Shown piece by piece: positions 1 to 5,746 of a stretch of 5,746 bases of DNA (the stretch's first letter is position 1; the number at the start of each line of letters is the position of its first letter). The position numbers and the translations under genes are program-made. Below the pieces are notes generated by a model that saw only the letters and a program-made list of their open reading frames with translations, was not told the origin of the DNA and ran no database searches. Origin of the DNA: Chloroflexota bacterium (lineage in GTDB: Bacteria; Chloroflexota; Dehalococcoidia; UBA3495); assembly GCA_022571575.1 (NCBI GenBank), contig JACZXN010000132.1, positions 1 to 5,746 on the forward strand, given 5' to 3'.

Positions 1-863
1 TTGTCTCCCTGGGCGCGCAGTTGGCCCCGAAGCGGATTGCCGGTCTGGAAGAGGCGGGCCACAATCTTTATTCCCTTGAAGGTTCGGTGGCCATCAGGGA
101 TTTCTGCCGCGGGTTGGGCCGCGAGCCCCCGGGGACCAAGCTGGCGGTCCTGGTGGCGGGCATGCCCTTCAAATGCCCGGCGGCGCCCTACGAAGCGGCC
201 ATGCTCCTGGCCCACCATGCCCAGAATAAACACCCTGAATCCCGGGCCTCCGTAAGCCTCTATTCCCCCGAGGCGGGACCCATGGGAGTGGCGGGACCGG
301 TGGTGTCGGCCGGCGTGTTGGGGATGCTCGCCCGGCGGGGCGTCGATTACTTCCCGAAGCACCAGGTCGAGAGAGTTGACCCCGGCGCCCGCGCCCTCAT
401 ATTCGACGACGGCGTCGAGGCGTCCTACGACTTCCTGGCCTACGTCCCACCCCACGTGGTCCCGGAGGTTGTGTGCGAGGCGGGCCTGGCGGAGGGCGGC
501 GGCTGGATAACGGTGGACCGCCGGTCCATGGAGACCCGGTTCCCTGGGGTGTTCGCCATCGGCGACAACACGTCGATTCCCTTGGAGATGGGCCTCCCGC
601 TGCCCAAGGCCGGCGTTTTCGCCCACCGCCAAGCCCAGGCCGTGGCCAAGACCATCGCGGCGCGGATCAATGGGAGGGGCCAAGAGGGGGAGTTCGACGG
701 GCACGGCCTATGTTTCGTCGAGACCGGGGGCGGCCGGGCCGGGTTTGGCGGAGGGAATTTTTACGCCGATCCGGTGCCCCAGGTCAAATTCCACGAGCCC
801 AGCCGAAGGTGGCATATGGCCAAGGTGCTATTCGAGAAGAGATGGATGAAACAATGGTTATAG
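1..863 (+). CDS. SQR/FCSD-like FAD-dependent oxidoreductase, C-terminal part (5' end outside window)
   Basis: The open frame enters the window already in phase (first full codon at 3) and stops at TAG 861-863, giving 286 residues. It matches the C-terminal two thirds of the two-dinucleotide-binding-domain flavoprotein group that includes sulfide:quinone oxidoreductase and flavocytochrome c sulfide dehydrogenase. Counting from codon 3, the visible signatures are VSLGAQLAP (1-9), an FKCPAAPYEAA motif (56-66) that carries the cysteine expected near the flavin, and VFAIGDNTS (183-191), the FAD-binding GD motif. This is followed by a conserved LPLPKAGVFAH segment (198-208). Other cysteines are 158 and 237. 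In characterised relatives a cysteine pair relays electrons from sulfide to FAD; whether C58 has a partner here cannot be told from sequence. The C-terminus is basic and aromatic (KRWMKQWL), as in members that sit on the membrane surface. The family assignment is firm. Sulfide as substrate is inference, since many homologues are annotated only as NAD(P)/FAD-dependent oxidoreductases. No terminator is seen directly after the stop. Confidence 0.87.
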   Translation, partial: VSLGAQLAPKRIAGLEEAGHNLYSLEGSVAIRDFCRGLGREPPGTKLAVLVAGMPFKCPAAPYEAAMLLAHHAQNKHPESRASVSLYSPEAGPMGVAGPVVSAGVLGMLARRGVDYFPKHQVERVDPGARALIFDDGVEASYDFLAYVPPHVVPEVVCEAGLAEGGGWITVDRRSMETRFPGVFAIGDNTSIPLEMGLPLPKAGVFAHRQAQAVAKTIAARINGRGQEGEFDGHGLCFVETGGGRAGFGGGNFYADPVPQVKFHEPSRRWHMAKVLFEKRWMKQWL

Positions 864-906
864 CATCGGGCCGCGGCTGACGGGCAACTGTCTTGGCTGG
901 CAGATA

Positions 907-993
907 GACCCGGAGATTGGACCCGGAAATTGGACCCGGAGGACCCGGAGATTAGACCCGGAACTTAGACCCGGAAATTGGATAGGAAGTTGA
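907..993. repeat. Tandem array of 13-bp GACCCGGARATTR units
   Basis: Copies of GACCCGGA begin at 907, 920, 933, 942, 955 and 968. Spacings are 13, 13, 9, 13 and 13 bp, so the third unit has lost 4 bp. Full units read GACCCGGAGATTG, GACCCGGAAATTG, GACCCGGAGATTA, GACCCGGAACTTA and GACCCGGAAATTG. A degenerate seventh unit (981-993) contains the ribosome binding site of the downstream PAS-LuxR gene. The array fills most of the gap between the oxidoreductase and that gene. It could be an iteron-like binding site set or a slippage-expanded spacer; the sequence alone does not decide. Confidence 0.9.
984..989 (+). promoter_or_regulatory. Shine-Dalgarno AGGAAG for the PAS-LuxR gene
   Basis: AGGAAG lies 6 nt before ATG 996, so 996 is chosen over the in-frame TTG at 978, which lies inside the repeat array. 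The motif sits in the last, degenerate copy of the 13-bp repeat. Confidence 0.7.
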
Positions 994-995
994 AT

Positions 996-1694
996 ATGGA
1001 AACGATTCATCTGTTGGAAAGTATCGCCAATACGGCGGACGGGGTATTCGCGGTGGACGAAGACCAGCGGATCGTCCACTGGAACGCGGGCGCCGAGAGG
1101 ATCCTGGGATATTCGGCCAAAGATATGCTGGGCTGTTATTGTTTCGACGTTATGAACGGCGTCGATGAATCGTCCAACGCAGTTTGCTATCTGGGTTGCC
1201 CGGTCATTGATTGCGCCAAGGGGGGCTATCCCACGCCCGGCCGGGACTTGAAGGTCAAAGCCAAGGACGGCACAGGCCGGTGGTTGAGCGTGGTCCATAC
1301 CTACATCACCGGCAACAACCGGCGTCTGGCCGCGGTGGTCCACATCTTCCGGGACATCACTCAGGGAATGGAGGCCAAGCGCACGCTGGAGCGCATCTCC
1401 ATGGAGGTGTCGGCCTACGGCAGACCGGCGCCGGCCAAGGAACCGGAGACGCACCGGGACGGCGAACTGACCGAACGGGAGAAACAGGTGGCGGCCATGC
1501 TGGCCCAGGGCGAGGGGACCAGCGGCATCGCCAAGAAGTTGATGATCAGCAACGCCACCGCTCGGAACCACATCCAGAACATACTGGTCAAGTTGAACGT
1601 GCATACCCGGCTGGAGGCGGTGGCCTACGTGCTCCGGAACCGGGTGATCGACAACGAACCGGGGAATTTGATGCAGGGGCACTATGAGGAATGA
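996..1694 (+). CDS. PAS-domain LuxR-family transcriptional regulator
   Basis: The protein has 232 residues from ATG 996. A PAS fold spans roughly residues 5-125, with typical elements DGVFAVDEDQRIVHWN (15-30), ILGYSAKDMLG (36-46) and the closing HIFRDIT (116-122). A short linker (about 135-155) leads to a LuxR/GerE helix-turn-helix at about 157-218, starting LTEREKQV and including the recognition-helix region SNATARNHIQNIL (185-197). It is a one-component sensor-regulator: there is no receiver or kinase domain and no membrane segment, so it is probably cytoplasmic. The PAS domain carries five cysteines at 47, 49, 64, 68 and 73 within 27 residues, between its central helices and the following strands. 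Such clusters recur in a set of PAS-LuxR proteins and suggest a metal, Fe-S or redox ligand, but the ligand is unknown. The tandem repeats directly upstream are candidate self-regulatory binding sites. A membrane protein gene follows after 93 bp and may be co-transcribed. Confidence 0.88.
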   Translation: METIHLLESIANTADGVFAVDEDQRIVHWNAGAERILGYSAKDMLGCYCFDVMNGVDESSNAVCYLGCPVIDCAKGGYPTPGRDLKVKAKDGTGRWLSVVHTYITGNNRRLAAVVHIFRDITQGMEAKRTLERISMEVSAYGRPAPAKEPETHRDGELTEREKQVAAMLAQGEGTSGIAKKLMISNATARNHIQNILVKLNVHTRLEAVAYVLRNRVIDNEPGNLMQGHYEE

Positions 1695-1787
1695 TGAATC
1701 TGCATCTGTTGCCCTGCGCTACCCCGCTCATAGAATGTTTAGGCATGGGGAAGGGGCCCCGTGATTCCGGGGGTGGCGCATCCCTAA

Positions 1788-2408
1788 ATGGGGGCCAGAC
1801 CTATGGGACCCGCAATCTTTGGACGAGACGAAGATGGCCGGCGCCGGGGCGTAACGCTGAGGTTCACCCCTGCTGAATGGGTGGCCTCCACCGGGCTCCT
1901 GATGATTGCCGTCGGCGTAACCATCGCGGTTATGACTGCAACGCCGCTGGCTCTGTTGCCCAGCATCACCTACGCCATCGCGGTGGGAATGGCCTACTTG
2001 GTCTACCGGCATTATCTGCGCGCCCGCCAGGATAGCGCGGCGACTGCTGAGCCGGCCAAGCAGAACGCCTCGCTCCAGCCCTCGTTTCAGCCCTCGTTTC
2101 AGATGAATGTCCACCCGCTTTTGGAGGCGGGCTGGGAAGATGCGCTGGGGGTGGATGTTCCAGGGTGGGTGGACCCGCCCGCCGCCACTTATTTCAAGGT
2201 GGTCGGTTCCAGAGGAATCTGCCCCAGGGGCATCACCCAGGGCGATTTCTTGAAATTGGCGGACTCCGGTTCGGTTACTCCCAGTCTTTGCGCCGAGGCC
2301 GAGGCAGTCCTGCGCATGGCGGTTGCGGACGACAGCGAAGTCAGGGAATGGTGTTGCCCGGTCTACGACCACCTGCTGGTCTTCAAAAAGCTGGAGAAAA
2401 TCTCTTGA
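1788..2408 (+). CDS. Membrane-anchored protein with TIGR04076-like C-terminal domain
   Basis: The protein has 206 residues from ATG 1788. ATG 1803 (Met6) is an equally possible start: GGGGGTGG lies about 11 nt before 1788, and GGGGG about 8 nt before 1803. A basic N-terminus (R13-R20) precedes two hydrophobic helices, about 31-51 and 53-73, the second ending in YRHYLRAR, so both termini probably face the cytoplasm. A Gln/Ser/Pro-rich linker (about 82-106) contains a QPSF duplication. The tail (about 132-206) has the layout of small TIGR04076 proteins: a KVVGSRGICPRG start, then GD (152-153), a central LC (167-168) and a terminal CCP...VFKKLEKI. Cysteines are 145, 168, 189 and 190. The function of that family is not known to me and the match is by eye, so domain identity is moderate while the membrane topology is well supported. 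Its position after the PAS-LuxR gene suggests a shared operon. Confidence 0.72.
   Translation: MGARPMGPAIFGRDEDGRRRGVTLRFTPAEWVASTGLLMIAVGVTIAVMTATPLALLPSITYAIAVGMAYLVYRHYLRARQDSAATAEPAKQNASLQPSFQPSFQMNVHPLLEAGWEDALGVDVPGWVDPPAATYFKVVGSRGICPRGITQGDFLKLADSGSVTPSLCAEAEAVLRMAVADDSEVREWCCPVYDHLLVFKKLEKIS
2076..2102 (+). repeat. 12-bp tandem duplication in the linker of the membrane protein
   Basis: CAGCCCTCGTTT occurs at 2076-2087 and 2088-2099, followed by CAG. It encodes the in-frame QPSFQPSF repeat between the membrane anchor and the soluble tail, consistent with slippage in an unconstrained linker. Confidence 0.85.
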
Positions 2409-2486
2409 GGGCCAGCCCTTGAGCCGGACCTACGTTCAGCCAAACCTTCGATCCGGAATCTCCTGTTCAGAAGCCTCCCGGCCCCA

Positions 2487-2522
2487 ATCACCGGAGATCC
2501 AATGCAAGGGGTCTCCGGTGAT
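2487..2522. repeat. Perfect 11-bp inverted repeat in the intergenic region before the LLM gene
   Basis: ATCACCGGAGA (2487-2497) is the exact reverse complement of TCTCCGGTGAT (2512-2522). As RNA the stem continues through a U-G wobble and two C-G pairs to about 14 bp with an 8-nt loop (2501-2508). No T-run follows on either strand within a few bases, so it is not a standard intrinsic terminator. It lies 79 bp after the membrane-protein stop and 124 bp before the LLM start. An operator for a dimeric regulator or an RNA-stabilising hairpin are the likeliest readings. Confidence 0.8.
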
Positions 2523-2581
2523 GCATCTGCACTACCGCAAATAGTGCCCGTGCATCTTCCAGGCCCAGTTCGCCCTTTCTA

Positions 2582-2599
2582 TAGTGGCCTTAGTGGCCT
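2582..2599. repeat. Two tandem copies of TAGTGGCCT
   Basis: The 9-mer TAGTGGCCT occupies 2582-2590 and 2591-2599 in the leader of the LLM gene. It is a short slippage-type duplication and no function is evident. Confidence 0.7.
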
Positions 2600-2634
2600 T
2601 GTCAAACGCCATCAAGCGTTACCAACGCGTTCTC

Positions 2635-2639
2635 GGAGG
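2635..2639 (+). promoter_or_regulatory. Shine-Dalgarno GGAGG for the LLM gene
   Basis: GGAGG is 6 nt before GTG 2646. It fixes that start rather than the in-frame ATG at 2502, whose extra 48 residues do not resemble the family and which lies in the loop of the inverted repeat. Confidence 0.85.
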
Positions 2640-2645
2640 TACGAC

Positions 2646-3743
2646 GTGAAATTCGGACTGTTCTACCTGTTTAGCGACTTTGGCGACATCCCCCAAGATC
2701 AGATATTCAACGAGGTACTGGAGGAGATCGAGTACGGAGAGGAACTGGGTTTCGACTCGGTGTGGCTGCCCGAGCACCATTTCGCCGTCTATGGGATGTT
2801 GGGGAACCCGCTGACCATGGCGGCGGCCATCTCCCAGCGGACCCACCACATGAGGATCGGCACCGCAATCATGGTGCTGCCCTTCCAGCACCCGCTGCGG
2901 GTTGCCGAAGACGCGGCCCTGGTGGACGCCCTGAGCGGAGGGAGGTTGATGTTGGGAGTGGGCCGCGGATATCAGCCCCCCGAGTTCAAGGGGTTCGGCG
3001 TGACCCAGGAAGAGTCCCGGCCCATGTTCGTCGAGTCCTTCGAGATACTCCGGCGGGCCCTGAGCGGCGAGAAATTCGCCTATGAAGGTGTCTACTGGCA
3101 GATACAGGAGCCCACGGAGGTCTTCCCCAAGCCCATCCAGAAACCCTATCCACCGTTCTACATGGCGGCGATAAGCCCGGCCAGCTACGAGCTTGCGGCG
3201 AAGTTCGGCATCTCCCTGCTCCGGTCGCCCCAGTTCACCAACCTGGGCACGGTGGCGGAGGCCTTCGACGGATACCGGAAATTGATGTCGGACCAGGGGT
3301 TCGACGCCGACGCCATCGACCAGCCCTTCTCGGTCAGGACCTTTGTGGCCCCCACCGACGAGCAGGCAAAGGCCGAGACCAAGCATGTGGTGTGGTTCTA
3401 TCACCTGCTGGCCACGCTTTTGCCAGGGGCTCCCGGCCGCCCGGCCCCGGCAACGGGCTACGAAAATTATCCCCGGGACCCCAGCGTGCTGTCCAAGATC
3501 ACCGTCGAGGACGTATGGGAGCGGGGAACCGCCTTCGGGTCCCCGGAGCGGGTGATCACCCAGATGAAGCGGTACATGCATGAGGCGGGGGCGACCAGCT
3601 TCCTGAACCAGATGCGTATCGGTGGCCTGGAACACAAGAAGGTGATGCTCTCCATGGAGTTGTTCGCCAAACACGTGATGCCCGAGCTCAGGAAAGAGGA
3701 GGCCAAGATGAAGGCCGATATGAAAGTGGGCGGGGCCGCATAG
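2646..3743 (+). CDS. LLM-class flavin-dependent oxidoreductase (luciferase-like monooxygenase)
   Basis: The protein has 365 residues from GTG 2646. It starts with MKFGLFYLF, the first beta strand typical of the family. Family hallmarks are LGFDSVWLPEHHF (34-46), LTMAAAISQRT (56-66), IGTAIMVLPFQHPLRVAED (71-89) and LSGGRLMLGVGRGY (96-109). The single-domain TIM-barrel fold and the length are normal for bacterial luciferase-like (PF00296) enzymes, which use reduced FMN or F420 to oxygenate or reduce organic substrates. Substrate and cofactor cannot be read from the sequence. No flavin reductase partner is seen nearby. The last 25 residues or so are Lys/Glu/Met-rich and probably helical. The gene stands alone: it has its own ribosome site, a 237-bp upstream gap with a strong inverted repeat, and an intrinsic terminator about 50 bp after the stop. 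Such monooxygenases are greatly expanded in some Chloroflexota, which fits the proposed source. Confidence 0.92.
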   Translation: MKFGLFYLFSDFGDIPQDQIFNEVLEEIEYGEELGFDSVWLPEHHFAVYGMLGNPLTMAAAISQRTHHMRIGTAIMVLPFQHPLRVAEDAALVDALSGGRLMLGVGRGYQPPEFKGFGVTQEESRPMFVESFEILRRALSGEKFAYEGVYWQIQEPTEVFPKPIQKPYPPFYMAAISPASYELAAKFGISLLRSPQFTNLGTVAEAFDGYRKLMSDQGFDADAIDQPFSVRTFVAPTDEQAKAETKHVVWFYHLLATLLPGAPGRPAPATGYENYPRDPSVLSKITVEDVWERGTAFGSPERVITQMKRYMHEAGATSFLNQMRIGGLEHKKVMLSMELFAKHVMPELRKEEAKMKADMKVGGAA

Positions 3744-3789
3744 CCGCCAGTGCCTTCAGGTAAACCGGGACCATAAAACTGGGTCCAGC

Positions 3790-3822
3790 AGACCGGCAGC
3801 AACCGCTGCCGGTCTCTTCTTT
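3790..3822 (+). terminator. Intrinsic terminator of the LLM gene
   Basis: An 11-bp perfect stem AGACCGGCAGC (3790-3800) / GCTGCCGGTCT (3805-3815) with an AACC loop is followed by CTTCTTT. It lies 47 bp after the LLM stop. The U-tract is interrupted by C but is adequate for a GC-rich stem. Confidence 0.85.
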
Positions 3823-3838
3823 CGCCGGCCGGCCGGCG
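3823..3838. repeat. 16-bp perfect palindrome of CCGG/GGCC units
   Basis: CGCCGGCCGGCCGGCG is its own reverse complement and abuts the terminator tail. Its core 10-mer CCGGCCGGCC recurs at 4306-4315 in the leader of the tubulin-family gene. It may be a binding site or only GC-rich low complexity. Confidence 0.6.
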
Positions 3839-3847
3839 CGGCAGGTC

Positions 3848-3926
3848 GTGTATTTGGTTAAAGTATAAAAATTGATTCAAATTTGTTTTAAAATCCGTTG
3901 ACATAAAGGCCATCCGGTAAGTAACG
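3848..3926 (+). promoter_or_regulatory. AT-rich island with TTGACA box, candidate promoter
   Basis: Positions 3848-3907 have 13 G/C in 60 bases by hand count, in otherwise GC-rich DNA. They include a perfect TTGACA (3898-3903), a consensus sigma-70 -35 box, with an A/T-rich UP-element-like stretch upstream. The -10 is poor: the best options are TAACGT at 3922 (18-bp spacing) or TAAGTA at 3918 (14-bp spacing). It is placed to drive the zinc-ribbon gene and possibly the tubulin-family gene. The regulatory role is inference. Confidence 0.35.
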
Positions 3927-4048
3927 TCAGAAGACATAGAGCGGCGGAAAGGGACACGGTTGGCCCGGCCCCTTTAAATAAAAAAACCGTTTGCAATATT
4001 TGGGTCACAACCGGCCCGCCGCATTGGCGCGGGGATGGGCCCCGCCCC

Positions 4049-4053
4049 GGAGG
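4049..4053 (+). promoter_or_regulatory. Shine-Dalgarno GGAGG for the small zinc-ribbon-like gene
   Basis: GGAGG lies 6 nt before GTG 4060. This is the basis for starting the small protein there instead of at the in-frame ATG 3991, which would add 23 residues and has no ribosome site. Confidence 0.8.
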
Positions 4054-4059
4054 TGGATC

Positions 4060-4251
4060 GTGGTAATCGAGAAAGACTTGGTGGAGAACGCTGCGGCCCA
4101 GGTGGGGCTCGAGGAGCAGACCGAGCCGGCCTGCCGGCACCATTGGGTCATCGAGCCGGCCAACGGCCCAGTTAGCTGGGGAGAATGTCAGATCTGCCAT
4201 GAGGGCAAGGAGTTCCAGAACTCCATCGGCGACGTCGACCGGGACTATTAG
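4060..4251 (+). CDS. Small putative zinc-binding protein (C-x2-H ... C-x2-C)
   Basis: The protein has 63 residues from GTG 4060, read by its strong ribosome site. An acidic N-terminal helix (about 3-22) precedes a conserved-looking core: CRHHW (25-29), then the GPVSWGECQIC segment (36-46) and KEFQNS (50-55). C25-x2-H28 and C43-x2-C46 make a plausible four-ligand zinc site separated by 14 residues. The W-V-I-E-P...G-P-V-S-x-G-x-C-x-x-C pattern recurs, to my recollection, in unnamed small proteins of Chloroflexota and Actinobacteria. There is no signal peptide or membrane segment, so it is probably cytoplasmic. Function is unknown; zinc fingers of this size may bind nucleic acid or protein. It lies 152 nt upstream of the tubulin-family gene on the same strand with no T-tract terminator between them, so co-transcription is plausible. 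Confidence 0.8.
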   Translation: MVIEKDLVENAAAQVGLEEQTEPACRHHWVIEPANGPVSWGECQICHEGKEFQNSIGDVDRDY

Positions 4252-4349
4252 ACCGGCGGGCTTCGGCCCGTGAAACGGTGATGCGGCGACGGCCGGGCCC
4301 ACGCACCGGCCGGCCGCGGGGAGAGTCCGCCGTAAGAATTCGGAGGGAG

Positions 4350-4397
4350 ATGTGCGGTCCGGCCAGCCTCGGCTGGAGGGGCCGACACTGGAGGTAG
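4350..4397 (+). CDS. Possible 15-residue leader peptide upstream of the tubulin-family gene
   Basis: ATG 4350 opens MCGPASLGWRGRHWR, stopping at TAG 4395-4397, 6 nt before ATG 4404. A GGAGGG (4342-4347) lies just upstream, but with only about 3 nt spacing to the ATG (GGAGG core ends 4346), which is short. The stop codon overlaps the end of the GGAGGT ribosome site (4390-4395) of the tubulin-family gene, an arrangement that would allow translational coupling. The peptide contains a small hairpin in its coding sequence. It resembles no known peptide and could be chance. Confidence 0.22.
   Translation: MCGPASLGWRGRHWR
4390..4394 (+). promoter_or_regulatory. Shine-Dalgarno GGAGG for the tubulin-family gene
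   Basis: GGAGG lies 9 nt before ATG 4404 and supports that start, which also matches the usual N-terminus of the family. Confidence 0.85.
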
Positions 4398-4403
4398 GGA
4401 AAG

Positions 4404-5525
4404 ATGAGAGTACTTTGGATCGGTTTCGGACAGGCAGGGGGCAAGATAGCCAATTCTCTGATGGGAATGAACCGCCGCCTCTACAGCGCCATCGCCATCA
4501 ACACCGAAGAGGCCGACCTTTCCGGCTTGCCAAACGTCCGGGACAAGATCCTGATCGGGAAATACGTCCTCCGGGGACGGGGCGTTGGTTCGGACATCGA
4601 CCTGGGAGCCAGCATCGCCGAAAAGTCACTGGCCCAGATGATGGACACCATCGACGCCAAAGTCAGGAAACACGACCCCGAAGTATTCTGGATCGCGGCG
4701 GGCCTGGGCGGGGGAACGGGGGCCGGGGGCAGCTTCGTCCTGGCCAACGAGCTCAAGAAGGTCTACAAGAATATCCCGGTCTACGGCATCGGCGTGGTGC
4801 CCTCGGTGACCGGAATGCCCAACGATAAAGAGGCGCTCAACCTCTCCAACACCGTCAAGGCCTTCGAGCTTTGGAACCACTACTTCAACAACATCCTGTT
4901 GGTGGACAATCAGCAGTACGAGCGGCCCAACGTGACCCGGGAGTCGGTGGAGCAGATGTTCCAACGGGTCAACGAGAAGTTGGCCCAGACTCTCACCACC
5001 ATCATCAACGCGGGGGAGATACGTCCTCCGCCCCAGGAAGTGTTCAGCTCGTCGGAGATCAAAGCCACCCTGGGCCTCATCGGCGACGTCTCGACCATCG
5101 GCTACTGCGCCGAGGAGATCAAGATAAAGTCCCAGTTCTGGCGCAGTGGAATGGACCCTGGCACCCATGAACTGGAGAGCATCATCGAAAGAAGCGTCAG
5201 TAGGAGTTCCCTCACCTTCCCGGCGGACGTGTCGGGGGCCCGGGCGGCATCGCTCATCGTCCACGGCAGGCCGGAGCATCTGTTCACCCAGGCGATTGCG
5301 GTGGGCAGGGCCAGGCTGGAGGAGCTGACCACGGTGGGCAAGGTGCGCTACGGCGACTACCCTGACCGCCGGACCAAGTATCTGTCGGCGATCACCATCG
5401 TTTCCGGCATCACCGACTTCACCCGCATGGACCAGATGCGGAAGCGGGTGCAGGAACTGAACGGCGCCGCGCCGTCGAACCGCCATACCGTAACCGACAG
5501 CGTGGTGGAGCCTTCGGTGATCTAG
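4404..5525 (+). CDS. CetZ-like tubulin/FtsZ-superfamily GTPase
   Basis: The protein has 373 residues from ATG 4404. The nucleotide-binding domain covers about 1-200. Visible elements are GFGQAGGKIA (7-16, T1 loop), AINTEEADLSGL (31-42), LRGRGVGSDIDLG (56-68, T3 region), and GLGGGTGAGG (100-109), the tubulin/FtsZ signature loop T4. The YGIGVVPS strand follows (127-134). The T7 region VFSSSEIKATLG (213-224) leads to a C-terminal domain ending near 350, then a polar tail ending VVEPSVI. The wording of these motifs, including the VSTIGYCAEE block (229-238), resembles archaeal CetZ more than cell-division FtsZ (no NVDFAD-type T7 loop). By count Glu218 falls at the same residue number as the T7 glutamate E218 mutated to disrupt GTPase function in Haloferax CetZ1, as I recall that work. 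Such proteins form GTP-dependent filaments; in archaea CetZ governs cell shape and motility. It is cytoplasmic, with no membrane segment. The gene follows a small zinc-ribbon-like gene and a structured leader, and ends in its own terminator. Superfamily is near certain; CetZ affinity is by eye. Confidence 0.9.
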   Translation: MRVLWIGFGQAGGKIANSLMGMNRRLYSAIAINTEEADLSGLPNVRDKILIGKYVLRGRGVGSDIDLGASIAEKSLAQMMDTIDAKVRKHDPEVFWIAAGLGGGTGAGGSFVLANELKKVYKNIPVYGIGVVPSVTGMPNDKEALNLSNTVKAFELWNHYFNNILLVDNQQYERPNVTRESVEQMFQRVNEKLAQTLTTIINAGEIRPPPQEVFSSSEIKATLGLIGDVSTIGYCAEEIKIKSQFWRSGMDPGTHELESIIERSVSRSSLTFPADVSGARAASLIVHGRPEHLFTQAIAVGRARLEELTTVGKVRYGDYPDRRTKYLSAITIVSGITDFTRMDQMRKRVQELNGAAPSNRHTVTDSVVEPSVI

Positions 5526-5551
5526 GCAAAAATCCCCGCGGGCAGCGCAGG

Positions 5552-5592
5552 AAAGACCGGCGGATGCAAATTCCCGCCGGTCTTTGTTTTTT
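5552..5592 (+). terminator. Strong intrinsic terminator of the tubulin-family gene
   Basis: A perfect 12-bp stem AAAGACCGGCGG (5552-5563) / CCGCCGGTCTTT (5574-5585) with a 10-nt loop is followed by GTTTTTT. It lies 26 bp after the stop and between convergent genes. The minus-strand tail is only CTTTCC, so it mainly serves the plus strand. Confidence 0.93.
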
Positions 5593-5618
5593 CAATGGCC
5601 GCGGTTGCCCGGACGGCG

Positions 5619-5746
5619 CTATAGGATTGCCACGGGGTTGACCGGGGAGCCGGTGCCGCCCACCACCCGCAGGGGGTTGACGGTGAGCAGGAACTCGTAG
5701 CGGCCCTCTTCGGCGCAGGCCTCGGCCAGGGGCTCCAAAAGTGCGT
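5619..5746 (-). CDS. Cyclase-family (kynurenine formamidase-like) hydrolase, C-terminal 41 residues
   Basis: On the minus strand a frame enters from the right edge (first full codon 5744-5742) and stops at TAG (5621-5619). The 41 residues include EGRYEFLLTVNPLRVVGGTGSPVNPVAIL in two blocks: the FLLTVNPLRVVGGTG stretch and the SPVNP-hydrophobic C-terminus. This ending is characteristic of PF04199 cyclase-family metal hydrolases, related to kynurenine formamidase. The catalytic N-terminal part with its HxGTHxDxP-type metal site lies outside the window, so activity cannot be judged. It is convergent with the tubulin-family gene and is separated from it by the terminator, so there is no operon link. 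Confidence 0.85.
   Translation of the reverse strand, partial: ALLEPLAEACAEEGRYEFLLTVNPLRVVGGTGSPVNPVAIL

Follow-up and report, generated by a model that had tools for sequence, protein, structure and literature searches.

The window, by which we mean the whole stretch of DNA analysed here, is 5746 bases long with a GC content of 0.62. Its genes and the signals discussed below are as follows.

3-863: flavocytochrome/SQR-like partial gene, from a domain scan.
978..1694, plus strand: regulator with PAS and LuxR-type HTH domains, from domain scans.
2502..3743, plus strand: luciferase-like monooxygenase, counted from the first ATG; the domain begins near residue 50, and the true start may be further in.
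4060..4251, plus strand: small gene upstream of cetZ, coding for 63 aa from a GTG start, with a zinc-ribbon-like C-x-HHW ... C-x2-C arrangement; it stops 152 bases before cetZ.
4390..4394, plus strand: Shine-Dalgarno sequence GGAGG, 9 bases 5' of the cetZ ATG.
4404..5525, plus strand: cetZ, an intact 373-aa ORF with an ATG start, coding for a CetZ-family tubulin homologue.
4701..4730, plus strand: T4 loop GLGGGTGAGG, cetZ residues 100-109, the GTP-binding signature.
5055..5057, plus strand: Glu218 codon, aligned to the Haloferax CetZ1 Glu218 column.
5554..5594, plus strand: terminator-like hairpin 3' of cetZ with a 10-bp stem, a 10-base loop and a T-rich tail, read by eye.
5619..5746, minus strand: terminal (3') part of a putative-cyclase gene convergent with cetZ; the window end truncates it.

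The hairpin 3' of cetZ, with its 10-base loop, is absent from the list of our hairpin scan, which covered loops of 3-8 bases only. Another terminator-like hairpin, with 11 pairs (3790-3815), lies 3' of the luciferase-like monooxygenase gene and parts that gene from the small gene and cetZ. The GGAGG sequence stands at about the same place in 10 of the 11 other cetZ loci described below, L008 being the deviating one (12 upstream stretches compared).

An earlier note on this DNA had proposed a CetZ-like tubulin homologue and named five sequence blocks (GFGQAGGKIA, AINTEEADL, GRGVGSDIDLG, GLGGGTGAGG and VSTIGYCAEE), all of which are present in the cetZ translation. The proposal is backed by the domain scores, the PDB search and the tree split given below. 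In a Pfam scan, the product matched CetZ_C (PF21011) with an E value of 6e-27 (94.6 bits against a cut-off of 21.6) and Tubulin (PF00091) with 2e-22; FtsZ_C (PF12327) was absent in the same scan, and Tubulin_2 (PF13809) stayed below its cut-off (21.3 vs 27 bits). The top chains in the PDB search were Haloferax CetZ1 (4b46, E 6.5e-53) and CetZ2 (4b45, E 2.4e-37), whereas the top FtsZ reached only 7.9e-10, and the predicted fold likewise appears closest to the solved structures of these two proteins. In the alignment, the window CetZ carries the GTP-binding signature and the Glu218-type position; Glu218 of Haloferax CetZ1 is said to have been assigned a catalytic role by Duggin in 2015. The dN/dS ratio of cetZ against nine full-length relatives was about 0.08-0.17 (dN 0.05-0.21, dS 0.32-1.37), indicating purifying selection and that cetZ is a working gene and no chance ORF. 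Sequence, predicted fold and phylogeny together establish that the window gene, from a SAR202-type Chloroflexota bacterium, encodes a true CetZ.

Given that this family has been called archaea-specific (PMC11621097), archaeal DNA might have been misassembled or misbinned into a bacterial contig. However, a genome-contig scan recovered close cetZ relatives at 11 loci with 73-90% identity, all of them in Chloroflexi, SAR202 or Dehalococcoidia records of separate assemblies; this number is a lower bound, as the scan used exact 8-residue patterns on 31 candidate stretches, and locus L011 ends at its contig border. The same convergent gene lies downstream of cetZ in the window and in L001-L007 (7 of the 11 loci), the fragment at 5619-5746 holding the final 41 residues with 2 differences from the PF04199 gene of L001. 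Furthermore, GC3 of cetZ (0.845) is near that of four neighbours (0.73-0.83). The bacterial loci, the common downstream gene and the similar GC3 thus indicate that cetZ is resident bacterial DNA. The bacterial neighbourhood reported in the earlier note was also found as described, with the LuxR-type regulator at 978-1694 and GGAGG before cetZ. This regulator has a whole-length relative upstream in L006 and L007 (73-76% identity), and in L001, L002 and L008 just matches of ~60 residues (33-34% identity). In a protein search, 1725 of 7997 scored candidates matched; the best 120 of these start with the window protein and continue from 90% to about 53% identity, where the organism-named relatives of at least ~53% are Chloroflexi or Dehalococcoidia, and the final nine of the 120 lie at 34-37%, the named ones being haloarchaeal. 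An archaeal or chimeric contig is rejected by the separate assemblies, synteny, GC3, bacterial neighbours and the protein's own clade, and its probability is negligible.

The small gene at 4060-4251 is an element beyond those named by the earlier note. It is the immediate same-strand upstream neighbour of cetZ in all 11 relatives, 139-232 bases off, and the genes farther upstream differ between cetZ loci. The conserved core of its product, C-x-HHW-[VI]-IE ... GP-x-S-x-G-x-C-Q-x-C ... F-x-NSI, resembles a zinc ribbon as judged from the sequence, and the Pfam scan gave no family for it. Matches to the small gene occurred in 23 of 38 genomes searched; by coordinates, the top copy adjoins cetZ in each of the 11 close hosts, and weaker copies lie elsewhere, also in genomes without this cetZ. 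One to six matches were seen per SAR202 genome searched, with weaker relatives in transpeptidase-bearing Dehalococcoidia. In L051, a more distant locus of the window's CetZ group (group A, see below), the small gene was absent within 1500 bases. The constant neighbourhood hints that the small protein may be a partner or regulator of CetZ. It could also be taken to mean that the two proteins form a scaffold for enzymes or surface assembly with no role in shape, since the small gene is the sole upstream neighbour constant in the window and all 11 loci, and Brown and Duggin reached a similar idea from archaeal cetZ neighbours (PMC9856176). We consider such a scaffold quite improbable: no upstream enzyme gene common to all loci was found, L051 does without the small gene at that distance, and genes akin to the small one are also present away from cetZ in these genomes, and in other genomes.

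We inferred a tree of 71 hand-picked rows (LG+C20+F+G4), of which 17 rows (9 in group B) were taken as bacterial by assumption, and a check tree of 55 rows consisting of the same set minus those 17 rows, plus Haloferax CetZ1. Neither tree contains fragments or the majority of the 240 match rows, and the archaeal rows comprised 7-9 haloarchaeal-type and 3 TACK rows, with methanogens, Archaeoglobus and Thermococcus absent. CetZ rows split from 8 FtsZ rows at 100/100 in both the 71-row tree (63 CetZ rows) and the 55-row tree (47 CetZ rows), placing the window protein outside canonical FtsZ, the point on which the earlier note had wanted a phylogeny. Note that the window CetZ also scored 72.2 bits with the NCBIfam ftsZ equivalog, below the required 295.2 bits; a canonical FtsZ is ruled out by this score and the tree splits.

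Within CetZ, the 71-row tree placed the window protein in group A (18 rows, 100/100), which joined 9 haloarchaeal-type rows (99/98). Twenty rows made up group B, which joined three TACK-archaeal rows at 88/89, and groups C (11 rows) and D (2 rows) stood together outside A and B; the group C hosts are, we assume, Dehalococcoides, Dehalogenimonas and kin. In the 55-row tree, group A had 12 rows at 100/100, and the supports were 99/97 for A plus 8 haloarchaeal rows, 86/87 for B plus TACK and 61/96 for C, with a warning of long branches converging on the FtsZ root. The group A stem is long (1.4-1.6 changes per column). A single bacterial CetZ clade was rejected with p-AU of 6.8e-05 in the 71-row set and 0.0019 without the 17 rows, as were groups A and B as one clade (p-AU 0.0047). 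The Glu218 column is E in all 18 group A rows and all 9 haloarchaeal-type rows, and D in 19 of 20 group B, 3 of 3 TACK-archaeal and 13 of 13 group C/D rows. The trees thus support several clades of bacterial CetZs, two of them with different archaeal neighbours. With their thin archaeal sampling, they suggest that the group A lineage came into bacteria from an archaeal source, the haloarchaeal CetZ branch or its vicinity being the likeliest one, and support an entry separate from that of the other Dehalococcoidia CetZ types.

Some further CetZ loci may be recorded here. Group D represents a second, longer CetZ-like protein of 419-425 aa in SAR202 (L027:444-1703 and L029:1474-2751, in genomes G007 and G009) and sits on a long branch of its own, close to the Dehalococcoides type. 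Group B proteins (L042, L044 and L046-L050) pair with CetZ of Hecatellales, Geothermarchaeales and Conexivisphaerales archaea, and their hosts are dispersed across the wall-less clade described below. A tandem pair of CetZ genes (L061:5038-7422) adjoins a glyceraldehyde-3-phosphate dehydrogenase gene, and a gene for this enzyme also adjoins cetZ in the Dehalococcoides genome G109 (L158).

The earlier note had also asked whether the genome has a separate canonical ftsZ. Tubulin-domain matches numbered two to four in each of the 11 host genomes of the relatives' loci (best E 1.7e-48 to 2.8e-50), and a canonical FtsZ separate from CetZ was present in all 11. FtsZ_C was found in 40 of 40 CetZ-bearing genomes (the 11 included), in 17 of 20 transpeptidase-bearing genomes and in 17 of 20 with neither. 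The FtsZ of one relative (G001) ends in a DVPSFLR-type C-terminal tail, and the window CetZ is without such a tail. In the one SAR202 division cluster that we read (G010), the order was rsmH (MraW)-ftsA-ftsZ-nrdR with no cetZ, and no mur genes were seen among the genes scanned around ftsZ. As the earlier note had stated for the window, there was no ftsA, sepF or cell-wall gene among the six ORFs scanned there. A second FtsZ_C gene occurs in some SAR202 genomes (L023, L024 and L025 in G006, G008 and G004, respectively); L023 and L025 branch away from the common FtsZ in trees, and L024 is a fragment.

Many archaea use both FtsZ1 and FtsZ2, and on that model CetZ could be a second division tubulin, septation in wall-less bacteria without FtsI and FtsW needing two tubulins. 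The retention of FtsZ in all 40 CetZ-bearing genomes would allow the two to act jointly. However, FtsZ alone seems to be enough where transpeptidase and CetZ are both missing (17 of 20 such genomes have FtsZ_C), a second FtsZ is already present in three of the 11 genomes, and division genes and cetZ were apart both in the window and in the SAR202 ftsA-ftsZ cluster. A division role for CetZ is therefore unlikely in our judgement.

We then consider the spread of CetZ in relation to the cell wall. Among 393 Dehalococcoidia genomes, 105 had CetZ_C above its cut-off, with one to five copies each, as did 22 of 301 genomes of a phylum-wide Chloroflexota draw, all 22 being also in the class draw. Group A is rare: 2 of the 393 class genomes encoded a protein 50% or more identical to that of the window. 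Note that the group C protein of G109 is identical to a Dehalococcoides mccartyi protein named FtsZ at NCBI and Tubulin-like protein CetZ at UniRef. In a first set of 80 genomes, the penicillin-binding transpeptidase domain PF00905 was found in 0 of 42 CetZ-bearing and 20 of 38 other genomes. Class-wide, it was found in 1 of 105 CetZ-bearing vs 168 of 288 other genomes (Fisher p 3e-30, kinship ignored), so that CetZ only was seen in 104 genomes, transpeptidase only in 168, both in one (G240) and neither in 120. True MreB, defined as a match with E below 1e-100, was found in 0 of 40 CetZ-bearing, 18 of 20 transpeptidase-bearing and 0 of 20 genomes with neither; weaker MreB matches are probably mostly DnaK or FtsA, judging by length, and two (L151 and L156) were checked as FtsA. 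The sets of 80 genomes were picked by CetZ and transpeptidase state and are non-random. Four CetZ genomes consisting of a single contig about as long as the genome (G186, G060, G109 and G135) had no transpeptidase match, indicating that incompleteness does not explain its absence.

We mapped these distributions onto an rpoB phylogeny with 84 rows (70 genomes from the class and 14 from other Chloroflexota, frames chosen by profile), which lacks 10 of the 80 class genomes, namely 6 without an rpoB match plus G016, G020, G056 and G334. The earliest branches are 14 transpeptidase-bearing rows, in sets of 3 and 11. One 56-row clade (93/85) takes in every one of the 37 CetZ-bearing rows and also holds 16 rows with neither and three transpeptidase-bearing rows (G402, G026 and G046). 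The changes needed on this tree were 6 for CetZ, 5 for transpeptidase and 2 for MreB. With kinship corrected, 6 independent pairs remained and the sign test was not significant (median p 0.5 for transpeptidase, 1 for MreB). In effect there was about one wall loss, with CetZ restricted to its far side and patchy there. Furthermore, the 120 of 393 genomes without transpeptidase and without CetZ indicate that wall loss does not require CetZ.

Four genomes depart from the general pattern. G240 (C2:1538-2551 and C49:77004-78086), the sole genome of the class in which CetZ and a transpeptidase match coincide, has no true MreB and a TAG stop inside one CetZ frame, and misbinning is possible. The transpeptidase matches of G026, G402 and G046 within the otherwise wall-less clade may reflect contamination or regain; of the three, only G046 has true MreB, which lies on the transpeptidase contig.

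Transfer of the archaellum to Dehalococcoidia has been published (PMC12488501), and we compared CetZ with archaellin (PF01917). Among CetZ hosts, archaellin was matched in 7 of 12 with group A, 2 of 10 with group B and 2 of 18 with group C; the figures were 6 of 20 for transpeptidase-bearing genomes and 3 of 20 for those with neither. Group A hosts thus compare with 13 of 68 for the rest (Fisher p 0.008). In 6 kin-corrected pairs, CetZ of any type and archaellin changed the same way in 2.5 and the opposite way in 0.1 on average (median p 0.5). A broken archaellin match lies ~12 kb from the longer CetZ-like gene in G009, and an archaellin match lies ~16 kb from a CetZ-like gene of the 419-425-aa type length in G010. 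The word CetZ has zero occurrences in the main text of PMC12488501.

The enrichment in group A hosts, the direction of the pairs and the published archaellum transfer, together with the help that Haloferax CetZ1 gives in positioning motility proteins, are what one would expect if CetZ places an archaellum acquired from archaea, perhaps having arrived with it. This is doubtful, however, because archaellin went unmatched in 5 of the 12 hosts of group A CetZ and in 24 of the 28 hosts of other CetZ types, it occurs without CetZ in 6 of 20 genomes that bear a transpeptidase, and the pairs test is not significant. As the sole explanation, an archaellum accessory is rejected by the 5 group A hosts without an archaellin match; motility may be one use of CetZ and is hardly the only one.

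Our preferred reading is that the archaea-derived CetZ would form a GTP-dependent filament at the membrane, with a part in cell shape and perhaps motility, to which we give a probability of roughly 55%, the role being drawn by analogy with Haloferax. From the conserved residues and fold, GTP would be bound between CetZ subunits, the protein would polymerise into protofilaments along the cytoplasmic face of the membrane, and GTP would be hydrolysed by way of Glu218. Since the hosts' kin are without peptidoglycan transpeptidase and MreB and retain FtsZ for division, CetZ would serve shape, as a cytoskeleton beneath the S-layer that tunes rod, disc and coccoid forms, if the Haloferax analogy holds. 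It perhaps also positions surface machines like Haloferax CetZ1, with the small zinc-ribbon-like product as a conceivable partner or regulator. According to PMC11621097, Haloferax CetZ1 is needed for rod development and swimming, and cells vary from disc to rod. SAR202 isolates occur as short rods, cocci and discs (PMC10444878); like Dehalococcoides, they carry an S-layer-like coat and are devoid of murein genes. PMC11994032 gives SAR202 as having ftsZ and ftsA with no ftsW or ftsI.

We tentatively extend this reading to the history of the group, at somewhat less than even odds. A common ancestor of Dehalococcoidales and SAR202 would have lost peptidoglycan and MreB, and its descendants would have repeatedly taken up archaeal CetZ and rebuilt a shape cytoskeleton (rod, disc or coccoid) as haloarchaea have it, leaving division to FtsZ and shape to CetZ. 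If wall-less bacteria do use FtsZ and CetZ in this manner, the control of shape by tubulins extends across the domain border, and a shape tubulin accompanies the loss of wall and MreB, which would help explain the disc and rod forms of Dehalococcoides and SAR202 without murein. Cultures of SAR202 and Dehalococcoides exist, so that the shape idea is testable now.

CetZ is termed archaea-specific in PMC9856176 as well as PMC11621097. However, the bare presence of CetZ in bacteria is already known, since PMC9871819 mentions CetZ-like proteins of Dehalococcoidia in one sentence, giving in its accessible text the bacterial group without a count, a wall link or FtsZ context. The bacterial CetZ member suggested by the earlier note is thus upheld by 11 bacterial loci, its bare presence having been in print. 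In our searches of the open-licence literature, we did not find CetZ together with SAR202, nor a CetZ count, the differing archaeal affinities, the confinement to the wall-less, MreB-less clade or the small upstream gene.

Among known systems, TubZ and the phage and plasmid tubulins seem less similar to the window CetZ. Matches to it numbered 0 among 50,697 phage records and 15 among plasmid records, all haloarchaeal, and a phage or plasmid tubulin is rejected on these counts. The canonical FtsZ of the relatives' genomes has the fold and GTP site in common with the window CetZ, which differs in its C-terminal domain, its locus, its 100/100 split in the trees and the lack of an FtsZ tail peptide. 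The CetZ-like proteins of Dehalococcoidia mentioned in PMC9871819 share bacterial class and family with it, whereas the Dehalococcoides type (group C) branches separately and has Asp in place of Glu218. Compared with Haloferax volcanii CetZ1 and CetZ2 (4b46 and 4b45), the window CetZ is 32-35% identical and is shorter after the VSTIGY block, where CetZ1 carries a long loop. Unlike Haloferax CetZ, it belongs to a bacterial host type without transpeptidase or MreB and stands in its own long-stem clade, with the small zinc-ribbon-like gene upstream.
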